DNA of 64,000 nt. Origin: Dirofilaria immitis. Its lineage: Eukaryota; Nematoda; Chromadorea; Rhabditida; Onchocercidae. Under the pieces are notes generated by a model that saw nothing but the letters and a program-made list of their open reading frames with translations, was not told the DNA's origin and searched no databases. The stretch is from contig JAKNDB010000088.1 of the NCBI GenBank assembly GCA_024305405.1, forward strand, positions 186,001-250,000. The letters are read 5' to 3'. How positions within the stretch are numbered: position 1 is the first letter of the stretch; each line of letters starts with the position of its first letter. The translations under genes were made by a program, and so were the position numbers. Below are positions 1 to 64,000 of the stretch, piece by piece.

Positions 1-841
1 GAAGAACGAAATTGATCTTTGAGATCTCATTATTTAAGTAGTGAATAAATCAAAATTTTCTGAAATCGAGTTGTTTTTGTTAGATTCATTTTATACTTAG
101 TATTGCATCAAAACATGGATGGAAAGACTACCGAGAGTGAAAGCCATATCTTAATTTGATTCAGCACGGATAACTTACATAAGCTGAAATACCTTAAGAG
201 AACGTTATTGGATATTAAGTAAGAAAATGATTGCAATCGAAAAAAACATCAAATTTACTTCCATAAATTTAGGATTTGATTTATACATATAAATATAGTG
301 ATAGAGATGTATATTGATTTAAAATATTCGTGGTTTCAGAGGTTTGCTTTATCCATCTAATTACAGTTTCTGCAACGGAAGTTATAATGACTGTGTTTTA
401 GAGAAATCAATTTCGATAGTGTATCAACGAATAATAAGCTGCAAAAAAATCATGCTGAATTGCAGAATGGTGCGCAAAATGATTTGACACGAGTTGTATG
501 TACTTCAGAGACATGGACACACCTTCCCCAGTCGTATGCTTTTACTTTTAGATCAGTTGAAATTTATAAATCCGGCACTTTATTGCATACTTCTTGGACA
601 GCATATATATGGACATCATGCGAAGTTAAAGACAAGGAAAAATAGATGAAATATAAGAAAAATTTGTTTTTTTTTTGATTATTATTGATTAATGTTAAGT
701 TTCTAATAATCTCAATTATTCAGGAAAAATCGACAACGTTTTACAAATTGCAGCCATCTAAACTATCAAAGAAAAATTTGATTTCGAAATTTTACGTATC
801 ATTTTTTCATTTAGATCATTATCCGCATCTCTCTATAATAG
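1..841. other. AT-rich sequence upstream of the first supported kinase exon
   Basis: No exon can be defended here. A stretch around 400-490 stays open on the + strand and has codon use similar to the linker exons that follow, so it could hold a further 5' exon of the kinase gene. I could not see a CRIB motif, which a group II PAK should have near its N-terminus, so the true start may lie left of the window. Confidence 0.4.
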
Positions 842-3534
<2,693 letters not shown>

Positions 3535-5399
3535 AATTATGGCTACAGGTTTTGTGAAAGTGATAGAAATCACAAAACTCTTTCTATTTTTATTATAGGC
3601 GCAAAAGAAATTTTCTTGTAATGTAGCCCATTCATGATTTTTGCGAACTTTAATCTTAAGAATTAATATTCTGTGATAATTCAACTGTGATTATATTCGA
3701 AAAATTTGACGCAAAACTTCACTCTTGTGACAACAGATTTTCCTAAAACGAGAGAAAGCGAAACTTCAGACATTTTCGCTGTGAAGCTTTATTTTTATCT
3801 ACCGGCAAAATTATCTGACGTTTTACGTGCCGTTTATGATGTGTATGAAAGTTAGTGAGATGAAAAAGTATAAAGTTATATATTTTGTGCCGTCTTTATA
3901 AGTTTTGAATTGCGATTTATTCGAATTATTTCTTGATTTGATGGACTGTATTAATTCTTTTGAATATTATTTGTTGATTTTCCGTAACCAGTATAACAAA
4001 TTTCCTTAAACGAGAAAGTTGACCTTTTTTCAGTCATTTTTTTGTAATTTATAATGTATTCCACTGCTAAGCACTGTATTTGTTTTTCTATACTACTAAC
4101 GTTTACAATATTCAATTATTATTTTCTAAGATCGTATGTTTCATTCTGTTCTTTATTTTGTATCTATATTACCTTTTATTTCCTTCCCTCAAGTGCTCCG
4201 ATTTGTTTTTTCCGTTTTACTTCCTTCTTATCGGTACGAAGTGTATTTAGCTGCCTTATCTGCCTTTCAACTCATGTTTTAAAAAGATTTTACATGTTAT
4301 ATGCTATCGAAAAATCAAATATTTTATAATGAAAATATGTCGAGATGACTGAGATATTTTTGTATTATTAAATATGTCGGTACAAGCAAGTGATTTGTGA
4401 TTTCATAATTAAAATCATCTTGATTGATATTTTTAAAACAATGAAATTGTGCTTTAATTATCAATCTTTCAATCCTGGGAAAAGTTTAAAGTAATAATCT
4501 TTTTCCAGCGAAACAATTAATTGCCTGATCTATTACTTCTGATATGATAAAACGCTATCCAAATTTCGTAACTGTGTATCGGAATTACTCTCATCGTCAT
4601 TCGGATACATAATCAAATTCAGCTTCAAATTTTCATCAAATCCTACTGACTGTATTTTTATATTCATCTGTAAATATTTTGTCGTAGATGCGGCGATGAA
4701 TTACGTCATAAAAACGCCTTCACCACACAACAAATGCGCTCACCTCAACTTCTCATTTCTCTAACAAAAACTTGTATCACAATTTTTGATGCCCAACATG
4801 AGTTATGCCTACGAGTTTGATTAAAGCAATATGAACGGTGAAAAAAGCCCTAAAACTTTTCGAAAAATAATGGATTGTCTTCCAACATCATCAAGTCGAC
4901 ATTTATCCAGAACAACAACAGCAGTACGGAGTCAAGAAATGAATTGATGAAGAGGGAATCAAACATCTTAAATTCTAATTGATAATGGAAATAATTTCGA
5001 AACCTTCAGTGGCGATCAGTAGTTGCGGAGGAAATTCTGGAACAATTTCAATCAGCACTACGCCTCCAAAAAATCCCAGATATTCAAAAAATAATTTGCT
5101 GACTTCTTGTCTAAGGGGAGATTTAAATAACAGGTGAGAATCGTTCTAATACTACCAATATTATTATAAAAGCAGATTGCCAATTTTAATTTTGACCGGA
5201 GTGTATCAATTAAAATAAGGGCAAAAATACGATCAGTAAACAAGCTCTAGCAATTCTTGGAAGAACTAGCCCAGTAAAACCAATTAAGGAGAAACATTTA
5301 ATGGAGGAAAAAAATCAATAGAACATAAAACAAAATGAGTATCATAGAGCGTTGCGAATGTTGCTGGAGAGATGATTTGATAGACCTGTTAGTTGAGAG

Positions 5400-5700
5400 C
5401 TATAAAATATAAGTACGGAACCAATATAGAATATTGTAAAGTAGCATGGCAAGGTAAACCTGAACGTATATACATACAGCACAGCAAAGAAGGGTTAAAG
5501 CAATGATAGAAGGATGATGTAGCTGATAGACCGCGGGGTCATTAGGATGCTAACAGATCTCTCCTGGAGGCGCTGGCTTTTTATATATGCGGACGTAGAG
5601 ATGTCATGGATGAGGCGTAGATACAATCACCTCTTCTATCTAAAATCGTGTACATGCGGTTTGAACCATGAGAAAATAAGAATTTAAGCAATAATACGTA
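5400..5700 (+). repeat. Dispersed repeat, copy 1 (inverted partner at 10846-11200)
   Basis: The block containing ACAGATCTCTCCTGGAGG and ATGAGGCGTAGATACAATCA recurs as its reverse complement near 10890-11080, with homology extending weakly to both sides for about 300 bases. It is slightly richer in GC than its surroundings. No coding capacity or terminal repeats were recognised, so the element class is unknown. Confidence 0.7.
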
Positions 5701-8700
5701 CTATTTGTTTAATCAGGATATTGGTAGGGGCTTGCTTCGGATTCCTTGAGATATTGTTAGAATAATCGAAATATTTTATAATATAAGTAGATCGAGATAA
5801 CTAAGATATTTTTATATAAATATCTTGATTCTTTCATATTTCAAAGACCTAATTGTCAACTTCTGCAACTCATAAACAATTTCAAAACTTGTAAGCATCT
5901 TCATCATCAACCATCTTATTAGTTTTCTAGTTATATGTAAGTTCTCGTCATAATACTCTTGATGGTTATAGCTTTGAAAGGTTCTAAATATTCTTATAAT
6001 CAATCATCGTGTCAGTTTTATAACTGTGTCAACTTATGTCAATTCTGGTCATAATACTCTGGAAAACTGTAAACATCCTCACTATTCATTTTTCCTCTTT
6101 TTTTTATCCTGTGGAACGGCTGCTCTGTTATTACTTGAAATCTCCCATATTATTTTCTTGTTATCGGTCTGCTCTGCGTTAATAAAAACTACCGTTATGT
6201 GGTTTCACCGCAAGAGTTACAATAGTATCGGTCAAGCGGTTCTCTTGCTATCCAGTCAAAGCACTCACGTTTCTCATTTCACGCAAGTAAAACGCAACAT
6301 ATATAGCGTGAGATTAAAACTTCTGTCTTAGACAAACAACAGACCGAACAAAATCTAGCAGATCTAAACTCAATCGAAACCCCAAAAAAAAAAAAAAATA
6401 TTAAACGTAGAAGAAAAGAAGATTTTATACATTTTATAATAAGCAACGCATAATGATGAGTGCCAAACTTATCTCAGAGCAACAAACAAAATGCTTGAGA
6501 ATAAAATATCAGCGATGTTTCAATTTCAAAAAAAACATGCAAATATTAAATGAAATGAAATATTCGTGTTTCCATTGTATATAATACTACGTTGTGTCAC
6601 ATCAAATATAAGAATGCATAAAAACTGCTGGCTCAAACAAAGAAAACCTCTATTCAATAACTATAATAAATTCAATCAATGAGGTATTTTAATTTTATGC
6701 AAAGAAATCCAAATGATCAATCCAAACATGCCAGAAATTCAGCAAGAAGCTTTGCACTATTCTATATGCAGTCTTATCTCAGTGCCGTCAAGGTGACCAC
6801 ACCCTGATAAAACTACAGCAGCTTTTAATTTTTTCTCACCCATAGAATACCTTATTTTCATATAATCTAGGTATTGTAATACAAATTCTATATTTGGGAT
6901 ATCACTTAGCAATCTTTCTTATCCAAAGATTTCGTTGAATCCTGTAGCGAAACGATTGAAAAACTTCAGAAACTGATGAAAAAAGAAATTAAAAATTGCC
7001 TTATTTGGTAATAAAACTCTAAAGATAAGCTTTATTACCGAGGCAAAATCGGTGTAATAGTTGACAAAAAAAAGAAATCATATTGATGAAAACAAATTGT
7101 TATCTATAAAAAAAAAAACAAGGCCAATTAGATGATTATAAAAATCAACGCAAAAACCTGGCATACTCATTGAAGCAAACTTTTTCTTTAAATTTATTCA
7201 ACTAGATGAGATCAAAATCTATGACCAAAATTTTCGTTGCTTCGTAGAAAAATTAGATCAATGATAGCTGAAAATGGATATACAAATGAATTCCATAGTT
7301 ATAATACAATATTAGTCAAATTTGTATATATTGTTAATACTGCCAATATTCTAGACATGAATCAGTTTTGGAAAGAAGGAAATCTGAAAAAGAACTTGGC
7401 AATTAATCTGAACTTTTGTTGCTTAAAGTTATATTTTAGAAAGTTCTACAAATCAATAACAAAATCATAACAGTCGAAATATTTCCCAAACTTTTCTTGT
7501 AAGAATGTTTCAACTGAATAGGAAATCATGCTCATAGAAAGCTACAAAATCACTATTTAGTCACAAATTCTAAAATCAACTCCAGAAATCATTTTGACCG
7601 ATGCGTGAAATGTAATGATCGACATGCGCTACTATATTAACTTATTTCCTGAAAAATAAAGCCTCAGCTATCATTTGCGCTTTTCCCTGCTCCATAATTG
7701 AACGGCATTTTAACTATTGTGGCAGTATTTCGCTTTGGTAGTCCAAAACACTCAATACTATTTAGACAATCAAAATTATAGTTAAAATAAATCCGTTGAC
7801 TTATTGTCCAAAAATCTAGCTTGGCTTCTAACATTAATAAAATAAGTTATTCCACCTTCTTTACTCTTTTACCACTTTTCCATACCATTCTTCTGTCATT
7901 CCACCAACGAACCATATGTTTGTTTCTATTAGAAAAATCACCTTTTCCTAGATTTAGCATTAGTTGCTTTGTCATTCATTTATAAAAATATTTTTGTCAA
8001 GCAGTTCATGGCTATAATCTCTTTAGTTAGGAACCATAAACAAGCTAAAACGATAAAGCGATAGAAATGTTTGATAAAGCGATAGAAATAAAAAGTTAGC
8101 TGAAGGCAAATTATAAATGGAAAGAACGATTAAACAAAGGCAAAAGATTTGATTACAAAAAAAAAAAATGAAATAGAATGTTCAAAGAGAAATCATATTA
8201 ATCGACTAATTGCAGAAATATTTTAGAATATAAATTGTCTTACTTTTTAATCTTAGTTTTACAAGATTTTGCTATTATCTATCATTCTGATGATGCATTA
8301 TCTTCTGTTGTAAGTTTCACAATCCAGTTAATTTAAGCTCAGCTTATTTGAAATTTTCAACAAAATTACGAAAATTACTTTCTCGGTTCATTTTTTTCAA
8401 CCACCAAATATTTAGCATAATTGGCCTGAAATCGTCAAAGTTTACAAACTTTTATTCAGCAATCTTCTCTTACTCTTACAATAAACATGATTAACTTGTC
8501 GTCATACCAATCTCGTTTATAGCAAATTCTTTTCAAAAAAACATTGCTACAAATTTTATATCGCATCATTTCAACACGCATAATTATTTTTCATATATGA
8601 AAAACCATATTATAAAGCAAATAAAAACTTGCTTTTCAACAGCTCCCAGGATTCTCTATCACTGTTGATTTTTTTATCATTCGATTTAATCTTTCTTCCG

Positions 8701-10845
8701 TTCACTCAAAATTAAAATTATAGAATGGCCGCATAATTCATATAGATACATGAATAATTTTTGAATAGTTTTATATCAGATAACCTGCTCTTTAACAAAG
8801 ATAAGAAAGTTCTCTTTGATAATTCGCTTCATTTACTATTGTTTGAATTTTAAAATCTTTAAATTTCCGACAAGATCACAATAGTTTAAGCAGAATTTTC
8901 GTGTGCCAATCGGTTGATTAATCAGTTTGTTTTCTATATTTCCAAAATTAACTTTTTGAGGAATTTTTAAATTCTATCTATCAGTGTCATAAAAAAACTA
9001 TGGATTGTCGTTTTTCTTTTCGCCTTTGCTTTTAAAAAAAAAAATCAAAAATTGAAAAATAGAAAAGGAAATTTTCGAAATTTCAGATTGGCAATAAATT
9101 TATTGATTATCTGAATTGTTTTCATGATATAAGTAAATCATATAATGTATCAAGAATTATTAAAAAGTAAGACAACAAATGGGATGACTACAAGATAGCT
9201 ACAAATAATGAGTAATGAGATTGACTACATAAACTGAAAAATCTTAAACGAATGAAGGATAGATATAAATAGAAGCAATATTAGAATAACCAATAGAATT
9301 ATATATGAAGAAAAGCCGCTTCTAAATATTTGCGAATTTTATTTTCAGGCACGATCCATCGCAGACAGATGCACCGCAAAAGCCGCTGGCAATGAAATGG
9401 ATGTGATGGAAAAATGAAATGACGTGATGGCAGAAATTCGGCATCTAAAGGCGATTAAAGTCTAAAAGAAGAGTATTTGAGGTATAAGAAGAGATAGGGA
9501 TTGATTCGGTAGCTATCTTTTACGTACTTTTTCTTCTTCATTTTCGCAGTCTTCTGTCTGACTTACCGGAAAAATCATTTCAATAAATGGTTAGAATATC
9601 TGCTTTCTAATCTCAAATTTGCATTCTCAAATTATCATAGCTATAATCACTTTCAATTGAGAAACACCGACTATCTAATATAAACTGATTTGGTCAGTGC
9701 TAATCGGACAAGCGCACGAAATGACTGAAGACGAATTAAATAAATTGAATTTATATTACAATTAATAATAAACATTATTGTTATAAAAAAACCGATCGAG
9801 AAATTCAGTGATGGATACGAATCGCAAACATCAAATTTACCTTCCAAAGAATAATTCTATAACTGGATTTAATCATACGGAAAAAAAAAGATTTATGTCT
9901 TCGGTGTCTATATGCTATCAGAGATGACACTAAGTTTTGGTTACCAAAGGGCAGAATATAAATCAAATAAGCCATAAATAAATGTATGACTTGTAAGCGG
10001 CGTGCTACTAAAATATTCAAGCGATATGGAAGTCGATAGAAATTTAATGTTGATTTATTTCTCCTGGAAAGTCTTTGAATTCGAGAAAAACGAATACCTA
10101 CAAAGCTAATTAATAAGTAATTTCGAAATCGATTGCAATATTCAAGCGCTACATTAAAAATGAATGCCTATTGGAAATATGAATTCAGAAGCAAAGAAGT
10201 TAGTAAACAGTCATTTAATCATCCAAAGATTTTTCAGGAAGAAATAAATCAACAAAGATTAATAGCAACTAGGAAACGAATTTGCTAAAGCAACGGCAAT
10301 AATGTAGAAAGAATTACCAGAATTTTGTTACACACTAAAAATTGGTTCGCATTGGTTTAAGTATTTTTGTAATTAATAGAAAAGAATCACAATTATGTAC
10401 CAGAATTATCAGTTATCAAAAGAATCATGATTATGTATCAAAATTATTCTGATCGGTAATTTAATTCGTCGAACAGCACTTTTCAACTCAGCTTTAATTT
10501 TCTATCAAACTTTACCAATTATATCTGCAATATTGATGTATAAATTATATTGTGTTGTGCTTGCGACGATAAATTACGCTATAATTAAGTCTTCAGCACA
10601 TAACATTCCTAACAAGAACTTTAGCGATATATGCTCCAAAAATTTTTGAAGGATTAATTTTTCTTCAAATTCAAACTCACTATTCTTAGCTATAATATGT
10701 AGGAAGAATATGTCTTTATACAAGAACTTCCTATGAGCATAAATGGATAAGAAACACAAATCATGTTTCCTATCAATAATTATTCCGATTAAATTATTGA
10801 AATCATTGCTTCCTAATGTACTGATTTATGTATATAATATGTAGT

Positions 10846-11200
10846 ACGTATCATTGCTTGAATTCTTCTTTCCTCATGCTTTAAACCGCTTATATACGAT
10901 TTTAGATAAAAGAGGTGATTGTATCTACGCCTCATCCATGACTGTACTCCTTGTTTTGGTTTACTCCTCTCTTCTTACTTATACATATCTTCTTCATATT
11001 GTAACTCCGTCTTTACGTCCTCATATACAAGAGGTCAGCGCCTCCAGGAGAGATCTGTTAACATTCTGATGACCTCCGCAATCGACTAGATACATTTTCC
11101 TTCTGTCGAGACTTTAATCCTTATCTTTCTTAATCTTCCTTATTTGTATAAATTCATTGCACTGCTTTATATTAATTGTATGTTGATCCCATACTTATAT
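10846..11200 (-). repeat. Dispersed repeat, copy 2 (inverted partner at 5400-5700)
   Basis: Reverse-complement partner of the block at 5400-5700, clearly alignable over its central 180 bases. A second, more diverged pair in direct orientation lies to the left of each copy (about 4600-4790 and 10475-10650), so both may belong to one composite, decayed mobile element. Confidence 0.7.
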
Positions 11201-12411
11201 TTTATTGTTCCAGTTAAGTAATTTCATCAACAGCTTTCGAACAATTAGAATATTTTGAAAAAAAAAATATTATGGAATTTGATAATTAATGATGGATGGA
11301 ATTGATATCATTCGAATTATGCATTCGATGATGAATTTTAATAAACAAAATTAATTGTTATTTCGTTTTATTTAACAATATTATTGATTATTAAATTAAA
11401 TTGATTTTACATTCAAAATTGAATGATAGATATGATAAAAAAAAAATAACATCAACATGATGATAGTTATTCAAAAATTTTTCACTTCGCCATGAAAATT
11501 TACAATAAAGACGAAATTGTCGGATAATTTCAATATGATATTATTTGTCATCATACAATTAAACCTAAATAAGAATATAAAAAAAAAAATAATAATGAAT
11601 ATAATCATCAATATAACACTAATATTCTTTAGCCTAATTTTTAATTATAATTAGTTAAAGAAAAATTTCACCATTTTGATAATGACGATATTAAAATATA
11701 AATCAATCGTCTTTTCTTTTTTTTTTTTTCCAACCAGTATAAATAAAACGATAATAAAATCATGAAATTATTGATGATATTAATATATAATATCAATTTT
11801 TCTTTATTTTTTTCCGTAGATAAAAATACTAATAAAATCATAAAATTATTAATTTAACAATTTAATTTAAGCTTCAAACTACATTCGATGTATACAAAGC
11901 TCAGTGAAAACAACGAAAGGAAGAAAGTAATGTAAGATGATCGGTGCATGAAAAAATACATAACAAGATAACAAAATCAAAAAAAAAAAAAAAAGATATG
12001 CCTATAATATAATAATATATTTGGATGTACCTATTTTGGCAAGTAATATGATAATGAAGGAGAAAACCCGTTACTAATTAATCGGTGATATGATATAGAA
12101 TTGTTAACTAATATATCTTTTTCAATCATGAATAATTATTATTCATATTATTTATCTGATAATGTAATAATTCATGTTAAATTTTTTCCTGTTCTTTTTT
12201 TTTGATTTTTTTTTCTTAAAATGATTTCATTTTCGAAATTTAATTTTTTTTTCATTATGGATTATATATGTTAGCATTTACAATTTACGCAATGAGTGAA
12301 TCTAAGAAAACAAATATTCATTAATAGTTTGAAATATCACTGAATTAAAGGAAGTGAATTTTCAAACTTAAAAAAAAAAAAAAGTAATATCAAATAGCAA
12401 TTTATATGGTA

Positions 12412-15400
12412 TTATTTTCGTAGTAAAAATCGCCACCGTTGTTTAAATGTAGAATTTTTTCCAACCATCTGACGATTATTCTATAACAAAATATGATAAA
12501 TGATTATGTGATAAGTATTCTCATCAATATTATAAACTATATTATATATGCTAAAATAATTTCATCAATCAAAAAAAAAAAAATCTTATTGAAATATATT
12601 TGCCACCAGAATAAATAATGGTGCATACATGAATCTGAAAACAGAAGCAACCGATGGATGTACAGTAGGAATCTAATAAGCTTATTGTAATATCAAACAA
12701 TAATAACATTAATTTTTTTTCCACAATTACAGTTTAAAAACTTCGCATTCATTGTGTTTAGAAAAAAAGGAAAAAGTTTATAAAAATTAGGAAATATTTT
12801 GAAATAATTAATACCTTCTTATCACTAATACGACGTTTAGAAGAATGCTGCGGTTCTTTTTGACAAATATATGATGCAACTTTTCGGCAGCAACTTTGAA
12901 ACCATATACCATCTTTGACATTCATTTTGGTACATGGTTGAATTAATTTAGTTACTGGTATTTTACCTACAAATTTTAACAATAATTTTATGAATTTTTT
13001 CAATTTTTTTTATCATTCATATTGAAAAACTATAATAATTAGTTATTCATTATTGGCATATTGTAGAATGATTACTATTGTATTATCTAGTGATAACGTT
13101 TACTTTATGATCACTAAGAGAAGTTATAAAATACTATTGAATATTGGCTTAGACTTGAGTAAATTATTTATAGCTATTTGGTTAAAATGAAAGAAAATGG
13201 ACCATTTTTCCAGCCTTTAAAGTTGTAGGATGTTTTATCAGACCATTCATATCCCTTCGATCTATCAAATTTTGCGCTACCAAGCCAAATTTCAGATGCA
13301 TCACGAGCTATTTCTGGAATGTGCAAAAATTATTGAATTAATAATTATGATAAAAATTATCAATTTTAATCATATAACTAAAATAAAAGATCATACACAA
13401 GATAAAAAAGCATACTACTTTTGAAGTCTATATTTATTGACTTTTGAAGTCTATATTTATTGACTTTGTTTTTTTTTTTTCTCCAAAAATAATCGCCAGA
13501 ATTAATTTACATTTTAATACTTTTATATTTTTAAATTTTTAAAAAGAGAAGTTATTTTAATGATTTTTTCTTTTTAGCTTGGAAATATTTGTTGAAAAAT
13601 TTTCGAAATCTTTTATATTTTGCCTTTGCATTCTTATCATCTAATATAATAGTTAAGGTATAAATTAATCACTTAGATGGTTCATCCTTTAGCAAGTAAT
13701 ATACTAATTAGCAAATTTGCGCCATTTTTTTATTGATAATGATTATTTGCGTAGATCTGGAATTTTGTGCTGCATTAACTTTAACTTTAAAATAAATATC
13801 AGTAACTTTAAAATAAATTTTTATAATATTAAGTATATAATATTATGATTTAATAATATAATACTGATAAGATTAATTTAGTAAAATCGATGTATTTCTT
13901 TGATTCGGTATTTGCTTAATGAAACACTACTTCTCATCATCTGCAAATCGTGTTTCCAATTGGATAAGTGCCATAATGACGGTAAGCAAAGTAAGGATAA
14001 CAATATAAAATTGTTAATATTGCTATTGATAGAAGTAATAAAACTATATTTTGATAATAATACGATACTGATAACATCAATAATATCGCAAAGATTTTTC
14101 TAAAATTATAATAGTGGAATTTTTTTTATCATTTTTAACAATTTAAATCTAATTTCTGATAAAATTTTAGTAAAATGATAGCATTAAAAAGTAATTTTTA
14201 TTATGCTCATTGAATAATTTTTGGCAAACCTATTTACATGTGATTTTACAAGTAAATAAAAGGTATTTGTAAGATTTCATTGATCTTATCATTTTGAGTT
14301 TGATAATAAAATTTGTGTTGCAAATAAAAATAAGGAAATAATCATACCTTTAATAAATTTATTTTCCTTCGAATTATGTATTGACAATTGATAGCCATCA
14401 TGTGTTCGGCAATGAAATTCAGCTTCAGTCCAGGTCATTCGTCGCGTGAAAAGTTTGTAACATTTTCGAGAGTGTGGTGAAAATCGCCATCCATCGTCGC
14501 ATATACTGCATAATATTGCTGCAATAAATTGCAAATTAAAAATTTCTGAACTTTTCTTTTGAAAACTTTCCTTCGACTTTTTACCTTAATAGTTTTTATA
14601 ATTGATTATTGAATGATAAAATAGAAAATATTAAATACAGGTTTTATGCAAATGCGTTAAGTTTTATTGCAAAAATTGGATACTATTTTAAGAATAACAT
14701 TTTGGTAATCTTAATATCATTTAATTTTACTAGCATCGGTCACTTGACAAATTGATAACTTTCATTAACGGACACATTAAATGATTATGAACTCATCCAG
14801 TTCATTTTAAAACTATTTTCATAATTTCCTTTTCCATCTAAATTTTAAATGTCAATTTCGAATTTTTCTTTCATTTAAAACTTGCATTTAGGGAGGGGGA
14901 ATAAAATTTCATACAATTTGATAAATTAAAAAGCTTTTTAAATTTAGTCATGAAAAGAATGTGATTGAATGAATTTCTTTTTTTTGGAATACTCTGTAAA
15001 GTTGTTATATTTCATTATTAATTATTTTATCAAAATAAAAATAAAATTTTTATTTGAAAAAAAACTAACAAAATTGACTTTCATTATTCAGGAGAAAACA
15101 TTCCAAAAAAGACATCAAATTTTACTATTTTCATCAACAAATTTTTATACAAAAATGAGATGAAAGAAAAAGGAAAAAACGAATCATTTTTAAAAGACAG
15201 CGAATAATTTTAGGCATTTATTATTAATAGATAAATTTGGAAATTTTATTTGAAATTGATAATTTTGTTTAATCAAGCAAGTATTATTTTGCAAAAACTG
15301 AATCAATTAAATTCATTGATAGTAATTTGCATTTAGCAAAAATTTTTATTTCATCAATTGATAAAATAAAAAAAAACCTTACCAGTAAAACATATTATAA

Positions 15401-15425
15401 ATATAAAAATTTGACAATTATTCAT
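12412..15425 (-). CDS. Secreted C-type lectin domain protein
   Basis: Five exons on the minus strand join in phase: 15425-15383 (signal peptide, MNNCQIFIFIICFT), 14518-14348, 13313-13203, 12966-12815 and a tentative last exon 12468-12412 (basic tail, TAA), total 178 codons. The domain begins CDDGWRFSPHSRKCYKLF, continues TWTEAEFHCR and LSIHNSKEN, then IWLGSAKFD, EWSDKTSYNFKGW, and ends GIWFQSCCRKVASYICQK. This is the standard long-form CTLD with its outer and inner cysteines. Such proteins are secreted and bind glycans or surfaces in nematodes. The position of the usual WND calcium ligand reads WFQ and no EPN/QPD is seen, so calcium-dependent sugar binding is doubtful. The donor after exon 3 (GTCCAT) is weak; the last exon is the least certain part. 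Confidence 0.82.
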
Positions 15426-15624
15426 ATCGTTTCTTAGCTTGCAAATATTTTTCAATTTCACTGAAATTAAATTTCAATACGATTTATATTTTCAATTAAA
15501 TTAGATGCTAAACATATGCTCATTTATATATACTTCCGCAAATATACAATTATTATAGCCGTTTTGAAAAAGTTTTAGAATAAATTGTTAGACATAAAAT
15601 ATGAATGAATGAATGAATGACTAC

Positions 15625-16115
15625 TATATAGACATCATTTAATCGAATCATAATGATATATACAAATTCTGTTATCGAATAATTTCTAGTTTTTGCAAAA
15701 ATAATATATGGTATACTAAGAAGGATAAAGGTCAAATTTTGTGAACAAGCGGAATATTAACATCAAAATATTATAATTAAATAAAATCTATATAGATATC
15801 ATTTAATCGAATCATAATGATATATACAAATTCTGTTATCGAATAATTTCTAGTTTTTGCAAAAATAATATATGGTATACTAAGAAGGATAAAGGTCAAA
15901 TTTTGTGAACAAGCGGAATATTAACATCAAAATATTATAATTAAATAAAATCTATATAGATATCATTTAATCGAATCATCATAATGATATATACAAATTC
16001 TGTTATCAAATAATTTCTAGTTTTTGCAAAAATAATATATAGTATACTAAGAAGGATAAAGGTCAAATTTTGTGAACAAGCGGAATATTAACATCAAAAT
16101 ATTATAATATAAATA
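15625..16115. repeat. Tandem repeat, 3 copies of ~164 bp
   Basis: The segment starting GATATCATTTAATCGAATC repeats with a period of 164 bases, near-identical in the first two copies and with a 3-base expansion in the third. A (GAAT)n tract at 15601-15620 abuts the first copy. The copies hold no consistent reading frame. Confidence 0.93.
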
Positions 16116-18450
16116 AGATTTTAATAATTTGAAATTAGAAAATTTAATCAAATATTAGAAATAATTTTAGTTAGATTACTCGAAAATCAATCGTTTCATT
16201 CATTTTGAATGAACCGATTTCGTTAATTTTCTGTGCTATTTATGATTTTTCCCTTTTCGTTTCTTTTTTTTTTTTTTTTTTTTTGAATCTCGGTTAGACA
16301 TTACTCAATAGATTTGATAAGAAAGAATAGAGGAAAATGATAGGACGGAAATTACTTTTTCTATCACTTTTGTCTATCATTTATCAATAATCAACGTTTA
16401 TCATCAATTTCATTTTGATGAAATTCGTTAAAAAACCGGTTCATCTTCCTATCATTTACTTTTTTTTTTTTTCCACTTCCTCCATCCTCTCATTTCTTTC
16501 ACCATTTAATGATTTCGATACCTATGATTAACTTTGCCGGAAATTACTTATGAAATTTCATTTTTTTTCAGTTCATTTTAATCATTGCGTTCATGGTCAA
16601 CACTATCACCACTAACACCATTATTATCATCGTTATCATCGTCATCATCATCAGCCATTTTCTCTAATGCATTTCTTCGCTTCCTATTTTTCTAATTTGC
16701 CTTTTTTTTTCTTTCAAAATGATGAATATTCTTGTTTCCTCAAACATAATCTTCTTTCTCCTTCTAATCATTTTTTCTCGTTCATTCTTTCTTTCTTTTC
16801 TCTCATCATTTCGTTACTATCAAATATTATCTGATTTCTATTCATTTTCTTTCATATAACAAAATGTATATTTTGTACTGTTCATAAAAAGGCCAAAAAT
16901 TGATTATCAATTTATGATAGTACTGTATTCTAAGAAATATCTGTAAGTTGAACTAATTTATCAACTTTGTCATTTTATATCATGGAAAATTTTTTAGTTT
17001 TTAGTTATAATATCATCAAGTATTGATAACATATAGGCAATGATATGATAACTATATATAGAGTAATTATCAAAATACCGGCCTTAACGGCAAACAATGC
17101 TTGTCCACGAGAAAAGCATAAAATAATGTTAACAGGTATTTTATGCTCTGTTCATAACTTTTACAACAAATTAATCCTTCATATGTGAGAGGCAACTTTA
17201 CTACAATATTACAAGCAGTTTTTGCTAATTTAAGGCCTTCTTTAAGGCCTTCATCGCTTTATAGGTATCTATAAAAACTTCAACACTAACAGGCCTTTTA
17301 TAATAGAGCATATTTCACTTATTAAACCCTTGTATTCATCTTTACGCTCAGATTTTGCTAATGATCATCATTATAAATAAACGAGATTGCAAAAATTATC
17401 AAGAGTTATGCAGCAATTATTATTGATAAGAAAAACTTTATTGCATAAAATCTAAAATACATAATATTTAAAATTGTAATAATGCTAGCACATCAATATG
17501 ATAATTATTACAACTTGCAATAGATAATGAAATATCAACATAACGATTACTTACAATCATAAATGAAGTAATAGTGATCAAATAATCATAATTAATTAAT
17601 TGTTTATAATAGTTTGCAGAATTTTAATTATAGCAGAATAAAAAGTAATGTATGTGGATTACATAATACCCCGAATATAATAATCATTTCTTGCGTAAGC
17701 ATTAAAAGTTTAGTAGCTATTTCAATTTCATATGAGCCAATTCGTATTATTCTGGGCACTTTTCGATCAACAAATAAATAATTGCTAGTTTTAATAAATA
17801 TTACTGAACTAAACTTAATCTATGATTTATTTCAACTGTGCACAATTTAGTTTAGTGAAATATTTTGTTGCACAAATAGGAATCATTTTTTTTTTCGTAA
17901 TCCAAATCATCGGTATTACATCATCAGAAGATGAAAGAGATTTCTGAATAAAATTTAATCAAAATTTTAATGATATCTAATTGAAAAATAATCAATATTA
18001 AAAAAAAAAAAAGAAAAAGGAAGATTGAATAATCTAAGTTTATCATTTTTCCTTATTTCCTTAATGATTTGTAAAATTATTCCAATTTTTCCTAACATAC
18101 ATTCAATATTTCGATGATTTTTAATGAAGCGAAAAATACCATTTTGGCTAAGAATATTACATTCAATATTTTAGTATAATTCAATTTATAAATTTTTAAA
18201 ATTAATTTAATTCATAATTTTATCGCATATTTTCAGATTTATATTTTAAACTATTAATGAATTTATTTTGAATATAAATATCTTATATTATCAACATTGC
18301 TAAAATTGAATAAATTTAATTGAATGTATATTAGAAGATTTGGTTTCATTTTAAATAATTTTTAATCCACATCATATAAAAGCATATTATATTGCATATC
18401 AGAATGCAACCCGCAACTATCATATTAACATATCATATCAGTATATGTCT

Positions 18451-18789
18451 GAACAACTTAAAATCATTTTCAACAATTTATTCAACAATGATAATAAAAG
18501 TATTTGGAATATTATCGTTCATATTTGGATGTTCGAATGAACTCGAAACTATGGCTTCATTTTGAACAACTTAAAATCATTTTCAACAATTTATTCAACA
18601 ATGATAATAAAAGTATTTGGAATATTATCGTTCATATTTGGATGTTCGAATGAACTCGAAACTATGGCTTCATTTTGAACAACTTAAAATCATTTTCAAC
18701 AATTTATTCAACAATGATAATAAAAGTATTTGGAATATTATCGTTCATATTTGGATGTTCGAATGAACTCGAAACTATGGTTTCATTTT
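18451..18789. repeat. Tandem repeat, 3 copies of 113 bp
   Basis: Three almost identical copies begin GAACAACTTAAAATCATTTT at 18451, 18564 and 18677. The only change noticed is one base near the end of the last copy. The period is not a multiple of three, so this is not a coding repeat; near-identity implies recent expansion or ongoing homogenisation. Confidence 0.95.
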
Positions 18790-20863
18790 GTTTTAATATT
18801 TCAACTTCAATTTTAGCCGATATCTCATTTAAAATTTCAAATTTCAAATTTAATTTCCGATTTGATCTTATTTGATTTTTCATATTTCATTTCAACCATG
18901 ATTGTGTCTCGTTTTGATATTCAAATTTGAAATTTACTTTTAATTCTAACATTTTTTTTCGAGTTCATTATAATGATATAGAAATAGTTTATGATTTATT
19001 GAAAATTTGGATAACAATTTTTTGATAAATTGATTTTTGGTAAAGTTTCTTATTTTTCCTTTCTTTTTTTCGTTATCAAAATAAAACTAACAATTATTAT
19101 TTTGTATTTTCGTATAAGCTTTTCCTTCTTTTTCGTTTTTTTTTTTTTTTTTTTTTTATTTAAATGATAATAGTTTAAAATGATGAAATCAATTTAGTTT
19201 GCGAAAAAAAAAGTTGCGAATCTTTTAATCTTAAATTTACAAATGAACTTTGCATTCCTTATGATCAAATTAAAATATTTGATTCTTTGCTCAAAATTGT
19301 TAGTAATCATTAATTTTTGTTTTAATCATCTTTTCAGAAGTTATCAAATTAAATTTAATCTGTTAATCGGTTTTTTTTTGCTTCAACTTTTTTCTTAAAT
19401 AGAAAGCTGACCGGGTGGGTAATTTAGAATTTGAAAAACTGATATGATAAAAAAACTGATATGATAAACTGATATTTTTTCTTTTATTATCAATTTTCTT
19501 TTTGGATTATTAACATGATTATAGGCAATGCAGTAAGTAAAATGAACTTTTCAAATTTTAGAATATAATCAACGTAATTAAAAAAAATAATTATCATTAT
19601 GATTGAGATATTAATATTGCTGCTTTTTTTATCCTAATTATGAAAAGTATTAGTTTTGATTAGTTGTGATTATCGATTAATTAAAATCAAAATCAGTTTG
19701 CAATTATCATAAATAATAGTGGTTTTTTTTTTTTTTTGAAATAAAACATTTATCTCACGATAAATTAATCATTTGCTCCTATATATACATAAAAGAATTT
19801 TATGTAAAATAAAAAGTAGTTTATTGTAATTAAATTCAAATTAATAATTTTCTAATTTATGATTTCAAATAAATTATAAAATTATTATTATTTGCTATAA
19901 TTTGGATATGAATGATATTTTCATAGATAACAAAAATTAATTATATGTATATATATATCGAATATATGAAATTGTAATTTAGGTAGGATAAATTTAACAA
20001 TTCATTTTACATTTTTAACCAACAGATAATTTACTCATTGCTTGCTATAAAAATGTTATTCAAAGATCGAAATAACTTTATCAATCATTAATAACATTAT
20101 AATCATTATCAACAAAAGGAAAAGCTTTTGTTAAAAATATTGAAATGCATTATATATATATTTTTGTTAAACAAATTCAAAACTATAGCATAATGATTCC
20201 TGATAAATTTTATAATGTATTATCATAATAATGATAATAAATTATGAAATTTTATTATCGTTCAAGATAACTATTAATAAAAAAGCAACATTCGTTTATC
20301 AATGCTAAATTAAGATATCAAATTTGAAAATATTTATTTGCATTTATCAAAAATAATATCATTTATCTACACTGTTGCTATTTTTCTTTTGTTGTTGTTA
20401 TCTTTACAGATTGACTAAATAAATTAATTAATTTAAAATTATAATAACAAACATTCTGATAAAAAAATAATCATAAAAATTAAAAGCAAATTTACAAAAT
20501 TTTTCATTCATGAAAGAAAATTTTTTTCCAATCATTTTTATTGATAATTGAGTTGATAAAAATGCTATATTATCAAATTATCATCAAATATTTTTAATCA
20601 AACATTAGCACAGTATTTTTTTAGTTAATTTTAAATTTCAATTGGTTAATTAATTTAACATAAATTGTATCAATTTCGCTCTTTCTTTCATTTTTTTTTT
20701 TTTTTTTGATTACCGTAGCTAGCCAAATTGTCTCTAACAATATTAAAGTTCTTTTTTTTTTTTCTTTTTCTTATTTCAGACGGAAACGATTAAAACAAAT
20801 TTAAAGTGTAAAATTACATTTCGACAAATGCATCATCATTTTTGTTGCATGCCCTTATCGGTC

Positions 20864-20903
20864 ATCAATTCATTCATTCATTCATTCATTCATTCATTCA
20901 TTC
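20864..20903. repeat. (ATTC)n microsatellite
   Basis: About ten uninterrupted ATTC units, an expected polymorphic simple repeat. Confidence 0.95.
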
Positions 20904-21451
20904 GATTAACTGATGAATAAAAAAAAAAAAAAAATATTGGTTTTAAATGTATCATCAAATATGATGCAATAATTTTTAACAAAGATAGGCCAAATTTAAT
21001 TTCCGGTAAAAATTCTGTTGCAAAATTAATGACATACAGTTCAATGGAAAATATCGAAAAAAAAAAAAAAAAAACGAAAAAAGAAAATGAAAAATTATTT
21101 GTTGCCGATATAACACTTCAATCAATTTATTAAAAAATTTTTTTTTTTTGATTTTTTCCCTTTATATATTTCAATTTTTCCACTTCCTTCTGCTTACCTA
21201 ATTTTTGCGCTTCATCGATTCATTTGTTTAAACAATGATAAAACTTATCACAAAAATAATAATCCAACAAGTTTCGTAAGCTAAAAATAAAAAAAAAAAA
21301 TTTTTGAATCAAACTAGAAATTTTATTGTCTTTTTTTTTTTTTTTTGGAAAAAGATAACTAAATGCTAAAAGAAATTTGCTTAACTTACAGATAAGATAC
21401 AAAAATAATTTTATCAATCAAAAGAAATAATAATTGCCTTATTTTTTTCTC

Positions 21452-21456
21452 CCTCT

Positions 21457-21490
<34 letters not shown>
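21452..21490. repeat. (CT)n microsatellite
   Basis: An almost pure pyrimidine dinucleotide run of roughly 38 bases, ending just before AAAAATGCTG. Confidence 0.93.
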
Positions 21491-21493
<3 letters not shown>

Positions 21494-22652
21494 AATGCTG
21501 CATATTATTATTTGTTTATGTTGAAAATAAAAAAAAAAATCGCTGCAAACAAAAAATTAATTTTTATATTTATCGGTCAAAAAAAAAAGACAAAATAAAA
21601 ATAGAAATAAACTTTGTATTGAAAAAAAAAAAAATTACTGATCGTTATTGATTTTTTTCATTTGTCATTTTTCTTTTTTTTTCGCTAATTAAATTTGAGA
21701 AAATGGAAAAGAAAGTGCATATTTCTTTCAATCAAATATTTGTAATTATAATTTATTTCTATTTTTAAAAATAATTTGAATCTAAATAATCAATAATTTA
21801 ATTGGACAAATAATTTCATTCAATTCAAATTTCAATTTTGAATTTATAAATTAATATATTTTTTTTTATTAAAATTATATTATTCTAAATGAGAGAATCA
21901 TAAAAAGATTCAAGTTTGAAAAATTTTCAATAGATTGTTTAATCACTACATATATATATGCACATATATTATCAGGAAAAATGTTAAATATGATCGTTTA
22001 AAAATTTGCAACACTTCAAAATCAATAAGCTAATAAAGTAAGTTGATTTAAAAAATTACCTCAATAATACAACCATAGCGATATTATCATATCATTATCA
22101 TTATTATTACAAGTTTTGTATGCTAGATTAATCGTTTAGAAAATAGCAATAAATTATGATATTAATTTTGATAATTTTCAACATGTCATTTTAGCAAAAA
22201 TTAATGATTAAATTGAAAATTTCTGATAATCTGATAATTAATTTCTGATAATTAATTATTTCATAATTGGAAGATTTATTATTTGTTAACTTTTTCTTTT
22301 GTTTTTTTCTTCATACATATCAATTTCTAAATTTTCTTTTGTTTAATCAGCTGTTATTGTTATTCATTGCTTATATTTAAAATTAAAAATAAATAAATTT
22401 AAAATTTTTTTCAAAATCTACAAATTTATAATTATTTTATAAAAATTACAGAAAAAAAATAACAAAATTAAATGATAACAAAAAATTTGATTAAAACAGT
22501 TTTTTCATTTTTAAATTGATTAGAATCCTTACTTTATGATTAGAAAAGTTGTAAATAAATGAATTGATCATTTCTTATATTTCTGAAAAAAAAATCGATA
22601 GATCATCTTTCCCTTTTCTTTTTTTTTTTTTTGAATCGCTTACTTTGTAATA

Positions 22653-23241
22653 ACTTTTCTCTAAGTACGTGTAAATAATAAAGATACTTTTCTCTAAGTA
22701 CGTGTAAATAATAAAGATACTTTTCTGTAAGTACGTGTAAATAATAAAGATACTTTTCTCTAAATACGTGTAAATAATAAAGATACTTTTCTCTAAGTAC
22801 GTGTAAATAATAAAGATACTTTTCTCTAAGTACGTGTAAATAATAAAGATACTTTTCTCTAAGTACGTGTAAATAATAAAGATACTTTTCTCTAAGTACG
22901 TGTAAATAATAAAGATACTTTTCTCTAAGTACGTGTAAATAATAAAGATACTTTTCTCTAAGTACGTGTAAATAATAAAGATACTTTTCTCTAAGTACGT
23001 GTAAATAATAAAGATACTTTCTCTAAGTACGTGTAAATAATAAAGATACTTTTCTCTAAGTACGTGTAAATAATAAAGATACTTTTCTCTAAGTACGTGT
23101 AAATAATAAAGATACTTTTCTCTAAGTACGTGTAAATAATAAAGATACTTTTCTCTAAGTACGTGTAAATAATAAAGATACTTTTCTCTAAGTACGTGTA
23201 AATAATAAAGATACTTTTCTCTAAGTACGTGTAAATAATAA
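22653..23241. repeat. Minisatellite, 18 copies of 33 bp
   Basis: The unit ACTTTTCTCTAAGTACGTG followed by TAAATAATAAAGAT repeats 18 times with a 33-base period. Copies are nearly identical: one has CTGTAAG, one CTAAATACG and one (near 23016) lacks a T. Each unit includes TACGTGTAAATAA, which contains an ACGTG core and a GTAAATA forkhead-type core. If the NDUFS4-like exons to the right belong to a live gene, this array lies inside its next intron. Confidence 0.97.
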
Positions 23242-23506
23242 AAGTAATTGCAAATGAAATATTTTAGCTTAGTTTGATAAGAATCGTATCAAATCAATCA
23301 TTTTTCGTTATTTTATAAAAAAATTTAAGAAAAAAGTAACAAAAAAAAAAAATATTTTCAAGCAAAGGAAATTAATTTCGGAAAAAAAAAAGAAAAGAAA
23401 CTCACGTCGAATAAGTAATTTTAAAAAAAGTTGTATAATGCAATCGATGAATTCAATTTTTTTTTCCATCATTATAAGATGCTATAATGGCAACTCATTA
23501 ACTTAC

Positions 23507-23985
23507 GTGCTAGACCAATCAATCAATGGATTCTCTCATCTTTCCATGTTATCCACCTTAATTTTCCACGTTCTAGTAGCGTCGCCCAGCCTGACTGAGT
23601 AGCTTCACGTGCCGATCGATATATACGCACTCGACGATGGCGTAAGAAATCCTTAGGTACATCAGCAATATCTACTGCTTGCTACTACAATATTATCGCA
23701 ACTCAAAACCTAATTTTTAAATTCATATATTACCTTCTGTACACCACTGATATTATTTGCTATTTCCCGAGATTAAATCTGGTGATCTTGTTAATCACGT
23801 CGTTATTTATGCTCTTCTTTCAAATGTATTTACATCTGTTTTAAATTTGATATCGAAATAAACAAACTTTTGACATTTCATCGGAAACTCTAATCTTTGT
23901 TGCCACCTGTAATGGTTCTAATACATCATCAACTGATTTTTGGGTAACCGTTGAAATCGGATATTGAATATGTGAACCGTTATAA
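23507..23985 (-). pseudogene. NDUFS4-like complex I subunit, disrupted and incomplete
   Basis: NDUFS4 is an accessory subunit of mitochondrial NADH dehydrogenase. Two minus-strand exon-like blocks are recognisable. The first (about 23985-23907) reads STVTQKSVDDVLEPLQ before a GT donor. The second (23681-23507) reads VPKDFLRHRRVRIYRSAREA, then TQSGW, a break of frame, TRTWKIKVDNMER, a TGA where the family has Trp, and ENPLIDWSS before a GTAAGT donor. The break between QSGW and TRTW and the Trp-to-stop substitution disable it; the substitution is not a homopolymer slip. The C-terminal exons that should follow (family motif DPLSN onward) were not found in the 8 kb downstream. Splice sites remain good, so a recent pseudogene or a seriously misassembled live gene are both possible. 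Confidence 0.68.
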
Positions 23986-24041
23986 GAAAAAAATTAACGT
24001 TTTTTTTTTTTTACATTTGAAAAATAAGAAACAAAAAATAT

Positions 24042-24450
24042 TCCACTAAGCTAATTATATCGATTAAATCGTATTTATTGTTATCACTTTATCTTGCTAA
24101 TGATATTTTCAGATAGAATAATTATATGCCATGTTATCACTTTATCTTGCCAATGATGTTTTCTGATAGAATGATTGTTTGCCACTAAGCTAATTATATC
24201 GATTAAATCGTATTTACTGTTATCACTTTGTCTTGTCAATAATAATTACAGATACAATGATTATATGCCACCAAGCTAATTATATCGATTAAATCGTTTA
24301 TTTATTGTTTATCACTTTATCTTGCCAATGATATTTTTAGATAGAATGATTGCATGTCATAAAGTTAATTATATCAGTTAGATCATATTTATTATTATCA
24401 CTTTATCTTGCCAATGATATTTTCTGATAGAATAATTGTATGCCATAATT
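24042..24450. repeat. Degenerate tandem repeat, ~88-bp unit, about 4-5 copies
   Basis: Units with AAGCTAATTATATCGATTAA, TTATCACTTTATCTTGCCAA and GATAGAATGATT recur at about 24042, 24182, 24270 and 24357, with a partial copy near 24133. They are visibly diverged, unlike the other arrays in the window. Confidence 0.85.
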
Positions 24451-27400
24451 TTAAACTAATTATAAAGCTCAATTTAAGTAGTTTGAAATAAACAAGCTTT
24501 TCAATAATAATTCTTGACATGATTATAATTATATTTCAAATATAACATTCAAATATAAATTACAGGATAATTGTTTGATTGCATTATGAAATTATTTGAT
24601 AATAAAATTAAATAATTATTTAAAATTTGTTTTTAAGAGAAAATAAATATGAATGGGAAGAAATGCATCAAATTGATTATTCCTATAATTTACAGCCAAA
24701 CAAAAAATTATTTGAAAAAAGCAAAATTTTTTTGGTTTCATTTTTTTTCTTTGCTTTTATTAAATTTTGTAAATAAAAAGAATAATTTTTAGGTAAAAAT
24801 AATTTTCAATAAAATAATTTATGGATAATATGTTGAAATGAAATTTTGTACTTTTTGAAAATTATATACCAAATGCTTCGTTTCTTTCATTTCCTCTAAA
24901 ATTTTATTGTAAAAAATATATAAAACTTCCGTTTACCTTTTTCATTCAATTATCTCATTAATAAAAAAAAAGAAAAAAACTTCATATGTACCGTATCTTT
25001 GTTGGTTTCTTTTTTTTTTTTTTTTTTTATTTTACAAATTAAAATTTATTTATTTTTCTTGTACATAATTTATCAATCAAACTATCTATTTTATTTTTAT
25101 TTTTTTTTCAAATATTATCCTTGACCTCTCAATTTATTATTGATTTGATCGAACATTTATTTTTACTCGTTACAATATTACGATACAATCCATTTGATCT
25201 ATTTGATAAATTTATCAAATATTTTTCGCACACCAAATTTCTCATATTATTATTTCTTCCTTTTTTTTTTTTTTTGAGTATAATATTGTTAATAGTTATA
25301 CGAAATGGCGATGATTCAAATTTTGATTAAATTTTGTAAATTTAATATATTTTTTCAATTTTTTTTTGGTCAAAATCAATGAGAAAATTGAAAACTGAAA
25401 ACTGTTAATGATTGATTCATATCATAATAGCTATCATTATCAATATTTAAATATACTATGCTATTGGATAACAAATTTACACCGAGCATTTAAATGAATT
25501 AGTATAAAATTTCAAAAAATTTTTATTTACCTTAGAAATTATTATATTATTTTCACACAACAGACGATATAAACACAATGTAGGATTTTTCTAATCTTTG
25601 TAACTTCGAAATAATCATACAATTAATATAAATTTCATAGTTAATTTATATTAATCAAAATTGTTGATCTTAATTTAAGCATATTAATTAAAAATATCAT
25701 ATATATATAAATTGCTTTTTTAATTTGAATTATCTATTTCATCTTTTTCATTGGTTGTTATTTAATGAAATATAAGTTTAAATAATAATCAAAAAGCTTT
25801 ACAAATAAACAAAATATTTTTATACTTTAAATTAAGAATAATTAAATTAGCAAAACAAAAAAAGAAAAAGCAAAAATAACATTTGTATCAAATTGATAGA
25901 TACAATATTATCGTTGATTTGTTTATAAAAATTTGTTGACAATTCTGCCATAAATTCTTCTACTAAATAAATAAAATATAAATTTACAAAAAAAAAAAAG
26001 AAAATAAAAAGTATAAGAAAAAATATTCAACAAACTTATTTACTATGGCAATATTTCTCATATATTTACTATTTAAATTCGATATTTCAAATAAAATATT
26101 ATAAGTATTAATATAAAATATAAATACAAAATATAAATTAATATTAATTATAAATTTGAATTTAAATAGCAATATTAGCTAATAGATATAATTATAAAAA
26201 AAGAAGAGATTATTGAATTATTGTAACGATTCTTATGTTTTATCATTTGGAATTAATTAATTCACAATTTTATTTAATTGATTACTTCGAGTGAAGTATA
26301 CATTATCAGTTGCTAAATAATATAAATAATTTTTAAATCTAATTTATAAGCTTATCTTTGATAACTAAATGATAAATTGTTTAAAATTAAATCTGCAAAG
26401 ATGGGAAATTTGTATAAAGAAAAAGAAAAATGGTTGAAATTGATTAAATTAAGTGAAATTCATCAAAAGTTCAAAAGTTATATTTTGCAAAATTCTCAGA
26501 AGAAATTTGAAAATTTAAATTAAAAAATAAAAGCGAAAATAATAAAGACGAGATAATATTTACAATTATCAAAAAACGATTTTGTTTTTTTTTTTCAATT
26601 AAATTTTATTTATTAATTTAGTAGCAAAGCAAATTGATACAAGTAAATATAAATTGGATGGATAAAAAGATATCAGTTTCAAAAAACTATTCATCATATA
26701 AAATGAAAAAAATTTTCCAATCATTACTATTATAAATTGCTGTTAACTCTGATAAATGATAACAAAAAATTCAACTATTAATAGATCGTCCTGAATTTTT
26801 CAAAGTTTTTTCTTGAAGTATTACGCATAGTACTTTCATGAATAAATATATTCCCGTTAATTAGTGTAAAAAAAAATAAGCACTCAAGCAATCATATAAA
26901 TGTTGGATTCAATCAAGTTGCTGTTACTGAAATTATTTCACGATTATCAATCATTTTCATCATATGATGAAATATCACTATCATTTTTTAACGTTTTTTA
27001 ACTTCATACATTGGCATATCAATCAGATAAATGAATTAATAAAATTTGAAAAAATTTGAAATTTCAAATTTACAAAAAAATTCATTTGTTGATCAAATGA
27101 ATGAATGATAATAAATTCATGATAATAATAATGATTAAATTGAAATTCACGAATTGCAGTTTCAAATTATTATTCAAATACATTCATATTCTGTGCTAAA
27201 AATGAGCAAAAATTAATGATAAAGAAAAATTTTAAAATAAAATTATTATCAAAAAAAAAAAGAAGAAAATTGATAATAATAATAATAATAAATATAAAAT
27301 TTCTTATCAAATCTTTCATAGTTCAAATTTGCTTGATATCAGTTTTTTTATCTTTTCGCTATTTCTTGCAAAAAATATTTCCCTAATTTTGTTTGCCTTG

Positions 27401-30400
27401 ATAATTAATAAATTAAATCATTAATGAAGATGAAAAAATTTGCAAAATTTGCACATTTATATCTAAGAAATGACTTAATTATAATTTGATTTGATTAATT
27501 AATTTCCATTCGATAATTTAATTATAATTTCATTTGATTTATTAATTTTCGTTTGGACGTTATTAAATAAAAATTGATCATTTCATTTGAAATAAAGCTA
27601 GAAGAAACGAAAAAAATTCGTATTTACATTTTGGGTATCTTTTTTTTTTTTCGTCCACTTCTTGAGTTCATCATTTCATTTGATAGGTTAAAATATTTCA
27701 GTAGAAAAACACTTTTTTTTTTTTTTAAATTCTTCTCTCTTTTATTTTGCATGAAGAAGTTGAAGTTTTACGAGTGATTTTATATTTTATAAAAATGATT
27801 TTATGAAATTAATTTAAAATTATGAAATGATCAATGAATGGACAAATCGTAAATGACTTGAACATTTATTTATTGCATAAATTATCTAAAATTTATGATA
27901 GCATTAAAATGATCATTAACAAAAAAAAAAAAAAAGAAAACTTTCATTTATTGAAAGTTTTCTCTTTAGTGCATTCCAATTAATTTGTTAATTTCAATGT
28001 AATCAAAAATGTGAATTAAATTTTGAGAAAAAGAAAAAGTGCAAACGATAAATGTATTGAGAAAAATTCACAAAAATTATAAAATTTGCCGACTTTTTGA
28101 AATTGATAAATTTATTAAATGAAATGATAAAGTTTGTGAAAATTTTAAAAGCGTAAATTTAAAAAAAAAAAACAAAAGAATTAGTAAGGTAGGAGAAATA
28201 TGTCAAGAAAAATGCTTTATAAATTATATGGTTTGCAAAATTACTAAAATAAAACAACTAGACAATTAGTTGAATAATTTATCAATGAATAATTTATCAA
28301 CTATAATAATTGATAAAAGAAACAAAGAAAAAGAATGCTGCTGCTAGAAGGTTGCTTTGTTCATTTATAGTTTCTAACTAATATATTTGTAAATTATTTT
28401 TTTTGTATTTTATAATTTTTATATAATTTAAAATTGATTATTACAATCTCACTAATATCACACACAGAATATTTGTCAATAATATGAAATTTTTTTTAAA
28501 AATTTTCAAATTGCAAAAATCGAATTTCAATTTTTTTGTCTTTTTGAAATGAAATATTTGAATAATTTATTTATGCTTAAAATTTGATCTCTTTAATTTA
28601 GCTAAAATTAGCAGTCAATTTTTTCCTTTTTTTCGTATCAATTTTGTTTTATAGATTCGAAGGAATGCTAAAAAATGAATGTCTTAAATTGTAAACTATG
28701 AAATTCAAAAAATTAACGAAGAAAAAAAAAGATCAAATAGAATTAGCAAAATAATCATATAGAGAAGAAAATTAAACAACAAATAAAATAAAAGGTATTT
28801 AATCTGTTTATTTTGCAAATTCAAGAAATGCAACATTTTTGTTGCATTATCATTTGAATATTTTAAACAATGATAATTTTCTTGTTCTTATCAAATTTTC
28901 CTCAAATTTTCAAAAATATTTATAATTTTTCAAATCATTCAAAAAAAAAAAGTGATTCCTTCTAATGATAAATCGACGGAAGCAAAAAAAAATACATTAA
29001 AAAAGCAACAAAAAAATGAATAAAATTTTTTTTAAAAAAAAATTTACACAAAGAATTGACCTAATTAAAATTAATTCCATTAAAGGAAAAACAAGAATCA
29101 AAACTTTTACAAAAAAAAAAAAATTCTTCAATATGCCAGATATATGCCAAAATGTTTAATTAAAACGGAAGAGAAAATAACGATAAAAAAAAAATTACGA
29201 AAGAAGAATTATGTCAAGTACTGATTATTTGAATTAATAAAATTAAATTAACCTATAATGAATTTGCTAAATTTCGAAAACAATTGCTAAATTTAGAAAT
29301 AATCATAAAATCATGATAAAACTTAAAAAAAAAGAAATTCAAATCAAAAATAATACACCTATGTATGAATTATTCTCATATTATTAGTAATGATAATACT
29401 GATAACGAATAAATGATATAAAATTATTTGCTTATGTTACTATTTGTTAATTCATTTTCACGATATTTTAGTAACAAATTTTATAGTTTTCTCAGCTGTA
29501 TGTCTAGAATTATAGGTTATTTATGAATGACGAATATGATTTATCAATATTTATTGGCTAGTTTGAATGACGAATATGATTTATCAATATTTATTGCTAA
29601 CTTGCAAGTTAATTTATTGTTAAGTTGAAATTATAATTAACATACATATATCAAATTAAAATAAATATTGCTTTTGATAATTGAAAGTTCTACAAATCAG
29701 CAAAGTAAAGTATTCAGTAAATATGATATTGAATAATTTTATGTAAACAATTATTCAAAATAAATCGAAAAGTTTGAAATAATTAAATGAATAATTGATT
29801 AATTCATTTAATTACTTTATTACTTAATTTTATGCTATTAAAAAGAAAATTAATGCAAAAATATTTATTAAAAAAATTCTAAATTTTTTAAATCTATTAG
29901 ATTTTACAAAAAAAAAAAAGTTTGAAAGTGATATAATAGGACAGTATTATATTGAATGATTCACATCAAATCTACGATAAGCTTAAGATCGAATGATTAT
30001 CGCAATATTTACAAAATTTCAATGAGAAACAAATATTACATGTAATTCAGCAGTTTACTTTTTGAAATTTATATTTCAAAAGAAAAGAAAAATAATTTTG
30101 AAAAAAATTTTTACTGATTAATATAAGAATATATGGACTATCAATGATAAATTATCATCAATTAATATTGTATTTTGTCGCCTCATTAATTATACTATAA
30201 CTATAAAAAAAAAAAAAGTGAAATTGTAGTTCGAAATGTATGAAAAAAATACTCTTGTTGTTTCCTAAAATTGAAAGTATTTCTAAAGTCCTTTTTTTTT
30301 TTTTAGAAAAAAAGTATCATCTATCCTTGTCAATCATATCATCGATTCATCTGTTTGTTGTATGAAATGAAGTTAGTCATAAACAGAAAATAAAAAATAT

Positions 30401-31051
30401 ATTTTAGAAATGATTTATTATAAAATGATTAGGAAATAACAGATAGCAATGATATATATACATTGTATTATGATTTTGCTCCTATCATATATTTTAAAAG
30501 AATTTTATCAAAATTATGCTTTATTTCGATATTTCTTCTTACTGATCGAGTCAAAAAATAAAGCAAAAATAATGATAAGAATTTTTAAGGAATAATTAGA
30601 TTTTGAGAATGGATAAATATTTTTTAAAATAATACAAATTTTTGAATATTTTCAGTATTAATGCAATTTCATGAAATTATCGATGAAATTTTCAATTTCA
30701 TCAATTTTTTTTTCGTAATAAATTAGCTCAAAGAAAGTTTTTCGTTTTTTCTTTTAAATAAACAATATGAAAAGAATTTAATATAAATTTTTTAATGAAT
30801 TGCGAATTGTTCTTTCTTTCAGATTAAACAAAATTTTGACGATTAATTTAACTCATAATAATAATTTTGTGAAAAAAATTTTTATTCTAACAATTTCATT
30901 TTTCATTCGAATGATTTCATTTAATAAAATTTTTGCTTTTCTTACTATGTCAAAAATTGAAATTTAAAATTTCCATTTAATTCTTTCTTTTTTATAGAAA
31001 TTTCAGTGGTTCAAATATTTATCATTTCATTGTTTTCATTATCTCTTTATC
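24451..31051. other. AT-rich intergenic desert
   Basis: About 6.6 kb without any gene or RNA I can recognise. It is dominated by poly-A/T tracts and (ATA/TAT)-rich low-complexity DNA. A short direct repeat of about 50 bases (GAATGACGAATATGATTTAT) occurs at 29526 and 29564. Confidence 0.6.
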
Positions 31052-31752
31052 ATGGCTGAAGAAGCGGTGCAATCGAAAGGAATTAAAAATCGTCGTATTT
31101 ATATTCCAATCAATGGATCAGAAATGATTGATTTCGGATTTCAAGTACAAAATATTGTTGCATTTATCCCGAAAAATAATTTAATGGATGTACTCTATTG
31201 CTCATTCAAAATGAACAATTAATTCCATCTAATTCCAGAAGCGGTAATATATAATTAATTCCAGAAGCAGTATATCATCATTATTATTGTTATTATCATT
31301 ACTATTATTATCATATTATTGTTATTACTAATATTATTATTATTCTTGCTATTACCAGTATCATTATAGCTTGCATGTTATTATTATTATTTTTATCACT
31401 ATTATTATTACTATTGCTAATACTCTTGTTATTATTGCTATTATTATTCTTGCTATTATTATAGCTTGCATATTATTATTATTATTACGATTATATTTTT
31501 ATTATTGCTACCATCATTATTATTATTATTATTATTGTTATTACGATTATCTTCTATAATTATGACAAATTACTTGCAAACTTCTCAAATTCATTAAATA
31601 TTTAATCAATTATTATTATAAATATAATATATATTATAAAAGCGCGTGTTCATTCAGATAGTAAATTTCATATTCGAAATTTTCAACAGCCTGATACGAC
31701 AGTGTTACTTTTTGATGCACCAAAATTCTACACAACAAAAGTATACCATTGA
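31052..31752 (+). CDS. Unrecognised small gene or gene remnant
   Basis: An ATG at 31052 opens 56 codons starting MAEEAVQSKGIKNRRIYIPI and ending at 31222. It stands out from the AT desert by balanced amino-acid use, and a TTTCAG acceptor at 31001-31006 could receive a spliced leader 45 bases upstream. A second exon-like block, 31643-31752, follows an AG and reads RVHSDSKFHIRNFQQPDTT and on to a TGA. The two blocks would join in phase only if the first shifts frame late and uses the GTAATA donor near 31240, so either a base is missing or this is a decayed gene. An ATT-type microsatellite (31270-31560) lies between them. I do not recognise the family. Confidence 0.4.
31270..31560. repeat. Interrupted (ATT)n/(TTA)n microsatellite
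   Basis: About 290 bases of trinucleotide runs such as TATTATTATT interrupted by GCTATT, CATTA and AGCTTGCAT variants. Any frame through it is low-complexity Ile/Leu/Tyr. Confidence 0.93.
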
Positions 31753-32837
31753 AGTTGGAAAAGATTAATATAATATATTCATAATTTACGGATTTCATTC
31801 ATTTCATTTTGATTTATATTTATGGAACAAATTTCACAATGCATAAATGTTAATTTATTTTTTATTTCAAAATAAATAATAAGCTAATAATTACGCGTTA
31901 ATTTCTCTATCATTATTTATTTTCAAAAAACAATACAATTCATTAGACATATAAATACATATCATTTTATAAAAATCGTAATAAAGCTTATGATTTAATA
32001 TTACCATTGAATAAAAGATTATGATTGTATTATTGGATAAAATCATAAAATATATATAATAATATATCCTAATCGAGCTCTTAATTAACCAAACTATTAT
32101 ATTTCACATTATTGAATCAGGAATTAAAGATAAATTAACATTCGTAATCATTATTGCTTTAATTAAACACCTTCGAATTTATGCCAATTTTAGGTAATCA
32201 AATTATTAGCCAATATACGTAAAAGAAATGTTTTACATAACTGCAATAAATTCTTAAATTGTTTCAACATTAATTAAATTTTACTCAATGATTTTACTTT
32301 GCTGTAATCTCAGAGATCCATTTCGTTCATTTTTATTTGACAATTACATAAAGAATTCGGTTCGATAATTCAATTGAATCCTACGGTTCATAGAGAGAGA
32401 TATATGAATAGTTTGATTAATGGATGATAAAATATATCGATTCTTTATACTTCAGCATATAAATGATGCAATAGAACTTGCTTAATTGAGCAAATAATTT
32501 ACTAATAGAAGTCAATAATAATTCAATAATTGCAACATTTTCAGTACATAAATATCTCATTTCATATATGATTAAATATAATTTAGAAATCGTAAAATAT
32601 TCTGCAATAATACATGCAGAAAATATGAAAGAAAAATATTTTGATAGAAAGAAATAAACTAGGAAATTTGAATTACCAAAAATTATTTCTTAGTTTTTTT
32701 CTTTTTTAACATTTGCGAAATATAAAATAAAACATTCGACAATTATTTACATGGAAATATTATTGCTGAGCTAGTATTACAAGTAGTTATCAATTACATA
32801 AGTATTCTTTATTATATATAAGATGAAAAAAGACGCA
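31753..32837. other. AT-rich intergenic sequence
   Basis: Nothing recognisable; it forms the 3' flank of the Dnmt2 gene that ends at 32838 on the minus strand. Confidence 0.6.
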
Positions 32838-35800
32838 TTAAATTTTCAATAAATGTTGAATAAGCAAAGTAACACCAGAAACACTAATACTATTACCAAG
32901 CGCATGATACATTTGTTTGGTTGAAATATTGGATGGTTTAGCAAAACTTGTGGGAAATCCCAATAAATTAGCTACTTCACGCCAAGAAAAGTAACGAATC
33001 CGACATTGTATCAAATCATTGCATGCAAAATTTCTCAATTGTTCCATGCTTAATTCATGATTCTGAAATAATGACAATATGTGCAAGAAATAAAGAAACT
33101 GCACTGAATAAAAATGATATTATATGTTTTACTTAATAATTGTATTAATTTCTCTGTATTAATATAATCTTACATAAATATTTATTTTGATTAATAAAAT
33201 TCACTTATAACGTTAGTAGATATTAAACTTTGTGACGTCACTAGGCATAAAACTACATTATAAAAGCAACATCAAATTTTTCAAATTTACAACTACCAAC
33301 TACCACATAGAAAGCTAACATCTTATTAGTTTCGAGACTTAACTTAACATTATAAATATTCATTCCTTCTCATCAATGATTCCCTTGCATAGTAAACTAC
33401 TAAGATAAATATGTGATGTTAAAAAACATGTACTTTAGAAACAATTCTGAAATTGCTTAACTGTTTTGCGTTCAATAATTAATAAAATATTCTGATCAGA
33501 AGCTTAATTGTATGCTAATTTAAAATGCTTACAAGACAAATACTTAAAACAATTCTGCCATTGTAATTATTTTTATTTTTATGGCATGTTATTAAGATAT
33601 TTCAAAAAATATCTATAAAATTTTTCTTTAAAGAAATAACTCGCAATACTTTACAAAGACTACTAAAAAGCTATCAACAAATATTTCGAAGATCGATTTT
33701 ATGAAATTCAAAATTTAGATTTCTAAGCATCAATTAGATATAAATACCTGAATTTTGTTCGAAAATTGCAATAGAATAGGTCCAGTGCCAGCAATGTAAC
33801 GGTAATAAGATTTAGTGAAACAGGACGAATAAAGACTATCTGCTGTTACAAAAGACATGACATTTCCGAAACGTTCAACTACTTTGCGCAAAATGACCAA
33901 AGAATTATCTTCATTGGCTTCATCACATAAATATTCGTCTTTAAAAATTATATATTAGAAATTTTCAAACACTATACTAATCTTTATTAGGAAGAAAAAT
34001 TAATTTTCAATTTATTAATGCTTTTAATACTCAAAATTCTTATATCGAAAAAATGGATATTAAATTTAATCAAGCAAAAAAATAGCTTCGTCCCATATTA
34101 ATGATTTTATAATATTTGGTACAAATTATTACCGATAGTCTTTCGGCGACAAATTGTTGCACTATCTGATGGCCATATGTCGATAATTTTGCTAGTCGTT
34201 GGAACAGCAATGGAATGACTTGTGAGATTAGCTAGAAGATAATATCGAGGTCTTGAATTTGGGATACCAATTTCAGTTGGTGAAACAATATATTCCTGGA
34301 ACAGAAATCTAGCACAAAAACCGGATAAAAATTCTTCAAAAACTTCATTTTGCTACTCCACTAAAATAGATATCGTTATTAAATTTCAAATTTTTGCATC
34401 AATTACATTACAAACCTCTAAATTATAACATAAATTCATCAACGTATTTTTAAGCAAATGATGGGCTTCGGATATTTCAAAACCACAAACATTTTCCACA
34501 ATTATATAACGAGGTGGATGTTTCATAATTTTCAGAGCATTGCAAATACTTTTAAGTGCAACACAACGATGATCTGCTACATCTTTTCTCAGTCCTTTCC
34601 TGAAAATAATAGCAGTTGAATGACTTGATTTTCAGTAAATACGTATATATTTGATGTGGAATTCCTAATTTTTAATGAATGTATTTGATGGAAAAAGCAC
34701 AATAAATTTCTGAAGATGAAATAAACATTGAAAAATCAAGCTCTCAAATTTTCCATATCCTCAAAAGAAGATCAGAATTGAAGCAGTGCTTCGGAATCGA
34801 GCAAAACGACAGTTTAAAACGATAATATTAGCTTTCACTTTCGAATTTTAGATAACAAAATGTTATGATATTATTGAGGCTCAAAATACTTTTTTTATCG
34901 TTTAATTAATATTTATAGCTAAGTGATACGGAGTTTTCAATCCTTTATTAAAAAGCTTAAATATCCCTACATTTTAGCTTACTGATTGCAATTAAATTCC
35001 GATTAAAAAGTTAAATACATCAAAAAAATTCGGAAAAGAAGTAATATGCATAGCAAATTATCTCTAACTATGTAGAAAATTAAAAGTAAGATGAAATATA
35101 CTTTGTGAATGGTTGACAAGGTGGTGATAAAGTCCATATATCAGCACTGTAGTTATCGTAATAGTCACTCGTCAACTTCTATAAATTAATTAAGTATAAT
35201 GAATGTAATTTTATATCATATGCGTTTTATCATTAACAAAACGGAATGACCAATGAAACATTAAGCTTTTAAATGATAATAAATGATAAAATAGGCGCAA
35301 TATTTTAGTTAGCAAGTGCTAACAAGTGTTAAGTAAAATATTGCACACTATATCACTTATAATCATTTAAAAATTTACGATTTTGAAATATTTCATATCG
35401 ACGATTACAATTTTGGATCAATATTTGATATCAGTGAAATCAGTCTTTTCTTCTCATTTATAATAATCGAAAAATCATCGAGATGAACAGATTTATCATA
35501 AATTTTCACAAGTAAAAACAAAAAAAAAGTAAATAGCAAAGTAAATAAAAATTGATCCGCCACAAATTACTTGATTCTTTCAAATAATATCTATTTCGAA
35601 TTTTATTTTTATATTAACCGATATATCATATATTTCATTTTTATTCAATGTTATAAAAATGTTTATTTTATAATAAACGTTTTTATAAATGGTGTTGATT
35701 ATTATTTAAAGAATAAAGATAGAAACAAACCAACTTCAATATTACATTGTTGAATTTCAGTATTTGGAAAATTATACTTATAAATGGCATTTGTAACTGT

Positions 35801-36149
35801 ATTTATATCAAGCGCACGTACAATTACTTGTAATCCAACTTCTGAAATTTATGTCAAACATAATCAGTTCACAATTAGAATAAAATATCAATCAAATTCT
35901 ATGAGCAATCAGTTAATTGATCAGAAATATATAGTATGATATATTAACAGAAATATATGGTATATGATATATTTGACAGTCTTTATTAACTGTAATCATT
36001 ATTTATCTTTTATATGACATTTATTTGCTTACCTTTCAAAGCATAATGAAATCCTCCAATTCCAGCAAAAATTCCAAACATTTCATCGGCTTATCATTTC
36101 CATCAATTTTTGTACAAAAGAATGAAACATTCCGCTGTTTTTCCATCAT
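32838..36149 (-). CDS. dnmt-2: Dnmt2/TRDMT1 tRNA (cytosine-5-) methyltransferase
   Basis: Dnmt2 enzymes methylate C38 in the anticodon loop of tRNA-Asp and some other tRNAs using S-adenosylmethionine. Seven exons: about 36149/36081-36033, 35841-35735, 35178-35102, 34599-34416, 34295-34133, 33938-33748 and 33062-32838 (TAA). They carry the family motifs in order: I (FAGIGGFHYAL, SAM binding), II (ALDINTVTNAIYKYNFP), IV (SPPCQPFTK with the catalytic Cys), VI (IIVENVCGFE), SPTEIGIPNSRPRYYL, SSCFTKSYYRYIAGTG, and X (LGNS). From the ATG at 36081 all seven exons stay in phase (331 residues). Homology argues for a start further up at 36149 (reading through KPMKCLE), which is out of frame by one base in a short A/T run near 36070. 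Catalytic residues are intact, so I consider the gene functional. Confidence 0.93.
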
Positions 36150-37046
36150 TTCAATAGAATTTGTAAAATTATTCTAAAATTAATTTATGTAACAAATCAT
36201 TTGATAAGTTAAGAAAAATTGTGTAATTCTTGATAATGCGATCATATTGTAACCGGAAATATGTCTTCTCTTCGTGATAGTTGAATAATCAAATGATTTG
36301 ATGAATTAATTTTTAGTTTTCGCATTGAAATACTTTTTTATCTACCCTTGTTAAATTTAGGAAATTTCGTTTGATCCGCACGGGTCTTTGATAAAACTTT
36401 GTACGTATTTGTCGACTGTAAATACAAATCATACATTGTAAAATCGGAAACCATAAATAAGAGCTGATAAAATTTATGGAATATTGATTCGATTAACCAT
36501 ATAAACAATGGAAAGTGAATTTAAAAACTTATCATCTATTATCAATAAGGAAACAATTATAAACGTTATTGCAAAAGAAAGTAATGAGCACAAGAGAAGA
36601 AGTGATAAATGCGAAGAAATTTAAGTGAAGAGCCAAATAACTTGATTGGAATTTTATAATACAAATAAAAATCACAACACCATACATACCGGTAGAACTT
36701 CCTTACATCAGTGATGTTATTAGCATGTCATAATGACCAATAAATTTGAAATTACCTATGTATAACATATTAATTTTAATTCTAAAATAAAATAAGCTAA
36801 GACTGATTCCAAAAAAGAGTAAACAGTTTACCGCAAAAAAGCTCACAAGTTAGCTCTTCCATCTAAGGCTGACATTCAATTAGGATATGATGATTACCAA
36901 TTTTTTTAATATTAAATTAGTGAAAAACCAGCATTCAACAAGCATTATCACATAATAAATATATATTTGACCATCAACAATCTACAATTTTTTCTACGTA
37001 TTTTCTTGTTAAAAGAGAAGAAAAAATATCTGAATAACATCACTGT
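36150..37046. other. Intergenic sequence between gta-1 and dnmt-2
   Basis: About 0.9 kb of AT-rich DNA on the 5' side of the Dnmt2 gene and the 3' side of the GABA transaminase. An ATTTTAG acceptor about 20 bases upstream of 36149 could serve as a trans-splice site. No other feature seen. Confidence 0.5.
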
Positions 37047-40000
37047 TTACAATTTCGATAATGATTTGGTAATGATGTCCAATGCTATTTCTAGGTGTTT
37101 TTCACCAAAAATAAGCGCTGGTCTAAATCGAACTGTAGCACTTCCACAACCTCCAACAAATAAACCTGAAAATAATATCCTTGCGTTGAATTCAGTTGAA
37201 TTCAGAGTAAAATTAGAAAAGCAACATTTTTAAATCATTACATCATAACATTTTCTTTTATCGTAGCCCATATTTGAAATTATACAGAAATATTAATATA
37301 AAAAAATGAAAAAAGATATTTAATGAGCGATTAATACTTATATTATAAAATAATATTAAAAGGGACTTCACTAATTACGTAAAGCATATGAATTCATACT
37401 AATGAATTAAACCAATAATTTTTAAGAGAAGTCAGACATTAAAAAATTTGTAAAACAAACAAAAAAAAATTTCAAACAAATGCATATACCGTTGTTCCCA
37501 GCTATTTCTAAAAATTTATCTCGAGTAGCAGTATCAGGCATATCGAATGCACAAAATGTTCCAAGACCTCTTACATTTCGTATTATCGAACTGTTGGCAC
37601 TCTGAAATTTAAACAGTTATTTATTCACGGAGATCAATCACTTCTTTTTTCTATTATGCATAAGTAAGAGAAGTAGCTGATACAGCCAAAAGAGGACTAT
37701 TTGAAAATATTACCACTAAAAAAACTGATGATTTGCATAAAAACATTTCATTACCTCCCTAATCCTTTACTGATTCATAAATTTCACTAATTTTCAGTAT
37801 TGCACCAAATATTTAAAATTACTTCGATTTGTCGCAGCTCACTTTGCAATTCTTTCCCAATTTTTCGTGTTTGTTCCAACAAGTTATCTCTTTTATGACT
37901 TGTAATGCCTTTTCCAGAAGAATTACCTTTGTTGGATCACCTAACCATGTGTTGTAAATTCTAAGAGGCTGAAAGTTATTTAAATTAAATAAATATGCTT
38001 GAAATCACAGAAGCGAGAAATCCTGAAGAATTGGAGGCACTCACTGAAATAGTAAAATCTATGAATTCAAATATGCCAAATGAGTAATCAAGCTGATAAA
38101 ATTACATGAATATCAAGTATAAAAAGTATAAAAAGCTAAATTCGACGATTTTACTAAAGATAGCTCATGAAACGATAAAGAAAGTTCCGGAAGAAGATTT
38201 AGACATCTCGAGAGCAATATTTAGTGAAGGATGGAATACAAATTAGGGATAAAAACACCAACTTCTTTCATCTGAAGGTGCTTCGCATAAAAATAACCAG
38301 AAACCATTAATTTCTTCGCAAAAACAATGATATCTGGTGGACTGCTTAAATTCCAGGAATCATGTGCCCAGAAGGTTCCTGTCCCACCTCCACCAGTTTG
38401 AACCTTAAAAATATGACATTATCTTTGATTATTTTTATCATTGTTTTTATAATCTTTTTAAGAAACGCAAAAGATTATTGAATTAATCAGCTATCGTCCT
38501 ATTAAAGCAATTTCTGAAGAATTCTGTAACGTTAAATCGATGACTTAACAATAAGATCTTTATCCTTGAAATAATCTTCTGAACTACTTTATTCTGCTAC
38601 TGCACAATATTTTAAAATATATAGGAGGAAATTACGAAATCAAATACCTCATCGACAATAAAAACAACGCCATGTTTTGCTGTTATGTCACGAAGACCTT
38701 GAAAAAGGCCGGAGAACCATGATTATCACCACCTTCACCCTGAATTGGTTCGACAATCAAAGCAGCTACGTCATGCTTCATTTCGTTCCACTTTTTATCA
38801 GTTGTTCTACCTGCAATAAAATTCTAACTCTAACATATTGATAATTTTAATTTATGCTAAAAGATTGATGTGTTTACAAGGCGTTACATATGTTCGATAC
38901 TAGCTAATTGTATTAAGCAGTAAAACTAACTAACATTTGCAAGACATTTTTGATCTTGTTGCTCGTTGTAAGCAACATTCTTTTCGAGCGGATATTTATA
39001 ACGTGGAAATTCAGCAACAGGCCACCGGAAAGCTGGTAAATCCACTTTGTGAATTGGTTTGGAATGAGTTATTGATAATGCAGCTATAAAATTTTTAAAA
39101 ATAAAAAGACAATAGGTCATTCAATCCAGATTACAAAGAAAAATTTTCCGATTGCTTTATTTACTTTCGAAACCAGTAGGTTAATTTCAGCAATTATTTC
39201 TTCATTTTCTTTTACCACTTTTCCCCCACTTTATGATACATTTCGCTCCTGGATTATATTATCATTTTATGGAACCTTGACTCCGTTTAAAATGTAAATT
39301 TGAAAGATTTAAAACAAAGAAACCATGGTTAATAGAAAGAAATATGGTTACTCAAGTAGGATTAAATACCATAAACTGCAAACCATTTGATTTTCACTAC
39401 CATATTTAAGATGAAAAAAGTGGAAAATTTACTTAGTGTACGACCATGAAATGATCCATTAAATGATAAGACGGACAAATTTGGTGTTCCAGGTAATTCG
39501 TGCTTCATACATGAATCCAAGTCTTCCTTGGTTGGTGGAGAACCACCACGTTTTTGTGCTTGATACCACATAAATGCTGCCTTGATTGCATTTTCGTTGG
39601 ATGATGAACCGCATAATACATTTTGCACGCCAGCACATCCTTTTGGAGCTATCTGAATACATGAAATTATTATATGAAAAAACAATATGAAATACTGTTT
39701 GAAATTCCAAATTTCTTAAACATTGTTTTAGTTAAATTATTTTACTCAAAAGCACTTACAGAAACCGAGTTAATATTTTTGGTAGGAGGAAGAGTGTTTG
39801 CACCAAATAACCCTAGTTCCACAGATATTTATTTTACATGAAAATCAGTCAATGTATAATAACCTATTGTTTCCAAATGCATAAAGTGATTTTAGCATAC
39901 AACTGAACCAAACAGCTAATTGTATTTAAATGCATAGTAAATAAATTTTTGTGTTTTACTATTTTACAAACATGGAATTGCCTTTCCTTGATTTCCTATA

Positions 40001-41929
40001 AAAGTGAGTATTATCCGACTTTTTGGAATCATTTCGACTAATGAAATCACAGAAAGGAATTGCTTACCGAAATCAGCGAATTTTTAATAGCATTTGTGAA
40101 AAAAGTAGGTGGAAAAGATCCCAGTGCTGGTCTGCTAACTGCTGTTGCCTGCAATTCACTTTTTTTTTTGCTTTATTTTGGGTGTATAAACTCATCAGCT
40201 TTGAGGATAAAAGCTGGTAAGCAAAACAGTTTATAATTTTTCACAAATTTCAAAAATTGAGTAGTGTTATTTAGGCTCCAAAAATAAAAATTTTTAAATA
40301 ATCACAACTAATATCATGTAGTTTACCATAAAGCGGGGATCTGAAACGGCTTTGAGCAAATCTGGATGATTGTATCCTGAAAAATGATGCGCTTAATATG
40401 AAGCATTCGACAAAATTCTGATTTTTTGATGGTTTCGAAAATAAAAAGCATTCCAAAAAGAAAGAAACAAGAAAAAAACCAAGCGGTAATGAAGCAATTT
40501 GCATGTAGACATCAAGAAGAACATTGCCATCTGCATCAACGAAATAATTTCCTTTGACTTCTCGTAATCAATGAAAATTTTCACCGAAGCTGCTTGCTGA
40601 AATAATGAATTATTGTGCAATTTCCATTAATGAATTTCAATAATCAATTAAAAATAATGCAGCAAACATTTGATAATAATGTCAAAAAGATCGACTGTTT
40701 TTTAATTTCGTAAAACTGAAATTCTTGAAAAATTAGTGATCCAATAAATTTATACTGCAAAGAGCAAAATTACATTAAAAAGTATTACTAGACTTCGTCT
40801 CTTCTAAAGAATTTAATGAAATACATTTCGAACAATAACCAAAATCTCGACCTTGACAACAAATTACATTAGACTACTAGTTCTATTTCCCATGTTTCCA
40901 AAAATCACAAAGATTTATTTTAAATCGCATTATCCAACTTTTCAATTTTTCAAATAGATAAGCAAATATTCTTATTTATTTCGTTTTAACTATCAATAAT
41001 TCTAATTAAACAATTAATCCATTCACTTTTTAGAACAAATTACAATACGAATTGTAATTTATTCAAAAATTCAGTTTTATTTGCTAAGTTTTTTTGAAGA
41101 AAAGGAAAAAAACTGGAAAGAAAAAAAGAATAAATTTAATAAACTAACATGACATGAATCCATTTCAACTTTCATTTGTTTTGATTTTGAGCCTGGGACG
41201 GTGCCACAAATGCTCGGTTTTAATGGTTCGCCTAATACCGCCGTACCTGTTTGCGTATAACGTATCCATTTAACTAAAATTAAACTTTCAAAAATTTTCA
41301 GTATTGTAACATTTTTAGCTTAACAATAGCAAATAAGCATAATTAAATCAATAAAATTTATGCTCAAATTAAAATTTACACTTTTTTCAATTCATTTAAC
41401 AATATGAAATGTTAGCCAAAAAAAAAACAAACAAAGAATTTTGAAAATTTTTTTTTAATTTAATAAAATAATAAATAAATTAATTAATTATGATTTAATT
41501 ATGAGCATAAATTTTATTGATAAAATAATCAATTAAAATATAAGCAATGATAATATTTTTAATTAAATCATTTGAAAACAAAAAAAAACAAAAATTTAAA
41601 TCAAATCAAATTATTATCATTAGCGAAGGGATGAAAGATTGCATTCATTGGGAGAGGAAAAAGGAGAAAGAGGAAGGAAAAGGAAAGAGAGAGGAAGAGA
41701 GAGAGAAGGAGTGAGGGAGAAAGAGGGAAAAAGGATAAGGGTAAAGAGAGATGAGCTGTTTAGTATTACATAATGTTTGATATTTGATTATTATAGTTAA
41801 AGCGTAGTTTCTAAAATAAACATTTGATTAAAATCTCGAAAACAAAAACAAACAATTCCTTCAAAATAAACTAAAATACTTACCAGCAGCGGATGTTATT
41901 GATGATAAGCGAAGAAATGTTGTTGTCAT
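37047..41929 (-). CDS. gta-1: 4-aminobutyrate aminotransferase, mitochondrial
   Basis: PLP-dependent GABA transaminase, converting GABA and 2-oxoglutarate to succinic semialdehyde and glutamate in mitochondria. Twelve exons: 41929-41884, 41273-41149, 40596-40480, 40376-40327, 40148-40068, 39652-39433, 39083-38931, 38810-38648, 38403-38263, 37968-37823, 37601-37490, 37165-37047 (TAA), about 491 residues as in animal ABAT. Exon 1 encodes a Ser/Thr/Arg presequence. Hallmarks: CGSSSNENAIKAAFMWYQ, PGTPNLSVLSFNGSFHGRT, RSKPIH-like HSKPIHKVDLPAF, VEPIQGEGGD, FIVDE then VQTGGGGTG, and FAKKLMVSGYF with the PLP lysine. A TTTTGCAG acceptor ends 6 bases before the ATG, a probable spliced-leader site. Three exons (40596-40480, 38810-38648, 37968-37823) each lose the frame by one base in a short homopolymer near 40551, 38704 and 37892; conservation is otherwise excellent, so consensus errors are likeliest. 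Confidence 0.95.
41648..41752 (+). repeat. Homopurine tract in gta-1 intron 1
   Basis: About 100 bases of almost pure A/G on the + strand, rich in GGAAAGAGAGAGGAAGAG. A homopyrimidine tract of related, reverse-complementary composition lies at 42005-42060, on the other side of exon 1. Confidence 0.9.
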
Positions 41930-41935
41930 TTCTTC

Positions 41936-41946
41936 CTGCAAAACAA
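41936..41946 (-). promoter_or_regulatory. Probable trans-splice acceptor of gta-1
   Basis: On the minus strand a T-rich tract ending TTTTGCAG lies directly before GAAGAAATG, leaving a 6-base 5' UTR. This spacing is typical of nematode mRNAs that receive a spliced leader and would not fit an ordinary transcription start. Confidence 0.6.
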
Positions 41947-42804
41947 AAAAAAAAGGAAAGAAAGTGAAAGAGATAGAAAGAAAAGCATTATTATTATTCG
42001 AATACTCTCTACTTTCCCTTATCTCTTTCATATCTCTCTCTTGCCCTCTCTCTTTCCTTGTAAATAATTCGCTATATTTTTATTACATCAACAACAACTG
42101 ATAATAGAAGTAATAAATCACCTCCTGCCTATCATCATCAATAATACTCTTATCTTCTTATCAGCTCGTCCATCCTTTAATTACTAAACGGTTTTTGCAT
42201 CAATTTTTATTATTCCATAATAAATAAATAAACAAACGGTAATATGATAAGGTGTTAAATGAAAATACGAAAAATAAGAAAAAAACGTAATTTCATGTCG
42301 TATTAAATTAAATGTTTAATTTGATATTTTATTTATCTGTTATCAGTTGAAAATTTCTCGATGTTTGTTTGATACAATTGAATAGATATGATAAAAGATT
42401 TATTTATGATTTACATTAAAGATGAATGATTATCCAAAAATATCTTTATTTACTTCTTCGTTACTGTTCGACCGAAGGAGCCAGGAATTTTTGAGAAAAT
42501 TTCTCGAAACGATGATCATCAATTGATCGATTCATTTAACATTGATTTTTTTTTGTTTGATTACAATTCCTTATATAGTGGAAGTTTGTTTATATGCCAA
42601 ATGTCAATCCCTGCACAGTTTACAACGTCTTAATTTAGAACGCAAAGAGATTTAATCAATTTACAACAGGTTGACATAGCATAGAATATTTAATATCATC
42701 ATAGCACAACAGAGTTTACAAAATGTTGACTATAGCATAAAGGTCAAAAGGCTTTGTTATATCAGGATATTTCTATAATATAAAATATCGGTGAGCATTT
42801 ATTT

Positions 42805-42932
42805 CGTCATAATGCAAAGATTCTTTAATTACTATGACGAAATGCAAAGATTCTGTGATTATTTCATCATAATACAAAGAATCGTTGAGCATTTCATCAT
42901 AATGCAAAGATTCTGCGATTATTTCGTCATAG
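42805..42932. repeat. Tandem repeat, ~30-bp unit, about 4 copies
   Basis: Units with TCATAATGCAAAGATTCT recur at about 42811, 42841, 42871 and 42900, diverged from each other by several substitutions. Confidence 0.85.
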
Positions 42933-43449
42933 CTGCTATATTTTGTAAAATATTTTCGTTATACTTGCAACTATTTCGTCAATTCTTATTGGAATATTTG
43001 AGTAAAGGAAAGGGTAAAAATCAATTAATTCCAAATAAATACGTAAACAAGTAATAATAATCAATGTTAAATATTTTTATCAAAATTTTTGAAAATAAAA
43101 CAAAAACAAAAAATCATTTCAAATATTATCAAATCAAATGTTTGATAATACCTATTTAATTAATTATTATTTTGAATATTTCAGTAAATTAAAGGAGAAA
43201 AATTAATTATTTCTAAATGTAAATAAGCAAACAAATAGCAGCAAAAAAAAAATATTAAATATTTATTATGAAATTTTTCACGAAAAAAAAAAGAGTAAGG
43301 AATATAATTTCATGCAATGTCATATCAAACATTTTACTGAAATATTCATTTACATCATTCCATTTACTGAATTGTTAATATTTAATTATTAATATTTAAT
43401 TATATATGCTAAGCATTAAATGTGATAATAAAACTGAGTTGAAACCGAT

Positions 43450-43765
43450 GAAAATGAATAGAAATAGGATGAAATAAAATGGAATTGAAATATAAAGTAC
43501 TTAAAATAATATTTGTAAACACATAATTATATATGTTATTATTGAATATGACAATTGCAATGGATAAAAATGAATAGAAATAGGATGAAATAAAATGGAA
43601 TTGAAATATAAAGTACTTAAAATAATATTTGTAAACACATAATTATATATGTTATTATTGAATATGACAATTACAATGGATAAAAATGAATAGAAATAGA
43701 ATGAAATAAAATGGAATTGAAATATGAAATAGTTAAAATATTATTTACAAATAAGTAATCATATA
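43450..43765. repeat. Tandem repeat, 3 copies of 116 bp
   Basis: Copies begin AAAATGAATAGAAATAG at 43451, 43567 and 43683. The first two are nearly identical; the third has several differences and a diverged end. Confidence 0.93.
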
Positions 43766-43980
43766 TAATAGATATTTTTATGTTCATTTTTATGATATTT
43801 ATATATGTTGATTTTTAAGTTTTAAGTACAAAGAATAAATGCTTATCAAATAGCAAAAATTTCATGAAACATTTGATTGAATCGAATAATTGAAATGAAA
43901 TAATATAATTAATTTCAAATAAATTTATTCCTTTGCATAAGAAAAATTGAAACGAAAATTTGTTGAATTATAAGAAAATA

Positions 43981-44140
43981 TTTCATAATTTTTTGATTAT
44001 TTGATAAGCTATAATCAATAATCATTATCAAATATGAAATCCGGAAAAAGAACAAAATATTTCATAATTTTTTGATTATTTGATAAGCTATAGCAAACAG
44101 TAACATGAATCATTATCAAATATGGAATCCGGAAAAGGAA
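43981..44140. repeat. Tandem duplication of ~79 bp
   Basis: The block with TTTTTTGATTATTTGATAAG, CATTATCAAATATG and ATCCGGAAAA occurs twice in a row with small indels between the copies. Confidence 0.85.
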
Positions 44141-45461
44141 GGAAGAATAAAAAAAGGAAACTTTACACTGAAATGAAATAACGAAAAAAAAGAACGATAA
44201 TGAAGACTGATTTTTTTTTGTCATTGATATGATATATTTGTTTAAATGTCTTGTAAATTTCATTGTAATCTGGCGATTAGCATCATCATAATCTAACATT
44301 TGCGACATCTGCGTAAACAATTTTAAAATAGTTAAAAATTTGGATTAAAAATTTGCAAACATTTTTAAATAAATAGAATATAGGATTTACAAAAAAAAAA
44401 AAAGGAAGTAAAAAATTGATAAAAGCATTTTGTAAGCAATTTCGCAAAAATGAGATATAAGATGAAATTAAAAAAGTAAACTAATAATCCAATAAATCAT
44501 ACAGTAATAAATATTTACATTTCATATTATCCCAAAAATAATTTTATGAATCATTTTCATTTTTCTTATTTTTTTCAAAATTTATTGTTTACTCTTTTTT
44601 TTCCTCTTTTCACTTTTTTTTTTTCATTTGAAATCTTTAAATAGTATGATAGAATTCATGATGGAAAATATCTGAAAGCGGTTATTGTTATTTGATTTTT
44701 ACTTTTATTATTATCATTGACTTTGTCACTTATCAATTACGTAAAATATTATTGGTATATGGTTTTATGAAATTTGATATCAGTTATAAAAATAAATTCA
44801 AAATATTACGAAAATATTGATTTGATAGGATAATAATAGTATCAAAAGGTTATAAATTGTAGAATAGAATTTAGAGTAAATTTAACCGAATGATTTTAAA
44901 ACAAATTTTGGCATCAAACATTTTATAAGGTAATATAATAGCAAGGAATTATACCTATATTGTTGAGGAAAAATTTTCAACAAATTTAATCAATTATTGA
45001 CGTAAGGATTTGCGAAATTAATCAAATATTGCCATAAAGATTTGCGAATTTGCATAAACAAAGAATAGAATGGTATTGTAAATTAATATTTTTTCTTCTA
45101 GAATATTTGAATGATCAAAATTGTTCTCGTAATGGAACAATTCAATTCAAATTATCATGCAACGAAAATTTATGCTTTAATTTATCAGGAAGTTCATATA
45201 TGTTTCATTTTAAATTATTTCAAATATTTCGTTTTTTTTCTCTTTAAAATTAAAAATTTTGCAAATAGATATTCAAAAATCAAGAATATCAGGTAGAGCA
45301 GTAATAGGATTGCAACAAAAATAAGTCTACTAAATATTGTAATCATGAAGGATATAATAAGGCATAGATTTTTCTGTAATCTATTTATCTGATAAAATAT
45401 TGAATAATTTAAGGTACATAAATTTTAGGTATTAAATACATGATAATGATATTTTCTTGAT

Positions 45462-46845
45462 TTGAAACCAAAGAGAGGAAAAATAAAAAGTTTCGTTTTT
45501 TTTTTTTCGATTTGTTTTTTTGAAATGTTGCAAAATTATTGCAAATGTAGAAAATGCATATTACTTTTTTTTGTACGAAAAAATAAAATCCAAATATGTT
45601 TTAGTTTATATATTGCGTTTGTTTACATTATGTTTATTGGAATATGCGTGAATGGTATCAATGATACTGAAGAAACATACATATTAAAACAATTTACAAC
45701 CACAACTTATATACCACCAGCTGTAGTAACTGCTTCCGGTATTTAATTAAAATTTTTGCTCATTTTTGAACAATAAAAAAATTAATTGATATATTAAAAT
45801 TTCAAGACTAAATTTATAAAGTTTATTTCAAAAATAAATGTAACATAAATATTTGATAGTATCCTTGCAATTACAGTATATTGGAGAAAATCAAGATTGG
45901 ATAATAATGCAGGTACGGTGGAGGAGATCGCCATGCGGATAATGTCCATTAACGGAATATAGGGCAGTTACTGCATATTAAAAGGGATTAGTATATGAAT
46001 AATATACATAAATAGAATATAAACAATTACAATACATTGGAGAAAATCAAGATTCGATAATGCACATAAATAGAATATAAGTAATTACGATACGATGGAT
46101 GAGATCGGTATATGGATAATGTGCATAAATAGAACATTTTAATAAGCATAAAAAGTTTACAATCAGTGATAAAAATGGAATAACAGTTAATATAGAAATG
46201 CTAAGATATATGATGTGATATGATATCCCCTTCCATGTACTATATTGATAATTGAAAACAATGAAAAGAATTGAATATTATTCTATCAATTAATATAAAT
46301 ATTCGAAAATATAAATTTATAATTTTACTTATGCAGAAGAATGCTATGATTTGGTTGATGCTAATGGTAAATCAAATTGTCAGGAAGTTATATATCTTTG
46401 TAACAATACATTATATCGTGATTTAATGAAACAACAATGTCCAAAAACATGCGAATTCTGCACTTCAGGTACTATTAACATTATTCATTTAAAAAAGTAC
46501 CGCGTAGCATGATTCGTTTTTTAAATTCGCATAAATACTTATTTAAAATATTCTAATTTTCCATTCTTTTATTACTATTAATTACCATAATTCAGATTAC
46601 TATTAATTACCATAATTCAGATTATTATCAATTACCATAATTCAGGTTGCTTCGATAAAGTTGGTCCAGATGGTAAATCGAATTGTCGCGCAACTTCATA
46701 CCTCTGCAATCATGTTCTTTATAGTGACCTTATGAAGTTGCAATGTCCGAAAACATGCAATTTCTGCACTTCTACAAAAATTCCAAAGTCTCCAAAATGT
46801 AATTATCTCTTTTTCCGAAACTTCGAAAATAAATTAACGAAATAA
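45462..46845 (+). CDS. Secreted protein with two ShKT (SXC) domains
   Basis: Three exons join in phase: 45462-45738, 46337-46468 and 46646-46845 (TAA), up to 202 residues. Exon 1 contains a hydrophobic segment ending near IMFIGICVNG, a plausible signal peptide or anchor, then a Thr-rich stretch (QFTTTTYIPP). Exons 2 and 3 each encode one domain with the six-cysteine ShKT pattern: ECYDLVDANGKSNC, then CNNTLYRDLMKQQCPKTCEF; and CFDKVGPDGKSNC, then CNHVLYSDLMKLQCPKTCNF. One exon per domain indicates origin by exon duplication. ShKT domains are common in nematode cuticle, surface and secreted proteins; the name comes from a sea-anemone peptide and does not by itself imply toxicity. The start is uncertain: ATG 45525 is an alternative to 45462, and the final exon might splice at GTAATT (46799) instead of reading to 46845. 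Confidence 0.8.
45876..46135. repeat. Degenerate ~70-bp repeats in intron 1 of the ShKT gene
   Basis: Segments with GGAGAAAATCAAGATT, GGATAATGTGCATAAATAGAA and a GAGATCG motif recur three to four times in diverged form. Confidence 0.7.
46571..46645 (+). repeat. Triplicated 25-bp unit ending in a 3' splice site
   Basis: The 25-base unit ATTACTATTAATTACCATAA plus TTCAG occurs three times in a row immediately before exon 3 of the ShKT gene, so three equivalent ATTCAG acceptors stand 25 bases apart. The last one keeps the reading frame with exon 2; the two upstream ones would not. Confidence 0.92.
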
Positions 46846-48395
46846 TAATATCGAGAAATATGCAGGCTTCTGCATTTCCAAATTTCAAGGCAACCTTAAA
46901 ACCAAAAACAATACCACAATATTTCCTGCCAATGCTAAAAAGTTAATAATTTTTAAGCTTCTGCTAACATTACATATCGAAATTGCAAGCGATACAAAAA
47001 TACAGTAATTTTTGAATCTACTCATATCCGATAACTTAAATTTCATTACAAGCTATCAATCTTTTGTTTAGAACCCTTTTTTTTTATCATAATTTTGATA
47101 TGAAAGTTAAAGTTACTATATAACTAAGACAATTAGTATTTGTTAGGGATAAAATTATAAGATATCAAATAAAACTCGCTTCTCTTAGTACTTTTATCAC
47201 TTATATCCATTCACGGAGTAAAAACAAATTCAAAACTTAATTTTGAGATATATTTAAATGAATGCAGTTTTATTTCAAAAAAATTATGAATAATTATAGA
47301 AAAATACACTTTGGTAAAATTGATCCAAATGATGATACGTTGGACTGTTCGATGCATGCTTCTTCACAACAATCCGATATACTATTGTATCATATCAATA
47401 TGATGTACGACAATATGCGACAATCATGTACCACTTTTTTTAAATTAAATCTTTAATTTCTATATTAGTTAAATTTAAAATTGTCTTCAGATATGCGCTC
47501 ATTGCTGCTGTATAATAGAATCATAGTTTAATGATACAATACTGCCCGAAAATATTCAAACAAATGTTAATTCATTTAAAATATTTGTAAAAGCTTTCGA
47601 ACCTTTGAATAATAAATACTTCTTAACTTAAAAATATATTTTGTATATAGCCGCAGGATAATGGAATGAAATTTTGATACACAGTTCTCAATATAATGAC
47701 CTGTACATTATATTGAAATATATATATGTTTTTTTTTATTTAAAATTGTTTTTGGCATTAAAAATTATTCCAAAGTAAATATTAATCTTAATATATGTGC
47801 TAAATATAGAATTACTATTAACACTTGCATTTTAAAAGTGATATAATGAATCTTTATAAAGACAATGGTTGATCAAAATCATTTATGTATTTCCACAAAA
47901 AACTTTAAGAAAATCTTTAGAAAAACAAGAAACTTCTTTAAAGAAGTAAATATATGCATTTCATAATCAGCTAATTAATTAAGATGTTGACAGACTTTAT
48001 TTTGGAAAATGTCTGAAATTATACAATAAATTAGCAAATCTGATATAATATATAGCAATTTAATTGCACGTGTGATCGATGCAACCAGCAGTTATACATT
48101 CAAATTAAGGTTTTCGCTCTTGTGCATCTTGTTAAGATCTATTTTCAGTAGGTGGTGTTACAGCCATCAAATTCAGCATACTGAAAATAAACAAAAATTG
48201 AAACATAAGTCGAAACTGTTAAAATGTAAAAATTCAAATGCCAAATCTTTATTATTTCTTCTATCTTCTCTTATTCGGAAACATATCAAATTTGCGTAAA
48301 CTGCTTTATAAATTCTATTGTATAACCATTTTTTTAATTCCTGGACAAAAATGATAAAAATGACAAACAGTAGCTGATAAATGCTGCTACAAATT
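46846..48395. other. Intergenic sequence between the ShKT gene and sas-6
   Basis: About 1.5 kb. A patch near 47300-47456 has balanced amino-acid use (DPNDDTLDCSMHASSQQSD), but it lacks the cysteine pattern of a third ShKT domain and any clear splice context. Nothing else seen. Confidence 0.5.
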
Positions 48396-51300
48396 TTAAT
48401 GAAGCCACCCGTTATTCCTATTCAATTTATAAATCAAAAATGTACTTCTCTTTTGATGACTTGGAATTTTTTCTGCAGTTCCCATATTTCGTAAAGGTGT
48501 AGTTATTTGAGCAGTCCAATTTGCCTGGAATTTATCAATTACAAGAATGACAATAGAAAAGTAATGAACAATGTTAAACGAAAGAAAATTTTCAAAATTT
48601 TTATCATTTTTAAAAATCCATTTTTTTTTCTTCAAAAATTCCCCAAAATCGAAATATTTTTTTCCTTTAAGTAATGGAATTGCTTCAGTATTTGAACACA
48701 AATAACAATATGAAATAACATACCACTCCTAAGACACGTGGAAAAATAGTTGGTGTAGTATTTCCATAAGTTAAATTTGATTGCTGCTGTGGTAGACTAA
48801 TAATGGGCGATGATCGTCGGCACTGAATAAGATCATTGATTACTGAAAAAATATATTTCAGTTATCGAAGAAAATTTACATTCCTTCAGAAAGGATTCTT
48901 AAAGTAAAAATCTGCCTTTTGAAAATATTCAGAAAATAATCGGTATGCCGTATATATTAGTCAATGAATGATTAGTTGCCTGGAATACAAAAGCTAATCA
49001 AACAAAACATTGACCTGCTTTTTCCTCAGATTTATTCATAAGTCCAAAATAACAACATGGCAATGATAGAGTTGTACACATGAGTAATATCACCGAAAAA
49101 TTTCTATTCTACTAATATAATATCTGACGCTTTAATATTTTTACATTCTTTGCTATTTACGAATTCATCAAGTAAACGTATCCATAATCATAAAAGCATA
49201 CTTAAGCAAAATAAAGACTCACATAATTCTTTTTTCACATCTAGCTTTCCACATTTCGGCATCTGTTTTCGCTTTCTCACATTCCGCTGATAGATTTTCC
49301 AGCTATAAAAATTAATTTGGGAAATATATCAATGAAATATTAGAATCTAAATGAAATGTATATAAAATAGTCGTCATAATTAATACTTGATATATCTGAT
49401 TGGCAAACAAAAATCATAGAATGTAGACCGAAATAAGAGAATTTATTTATCTTCATGAAAGAATAGCAAGAGCAATGAAACCTTTTCCCTCAACTGCATA
49501 TTTGAATCAGTCAGAGCATCAATAGTCCTTTACGTTCCTCCAAATCCTTTTCCATATCATTCACTTTTTCGTTCATTCCACCATCACCCATAGCAATACG
49601 ACGCGTTTTTTCCTATAAAAGTTTAAATATTTTCATTAGTATATCATTAGTCCTTCCTCATCTCAAGCATTCTCGATGTACACTGCCGCTGTTAGAACAA
49701 AGATTCAAAAAAATGACGAGGCAAACATTCAATCAAACAATTAGAACAATCCTAAAGTATCATTTAGAAAAAACTTATGTGTAATTTTCACTACATGTCT
49801 CTCAAAATATTCTTTTTGACATTTATAGTTCCATACTCTTTCTTAATCATAACAGAGATCTCCATCCCACAGCAAGTACTTTTTCGTGAGAAAACTGTTT
49901 CAATAACAGCAATGTAATGCCTTACTTTAATCTAGAATTATACGATAAAAAGAAGCATAAATCATGCTATCATAAAAATGATTACTTTTCTATAAAAATG
50001 GAAATTATGCACGATAAAAACTTACATTGTACAGTTTTTTGATAATCTCAATAGCTTTATCATGCTCACTTTTCCATTGATCCTTTTCTTCTTTAACAAA
50101 TTGTAATTTCTCGCGTAATTTCATATTCTCTTTGTCAGTATCATCTATTGTATTCTTCAACTCACGTATCTGTATTATACGACTATGCGTTTCTTCATCT
50201 CTATCGTTTAGTTCCTGCTGCAACTCTTCTTTCTTTTGTTCCAAATCATGTAGCTGATTCTCCTGAAATTATTCATGGAGATGAGATTATCAAAAATCCG
50301 TCAACGGTTATGGATCGTGAATAACAACTACAGACAATTCTGAGAAAAATTATCAGGCACGAAAAGATTTTAAAAATGTTATATTTTCGATAATTACTGA
50401 TAATTCTTAGAATTGATCAATTTCGTCTGTTTTAATATCCATTAATATTCTGCACTGAAAATTTGTTTTCGATTTACTCCAAATTTGAATCTGAATAATT
50501 AATATGTCATTTCGAGGCAGAATCACGGAAAGATGGAATTTTGGAATCCTATTTCACTTCATCTCTGAACTTTCTTATAAAATGCAGTATTTTTCTAAAT
50601 AACTATTCAAACCACACAATCAGTAAAGAAATAAACATACAGAAGCGTCAAGTTCTTCTGTTAAGACATGAACTCTATCTTCCAATTGATTAACTTGTTC
50701 AATAAGGTCGTCAATTCGTTCACGAAAATCAACTACTTCTTCCCTTAAAGTGCTCACTTCTTGTGTAAGCATCTGAAAATCATGCAATCTATTTCAGTTT
50801 AATTGTGCATTAGTTTAAATAAAGAATTTATTACAAAATGAAAAAAATAACTGTAATGAAGGAAACTCTGATTCGAAAATACACCAAGAAAATTTGAAAA
50901 AAACTGATACTTGCTTATCGGCATGAAGTTCTTCGTTCAATTCTTCAAGTTTATGTTTGCTTTCAACAATCTAAAGATGAAAAAGATATGATTTGCAATA
51001 CAAATCAAAGAAAAATTGTCATTACTTTGAAAGACAGACAAAGTTCAAAAATAAAGAAATTTTAATCGAGTTAAAATAACTCCGATAGATAACTGCATGT
51101 GTCAGTCTCATTCTGAAAAAAAATCTTTTCTGTTTATAAATAAATGCGAGATTAACTCTTTGCGGCGAGAAGTTTAAAAATTAAGAATTTTCTCATAGTA
51201 AAAGATGAAATTATTACTTCATTACGCTCTTCTTTCCATTTCTGCAAGCAGTCTGAATGCATCTTTTCTTTCGCAGTCAGCGAATTTCGTAAATTTTTGT

Positions 51301-53302
51301 TTTCCTAAAATAAAATACTTTGTTCAAGATCTGATGGAAAACTTTATTATATTTAATACGCGGTCACATTTAGCATTATTTAGGCGAGAAAATAGCAATA
51401 TGACTTTTGGATAAGAATAAACTCTCGCATAAAATAATTCATCTCCAAAAACCACAGCAATGGAGATATTTCGTTAATAAAAACAGTAGAGTGGAAATAT
51501 AAAGCTCATAGACTCTTAGGTTCTCCTTCAGCATTCAAGAAAAACAAAGCACTTTCAGAACTTTTGCAAAAACATTTCAAGCAAATATCGTAACAATAAA
51601 AATATCAACAAACCGTTTGTTCCGATAACAATGAATCACGTAAAGTATCTAGCTCTTTTAAACACTCCTGAAAGTTGAACAATAAAAGAATGACTGACAT
51701 AATCATTAGAAAAACTTGTCGCGGTTGAAGCAAATATCTTAATTATAGCAAAAGAAAAGAGCCAGACGAATGTTTGCCCAGTTACATGTAAAAACAAACG
51801 CTCACCTTATACCTTACAATTTTTTCAACAAGGTATGTTACCAACGCTTTATCAGTTACTTTTGTAGAGGTAAAGAAAGAACTGTAACCCATTTGAAGCC
51901 CATTTTTCCGACTAAGTCAAATCTGCAACAAAAAATATAAGCACAATTTATCAAATATAACGTTCTTTTTCGGTTCATAAATAGGATTCTCGAAAACCAT
52001 TTGTTTTAATTTAAAATATCACAAAAATTTTCTCAGCTCCAACATTTTGATTTCAGTGAATACTACGAGGAAATATCATCATTATTTCAATTTTCTATAT
52101 ATTTATGGATCATAGTTTTGTGTGCACTGGTTTAATCTTTCCATCGCCATATCGATGTTGTAATATTTTTACAATTGTCATCATCAACTTCACATCCGAT
52201 TATTATAATCGCAAATGCCTAATATTTCACAATAATATTATTATAAAAGCATTTTTAGAGATATAAACATTTCACTGCACACAAATTCGCATAACTAAAG
52301 TAAATGTATACTTGAATAAAGTGTTATCATTGTAAATGCCTCCGCGAAGATGAGATCCACAGCTACTATCCAAACAAGTAACAAAATCGATTATTTTCTT
52401 AGGAAATGCATCAAATTCAACATCTAATTCTTGTTCTCGTTTTAACAATTCATATTCAGATCGTCGAAGTGACAATGCATATATGAATAAAGGATCATCA
52501 TCTCGTGACACGCAAAATATAAATTCCTGAAAAAAATAATTTTTATGAATGCCAATCTAATTCAATTCGAAAAAAATCAATCTGGATCTTTTTCTTCATA
52601 ATGAATTATTAAGCTCACCTGAAAAATATTCATAATGACAATATAATAGCATACAAAGAATGATCGTTAACAAAAATTTTAAAAATTCCAACCTTTTCTG
52701 CTCGATTCTGCCGTTCGTCTATCTTCAAATTTAAAATGGTATAACTGAAAAAAAAGAGAAAAGTAAAAGGAATATGAAAAAATACAATATCGAAGTGATT
52801 GACTCTCAAACACAATAAACATAATATCAATTTCACAGAAAACATACAAAAATATTTTTATTGAAGTAAGCAATTATACGGGAAATTTAACAAAAATTTC
52901 AATTCTCTGCAGCTTATATTTGCAACTATCCCAAATATAATTATAATGATAATATAAATAATGATAACATTGCACTTGTAAATAATATATGCATTATCTC
53001 TATCTTCATTTGATATTATTATCTTTTAAATAGCACCTTGTTTCTAACTTCATGAACAAATATATACATAAAATTTTAATAACCGTAAAACATATGTCAT
53101 AGCTATAGACGAAAATAAACTTTAGCATTAGAGCTATATGTCTGTCTAGCAAATTGAGCGGATATGATCGTTAATTCTATGTAATAATATATATCTATAT
53201 TAAAAGAAAGAATTAAACAGAAATCAAACCTTTACTAGTTGATTGACCATTTGTGTCAGTGAAGTAAACAGAAATATTTTCGTGAAACAATGTCTGAACC
53301 AT
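48396..53302 (-). CDS. sas-6: Spindle assembly abnormal protein 6 (centriole cartwheel)
   Basis: SAS-6 oligomerises through its N-terminal head to set the ninefold symmetry of centrioles and dimerises by a coiled coil. Thirteen minus-strand exons: 53302-53236, 52744-52693, 52526-52312, 51922-51806, 51667-51614, 51304-51218, 50970-50911, 50772-50641, 50262-50026, 49612-49482, 49302-49223, 48842-48724, 48524-48396 (TAA); about 493 codons, the size of C. elegans SAS-6. The head shows MVQTLFHENISVYF, DDDPLFIYALSL, ELLKREQELDVEFDAFPKKI and FKWVTVLSLPL. Exons 5-11 encode a charged heptad coiled coil (EENQLHDLEQKKEELQQEL type), followed by a Ser/Thr/Pro-rich tail. Single-base frame losses occur between exons 1 and 2, in exon 4 (near 51860) and in exon 10 (near 49527), and exons 11/12 also join out of phase. 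The first exon and its junction are the least sure. Confidence 0.85.
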
Positions 53303-53867
53303 TCAATTTCCTATAATTTTATTTCATAAAATATATACTTTTCTACGGAACAAGAAATAAATTCAATCATATCAGTACATTACAGCGATGACAATATACC
53401 GAAGTAAAACGAAATTCAGACATTTTAAATGATCATGAAGGTGGAACACACTGAAGTAAAAATGATATAATACTAGATGAATAGAAAGCAATCCATAAAA
53501 AATAATGCTGTATATAAAACAATCTTATAAAGCTTAACTCTATACAAATGATAAAAAAATATTGTTAAAGGACAGTTTACTTTCTATCATTTACTTTGAT
53601 GTTTCTTGACGAAATCATGACGATAATACGGAAGAAAAAATCCGAAGCAAAAAGAATTTAGTGTTAGCAAATAAAATTAGCAATATATTATTGTAACAAT
53701 AATGTAGAATTAAATATCAATAAGGCTTGGAGTAAAATAGAATTCAACGTAAAGAGCTCTTCCGTATCGGAAAATTCATTCATTTTACGCCATATATGGT
53801 AGCCAAACTTCTTGATTTAATAAAATTAAAAAATTTGAAAAGAATGGAAAATTACTGAAAAGGATAA
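53303..53867. other. Gap between sas-6 and alg-13
   Basis: About 0.57 kb of AT-rich DNA. An ATTATAG acceptor 9 bases before the sas-6 ATG is a possible trans-splice site. A short open stretch on the minus strand near 53424 (MSEFRFTS then GTATAT) could be an alternative 5' exon but is unsupported. Confidence 0.45.
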
Positions 53868-54371
53868 TCATGAATTATCAACCCCAATTTGTCGAAGAAT
53901 AATATTTGTTAGAACTGAATAATCAGGTGCTGAAAATGGTTTAAGATTGAAAATTTCAGGAGATTTAATAATTTCTACTAAATCATTCGGTCTAGTGCAC
54001 AAAATATGCCCCAACTCCTGTAAACGTTCGGCAAGTTCCCATTGATGATTATCCATCAGTTCTTCGTTAACTACTACCACAAATGGTTTCTTATTTTGAA
54101 GCACCTCAAGACATGTTCCAGCACCAGCATGGCCAATTATCAAATCTGCATCAATGATATCTTGTAAAATATCATCTTTGTAACGATAGTAATCGATATT
54201 TATACCATTATGATCACCTTTTTCAAGCTTTACTTTACCTTTGCCCATTTGTATGAGTAAATCGGTAATACCAATTCGCTTTAACGATTCCAAACATTTC
54301 TTTTCAGTTACTGCATATATTAAAGCATCAAATTCTGTACTCCCAACTGTAACAAAACAGCGCATTATCAT
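53868..54371 (-). CDS. alg-13: ALG13, UDP-GlcNAc transferase catalytic subunit
   Basis: Soluble GT28-fold subunit that, recruited to the ER membrane by ALG14, adds the second GlcNAc to dolichol-PP-GlcNAc in N-glycan precursor synthesis. It is a single uninterrupted exon of 167 residues, the typical size for the stand-alone form. Recognised are the N-terminal FVTVGSTEFDALI, the UDP-sugar binding region ADLIIGHAGAGTCLEVL, and VVVNEELMDNHQWELAERL. The ATG at 54371 is followed by a second one two codons later (MIMRC); the second gives the more family-like start. It lies 48 bases downstream of the stop of an unrelated small gene on the same strand, which suggests a nematode operon with alg-13 as the downstream cistron. 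Confidence 0.93.
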   Translation of the reverse strand: MIMRCFVTVGSTEFDALIYAVTEKKCLESLKRIGITDLLIQMGKGKVKLEKGDHNGINIDYYRYKDDILQDIIDADLIIGHAGAGTCLEVLQNKKPFVVVVNEELMDNHQWELAERLQELGHILCTRPNDLVEIIKSPEIFNLKPFSAPDYSVLTNIILRQIGVDNS

Positions 54372-54419
54372 TTGAATAATTCAAAATACGTAATTTCGAT
54401 AATCTTGATTATTGAAGAT

Positions 54420-54692
54420 TTAGTATTTCATTAAACCCATGTAATAGTAAGCACTTGGTCGAAGCCAGCTATCACGTTTTTCTTGCTTCAAACGTTCTCG
54501 AATAACAGCTAAACGAAATTGTAGCGCTTCTTCCTCAAATGATTCTTTAATTTCCGCTAACTTTACTGCTTCGGCTGCTTCGGAAAATACTCGGTCGGTA
54601 GAATCTTTGTAAACTTCACAACGTGTCGCTATCCGACGAATTGCCGAATCTATATCGCCCCACGTTTTTGTCAAATCATGAGAATCGGACAT
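54420..54692 (-). CDS. Small conserved-looking helical protein, family not recognised
   Basis: A single exon of 90 residues starting at the ATG at 54692 (MSDSHDLTKTWGDIDSA). It is rich in Glu, Arg, Lys and Ala, with long predicted amphipathic helices (KLAEIKESFEEEALQFRLAV, then IRERLKQEKRD) and a C-terminus WLRPSAYYYMGLMKY. There is no signal peptide, membrane segment or cysteine. The composition is that of a small soluble helical adaptor or complex subunit, but I cannot name it. It is immediately upstream of alg-13 with a 48-base gap, a likely shared promoter. An AAG acceptor lies in the gap for trans-splicing of the second gene. Confidence 0.7.
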   Translation of the reverse strand: MSDSHDLTKTWGDIDSAIRRIATRCEVYKDSTDRVFSEAAEAVKLAEIKESFEEEALQFRLAVIRERLKQEKRDSWLRPSAYYYMGLMKY

Positions 54693-56807
54693 CAAAGGTG
54701 AAACAACGTAAATCGGTTAATTTGTCAGGAAAAATACCTGAAATTCCAATTATTTTATTAAATCATTCGAAAACAATGAGGTATGTGAAAATTTTATAGA
54801 CAATAATGTATCTATGTAATATTATAAAAACTCTTTTTGGCTTATATTTTATCTTAGAGTTGTAAAAAGAGTATCAATTAATTGATAAAAATACAATAAC
54901 AACCATTGGTGCTTGTCAATTCCTTCTAGCCTTGATATAATATATTTTTTATAAACTTCATTATTATTACAATAAATTTTTATTGAATCGCTTCAGAGCA
55001 ATTCAATATAAATTAGCTAAAATTAATTGCCACAGTTATTACTTATGAATCGCTATTAAATCGTCAAAGGAAAAAAAGAATTCAATTGAAATTTCCTGTA
55101 TTCATTCCATTATCATATGAATGAAATTGTCTATCAGTTAATTGATGAATATTACTTTGAAGATAAAAATCATGAAAATATTGAAATTTCTCTATTACAA
55201 AAGAAGAAAAAATAAAAACATTAAAAGTTGACATTAAATTTAAATACAAAAATCAGACAATAAAGATTATACCAAAAACTACGCGGTGATAATAAGGAAG
55301 CAGACAAGAGATACATAATTTAATTATGATGTCTCCATTAGTGCTTGAAACGTATATAAATAAAAAAGTATATGACAAATAATAGTAGATAAAATAATCG
55401 ATTTGAATTATGCAATCAATAATAGCAAATTAGGTACATATATATGTGTCAAATTAGGTACATATATATATTAGTGGAATATTTCATTTATTTGAATAAT
55501 TATGCGGTAAGAAATAAGCAAATGGAAAAGAAATAAGAAAGGAATAAATTTATCAAAATAAATAAATCCAAATTCCGAATATAAAAATTAGCAGAACAAA
55601 TATTCCAATCAAATTTACTAAGTCAACAAATTTTAAATATATAAATAAAAAACCAGAAGCATTACGCACAGACTTGTCCGACCCGACGACAACTAAGGTG
55701 GTAAGAAATGATGCTGCAATAGATGGATATATTCGTATGAAGAAGTTCAGACGATTAAAATTTGTTGCTTTAAAACTGTTGGGTGTGTGTTGGTCGAATT
55801 TCTTATTCTTTTTTGATTTTGAGTGTAAGTATAAATCTTAGTTATGAATCCGGGTTGTGGTCATGGGTCTGAATCTCTTTTTGAATTCAGTATTTATCTA
55901 TTTACAAGAACATTTCATTCATTTATAATTTTAGTCATTTTTAGCAATTTGTTCTGTCTGTAAGAGAAATTTCATAACAATAACTGCTTGTTGATGGAAA
56001 TTGTATTAGTGAAAGCGATAATAATATAATAAACAAGAATTTCCAATATATAAATTTATTAGTTATCTTAATGGACAATTATTATTGATGATACTACGTT
56101 ATATCTAAAATCATCGATTTGTTTTAAAGTCTTCGAAATTATCACTCAAATAATCCCGATTGTTTTATGCGTTGCTAATCACATGATATTTCAAATTATT
56201 GTATTTCTTCGATTTCAAAGTATCTTAACTTAATAAAAATCCATGACATAAAATTGTAAATCCGAAAAGATATTTTTTGACCCTTTTCTGACCCTGGTTA
56301 GGAGAAAGTAATATCAATTGCATGGTTCACGTCGTATTTTCTAAAAATATACTGATTAAAATCATACATCTATTTATGCATTTAATTCTTGACTTTTTCA
56401 GTTTGTATGTAGTTGAGAAAACAATCTATGTGATCCTTGCTTCCTATGTTATTGAGTAATAATAATGTAAAAACATTATGTAGCTTGTGATTTTTGCATT
56501 GCATCAATTGATAACTGAGTTATAGTATAAATGCTAGAATATTTTAAAATTTTTTGCAAAAACATAGTAGTTAATGTTTTCGGAAATGTATTGCTACTTT
56601 TTGTAAAAGTTTGTGTTCCTTTACAGTCAACTAACAAAGGTGCAATCTACTGTAATTAACATTTTGAAAATTCAAAATATTGTAATAATATCAATTTTTT
56701 CAGCAGAATTTTCTGTTTCTTCTTAAGAATTTAATTGAAATGATCGATCCAATTGTCTTATGGAGGTAGTACTTGCGACGTGGATTAAATAATACGCTTT
56801 TTTTAGT
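54693..56807. other. AT-rich intergenic sequence
   Basis: About 2.1 kb between the alg-13 operon and the retroelement fragment, including the presumed promoter of the operon. A short duplication (AATTAGGTACATATATAT) occurs at about 55426 and 55449. No gene seen. Confidence 0.55.
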
Positions 56808-57490
56808 TTGAAGAGAAACCACCGATAAAAGGCGTAGTAGACAGATCAAAATTACAACGGCCAAGATTATATGGAAGAGGATATTCGAACTGGGAATATG
56901 CCATTAGAGTTTGCTCGACAGCAAAACAGAGAGCAGTAATATCTTCTAACAGATTGCCACAGAAAAGCGAGAGTAATCGATTACCGAGCATTTTCTGTAA
57001 AACCAATGGAATGACAGATGTGATGTATATGCGACAGTGGACGAAAGACAAGGAAATTAAAGCGATCGGGACTCTGTGAATTATGTTTGAAGAAAGGCCA
57101 CTCGCAGCAAACTTGCGTGAAGAATTTAAAATGTTTTCATTGTGGATCGGGCAATAGTGCATTGTGTAACAAACGGGAAATGAAGTAAAATAAGAATTAC
57201 AAAGATGATGAAGGAGCAAATGGAAGCCCAAAGACAGTGGCGGCTACGGTTGCGTATAATGGCATTCGGGGAACATATATGATGTGCAAAAAAGTAAAGT
57301 TAGTCAATCCAGTGAAGGAGAAAAACCAGCAAATGCTTTAGTTTTGTTTGACACAGGAAGTGATTATAACTATGCCACAGAATCAATAACAAACAAATTG
57401 AAATTAAAACATACACGGTGCATTATTCATTTAATCTATATCTGTCGGAAAAAGAAACCGAAAGAGATGATCAGCAAACAGTAAAGAATT
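56808..57490 (+). mobile_element. BEL/Pao LTR retrotransposon fragment (gag C-terminus and protease)
   Basis: Broken coding sequence in more than one frame. A Gag-type zinc-knuckle segment reads CELCLKKGHSQQTC then LKCFHCGSGNSALCNKRE (about 57078-57186), the arrangement of the Pao/BEL nucleocapsid region. Downstream, ALVLFDTGSDYNYATESITN (about 57335-57395) is the retropepsin active-site region with DTG. Reverse transcriptase, RNase H and integrase are absent. The fragment ends next to the first rep-like segment, with a poly-A stretch at 57502-57516 between them. Confidence 0.8.
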
Positions 57491-57516
57491 CATCATAAAA
57501 ACTAAAAAAAAAAAAA

Positions 57517-58384
57517 TTTTCGATTACGAGAACTTCACAAGCGAATTACTTCATACAATTGGAAATGGACTAGAATATGGTATAACTGGCCACGAAACAT
57601 GTCCAACAACATTAAGGATTCATTACCAGTGTTATTTTAAATTTATCTCACCCGTACGTTTTTCAACACTTTCAGCAAAGCTTCCCTGAGGCAGTCACAT
57701 AGAAAAGCCAAAAGAACACCATATCAAAACTATCAGTACTGCAGCAAAGAAACCATAAAAGAAGAAATTGGTACCCGACCAAATCCACCAAACCGAAAAC
57801 GAAAACAACAAGAAGAACAATCAGCACTCCTAAAAAGGTATTGTTCCAATGAAATTAACTTACAACAAATGATAGAAGAAGACATTCTTTTGTAATGAAA
57901 TACTTACCCCGAATACAACAAATTAAATCTTATGTAACACCAGACCGTAACACCATAACCGAACTATACATTATAATAGGAGATCCAGGTATTGGAAAAC
58001 CACTTTCGCTACCAAACTAACGAAAAGTTACTTCATTAAAACAGCCAACACAGAAAAATGGTGGGACGGCTATGAAAACCAAGAACTAGTTATTCTCGAT
58101 GACTTTTACGGTTGGCTCTCACCAACTGAGCTATTCAACCTCGCAGACTCCAAACCTCATTACGTACAAATAAAAGGAGGTTTCGTCAAATTCAACAACA
58201 GCAAAGCCATCGTAATAACAAGCAACAAAATTCCGTAGCATTGGTGGAAACGACAAAACGTATTATATAAAATACGATATGAGAGCATTCGACAGAAGAG
58301 TAACTCTAATTTGGCATTGGACAATCACCAAAGAAAAATCATATTTTTGGATACAGCTTCAATTATAATTTAACATCTGATTAA
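57517..58384 (+). pseudogene. Endogenous circovirus-like Rep, segment 1 (N-terminally truncated)
   Basis: Rep of CRESS-DNA viruses nicks the origin with an HUH endonuclease domain and unwinds DNA with an SF3 helicase domain. This copy lacks the N-terminal motif 1 and has several stops and frame breaks. Recognised are the HUH motif 2 region (HYQCYF), the motif 3 region with a Tyr (YQYCSKE), a damaged Walker A near 57986, then WWDGYENQELVILDDFYGW (Walker B) and KAIVITSNKIP (motif C), ending at the TAA at 58382. It cannot encode an intact Rep. Amino-acid conservation against the other copies in the window exceeds what neutral drift in adjacent DNA would keep, so insertion is moderately recent or the copies were homogenised. 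Confidence 0.88.
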
Positions 58385-58620
58385 CCATTTACTAAGCTCT
58401 GCGGATTGTCCAGGCCTGGCTGCGTGGCTGCTCTGCGCACTTCAAAATAAAAGGCTACGTCTGGTCATAAAGTAACACATCCCATACTAAGCTATATCTT
58501 AAGCAATCATTCAGCCAATGCCGCCTTTGCTACGTGCATTTTTGTGTATGATTTCATTTGTGGCGGCAGTATTATTGGGGTTGTGTTGTGGGCTTCTCAT
58601 TTATTGTTGGTGATGAGCAG

Positions 58621-58893
58621 ATGGCGCGCGGTCGTTTCTTTCGCGCTCGTCGTAGTTTTCGGCGTTATTGGGTTCGTCGTCGTCGTGTACCTATTCCTAG
58701 TAGGGATATTGCTCATGGTACGGCGTATTTTGACTCACAAGGAGGATCGGGAAGATACAGTATGTTGGCGGGACGATTCAGTGTATCGGCGAACAGTCCA
58801 GTGAAGATTTATGCTGCTGTTGTGTATATTGCGACGGATGCTAATTGTGTTCCGGGTGTTGTTTGTGTTGTGTTTTTCCACTTCCTAAATTGA
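58621..58893 (+). pseudogene. Endogenous circovirus-like capsid, N-terminal part
   Basis: From the ATG at 58621 an Arg-rich leader (MARGRFFRARRSFRRYW) is followed by VPIPSRDIAHGTAYFDS and VKIYAAVVYIATDANCVPG. Arg-rich N-termini that bind DNA and target the nucleus are characteristic of circovirus and cyclovirus capsids. The viral similarity stops after about 85 codons and the frame closes at 58893. It lies downstream of, and on the same strand as, the rep segment; this is not the divergent arrangement of a normal circovirus and shows rearrangement. Confidence 0.8.
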
Positions 58894-59166
58894 AGATATA
58901 TGCCTTACACGATGATGGGTCATTGTTGAATATTTAGATTGTATAAAGGATATATTTCTTCCTTATACAAAAGTTCTCAGATTTATCAACTAATCTATTT
59001 TATTTATAAATCTCGCATAAAATAGTGAGAAAGCTTTCAAATCTCATACAATTGTGAGAATGCTGTTTTCGAGGAAATAATTTTCATTATTTACATACCT
59101 TATACGATGATAAGAAAATATGTAATACTTACATATATGACAATCGCTACCATGAGCATGAAAAAG
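58894..59166. other. AT-rich filler inside the viral array
   Basis: Composition returns to host-like AT-rich DNA with no similarity to the rep or cap segments. Imperfect repeats of CTTATACGATGAT/TTACACGATGATGG occur near 58905 and 59099. Confidence 0.5.
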
Positions 59167-59228
59167 CAAAGCCATCGTCATCACAAGGTAGTATTACCTT
59201 AAGCAGTCATAACCAGCTCTTGGTTTTC
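59167..59228. other. Junction of two rep snippets around a TAGTATTAC nonamer
   Basis: A 20-base piece of the rep motif-C region (SKAIVIT, + strand, 59167-59186) runs into AAGG-TAGTATTA-CCTT (59185-59200) and then into a rep piece in the opposite orientation (59213-59228, the NQELV region). TAGTATTAC is the circovirus-type origin nonamer. The stem is only 4 bp, far shorter than in circoviruses. Confidence 0.7.
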
Positions 59229-59241
59229 GTACGTCTTCAAC

Positions 59242-59563
59242 TTGGAATACTTTTCAATCGAAACCCTACAAACCACTGGAAATGGAATGGAATATGGAAT
59301 AGTAGGAGCAGAAACGTGTCCGACCACATCTCGAAAACACTATCAGTGCTATTTCAAATACATTTCGCCAGTACGATTCTCTACGCTTATAGCCAAACTA
59401 CCGCGAGGAAGTCATGTCGAAAAAGCGAAAGGTAGCCCATTTCAAAATTTTCAATACTGTAGCAAAGAAAATATAAGAGAAGAAATAGGAACTCGTCCCA
59501 CAGCACCTACACGAAAAAGAAAAGCAACCGAACAACAATCAGTTATGTTAAAAAATATTTGTT
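59242..59563 (+). pseudogene. Endogenous circovirus-like Rep, segment 2 (endonuclease domain)
   Basis: An open stretch with GNGMEYGIVGAETCPTT, HYQCYFKYISPVRFSTL, LPRGSHVEKAKGSPFQNF and YCSKENIREEIGTRP, covering HUH motifs 2 and 3 with the catalytic-type Tyr and the basic linker RKRKATEQQ. It lacks motif 1 and breaks off at 59563, where rep sequence resumes on the opposite strand. No helicase domain follows in this orientation. Confidence 0.85.
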
Positions 59564-59565
59564 AT

Positions 59566-59690
59566 CTCCGATCTATCTGGGGTTGTATACGATTTAATTT
59601 GTTGTATTTTTGTTAAGTTTTTCATTACGAATAGGTTATCTGTTTCTATCATGTCGTTTAAGGTTATTTCTGTTTTTACAATATTTTGAA
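59566..59690 (-). pseudogene. Rep linker fragment, inverted
   Basis: Reads on the minus strand as ITLNDMIETDNLFVMKNL followed by KSYTTPDRSEIT, matching the segment between the endonuclease and helicase domains in the other copies. At its upstream side (59691-59720) is a cap snippet (CTPGVV) in the same orientation, so two viral genes are joined at a breakpoint. Confidence 0.75.
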
Positions 59691-59828
59691 TACGTACAAC
59701 ACCAGGCGTACATTTCGCAGATCTTAGTAAAATGAAACAGGCTTGGTAGGGTACGAGTCGCAGGTTTATCAGACAGAGGGGCTATATCTTTGCAGTGCGC
59801 CATCAATTTGTTTGTTAATCAGAGGTGT

Positions 59829-59936
59829 TCACGCCGTACCATGCGCCACATCCCGACTAGGAACAGGAACGCGACGACGCCTATACCAATAACGGCGAAA
59901 AAACCGACGACTGCGAACGAAGCCACCACGCGCCAT
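59829..59936 (-). pseudogene. Capsid N-terminus, inverted, 35 codons
   Basis: ATG at 59936 on the minus strand opens an Arg-rich leader (MARGGFVRSRRFFRRYWY, then RVPVPSRDVAHGTA), then a TGA where the sequence jumps to the conserved rep 3' trailer. It is diverged from the cap at 60207 and is separated from it, head to head, by a 270-base region with the GC-rich hairpin. Confidence 0.8.
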
Positions 59937-59981
59937 CTACTCATCACACAACAGTGACTATAACAAAGATTCAAACGACCA

Positions 59982-59998
59982 TTATACGCGCCAAAACA
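59982..59998 (-). promoter_or_regulatory. Promoter-like block of the leftward cap fragment
   Basis: On the minus strand TTTTGGCGCGTATAAT joins an E2F-type site (TTTGGCGC) to a TATA-like box about 45 bases before the cap ATG at 59936. A TGATGTCA motif lies just upstream. The same block order is seen before the rightward cap. Confidence 0.5.
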
Positions 59999-60026
59999 AT
60001 GACATCACCTACAAAAACGTACGTAA

Positions 60027-60094
60027 CTTGGGCCGGCACGGCCGCATGATTGAAAATTATTCCTAGAGGAATCGTGCAGCCGTGCCGGCCCAAG
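60027..60094. other. GC-rich hairpin, 25-bp arms, 18-nt loop (copy 1)
   Basis: Arms begin CTTGGGCCGGCACGGC and close on its complement, with two mismatches in 25 pairs; the loop is GAAAATTATTCCTAGAGG. It is strikingly GC-rich in an AT-rich genome and sits between two divergent cap starts, the position where a circovirus carries its origin stem-loop. The loop does not hold a canonical nonamer. Confidence 0.92.
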
Positions 60095-60130
60095 AATCGT
60101 GCATTTTGTAAATGATGTTATGTATGATGT

Positions 60131-60162
60131 CATGTTGATGATGTCATTTTGGCGCGTATATA
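60131..60162 (+). promoter_or_regulatory. Promoter-like block of the rightward cap
   Basis: TGATGTCA motifs are followed by TTTTGGCGCG (60147-60156, E2F-type) running directly into TATATA (60157-60162), 45 bases before the cap ATG at 60207. Spacing of the TATA box to the start fits a polymerase II promoter with a very short leader. Confidence 0.55.
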
Positions 60163-60206
60163 TGCTGCCTGCAACATTTTTTTAGTCATTTGTGTGTGAT
60201 GTGTAG

Positions 60207-60620
60207 ATGGAGCGCGGTTGTTTCGTCCGTTATCGTCGCTATTTTCGCCGTTATTGGGCTCGTCGTAGTCGTTTGCCTGTGCCTAATCAGGATGTGGCGC
60301 ATGGTACGGCGTGCTTTGATTTTCAAGGAGGACCGGGTCGATACAGTATGTTGGCAGAGCGATTCGGTATACCGGCGAACTGTTCAGTGAAAATTTATGC
60401 GGCTGTTGTTTATATAGCATCTGATGCGAATTGTACACCTGGTGTTGTGCGTGTGCAATTTGGAGGCGGAAGTGAAAAATGTGATGTTTCTGTGTCACGT
60501 ATAACTTATATAACGGCGGGTCATGTACGAAGGTTTTGGCTGCGTGCTCCGTATGGAGCTGATTTTCATGTTTATCATCACGAAAACGTAAAGCAACCGA
60601 AGAACAATCAATTATGTTAA
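60207..60620 (+). pseudogene. Circovirus-like capsid, best-preserved copy (C-terminally truncated)
   Basis: Open from the ATG at 60207. An Arg-rich leader (MERGCFVRYRRYFRRYW) precedes VPNQDVAHGTACFDFQ, RYSMLAERFGIPANC, VKIYAAVVYIASDANC and VRRFWLRAPYGADFHVYHH. Around codon 126 the cap sequence ends abruptly inside what is rep linker DNA (read in the wrong frame), closing at 60620. Known circovirus capsids are about 200-240 residues, so roughly the C-terminal 40% is missing. The remaining frame has no stop, and the inverted copy at 61564-61977 encodes an almost identical product, which argues for a recent duplication. Confidence 0.85.
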
Positions 60621-61152
60621 AAAAATACTGCAACAACGAAATAACTATCAACGACATGATAGAAAAAGACAACTTATTCGTCATGAAAACCTTACAAAAA
60701 TACAACAAATCAAATCATATACAACACCTGACAGATCGGAAATAATAGAATCTATCTGCTATTAGGAGATCCAGGAATAGGTAAAACAACATTTGCCACC
60801 AAATTATCAAAAACTTCTACATAAAAGCAGCAAATACCGAAAAATGGTGGGACGGATATGAAAACCAAGAGCTGGTTATCCTCGATGACTTCTACGGGTG
60901 GCTATACCCGCTGAACTGTTCAACCTCGCAGATTCAAAGCCCGACTACGTCCAAATAATAGGAGGCTTTGTCAAATTCACCAGCAAAGCAATCGTGATAG
61001 CCAGCAATAAAATACCCGAACAATGGTGGAAAAAACTAACAGTACTAAAATACGATATGCGCGCATTCGACGGAAGAGTAACTTCCACCTGGCGACGAAC
61101 AAGCGATATTGAAGATTCTTATTTCGGATACAAATTCGATCTAAACTTCTGA
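60583..61152 (+). pseudogene. Rep segment 3: linker and helicase domain
   Basis: Starts inside the linker (KRKATEEQS), then ITINDMIEKDNLFVMKTL, an intact-looking Walker A (GDPGIGKTTFATKL), KWWDGYENQELVILDDFYG, FNLADSKPDYVQI, and the C-terminus DMRAFDGRVTSTWRRT to the TGA at 61150. The endonuclease domain is missing and the frame is interrupted at least between the linker and Walker A, after Walker A and after Walker B. It continues directly from the truncated cap on the same strand. Confidence 0.87.
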
Positions 61153-61307
61153 TTAACAAACAATCTGACGGCCCACTGCAAAGATATAGCCCTCTGTCTG
61201 ATCAGCCCGTGACCCTACCCTACTAAGCCTGTTTCATTGTTACTTGTCTTTTTCATTGTTACTTTGATTCCACTGTTAATAACACATTGTATATAACACA
61301 CGTGTAG
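61153..61307 (+). other. Rep 3' trailer and spacer of the inverted repeat
   Basis: Contains ACTGCAAAGATATAGCCC and TCTGTCTGATCAGCCCGT, a tail found after rep at three places (61168 +, 63768 +, 59765 on the minus strand). This conserved non-coding tail belongs to the viral unit. The inverted copy of the array begins at 61308. Confidence 0.75.
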
Positions 61308-61563
61308 CCAGCTCTTGGTTTTCACATCCGTCCCACCATTTTTCGGTATTTGCTGCTTTTATGTAGAAGTTTTTGATAATTTGGTGGCAAATGTTGTTTT
61401 ACCTATTCCTGGATCTCCTAATAGCAGATAGATTCTATTATTTCCGATCTGTCAGGTGTTGTATATCATTTGATTTGTTGTATTTTTGTAAGGTTTTTCA
61501 TGACGAATAAGTTGTCTTTTTCTATCATGTCGTTGATAGTTATTTCGTTGTTGCAGTATTTTT
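61308..61563 (-). pseudogene. Rep linker to Walker B fragment, inverted
   Basis: Reverse-complement copy of 60598-60875, from the linker through Walker A to the NQEL segment, nearly identical to its partner. It stops at CCAGCTCTTGG, the same short motif at which the inverted snippet at 59213 begins. Confidence 0.85.
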
Positions 61564-61977
61564 TTAACATAATTGATTGTTCTTCGGTTGCTTTACGTTT
61601 TCATGATGATGAACATGAAAATCAGCTCCATACGGAGCACGCAGCCAAAACCTTCGTACATAACCCGCCGTTATATAAGTTATACGTGACACAGAAACAT
61701 CACATTTTTCACTTCCGCCTCCAAATTGCACACGCACAACACCAGGTGTACAATTCGCATCAGATGCTATATAAACAACAGCCGCATAAATTTTCACTGA
61801 ACAGTTCGCCGGTATACCGAATCGCTCTGCCAACATACTGTATCGACCCGGTCCTCCTTGAAAATCAAAGCACGCCGTACCATGCGCCACATTCTGATTA
61901 GGCACAGGCAAACGACGACGACGAGCCCAATAACGGCGAAAATAGCGACGATAACGGACGAAACAACCGCGCGCCAT
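61564..61977 (-). pseudogene. Circovirus-like capsid, inverted copy of 60207-60620
   Basis: Same truncated 126-codon cap part and same join to rep linker DNA as the plus-strand copy; start MARGCFVRYRRYF. Only a handful of residue differences from its partner are visible. The shared junction proves that the cap-rep joining happened before the inverted duplication. Its upstream promoter has been separated from the ATG by a 482-base insertion (61981-62462). Confidence 0.87.
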
Positions 61978-61980
61978 CTA

Positions 61981-62462
61981 TCGCGTCTTTATTGGGTGTG
62001 AGCTGACGTCGAGGGGACCAAATGTCACCAGTGTTGGGTATTGAGTAGGGTGTAGTGGAGCTGTATTGAGAGCACACCGTGAAACCGAAACGTTTATTAC
62101 TGATTGTATGGTGATAATAATAATCTTGATGATGATCACTCGTGGTTTATATCTTCCCAGAAGTGAGAGTGGTTAATTCTAGCACTGGAAACATACCGGA
62201 TATGGAGGAAACATTACAGTAACATTAAAAGGGGAGATTAGCGTGGGAAAATAAGCGTTTAAACAAAAGGATGTAGATTGGTTAGATAACAACAAAAACG
62301 TGTGAAAAACAATTTTAAGGAATGTGGATATGACTGGGATGATTCATAGTTTCATGAGCATTAATTTACAGTGAGTAATCTATTTGCTTATTTGTTTACA
62401 ATAAGAAATTTGTTTAATTATGTAATTGTATGTTGGAGTTTCGCGAATCAGCGTTCGCGACA
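61981..62462. mobile_element. LTR retrotransposon 3' fragment inserted between promoter and cap
   Basis: The insertion is bounded by direct repeats CCATCTA (61974-61980 and 62463-62469), while the uninterrupted partner arm has one copy. The last 440 bases (62023-62462) begin TGTCACC and end GCGACA, i.e. TG..CA with a TGTC/GACA inverted end, as an LTR should. Directly before it is a purine-rich tract (GAGGGGACCAAA) as expected for a polypurine tract. About 42 bases of internal sequence remain. BEL/Pao origin is likely given the fragment at 56808, but not shown. Confidence 0.65.
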
Positions 62463-62578
62463 CCATCTACACATCACACACAAATGACTAAAAAATATTG
62501 CAAGCAGCATATATACGCGCCAAAATGACATCATCAACATGACATCATACATAACATCATTTACAAAAATGCACGATT

Positions 62579-62646
62579 CTTGGGCCGGCACGGCTGCATG
62601 ATTCCTCTAGGAATAATTTTCAATCATGCGGCCGTGCCGGCCCAAG
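62579..62646. other. GC-rich hairpin, 25-bp arms, 18-nt loop (copy 2)
   Basis: Reverse-complement copy of the hairpin at 60027-60094, with only one mismatch in 25 pairs and loop CCTCTAGGAATAATTTTC. Here it lies between the promoter of the inverted cap and the promoter-like block (TTTTGGCGCGTATAATGG, about 62677-62694) of the cap fragment at 62737. Confidence 0.92.
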
Positions 62647-62736
62647 TTACGTACGTTTTTGTAGGTGATGTCATTGTTTTGGCGCGTATAATGGTCGTTT
62701 GAATCTTTGTTATAGTCACTGTTGTGTGATGAGTAG

Positions 62737-62856
62737 ATAGCGCGTAGTGGCTTCGTTCGCAGTCGTCGGTTTTTTCGCCGTTATTGGCGTAAGCGTCGTG
62801 GTTTACCTGTTCCTAGTAGGGATGTGGCGCATGGTACGGCGTGTTTTGACCTGCAC
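62737..62856 (+). pseudogene. Capsid N-terminus with lost start codon
   Basis: Forty codons of the Arg-rich cap leader (SRRFFRRYW, then LPVPSRDVAHGTACFD), partner of 59829-59936 in the inverted repeat. The expected ATG reads ATA and the segment ends where a rep 5' region begins. Confidence 0.78.
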
Positions 62857-62886
62857 ATAAAAACACATTCAAACCAAACCCACAAA

Positions 62887-63711
62887 ATGTCTAGCCGCGC
62901 CAAATGTTGGACTGCAACAGTTTTCAATCTCGACTTCTATGGATCTTGTTCAATCAATAGGAAATGGTTTAGAATATGGAATTATTGGCGAAGAAACATG
63001 CCCTTCAACAGGAAGAAAACATTACCAATGCTACTTCAATACAATTCCCCAGTACGATTTTCAACTCTAACGGCAAAACTACCAAGAGGAACGCACATAG
63101 AAAAAGCGAAAGGTACGCCTTACCAAAACTTTCAATATTGTAGTAAAGAAAATATAAAAGAAGAAACAGGAACAAGACCCACACCCCTCAAGAAAAAGAA
63201 AAGGAACAGAAGAACAATCCATTCTACTAAAAAAATATTGTAACAACGAAATAACACTAAATGATATGATAGAATCGGACAATATATTCGTAATGAGGAA
63301 CCTAACAAAATTCAACAAATAAAATCCTACACCACACCAGACAGGTCCGAAATAACCGAACTTATTACTCTGTGATCCAGGAATAGGTAAAACAACATTC
63401 GCAACTAAACTATCCAAAAATTTTTTCATTAAAACTGCTAATTCTACGGATGGCTCTCCTCGCCGAACTCTTCAGTCTCGCAGACTCGAAACCGCACTGT
63501 GTAAATAAAAGGCGGATTCGTCGAATTCAACAGCAAGGCGATTGTCATAACCAGTAACAAGATACCTGAGCACTGGTGGAAACGATCGACCGTATTCAAG
63601 TACGACATGCGAGCGTTTGACAGAAGAGCAACTTACACCTGGCGACGAACTGACACAATCGACGAAGCTTACTTCGGACACAAATTTGACTTCCAACTTA
63701 CTTCCGACTAA
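62887..63711 (+). pseudogene. Rep segment 4, the only copy with an N-terminus
   Basis: The ATG at 62887 starts MSSRAKCWTATVFNLDFYGS, a plausible HUH motif 1 region, preceded by a CATAAAAACACATTC leader unlike the cap promoters. Motif 3 (FQYCSKENIKEETGTRP) and Walker A (DPGIGKTTFATKL) follow in changing frames. About 20 residues are deleted after FIKTANS, removing Walker B. The C-terminal part (FNSKAIVITSNKIPEHWW, then DAYFGHKF-like EAYFGHKFDFQL) reaches a TAA at 63709. The conserved rep 3' trailer follows. Non-functional because of the frame breaks and the helicase deletion. Confidence 0.88.
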
Positions 63712-63936
63712 CAACCTACTAAGCTCCGCGTGTTGTCTAGGCAAAAGGTGTGCTAGCTCTGGCGCACTGCAAGATATAGCCCCTCCGTCTGATCAGCCCG
63801 TAACCACCGAACCTACTAAGCATATTGACTCTTTTGTGTTTCTTTTATATTGTTACTATGTACATAACACATGTTCATTTAACAAAACTTTTTATTGAAC
63901 CAACGAGTACACACAAAAAAACAAAACAAAAACAAA

Positions 63937-64000
63937 TTAATTAATAACATCAGGTTGACGTAAATAATAAACAGTAGCAGAAACCTGCAATTTACCACCT
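63937..64000 (-). pseudogene. Capsid C-terminus at the window edge
   Basis: On the minus strand the last 20 codons read GGKLQVSATVYYLRQPDVIN and a TAA at 63939-63937. A short beta-strand-rich tail of this kind ends circovirus capsids, and its position, tail to tail with the rep ending at 63711 and 225 bases away, is the normal circovirus layout. The rest of this cap lies outside the window, so its completeness is unknown. Confidence 0.6.

What the first reader, a model, noticed from the sequence alone, without database searches (positions are those of the whole stretch)
57517..64000. Rearranged endogenous circovirus-like array in a nematode genome
At least four Rep-derived and six Cap-derived segments lie within 6.5 kb in both orientations, with conserved Walker A, Walker B, motif C and YCSKE signatures and an Arg-rich capsid leader. 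Circovirus-like elements are well known from vertebrate and some invertebrate genomes; a multi-copy, head-to-head amplified array in a nematode is unusual. The HUH motif 2 variant (HYQCYF rather than the common HLQG form) suggests a divergent lineage. Seen: motifs and orientations. Inferred: nematode host and integration.
Basis: partly seen in the sequence, partly recalled or inferred. Interest (0 to 1): 0.88.

Follow-up and report, generated by a model that had tools for sequence, protein, structure and literature searches.

The report
Fossil circovirus pile-up in heartworm genome
The dog heartworm genome holds a 10-kilobase scrapyard of broken genes from several distinct, extinct or unknown circovirus-like viruses, including what looks like their coat-protein gene, which suggests that filarial worms have been infected repeatedly by a virus family not yet described.

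Summary
In detail: window 57516-64000 contains Rep and Cap-like pieces in both orientations, and the array runs on to about C18:253,934 (about 10.4 kb). The host is the filarial nematode Dirofilaria immitis. Rep is circovirus-type by Pfam and by solved-structure sequences. The Cap-like gene matches no virus found here; its Arg-rich start, convergent place beside Rep and purifying selection suggest a capsid, but no fold could be shown. 'In a nematode' is not new: Rep fossils in filariae were reported in 2011. 'Amplified array' is mostly wrong: synonymous divergence between Rep pieces is near saturation while proteins are conserved, so at least four, probably five, viral lineages lie in one locus. 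Only a long inverted repeat (59830-60878 / 61305-62843; 22 mismatches in 1,053 sites) is clearly recent local duplication in the window. BEL/Pao pieces are woven in. No intact copy was seen in the stretches examined. What may be new is a Cap-like family across filariae and several lineages at one site; neither showed in the listings of ten literature searches. Unknown: capsid fold, whether capture was serial or at once, any host function.

The parts
56809..57415 (+). left flank: broken retrotransposon fragment (gag zinc knuckle and protease, probably BEL/Pao), 71-86% like other genomic copies
   Evidence: 18 matches besides itself; best ones end at query 812-816; DUF1758 at 16.7 bits, below its cut-off of 22; knuckle seen by eye
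57516..58388 (+). Rep copy 1, HUH and helicase regions, lacks about the first 11 codons, in-frame stop and frameshifts inside
   Evidence: a stop in the HUH row
58389..58496 (+). Rep 3' intergenic region
   Evidence: matches L036 and the Cap 3' side of L035
58506..58620 (+). Cap upstream region
   Evidence: 58506-58869 matches L033:3872-4231
58621..58869 (+). Cap-like copy (nt 1-248)
59233..59559 (+). Rep copy 2, HUH domain with H-x-Q and YCSKE motifs
   Evidence: PF02407 36.2 bits
59562..59687 (-). Rep linker piece, inverted
59686..59719 (-). Cap scrap (34 nt) joined in sense to the Rep piece
59726..59826 (-). Rep 3' intergenic region, inverted
   Evidence: matches 61145-61244
59830..60878 (.). 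left arm of the long inverted repeat; holds Cap start (-), stem-loop, Cap (+), part of Rep (+)
   Evidence: 22 mismatches in 1,053 aligned sites and 5 gap columns against the right arm, LTR left out
59830..59936 (-). Cap-like N-terminal piece
   Evidence: 59830-59948 is 98.3% like L033:1203-1321
60027..60094 (.). GC-rich stem-loop at a head-to-head joint of two Cap upstream regions; candidate origin
   Evidence: DNA fold z -9.05 (+ strand), 0 of 200 shuffles as stable; matches only on C18
60207..60577 (+). Cap-like copy (about 124 codons, Arg-rich start), cut short by the join to Rep
60578..61157 (+). Rep copy 3, linker and helicase
   Evidence: PDB match 8xms at 8.3e-4
61158..61266 (+). Rep 3' intergenic region
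61305..62843 (.). right arm of the long inverted repeat, split by the LTR
61305..61606 (-). inverted duplicate of part of Rep copy 3
61607..61977 (-). Cap-like copy, inverted duplicate of 60207-60577 (5 nonsynonymous, 0 synonymous differences in 124 codons)
61979..62462 (-). solo LTR of a BEL/Pao element, 5-bp target duplication CCATC
   Evidence: 40 matches scored of 54 candidates, own copy included; kin with both LTRs and Pao genes
62579..62646 (.). second copy of the stem-loop
   Evidence: DNA fold z -11.75
62737..62855 (+). Cap-like N-terminal piece
62887..63713 (+). Rep copy 4, frameshifted; end approximate
63714..63936 (+). intergenic region between convergent Rep and Cap
63942..64000 (-). 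Cap-like C-terminal part, continues beyond the window to C18:250,204

Best explanation
This is a locus of endogenous circovirus-like (CRESS DNA virus) fossils in Dirofilaria immitis. DNA from at least four, probably five, related but clearly distinct viral lineages ended up within about 10 kb. The lineages had a circovirus-type Rep and, as far as the pieces show, a short Arg-rich Cap-like gene with its 3' end facing that of Rep. Shown: the homology, the mosaic, the near-saturated synonymous divergence under purifying selection, and later local events (one inverted duplication, then a BEL/Pao solo LTR; and a BEL/Pao gag slice inside a Cap piece). Inferred: viral DNA, perhaps linearised at its stem-loop origin, was joined to host DNA and to other viral DNA by end joining or template switching. 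My guess for the repeated use of the site is 45% homology with copies already there, 35% capture of a mixed infection at once, 20% a hotspot. The copies seen are broken, and I expect no protein function.
For: Rep identity. Host: SL1 58 exact hits, control 0; D. immitis names on contigs of the same length. Second assembly. Multi-lineage: in the linker-helicase piece 30 of 36 pairs of nine copies have dS over 1 or saturated, 4 lie at 0.64-0.99, and the two inverted-duplicate pairs are at 0.07 and 0.11; dN/dS is at most 0.36 in the 34 others. In the HUH piece all 15 pairs of six copies, and in the C-terminal helicase piece all 10 pairs with 30 or more shared codons, have dS over 1. Cap: 37 of 42 pairs with 30 or more shared codons (66 pairs possible) have dN/dS 0.10-0.47. 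Seven C18 Cap copies as one clade rejected, p-AU 0.004. Convergent Rep/Cap at two loci, C18 and C61. LTR and gag.
Against: Five C18 Rep pieces as one clade is not rejected (p-AU 0.33). Cap synonymous divergence is lower than that of Rep, unexplained. Three Cap pairs, all with the 36-codon piece at 62743, show dN/dS 0.66-0.91. No virus relative was confirmed in 4 viral-contig scans (one search did not run) and none listed in 3 protein searches. Cap fold not shown. No tree with public viral Reps was built. No reads were available.
Confidence: 0.78

Rival explanations
1. One viral integration that was then amplified and rearranged locally.
For: Inverted copies at 98% and 96%; a 95% inverted pair on C61; C18 Rep clade not rejected.
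Against: 30 of 36 Rep pairs have dS over 1 or saturated with low dN, which drifting pseudogenes would not give; C18 Cap clade rejected.
Confidence: 0.08
2. A host-resident Rep element or domesticated gene family that diversified inside filarial genomes under selection, rather than repeated infection.
For: Copies at three other places, C10 twice and C61; Cap relatives in Onchocerca and Brugia; purifying selection; transposons derived from ssDNA viruses are known (PMC3198968, passages).
Against: No Rep-bearing frame over 188 aa among the frames listed for the window and L033-L037; I noticed no terminal repeats or target duplications around viral units, but did not search for them systematically; a Cap-like gene and a candidate origin point to a virus.
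Confidence: 0.1
3. Single capture of a mixed or concatenated infection rather than serial captures at one place (a sub-case of the best explanation; its odds overlap with it).
For: Interleaved Rep and Cap pieces with tight joins; head-to-head joint at the stem-loop between two Cap upstream regions.
Against: A BEL/Pao gag slice 94-98% like 21 other long copies lies between a Cap and a Rep piece, so at least one join is recent.
Confidence: 0.35
4. Assembly chimera or contamination.
For: None found; no reads were available.
Against: Second assembly with the same ORFs; host genes, retroelements and decayed frames in the same contig; further copies on C10 and C61.
Confidence: 0.02

Closest known systems
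Endogenous circovirus-like Rep sequences in filarial nematodes (Liu et al. 2011, PMC3198968)
   Same: Same host group (Brugia malayi 1, Loa loa 10, Wuchereria 3, Onchocerca volvulus 5) and the same kind of Rep fossil; the paper allows both duplication and independent integration.
   Different: Dirofilaria is not in its Table 1, and its three capsid entries are from tobacco and sloth; no locus with several lineages in the parts read.
Endogenous circoviral elements of invertebrates (Dennis et al. 2018, PMC6069186)
   Same: Rep fossils in many invertebrates, grouping with cycloviruses or divergent CRESS viruses.
   Different: 93 invertebrate sequences; all new ones rep, no new cap; the authors note that unrelated cap genes may not be recognised. 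Here a Cap-like gene lies beside Rep.
Tandem complete circovirus genomes in cyprinid fish (Dennis et al. 2019, PMC6372831)
   Same: Several copies in one locus.
   Different: There complete genomes in tandem; here broken pieces of several lineages in both orientations.
Nodavirus element captured by a BEL/Pao element in Bursaphelenchus (Cotton et al. 2016, PMC5177903)
   Same: Nematode viral fossil tied to BEL/Pao.
   Different: There the viral gene lies between two LTRs; here no LTR pair encloses viral genes in the stretch read.

Membership tests
Circovirus-type CRESS DNA virus (endogenous) | HUH Rep domain with motifs I-III | tested here: met
   PF02407 above cut-off in the window, C10 and C61; Rep chains in PDB (that 2hw0 and 7lar are circovirus is recalled)
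Circovirus-type CRESS DNA virus (endogenous) | superfamily 3 helicase with Walker A, B and motif C | tested here: met
   PF00910 46 bits in the C61 copy; 7lar 1.1e-21; motifs in window copies
Circovirus-type CRESS DNA virus (endogenous) | Cap with basic N-terminus and jelly-roll fold | tested here: inconclusive
   Arg-rich start present; AlphaFold pLDDT 35.3 and 42.6; no fold match at E 0.001
Circovirus-type CRESS DNA virus (endogenous) | ambisense Rep and Cap with origin between 5' ends | tested here: inconclusive
   convergent Rep/Cap at C18 and C61; stem-loop upstream of Cap; none of the six Rep copies whose upstream was printed shows it there
Circovirus-type CRESS DNA virus (endogenous) | nonanucleotide NANTATTAC (recalled) in the loop | tested here: not met
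   no exact match in the stem-loop regions, one-mismatch matches only; 3 exact and 49 with at most one mismatch in 20,868 positions of the array; about 3 exact expected by my own arithmetic from base composition
Circovirus-type CRESS DNA virus (endogenous) | Rep falls inside Circovirus or Cyclovirus in a tree | not tested
   no public viral Rep could be drawn with the scans made
Endogenous viral element | embedded in host chromosome | tested here: met
   host Pfam domains in the window, dispersed LTR in the array, second assembly; no reads seen
BEL/Pao-captured viral gene | viral gene between two LTRs of one element | tested here: not met
   one solo LTR; gag slice without LTR

The most novel reading that the evidence does not exclude
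The locus is a capture site that has taken up successive lineages of a filaria-specific circovirid family with its own, unrecognised capsid family, perhaps still circulating. Its 1-kb inverted repeat would, if transcribed, give double-stranded RNA against that virus: a heritable antiviral memory in a worm for which I found no report of a circovirus.
Probability: 0.08. Interest if true: 0.85.

Novelty: new variant of a known kind. Interest (0 to 1): 0.5.

Why it matters
It indicates repeated infection of filarial worms by a circovirus-like family of which no living member was found here, and it gives that family a candidate coat-protein gene. One earlier survey allowed that such genes could go unrecognised (PMC6069186). 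The Cap profile finds relatives in Onchocerca and Brugia, so the screen can be repeated across filariae. Several lineages in one 10-kb locus raise a testable question: why did viral DNA land there more than once, and does the worm use it?

Tried and rejected
Simple amplification: rejected for most copies by dS. Assembly artefact: unlikely. Viral relatives in IMG/VR: scans with Rep HUH, Cap, Rep helicase and the Rep alignment gave 18, 4, 1 and 79 pattern stretches and no confirmed relative; a fifth ended in an error for lack of conserved columns. Cap structure: two AlphaFold jobs, pLDDT 35.3 and 42.6. Foldseek on the second gave 0 matches at E 0.001 in both libraries; the immunoglobulin-like PDB list is not meaningful at that confidence. 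Exact circovirus nonanucleotides in the array, one of them near 59,190, are no more than chance. Antisense ORFs over Cap: in five Cap pieces no frame was unusually open against 1,000 codon shuffles each. The C26 PF02407 match (26.5 bits, 3 stops) aligned with no Rep piece, and its translation shows no Rep motifs: set aside. In one search the HUH row 66414 is an out-of-frame match over copy 66295; its six pairs were dropped from the counts. Four Cap-Rep coding joins (59686, 60577, 62855 with 31 nt between, and 67095 in window-like numbering) are sense to sense, as are the gag joins. That would fit RNA template switching, but four of four is not significant, so I do not claim it.
Full report
What is there. 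The window is C18:186001-250000 of an 86.7-Mb, 65-contig genome. It is a nematode: the 22-nt SL1 leader occurs 58 times exactly and its reversed control 0 times. It is Dirofilaria immitis: protein records under that name lie on contigs of 3,687,191 and 4,383,111 bp, the lengths of C18 and C61. From 57516 the GC content is 35-42% per kilobase, against 26-32% in the nine kilobases before, and circovirus-like pieces begin. They end near C18:253,934, so the array is about 10.4 kb and the window cuts it.

Rep. Window 59203-59613 passes the PF02407 cut-off (36.2 bits against 26). In the whole genome that family rings at four places: C10, C18 and C61 without stops, and C26 with three stops; the last is doubtful. 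The C61 helicase piece matches PF00910 (46 bits). Profiles from the pieces (A2 also holds P0010 from an unnamed source) find Rep chains: HUH part 2hw0 at 2.9e-7, helicase part 7lar at 1.1e-21. I recall 2hw0 and 7lar as porcine circovirus 2; the tool gives only molecule names. Four viral-contig scans confirmed no relative of Rep or Cap.

The Cap-like gene. The Arg-rich ORFs at 60207 and 61977 have no Pfam match; the 61977 ORF has none among PDB sequences or IMG/VR contigs. In the whole genome 12 matches to the 60207 ORF were scored: 9 on C18, 1 on C10 and 2 on C61. A profile search gave 13 proteins at E up to 1 among 5,400 candidates (12 of them under 1e-16): D. immitis, Onchocerca ochengi, O. 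flexuosa, Brugia pahangi and one unnamed source, none labelled as from a virus. Database labels on them ('Capsid protein', 'Usherin' and so on) look automatic, and I do not use them as evidence. The evidence for a capsid is indirect: the basic N-terminus, the convergent position beside Rep at two loci, and dN/dS of 0.10-0.47 in 37 of the 42 pairs that share 30 or more codons. Of the other five pairs, three (all with the 36-codon piece at 62743) are 0.66-0.91 and two are duplicates with no synonymous change. The fold was not obtained.

How many viruses. Codon comparison of the linker-helicase piece in nine copies gave 36 pairs. Thirty have dS above 1 or saturated, four lie between 0.64 and 0.99, and two (the inverted duplicates 60620/61383 and C61 5198/5890) are at 0.07 and 0.11. 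dN/dS outside the duplicates is at most 0.36. The HUH piece (15 pairs of six copies) and the C-terminal piece (10 pairs) agree: every dS is above 1. Pseudogenes that drift after local copying would not look like this. The differences arose while the genes were working, that is, in the viruses (or in active elements). Copies 57516, 60578, 62887 and 66294 (in L033) are four lineages; the 59562-59687 piece, 40 codons, is probably a fifth. The HUH piece at 59233 differs from the other three C18 HUH copies but does not overlap copy 60578. Trees: seven C18 Cap copies as one clade are rejected (p-AU 0.004); five C18 Rep pieces as one clade are not (p-AU 0.33).

Local events. Arms 59830-60878 and 61305-62843 form an inverted repeat with 22 mismatches in 1,053 aligned sites, plus 5 gap columns. 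At a C. elegans-like rate of 2.7e-9 per site per generation (recalled) that is about four million generations, a rough guide only. The right arm carries a solo LTR (61979-62462, duplication CCATC). The other arm shows the unfilled site, so the LTR most likely came later. The LTR has 40 scored matches, its own included, and a kin element on C15 with two LTRs has Pao peptidase, reverse transcriptase and integrase. Beyond the window a BEL/Pao gag slice without LTRs lies inside a Cap piece (L033:1422-2709), 94-98% like 21 other copies of 990 nt or more. The left flank is probably another such fragment.

Origin. A GC-rich stem-loop (60027-60094, copy 62579-62646) sits at the centre of a head-to-head joint of two Cap upstream regions. 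Its DNA folding z-scores are -8.7 to -11.8, but a head-to-head joint is palindromic anyway, so this alone does not prove an origin. The whole-genome search found it only on C18. Its place suits an origin, and joining at a nicked origin would explain the joint. The circovirus nonanucleotide is not there in exact form, and no Rep copy has the stem-loop upstream; Rep homology between copies starts at or near the start codon. So the origin is an inference.

State of the copies. No Rep-bearing frame above 188 aa is among the frames listed for the window (100 aa or more) and L033-L037 (80 aa or more). I expect no working virus protein. A hairpin RNA from the inverted repeat is possible and untested.

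Prior work. Liu et al. 2011 (section 6 and passages) lists Rep fossils in four filariae and no nematode capsid. Dennis et al. 2018 (passages and section 6) found only rep among its new sequences. Dennis et al. 2019 (passages) reports tandem genomes in fish. Cotton et al. 2016 (outline and results) describes a BEL/Pao-captured nodavirus gene. Metegnier et al. 2015, Quek et al. 2024 and the tapeworm circovirid paper PMC12197738 were seen in passages. The listings of ten searches showed no report of a nematode Cap fossil or of Dirofilaria circovirus fossils. Several listings were capped (12 to 25 shown of 48 to 1,691), seven papers were opened, and the library lacks most subscription papers.

Verdict. 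A real and well-supported viral fossil locus of a known kind, with two features that look new: a filarial Cap-like family and several lineages in one place.

Noticed in passing
L033:1422-2709 (C18:250,921-252,208): A slice of BEL/Pao gag (PF03564) without LTRs lies inside a Cap piece and before a Rep piece, all in sense; it is 94-98% like 21 other copies of 990 nt or more.
   Followed up: partly
G000:C13:1458577-1475216: 40 tandem SL1 units at about 420-bp spacing at the end of a contig.
   Followed up: no
P0012 (Onchocerca flexuosa, 1,786-bp contig): An open Cap-like frame on a contig of about the size of a circovirus genome; fossil or circulating virus cannot be told here.
   Followed up: no
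P0003 and P0010 (unnamed source, contigs of 14,304 and 20,977 bp): Cap-like and Rep relatives at 72% and 64% identity in records with no organism shown.
   Followed up: no
window 22653-23242: A 33-bp minisatellite of 17.9 units, 98% matches, open in two reading frames.
   Followed up: no
Cap versus Rep copies, C18, C10, C61: Synonymous divergence of Cap (mostly 0.3-1.4) is lower than that of Rep (mostly over 1); an antisense gene is not supported.
   Followed up: partly
L036:5100-6267 (C61): A separate inverted duplication of Rep, 95% over 363 nt, shows that head-to-head duplication happened at a second locus.
   Followed up: partly
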